Shown piece after piece: positions 1 to 5,417 of a stretch of DNA of 5,417 bases; the first letter of the stretch is position 1; each line of letters starts with the position of its first letter. Below the pieces are notes generated by a model. The model saw only the letters and a program-made list of their open reading frames with translations, made no database searches and was not told the origin of the DNA. The translations under genes were made by a program, and so were the position numbers. The stretch comes from Deltaproteobacteria bacterium. Lineage in GTDB: Bacteria; Bdellovibrionota_F; JAHFAK01. Location: NCBI GenBank assembly GCA_023250585.1, contig JAHFAK010000092.1, forward strand, positions 1 to 5,417, read 5' to 3'.

Positions 1-7
1 TTTTAGT

Positions 8-36
8 TTGGCAAAAGAATCAAGAGTCTATCCTAT
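8..36 (+). promoter_or_regulatory. Possible sigma70-type promoter of the tRNA-Glu gene
   Basis: TTGGCA at 8-13 matches the -35 consensus at five of six positions. A weak -10 candidate, TCCTAT, lies 17 bases further on at 31-36, which would start transcription a few bases before the tRNA at 48. The -10 match is poor (three of six), so this rests mainly on the -35 box and the position. The tRNA could equally be read from a promoter outside the window. Confidence 0.3.
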
Positions 37-47
37 TAAATCAGTCT

Positions 48-120
48 GTCCCCATCGTCTAGAGGCCTAGGACATCGCCCTTTCACGGCGGTAACGGGGG
101 TTCGAATCCCCCTGGGGACG
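48..120 (+). tRNA. tRNA-Glu (anticodon UUC)
   Basis: This is a complete cloverleaf of 73 bases. The acceptor stem pairs 48-54 with 113-119 over seven base pairs, leaving G120 as the discriminator base. The anticodon stem pairs 75-79 with 87-91 (one T-G pair) around the loop CTTTCAC, so the anticodon is TTC at 82-84 and reads Glu codons. The T stem pairs 96-100 with 108-112 around TTCGAAT. The sequence closely resembles other bacterial tRNA-Glu genes. The CCA end is not encoded (TAA follows), so it must be added after transcription. No terminator hairpin is visible between this gene and the coding region starting 36 bases downstream. Confidence 0.97.
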
Positions 121-155
121 TAAATTTGCACTATTAATACCTAATTTAATAAATC

Positions 156-929
156 ATGGAACATAATGAAATAATACGCTCGGAGGAGAACCTTACTAAT
201 AAACGGGAACAAAAAATTCCTGTAATTTTACTTGATAGATCAAGTGTTCCCGCAGCTAATCTACTTAATCAAAATGATTGGGAAAACAATAATAGTAAGC
301 GTATTGTTGATTCATGCCAAACTTATTTAGGGTTTGTTTATTATACTTATACAAAATTAGAAAAAGCATTAAACAAGACCGCTCTACAAAGTTTGTGTGC
401 TCACCATAAAAGCACACTCCTTGATCAGTGGAACCATACTCCTTTTAAAATAGAAAAGATATCGTGTCTTGCTGAAGTCCCGGAGATTCATTTGTCTATG
501 TTGGGATTTTTTTCAGGAATTAAATCTTTTTTGGATCTTTTAGTAGAATTACTGTCTACAGAACAAATTATTGCATCGAACGTTCACGGCTTTCATGAAA
601 AAGGCGATAAGATTATACGCCAATTGAACAACAATGTGTCTAAATCAAAGCAAGATATTGCTAAAAAAATGGCTGCACTTTTAATACAAGAAAAAGAAGA
701 TTGGATTAATGATGTTATTCGCATCAGGGATGATTTGTTGGTGCATCCTAAAAAAGGGCTCAGTCAAGTATTGATTCCGGTACATTTAAAAAATCAAGAT
801 AAGGTCCTTCATGTAGAATTTGCTTCACCAATTCTACATGAAGAATATTTTCAAAAAACAGCGGCTCACATTGAAAATTTTACGAAGAACTTTCTATCTA
901 TTCTAAAACCTAAATTAATCAAACAGTAG
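156..929 (+). CDS. Hypothetical protein, 257 aa, with a HEPN-like Rx5H motif
   Basis: I do not recognise this protein as a named family. It has no signal peptide and no membrane segment, so it is probably cytoplasmic and mostly helical. A Lys/Gln/Asp-rich helical stretch (about residues 147-190) leads into R191-D-D-L-L-V-H197, which fits the Rx4-6H signature that HEPN-domain ribonucleases carry near the end of a helix. Similar RD-x-L-x-H sequences also occur in HEPN-like proteins without proven activity. Residues 203-222 look like a beta hairpin, and a final helix covers about 230-250. The ATG at 156 is the first usable start, since an in-frame TAA lies at 150-152, but no Shine-Dalgarno sequence precedes it. 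The gene is AT-rich, sits directly behind a tRNA and is followed by toxin-antitoxin-like remnants, which suggests accessory origin. The gene call is firm; the HEPN assignment is inference from one motif. Confidence 0.8.
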   Translation: MEHNEIIRSEENLTNKREQKIPVILLDRSSVPAANLLNQNDWENNNSKRIVDSCQTYLGFVYYTYTKLEKALNKTALQSLCAHHKSTLLDQWNHTPFKIEKISCLAEVPEIHLSMLGFFSGIKSFLDLLVELLSTEQIIASNVHGFHEKGDKIIRQLNNNVSKSKQDIAKKMAALLIQEKEDWINDVIRIRDDLLVHPKKGLSQVLIPVHLKNQDKVLHVEFASPILHEEYFQKTAAHIENFTKNFLSILKPKLIKQ

Positions 930-1041
930 GAATATAGAAGAAGTAGCTTTTGATCAAAACTTTTTAAAAGAGATCCTTAAGCGCTATTCACTTGATAAAA
1001 AATGGGAGAAATATATTGAAACAAGACAAAAAGATAATTGA
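919..1041 (+). pseudogene. C-terminal remnant of a possible nucleotidyltransferase-like (AbiEii-type) gene
   Basis: Reading frame 1 is open from 919 to a TGA at 1039-1041. It encodes a plausible hydrophilic helical tail with FLKEILKRYSLDKKWEKY and ending RQKDN. It has no start codon of its own and its first bases overlap the end of the 257-aa gene in another frame. Its stop lies 26 bases inside the following small gene, the overlap expected of two translationally coupled genes. I infer that the small gene once had a longer upstream partner of which only the tail survives, displaced by the 257-aa gene. An AbiEii-type nucleotidyltransferase is my guess from the type of small neighbour, not from a conserved motif: the catalytic GS-x-D part is absent. 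It could be a chance open stretch. Confidence 0.35.
1004..1008 (+). promoter_or_regulatory. Ribosome binding site that sets the TTG start at 1016
   Basis: GGGAG lies seven bases before TTG at 1016. The earlier in-frame TTG at 992 has no such sequence, so this site favours the shorter 57-residue product. Confidence 0.55.
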
Positions 1042-1189
1042 AAAATTCTTTGAAGCAAAGAGACAAAGACGAAGACAACTTGCCAATATTCCTATCCAGG
1101 AGAAGGTAAAAATTCTTGTCAAATTGCAAAAAATGGCCATTCCTGTTTTGGTAGCGCGTGGGATTCAAAAGAAGGTCTGGGAGTTGTAA
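1016..1189 (+). CDS. Small basic protein, 57 aa, toxin-antitoxin-locus type
   Basis: The protein is short and strongly basic, with two helices. An amphipathic first helix holds EKFFEAKRQRRRQLANIP. A second segment, EKVKILVKLQKMAIPVL, is followed by a C-terminal RG...VWEL. From memory, this pattern (FFEAK..RR..LA..P..EK..ILV.LQKMA.P...ARG....VW.L) recurs in small conserved proteins encoded beside nucleotidyltransferase-type toxin genes; this is recall, not a search. TTG at 1016 is preferred because GGGAG lies seven bases upstream; starting at TTG 992 would add eight residues. The start lies inside the tail of the preceding remnant frame, which suggests former coupling. Without a partner its job today is unknown, possibly that of an orphan antitoxin. 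Its end overlaps the antisense tail of the Fis-like fragment. Confidence 0.65.
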   Translation: MKQDKKIIEKFFEAKRQRRRQLANIPIQEKVKILVKLQKMAIPVLVARGIQKKVWEL

Positions 1190-1316
1190 TTCTACTTCCC
1201 GGCTTCCTGATGTCGTATTTTTTCAGACGATTGCAGAAGGTACGGCGTGAAATATTTAAGATTCGAGCGGCTTCTTCAACATTAGATCTAAGCTCTTCAC
1301 ACCTTTGCCGGTTCAT
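1119..1316 (-). pseudogene. Fis-type helix-turn-helix fragment (end of a sigma54-activator-like regulator)
   Basis: The frame encodes 65 residues. Residues 13-36, including VEEAARILNISRRTFCNRL and ending KKYDI, closely match the C-terminal Fis-type DNA-binding helix-turn-helix of NtrC-family activators (AA..LGISRRTLY.KL..YGI). No receiver, AAA+ or other domain precedes it. The reading frame opens inside the end of the fic gene, overlapping it by 20 bases, and after about residue 40 it runs into low-complexity sequence antisense to the 57-aa gene. The best reading is the 3' end of a larger regulator gene cut off by the junction with fic. A free-standing small DNA-binding protein translated by coupling from fic is less likely but possible. 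Confidence 0.5.
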
Positions 1317-2439
1317 TCAGAACATCCAATAGCTTGCGGGCGCAGTAAATCCGGTTTCGTTGTGCATCGTTCATTTGTTTTAGGACACCTGCTTTTTCCA
1401 GTTTGTCGATGGCACGCTGAGCTGTTGGGAAAGCAATCTTCTGTTTTTTTGCTATGCCATTGACTGTCATGAAGGGATTCTCCATGCAGCTGTCAATCAA
1501 GAGCAAACAATTTTTATCCGCCTTGCGGGTAAATGATTGTTTCCACTTTGAGACGATATTTTGCATCCGTTTGATACGATCCAAGGCATCTTCCGCTTGG
1601 CGAGCCACGCCGTTGAGAAAATATTCAAGCCAACCTTCCCAGTCCCCATTTTCATTTACTGCACGAAGACGGGCATAGTATTCGTCTCTAGTGGACTCAA
1701 AAAAAGCACTCAGATAAAAAATTGGTGAAGGCAGAATACCATGTTCCACAAGATATAGAATAATTAATAGCCGTCCTGTGCGACCATTTCCATCCAGAAA
1801 TGGGTGAATCGCCTCGAATTGGAGATGGACCAGAGCAATCGTCACCAGTGGTGGCAGAGTAGATTCATGAATGAATTTTTCCAAAGCTCCTAAACAATCC
1901 ATCAGTAGATCTGGAGGAGGTGGAACATACGTGGCATTTTGCAAGGTACAGCCAGCAACACCAATCCAATTTTGAGATCGTCTCAATTCACCTGGAGTGG
2001 CCATGTTACCTCTAACTCCTTTCATAAGTTGTTCATGAATCTCACAAATGAAACGTAATGAAAGGGGCAGTGTTTTCAAGCGCCTTATCCCATATTCCAA
2101 AGCTTTGACATAGTTTTCGACTTCTTTGAGATCTGAACGATCGCGCCCTGTCTCCACTCCTGCCTCGTCTGCGAATAATTCTGCCAATGAAGTTTGAGTA
2201 CCTTCGATTCGGCTTGACAACACAGCTTCACGGCGGACAAAAGGGCGAATCAGTAGATGAGGGTTTGGCAAGGCTGAACCAATGCTGGCTAGCTGTCCAA
2301 TCAAACGGTCAGCATCGGATAGGTGTCTTGCAAGTCTTTCATTCCAATCCATTTTAGGTGGCAGCGGGTCAGGCACATAAGCTTGATAGCCTTGGGGGCA
2401 ATGTATCTTTTTCCCATGAATTTTCAATTTGTTGACCAT
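1297..2439 (-). CDS. fic: Class II Fic-family protein adenylyltransferase with C-terminal winged helix
   Basis: This protein would transfer AMP from ATP to hydroxyl side chains of target proteins. Its 380 residues are typical for full-length Fic proteins of this group. The N-terminal Fic_N region (about 30-95) contains S75-S-R-I-E79-G80, the inhibitory-helix motif (S/T)xxxE(G/N), so the protein should be self-inhibited and need no separate antitoxin. The catalytic motif is H212-P-F-L-D216-G-N-G-R220-T-G-R223, complete with catalytic His, metal-binding acid and ATP-binding Arg residues. Residues 308-370 form a predicted winged helix, with TAQRAIDKLEKAGVL as the likely recognition-helix region. 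ATG at 2439 is chosen from the N-terminal match; it has only a weak GAG upstream. A strong promoter overlapped by a palindrome precedes it, suggesting autoregulation through the winged helix (inference). The target protein is not predictable. Confidence 0.93.
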   Translation of the reverse strand: MVNKLKIHGKKIHCPQGYQAYVPDPLPPKMDWNERLARHLSDADRLIGQLASIGSALPNPHLLIRPFVRREAVLSSRIEGTQTSLAELFADEAGVETGRDRSDLKEVENYVKALEYGIRRLKTLPLSLRFICEIHEQLMKGVRGNMATPGELRRSQNWIGVAGCTLQNATYVPPPPDLLMDCLGALEKFIHESTLPPLVTIALVHLQFEAIHPFLDGNGRTGRLLIILYLVEHGILPSPIFYLSAFFESTRDEYYARLRAVNENGDWEGWLEYFLNGVARQAEDALDRIKRMQNIVSKWKQSFTRKADKNCLLLIDSCMENPFMTVNGIAKKQKIAFPTAQRAIDKLEKAGVLKQMNDAQRNRIYCARKLLDVLNEPAKV

Positions 2440-2448
2440 GGTGTGATC

Positions 2449-2460
2449 TCGTTAATAAAA
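2449..2460 (-). promoter_or_regulatory. Possible third operator half-site in the fic leader
   Basis: On the minus strand this reads TTTTATTAACGA. It resembles one arm of the palindrome just upstream (TTTTATAATTAACGA) with a three-base deletion. It lies between the predicted transcription start and the fic ATG, in the same orientation as the distal arm, and could be an auxiliary binding site. In such AT-rich sequence chance is possible. Confidence 0.35.
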
Positions 2461-2461
2461 G

Positions 2462-2505
2462 GTTTTATAATTAACGATATTATATAAAATCGTTAATTAT
2501 AAAAC
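2462..2505. promoter_or_regulatory. Perfect 17-bp inverted repeat, candidate fic operator
   Basis: The arms 2462-2478 and 2489-2505 are perfect reverse complements (GTTTTATAATTAACGAT and its complement) separated by ten bases. On the minus strand one arm fills most of the spacer between the -35 and -10 boxes of fic, the -10 box lies in the loop, and the other arm covers the expected transcription start. A dimeric repressor bound here would block the promoter. The obvious candidate binder is the winged helix of the Fic protein itself, which is inference. A role as an AT-rich terminator for the upstream envelope operon is less likely because the stem is weak in GC. Confidence 0.7.
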
Positions 2506-2507
2506 AA
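2479..2507 (-). promoter_or_regulatory. Sigma70-type promoter of fic
   Basis: On the minus strand the -35 box TTGTTT is at 2507-2502 and the -10 box TATAAT, a perfect consensus, is at 2484-2479, with the optimal 17-base spacing. Transcription would begin near 2472, giving a leader of roughly 33 bases before the fic ATG. The promoter is interleaved with the 17-bp inverted repeat. Confidence 0.65.
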
Positions 2508-2540
2508 GTAATTAATGACTCTTTTATGGAAGTAAAGATA

Positions 2541-3329
2541 TCAAAAAGCGAAGGAACATGCGGGCATTACAAGAAAATTCAGTCGTTTGAAGCCAGTGGT
2601 TGGCTGGCGATCGTAGGTGGTCGTCAGCGAAAGATGTATCGCAACATTCGCGGTTACATTATAAGCAATGGTTTCAACGTTCTCGAAGGAATAGTTTGCC
2701 GCTTCTTGGGCATTGACATCAGCAAATAAAGATTGGCTTAGTTTCCAGTTTTTTGGAAAAGGTTCTTCCCAAAACAATGCGGTAAAGATCGAATGTCCAT
2801 GGGAGACTTCATCCAGAGTCGACTTGCTGTATGAAGGAGAGTAACCAAGATCCAGGCGAACGTTGCGCGGATGATTCGGAAAAAAATGGAAAGACCCACC
2901 GATATCGCCGCCAATGGCTCGATCCTCTCCGGACGTTGTCTGTTGGGAAACTCCTGTACCTATAAAATTCGAAAACCGGGGAAGCCACAGGAATCTAAAA
3001 CGATAAGATGCCTTGAGCTCCCGTCCATATTGCCCATGAGGGGTATCAACGGTTGTCAGAAGCGACGATGCTGAAAAAGTCTGCCGCCATTGTGCCCCGC
3101 GGAATACCGTCGATCCTCCCAACGAAAAGGCTGTGCTGTCTACGCTGCCGATCAAGCCACCAACACCACCTTGGACCTCCGCGGAAAATGTATCTTTTGT
3201 TTCAACTTCGGGCTCCTCTTTAAGGCGCCGAGGAGTTTCAGCTTGTGCTGTTTCCAAAGTAACCGAGCTCAGAACAATTAATGCAATGAACGCTGTTTTT
3301 ACGAATCTCAACTTTTGGAGAAATTTCAT
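2541..3329 (-). CDS. Exported beta-barrel outer membrane protein, DUF481-like
   Basis: The 262-residue product starts with a classical signal peptide: basic residues to K11, a hydrophobic core at about 12-23, and likely cleavage after A-Q-A30. After a charged linker (31-47), the rest is alternating beta-strand sequence rich in Gly, Ser, Thr and aromatics, with repeated strands such as LKASYRFRFLWLP, GGSFHFFP and VRLDLGYSPSYS. It ends in Phe (SFAF), as outer-membrane barrels usually do. The pattern resembles the DUF481/YdiY family of 'salt-induced' outer membrane proteins, but I cannot confirm the family without a profile search. The ATG overlaps the TGA of the preceding MscL-like gene (ATGA) and has a strong GGAGG six bases upstream, so the two genes form a coupled operon. 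No transport or binding function can be assigned. Confidence 0.82.
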   Translation of the reverse strand: MKFLQKLRFVKTAFIALIVLSSVTLETAQAETPRRLKEEPEVETKDTFSAEVQGGVGGLIGSVDSTAFSLGGSTVFRGAQWRQTFSASSLLTTVDTPHGQYGRELKASYRFRFLWLPRFSNFIGTGVSQQTTSGEDRAIGGDIGGSFHFFPNHPRNVRLDLGYSPSYSKSTLDEVSHGHSIFTALFWEEPFPKNWKLSQSLFADVNAQEAANYSFENVETIAYNVTANVAIHLSLTTTYDRQPTTGFKRLNFLVMPACSFAF

Positions 3330-3655
3330 ATATGGCCTCCGGGACTGATTTTCTCATGGGATTGTTGGTCCAGTTTTTCCATGCCCAATTTTTTAAAGAG
3401 TAGATACATCACGAACGTAATGATGAAACAATGAATGAGATTTGAAACAAAGTCTCCCCAGAGGATTTTCGTGCCGCCGATCGTCCATGCAAACTTTTCG
3501 AGCGAATCGACTTTCTCAAAAAACAATCCAATGACCGGATTAATGATATCGGTCACGAAGGCGGAAACCAACTTAGAGACGGACCCACCGAGGATAAACC
3601 CGATAGTCAATCCCATGATTCCTTGTTTGCGAATGAAGATGATAAAACCTTTCAT
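3326..3655 (-). CDS. mscL: Compact MscL-family large-conductance mechanosensitive channel
   Basis: MscL forms a homopentameric inner-membrane pore that opens under membrane tension and releases solutes on hypo-osmotic shock. Transmembrane helix 1 covers about residues 13-45, with the MscL-like Gly pattern G-x-x-x-GG-x-x-x-K-x-V and then F-V-x-D-I-I-x-P-x-I-G-L. The D-x-x-E-K-F-A-W-T periplasmic stretch aligns with DFKQFAVTL of E. coli MscL, and W66-G-D-F starts transmembrane helix 2 (about 66-90). The periplasmic loop is shorter than in E. coli, and after about residue 92 there is only a polar tail with no C-terminal bundle helix. The product is 109 residues against 136 in E. coli. ATG at 3655 is chosen because it puts the N-terminal amphipathic helix at family length; a TTG at 3694 would add 13 residues. 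Neither start has a good Shine-Dalgarno. The stop overlaps the start of the barrel protein gene. Confidence 0.85.
   Translation of the reverse strand: MKGFIIFIRKQGIMGLTIGFILGGSVSKLVSAFVTDIINPVIGLFFEKVDSLEKFAWTIGGTKILWGDFVSNLIHCFIITFVMYLLFKKLGMEKLDQQSHEKISPGGHI
3336..3340 (-). promoter_or_regulatory. Strong ribosome binding site for the barrel-protein gene
   Basis: GGAGG on the minus strand lies six bases before the ATG at 3329 and inside the last codons of the mscL-like gene. It indicates that the second gene is translated in its own right as well as by coupling. Confidence 0.75.
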
Positions 3656-3670
3656 ATTTTTATAAATGCT

Positions 3671-3684
3671 AGGATGTTTATCCT
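3671..3684 (-). other. Small hairpin in the mscL leader
   Basis: AGGAT and ATCCT pair perfectly around a four-base loop, 15 bases upstream of the chosen mscL ATG. It overlaps the codons that a TTG start at 3694 would use. It is short and may be chance; no promoter could be fixed confidently around it. Confidence 0.3.
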
Positions 3685-3702
3685 GAAAAATCAATTTCTA
3701 AT

Positions 3703-3862
3703 AGTAATGGCTCAGTTAATGGGGTGAGTTAAGGGAGTAGGCATGTTGCAAAAAAATATTCCTATCGAGCGCGCTTTCCTGTTCTTAATAATATTATGGA
3801 AGCGACGTCGATAGGAATATTTTTTTGCAACATGCCTACTCCCTAATAACTGAAGCATTACT
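3703..3862. repeat. Degenerate outer inverted repeat around the palindromic element
   Basis: Bases 3703-3720 and the reverse complement of 3845-3862 agree at 15 of 18 positions. They flank the perfect 37-bp arms on both sides, although the left flank has about 11 extra bases (3721-3731). This may mean that the element is longer and has decayed at its ends, or that an older symmetrical site was the insertion target. Confidence 0.4.
3732..3844. mobile_element. MITE-like palindromic element with perfect 37-bp inverted arms
   Basis: The arms 3732-3768 and 3808-3844 are perfect reverse complements; the outer end reads AGGGAGTAGGCATGTTGCAA. They surround 39 non-coding bases. If the true ends are 3733 and 3843, the element is flanked by TAA on both sides (3730-3732 and 3844-3846), which would fit a three-base target duplication. 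A TGTTGCAAAA-type end resembles terminal repeats of some IS5-family elements, as I recall them, so this could be a non-autonomous derivative. It sits between divergent genes, so it is not a terminator serving converging transcripts. The pairing would form a very stable hairpin in RNA or single-stranded DNA. Confidence 0.65.
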
Positions 3863-3873
3863 TTCTAATAACT
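3843..3873 (+). repeat. Direct repeat CTAATAACT spaced by 22 bases
   Basis: CTAATAACT occurs at 3843-3851 and again at 3865-3873, 22 bases apart start to start, or about two turns of the helix. The first copy begins inside the end of the palindromic element. It could be a regulator site upstream of the lipoprotein gene or a by-product of repeat decay. Confidence 0.3.
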
Positions 3874-3885
3874 CATTTTACTGGC

Positions 3886-3917
3886 AATTTTCCTTTCTAT
3901 TTGGGAAAATTATTTTT
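3886..3917 (+). other. AT-rich hairpin followed by a T run, upstream of the lipoprotein gene
   Basis: AATTTTCC at 3886-3893 pairs with GGAAAATT at 3904-3911, and ATTTTTT follows. The shape resembles an intrinsic terminator but the stem has only two GC pairs, and no plus-strand gene ends nearby. It may act as a weak attenuator or simply protect the gene from transcription entering from the repeat element. No convincing promoter for the gene at 3942 was found between 3845 and 3941. Confidence 0.25.
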
Positions 3918-3941
3918 TAAATTCTTAAACTGAAGGAGTCT

Positions 3942-5417
3942 ATGAAATTCAAATACCGATTGTATCTGAGAGGCTTGATTGTCGTCATGTACTTGCTTGC
4001 CATACTGCATTTAGGAGGTATCAGTGGATGTGACAGTGAAGTTACCACACGAAGCGTTAAAGGCATGCTTTCTAAAAATCTTCTGACCGAACTCGATATG
4101 GACAATTTTGGGAAACTTGATTTCTATGTCTGCATAGCTCAAGGGAAATGCGTTGACAATAAGACCTTAGACTCTGATGGCACTTTTGCTTTTCGGACAG
4201 AAACCGGGAATGACTATTTCCTCATGTTCGTTTCTGACGATGGATTGGAAGTCTCGTTAAGAATTCCCGTTTATTCCGGCCCCAATGGGCAGCTTTCTGT
4301 TATTAATCTTGGTACCTGCATGAAAACAGGTTGCGATCTTCTTGCTACCGCTTTGGATACTATCGATTCAGACGGTGATGGGGTTTCAGATACTGATGAT
4401 ACAGACGATGATAATGATGGCATTCTGGATAGTGAGGATGACTGCCACAAAGGTATTTGCGGTGATCCTACTCAAAGCGATTCCGACGGAGATGGTATTC
4501 CTGATTTGGCCGAGGGTGAGATTAATGATTCGCATGGTGATTTGGATGGCGACAAACTTGATGATGAATTTGATGAGGATCAAGATGGTGATGGTATCGT
4601 GAATAATGAAGACCCCGATGATGATAATGATGGTATAGCCGATATCGCCGATGAAGATGCCGATAACGATAATCGGGACGCAATTGCTGAACATGATTTA
4701 GATGGAGATGGTAATCCTGATGATGTAGATATTGATGATGATAATGACGGGATTCGAGATAGCAAGGACACTGATGACGACAACGATGGAATACAAGATG
4801 CCGATGATCCTGATGATGATAACGATGGTATAGCGGATGTTCAGGAACCTGATTTAGACGGAGATAAAATTCCAGACTCATTCGATACCGATGACGACAA
4901 CGATGGAATTCATGACTCTCAGGACACTGATGATGACGGAGATGGACTTGAAGACAGCGTCGATGCTGATGATGACAATGATGGAATCAAGGACGTTATT
5001 GAGGATCAAGATAACGATGGTATTTTTGGCTATTTGGATGCCGATGACGACAACGATGGAATTGATGATGGAATTGATACCGATGATGATGGAGATGGGA
5101 TTGCGGATACGAGTGACTTGAATGACAAGGATTCTGATGGTGATGGGCTCATTGATGCTATCGACCTTGATGACGATAATGATGGAGTCGTAGATGCCGT
5201 TGACACTGACGAAAACGGAAATTTAATTGATGATACCCTTGAAGATATCGATGGCGATGGCCAAACCAATATCGCCGATGCTGATGATGATGGTGATGGA
5301 ATTCCTGATACTCAGGATCTTGATGCCAATGGTGACGGGGTTGATGACTTCTTTATAACAGATGCTGATGGTGATGGCATCAATGATTTTGTGGATACCG
5401 ATGATGATAATGATGGA
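3942..5417 (+). CDS. Asp-rich lipoprotein with thrombospondin type 3-like calcium-binding repeats (3' end outside the window)
   Basis: The first 492 residues are present, with no stop. AAGGAG at 3933-3938 lies three bases before the ATG, slightly close. A basic N-terminus and a hydrophobic stretch (12-26) end in the lipobox I-S-G-C30, so the mature protein should be lipid-anchored at Cys30, followed by Asp31. Residues 31-138 form a small beta-rich domain, with G-x-F-x-F and YFLMFV strands resembling a carboxypeptidase-regulatory-like fold. Cysteines come in close pairs: 64/70, 126/131 and 168/173. From residue 142 to the window end come D-x-D-x-D-G-x-x-D repeats like thrombospondin type 3 repeats, which bind calcium and stiffen into a rod. 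The protein is probably a long calcium-dependent surface or periplasmic stalk that carries or links another domain; that role is inference. It is transcribed divergently from the mscL operon across the repeat element. Confidence 0.88.
   Translation, partial: MKFKYRLYLRGLIVVMYLLAILHLGGISGCDSEVTTRSVKGMLSKNLLTELDMDNFGKLDFYVCIAQGKCVDNKTLDSDGTFAFRTETGNDYFLMFVSDDGLEVSLRIPVYSGPNGQLSVINLGTCMKTGCDLLATALDTIDSDGDGVSDTDDTDDDNDGILDSEDDCHKGICGDPTQSDSDGDGIPDLAEGEINDSHGDLDGDKLDDEFDEDQDGDGIVNNEDPDDDNDGIADIADEDADNDNRDAIAEHDLDGDGNPDDVDIDDDNDGIRDSKDTDDDNDGIQDADDPDDDNDGIADVQEPDLDGDKIPDSFDTDDDNDGIHDSQDTDDDGDGLEDSVDADDDNDGIKDVIEDQDNDGIFGYLDADDDNDGIDDGIDTDDDGDGIADTSDLNDKDSDGDGLIDAIDLDDDNDGVVDAVDTDENGNLIDDTLEDIDGDGQTNIADADDDGDGIPDTQDLDANGDGVDDFFITDADGDGINDFVDTDDDNDG
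4365..5417 (+). repeat. Array of 13-residue Asp-rich repeats (39-bp period)
   Basis: The consensus DTDDDNDGIxDxx recurs within the lipoprotein. The Asn of DDDNDG falls at residues 158, 229, 268, 281, 294, 320, 346, 371, 413 and 490. Between 229 and 346 all intervals are exact multiples of 13; elsewhere small indels of one to a few residues shift the register. At DNA level most copies differ in synonymous codons, but GATGACGACAACGATGGAAT is identical at 4773, 4890 and 5043. The array continues past the window. Confidence 0.85.

Follow-up and report, generated by a model that had tools for sequence, protein, structure and literature searches.

Fic proteins with a C-terminal DNA-binding domain

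Autorepression by a Fic protein that carries a helix-turn-helix (HTH) domain is already known. CccR of Yersinia pseudotuberculosis, a T6SS-secreted protein, represses its own promoter by means of its HTH and a palindrome near the −35 and −10 elements, and the spacing of the site has been explained by a back-to-back dimer (PMC9755527). Repression is still seen with the catalytic mutant H192A (PMC9755527). Another class II Fic protein, CbFic2, binds DNA through a C-terminal HTH and dimerizes on it; the part of the report drawn on here describes nanomolar affinity for random DNA and experiments with such DNA on histone H3, and mentions no operator of its own (PMC10628234). The anti-phage protein SoFic/EcSofic (PDB 3eqx, 3zcn and 9tch) has a C-terminal domain that is placed differently in the apo and ATP-bound forms and is needed for toxicity; the promoter of SoFic itself is not treated in that paper (PMC12249575).

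Here we describe a fic gene in a 5,417-nt stretch of a deltaproteobacterial contig (the window). The locus resembles that of CccR: inverted repeats overlap the −35 and −10 elements, and through them a class II Fic protein with a C-terminal HTH would repress the gene that encodes it. The predicted operator geometry is different, however, and this holds family-wide: the CccR footprint is a single widely spaced pair, AGATAATCAT-N26-ATGATAATCT, i.e., two 10-bp arms 26 bp apart, whereas the window has an array of four half-sites with a 41-bp period and gaps of N9, N14 and N9.

Domain structure of the window Fic

The fic gene (1297-2439, minus strand) encodes a class II Fic AMP-transferase of 380 amino acids, composed of Fic_N, Fic and a C-terminal winged helix. 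The Pfam scores of 93.4 bits for Fic_N and 77.6 bits for Fic are both well above the cut-offs. The catalytic motif HPFLDGNGRTGR (residues 212-223; 1771-1806, minus strand) is intact in the homologue alignment, with H212, P213, F214, D216, G217, N218, G219, R220, G222 and R223 invariant in 38 homologues. SSRIEG (residues 75-80; 2200-2217, minus strand), the motif of the class II inhibitory helix, is conserved in the same proteins, S75, S76 and E79 being invariant and G80 nearly so. The protein thus combines an intact Fic motif, a class II inhibitory motif and a C-terminal HTH.

The first-pass annotation of the window had proposed that the protein ends in a winged helix, and the AlphaFold model (pLDDT 91.1) bears this out. 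The domain spans residues 309-366 (1342-1515, minus strand) and consists of three helices (309-320, 326-332 and 337-349) and two strands (323-325 and 364-366). The third helix is the predicted recognition helix (1393-1431, minus strand), which starts with F337 and P338. At the 3′ end of fic, downstream of which the SoFic anti-phage system has its AS1 antitoxin gene, the sole overlapping open reading frame (1119-1316, minus strand) encodes 65 aa with a Fis-type HTH (HTH_8, 27 bits) and resembles a piece of an NtrC-type regulator.

The nearest solved fold is that of Shewanella SoFic (3zcn, TM 0.83), with which the window Fic shares domain order and fold. It matches the PADLOC SoFic profile with 422 bits (E 5.7e-127). 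Since the NCBIfam SoFic equivalog gives 193.9 bits against a cut-off of 550, we do not file it as a SoFic equivalog. CccR is a distant relative: PDB entry 7xux, which is titled only FIC domain protein and is probably CccR, scores 63 bits with a TM of 0.59.

Promoter and half-sites upstream of fic

Upstream of the minus-strand fic gene, a perfect 17-bp inverted repeat with a 10-nt loop occupies positions 2462-2505. Its arms, GTTTTATAATTAACGAT (2462-2478) and ATCGTTAATTATAAAAC (2489-2505), are exact reverse complements of each other, as the first-pass annotation had noted. The repeat is real and far beyond chance, since the longest repeat in Markov simulations of local composition (n=2000) was 12 bp, and simulations of the whole window (n=50) gave the same maximum.

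Read on the fic strand, a −35 element TTGTTT (2507-2502) is followed by a 17-nt spacer (2501-2485) and by a −10 element TATAAT (2484-2479) that lies inside the loop. The promoter had been described as lying exactly within the repeat; the 17-nt spacer and the position of TATAAT in the loop are as stated, but TTGTTT begins 2 bp outside. A mechanical promoter scan of the window did not list TTGTTT-17-TATAAT because TTGTTT is a weak −35 element with only three of six matches to TTGACA. The upstream DUF481 gene (2541-3329) is co-directional with fic, so the promoter in the 100-bp gap would be private to fic.

Alignment of homologous upstream regions places the repeat in a larger array of four alternating half-sites, H0> N9 H1< N14 H2> N9 H3<, which in the window reads CATTAATTA cTTGTTTta TAATTAACG attttaTATAATat CGTTAATTA taaaacctt TTATTAACG. 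All four half-sites are given here on the minus strand. H1 (TAATTAACG, 2491-2499) falls inside the 17-bp spacer and H2 (CGTTAATTA, 2468-2476) at the expected transcription start; together they form the core of the palindrome and are the best-matched pair (mean 7.58/9). The inverted repeat consequently comprises H1, the −10 element, H2 and symmetric flanks. The −35 element lies between H0 and H1, and the −10 element lies between H1 and H2, ending 2 bp before H2. H3 (TTATTAACG, 2450-2458) is located in the leader, 41 bp from H1. It is the degenerate third half-site of the first-pass annotation (TATTAACG on the fic strand) and is indeed real, being conserved in two close orthologues and across the family. 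H0 (CATTAATTA, 2509-2517), which that annotation lacked, forms a 41-bp direct repeat with H2 (2468/2509), lies within the sequence TCATTAATTA at 2518-2509 and is the least conserved of the four by column conservation. By sequence and conservation, an inverted-repeat operator thus covers the −35 and −10 elements of fic.

Only one exact H1-H2 pair is present in the 2.24-Mb genome, the one at fic, so no wider regulon is apparent. When mismatches were allowed in the H1-H2 scan, the number of matches in the genome was at chance level (81 vs 205 for the reversed pattern).

Spread and drift of the operator layout

The upstream regions of close homologues had been suggested as a check on the palindrome, whose absence there would have refuted the proposed circuit. 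It is not absent: TTAACG...CGTTAA is retained, in an unchanged register, by orthologues with 81-82% identity. Comparison of the window with L228 (82%) and L229 (81%) showed conserved blocks at H1, TATAWA, H2, H3, the TTG of the −35 element and part of H0. Divergence is seen in the flanks, to which the symmetric outer ends of the 17-bp arms belong. The site therefore stands as a fic promoter and operator with an additional half-site, but the conserved unit is the four-half-site array with its 41-bp period and not the perfect 17-bp palindrome.

The period is also apparent from direct repeats of 9-mers in 83 upstream regions of homologues with 46-100% identity, the window itself included. A same-strand repeat at exactly 41 bp was present in 35 regions, compared to 1.4 expected. 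Lags of 39, 40, 42 and 43 bp were found in 1-6 regions each, and further enrichment occurred at 31 bp (20 regions) and 72 bp (11 regions). In a free scan of all spacing pairs, the 12 best pairs all satisfied a+b=41, a sum that is independent of the 8-mer or 9-mer frame. The score used for alignment contains a small bonus for YG..AATA; neither the lag test nor half-site positions 3-4 are affected by this bias.

The layout exceeded the 99% level of control DNA from the same locus (random windows) at 83 of 116 loci with at least 46% identity, i.e., about a quarter of these homologues fall short of it. Compared to shuffled sequences, z > 3 was reached at 54 of 66 loci with at least 52% identity. 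When loci were grouped by identity, the corresponding counts were 30 of 34 (58-75%), 21 of 29 (52-58%) and 22 of 54 (38-42%), and below 42% the majority of loci did not reach z > 3. The layout is represented in 16 or more named phyla. Among 77 loci, 31 different half-site octamers occur: the layout is fixed while the half-site sequence drifts.

The promoter elements keep their register as well. In 54 regions with at least 53% identity, columns 2-7 in the first gap are enriched in TTG-like sequences (mean 2.26 matches vs at most 2.07 in 1000 shuffles). For TATAAT, the optimum in the second gap is columns 7-12 (2.91 vs at most 2.83 in shuffles), with offset 9 nearly as good (2.87) because this gap is AT-rich. 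The distance from one register to the other is 17 bp, which indicates that half-sites and promoter elements interleave in this group as they do in the window. Relatives such as L013 and L020 have their −10 element at the corresponding place. The phase of the promoter nevertheless varies, since some loci, e.g., L037 and L042, have TTGAC in the second gap instead.

Some upstream regions contain longer arrays. L009, L036 and L042 have five or six half-sites with an extra spacing of 12 bp between 8-mers, which accounts for the lags of 31 and 72 bp; the six half-sites of L009 together form one large palindrome. An array with z 7.8 is also found in front of a 43%-identical Fic on plasmid pEm1132c of Sinorhizobium meliloti (L243), where the recognition helix has P at its start and TT stands in the half-site GTTTATTAA, making this soil bacterium a tractable test case. 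For the plasmid homologues of Picosynechococcus PCC 7002 and Haloarcula the array was below significance. The Thermus HB8 homologue, with z 2.2, is a borderline case; its start codon is doubtful, and a 30-bp direct repeat may be present.

Covariation of half-site and recognition helix

If Fic itself is the binder, changes in the recognition helix should be mirrored in the half-site. Of all Fic columns that could be aligned, P338 ranked first and F337 second in mutual information with the half-site. In a distance-matched test, in which pairs were matched for overall identity, P338 again ranked first of 337, but R361 and W32 came so close behind that this test does not settle the matter by itself. 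Of the proteins with Pro338, 30 of 33 have TT at half-site positions 3-4, compared to none of the 40 with Thr338. The rule held for loci fetched after it was noticed or set aside before, with TT in 22 of 24 cases for Pro338 and 0 of 12 for Thr338. Fisher values for this association ignore relatedness.

To take descent into account, a tree was built without the winged helix. The window, L228 and L229 (P338, CGTTAATA) are nested in a clade of 47 rows (support 100) that consists mostly of members with T338 and CG(A/C)(A/T)AATA, and their sister is L119 (T338, CGATAATAA). On this tree, residue 338 and the half-site switched jointly in the small clade of the window. L064, with 50% identity and in a separate clade, combines P338 with CGTTAATAA and represents a convergent case. 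A tree-corrected sign test of P338 against TT gave a median p of 0.06 (4.5 concordant, 0.1 discordant) from only 6 independent contrasts on well-supported branches. As judged from the aligned sequences, the drift of the half-site tracks the start of the recognition helix of the Fic winged helix.

The covariation suggests a clean test of specificity by a one-residue swap, Pro or Thr at position 338 with TT or A(A/T) in the half-site. The partners would be P338T with a CGAAAATA operator and the wild-type with CGTTAATA.

Proposed autorepression and its alternatives

These results point to an autoregulatory operator-promoter of fic that is read by the winged-helix tails of the Fic protein, a reading to which we assign a probability of about 0.88. 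Fic very probably binds and represses its own promoter, as published for CccR. Points against this reading are the nanomolar affinity of CbFic2 for random DNA (PMC10628234), the other spacing of the CccR operator, the homologues that fall short of the control level and the tree-corrected p of 0.06. The first-pass annotation had proposed Fic as binding partner and autorepressor. Covariation of the half-site with the recognition helix and the CccR precedent make this very probable. The layout and its conservation, the register of the promoter elements and the covariation are seen in the sequences; that Fic binds the DNA itself, acts as a repressor and not as an activator, and does so cooperatively is what we infer.

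In the proposed mechanism, the winged-helix tails of Fic molecules, probably cooperating dimers, would read the four alternating half-sites CGTTAATA/T. With 41 bp, or about four helical turns, between them, half-sites that point the same way would all face the same side of the helix. The lags of 41, 31 and 72 bp correspond to about 4, 3 and 7 turns, consistent with several Fic molecules on one face. Because the half-sites cover the −35 and −10 elements and the expected start point, their occupancy should exclude RNA polymerase. Such exclusion would amount to negative autoregulation and would keep the level of a potentially toxic AMP-transferase low. With a constant layout, and with the half-site and the start of the recognition helix changing jointly, each Fic would address its own promoter.

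A separate transcription factor might instead bind the array and control fic, as operators are often read by unlinked regulators. We regard this as highly improbable. Changes in the half-site go along with changes at the beginning of the recognition helix of Fic itself, the exact site pair is found once in the genome of the window, and the layout in front of fic genes in at least 16 phyla would need one shared regulator everywhere.

Binding of Fic to the array might also serve mainly as an enzyme switch, in which operator DNA assembles dimers and thereby sets AMPylation or deAMPylation, with repression being secondary. Such a role is suggested by CbFic2, which is dimerized and stimulated by DNA binding (PMC10628234), and by the variable placement and role in toxicity of the SoFic C-terminal domain (PMC12249575). 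The location of half-sites on fic's own promoter elements fits best with repression, though, and the CccR mutant H192A retains repression without its catalytic residue intact (PMC9755527). Moreover, one site per cell is too few for many enzyme molecules, and a predominantly enzymatic function of the array thus seems very doubtful.

That the palindrome is a mobile element, or forms an RNA hairpin as a terminator of the DUF481 gene or as an attenuator in the leader, can be dismissed as a negligible possibility: the repeat does lie downstream of the co-directional DUF481 gene, which ends at 2541, but a terminator scan of the window found none there, H1 lies 5′ of the predicted start so that the hairpin could not form in fic mRNA, RNA pairing would not explain the conserved direct-repeat spacing, no second exact copy of the 17-mer was found in the genome, and a plasmid search with the operator region gave no match.

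A coupling of enzymatic state and transcription by self-AMPylation or the inhibitory helix, as the first-pass annotation had proposed, would be speculative: the placement of the SoFic C-terminal domain varies and DNA dimerizes CbFic2, but CccR still represses when its catalytic residue is mutated. A more far-reaching version, which we consider rather unlikely, is that this Fic branch combines a private, fast-diversifying lattice of fixed geometry (41/31/72 bp) and a simple code at the helix start with dimer assembly that sets AMPylation or deAMPylation, Fic released from the operator being an active toxin. If so, release could occur, e.g., after phage damage to the chromosome.

A search of the open-access literature gave no account of the 41-bp alternating lattice, of its spread in the family or of the recognition code. 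The lattice points to the most likely role of the C-terminal winged helix in a large group of Fic proteins. For every upstream region that was aligned it also predicts a footprint, and it offers a handle on a possible coupling between DNA occupancy and AMPylation.

Other features of the window

An open reading frame at 3942-5417 (plus strand) runs off the window and gave no match in a Pfam search at the threshold used. It has a lipoprotein-like start and dense DxDxDG repeats, which resemble the calcium-binding repeats of thrombospondin type 3. Between it and the DUF481 gene, a palindromic element of 113 bp (3732-3844) has perfect arms of 37 bp and ends in GGGAGTAGGCATG and CATGCCTACTCCC. Several dozen copies with 69-100% identity are dispersed over the genome. 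The element is REP/REPIN- or MITE-like, and Y1 (IS200/RAYT-type) transposase genes in the genome might mobilize it.
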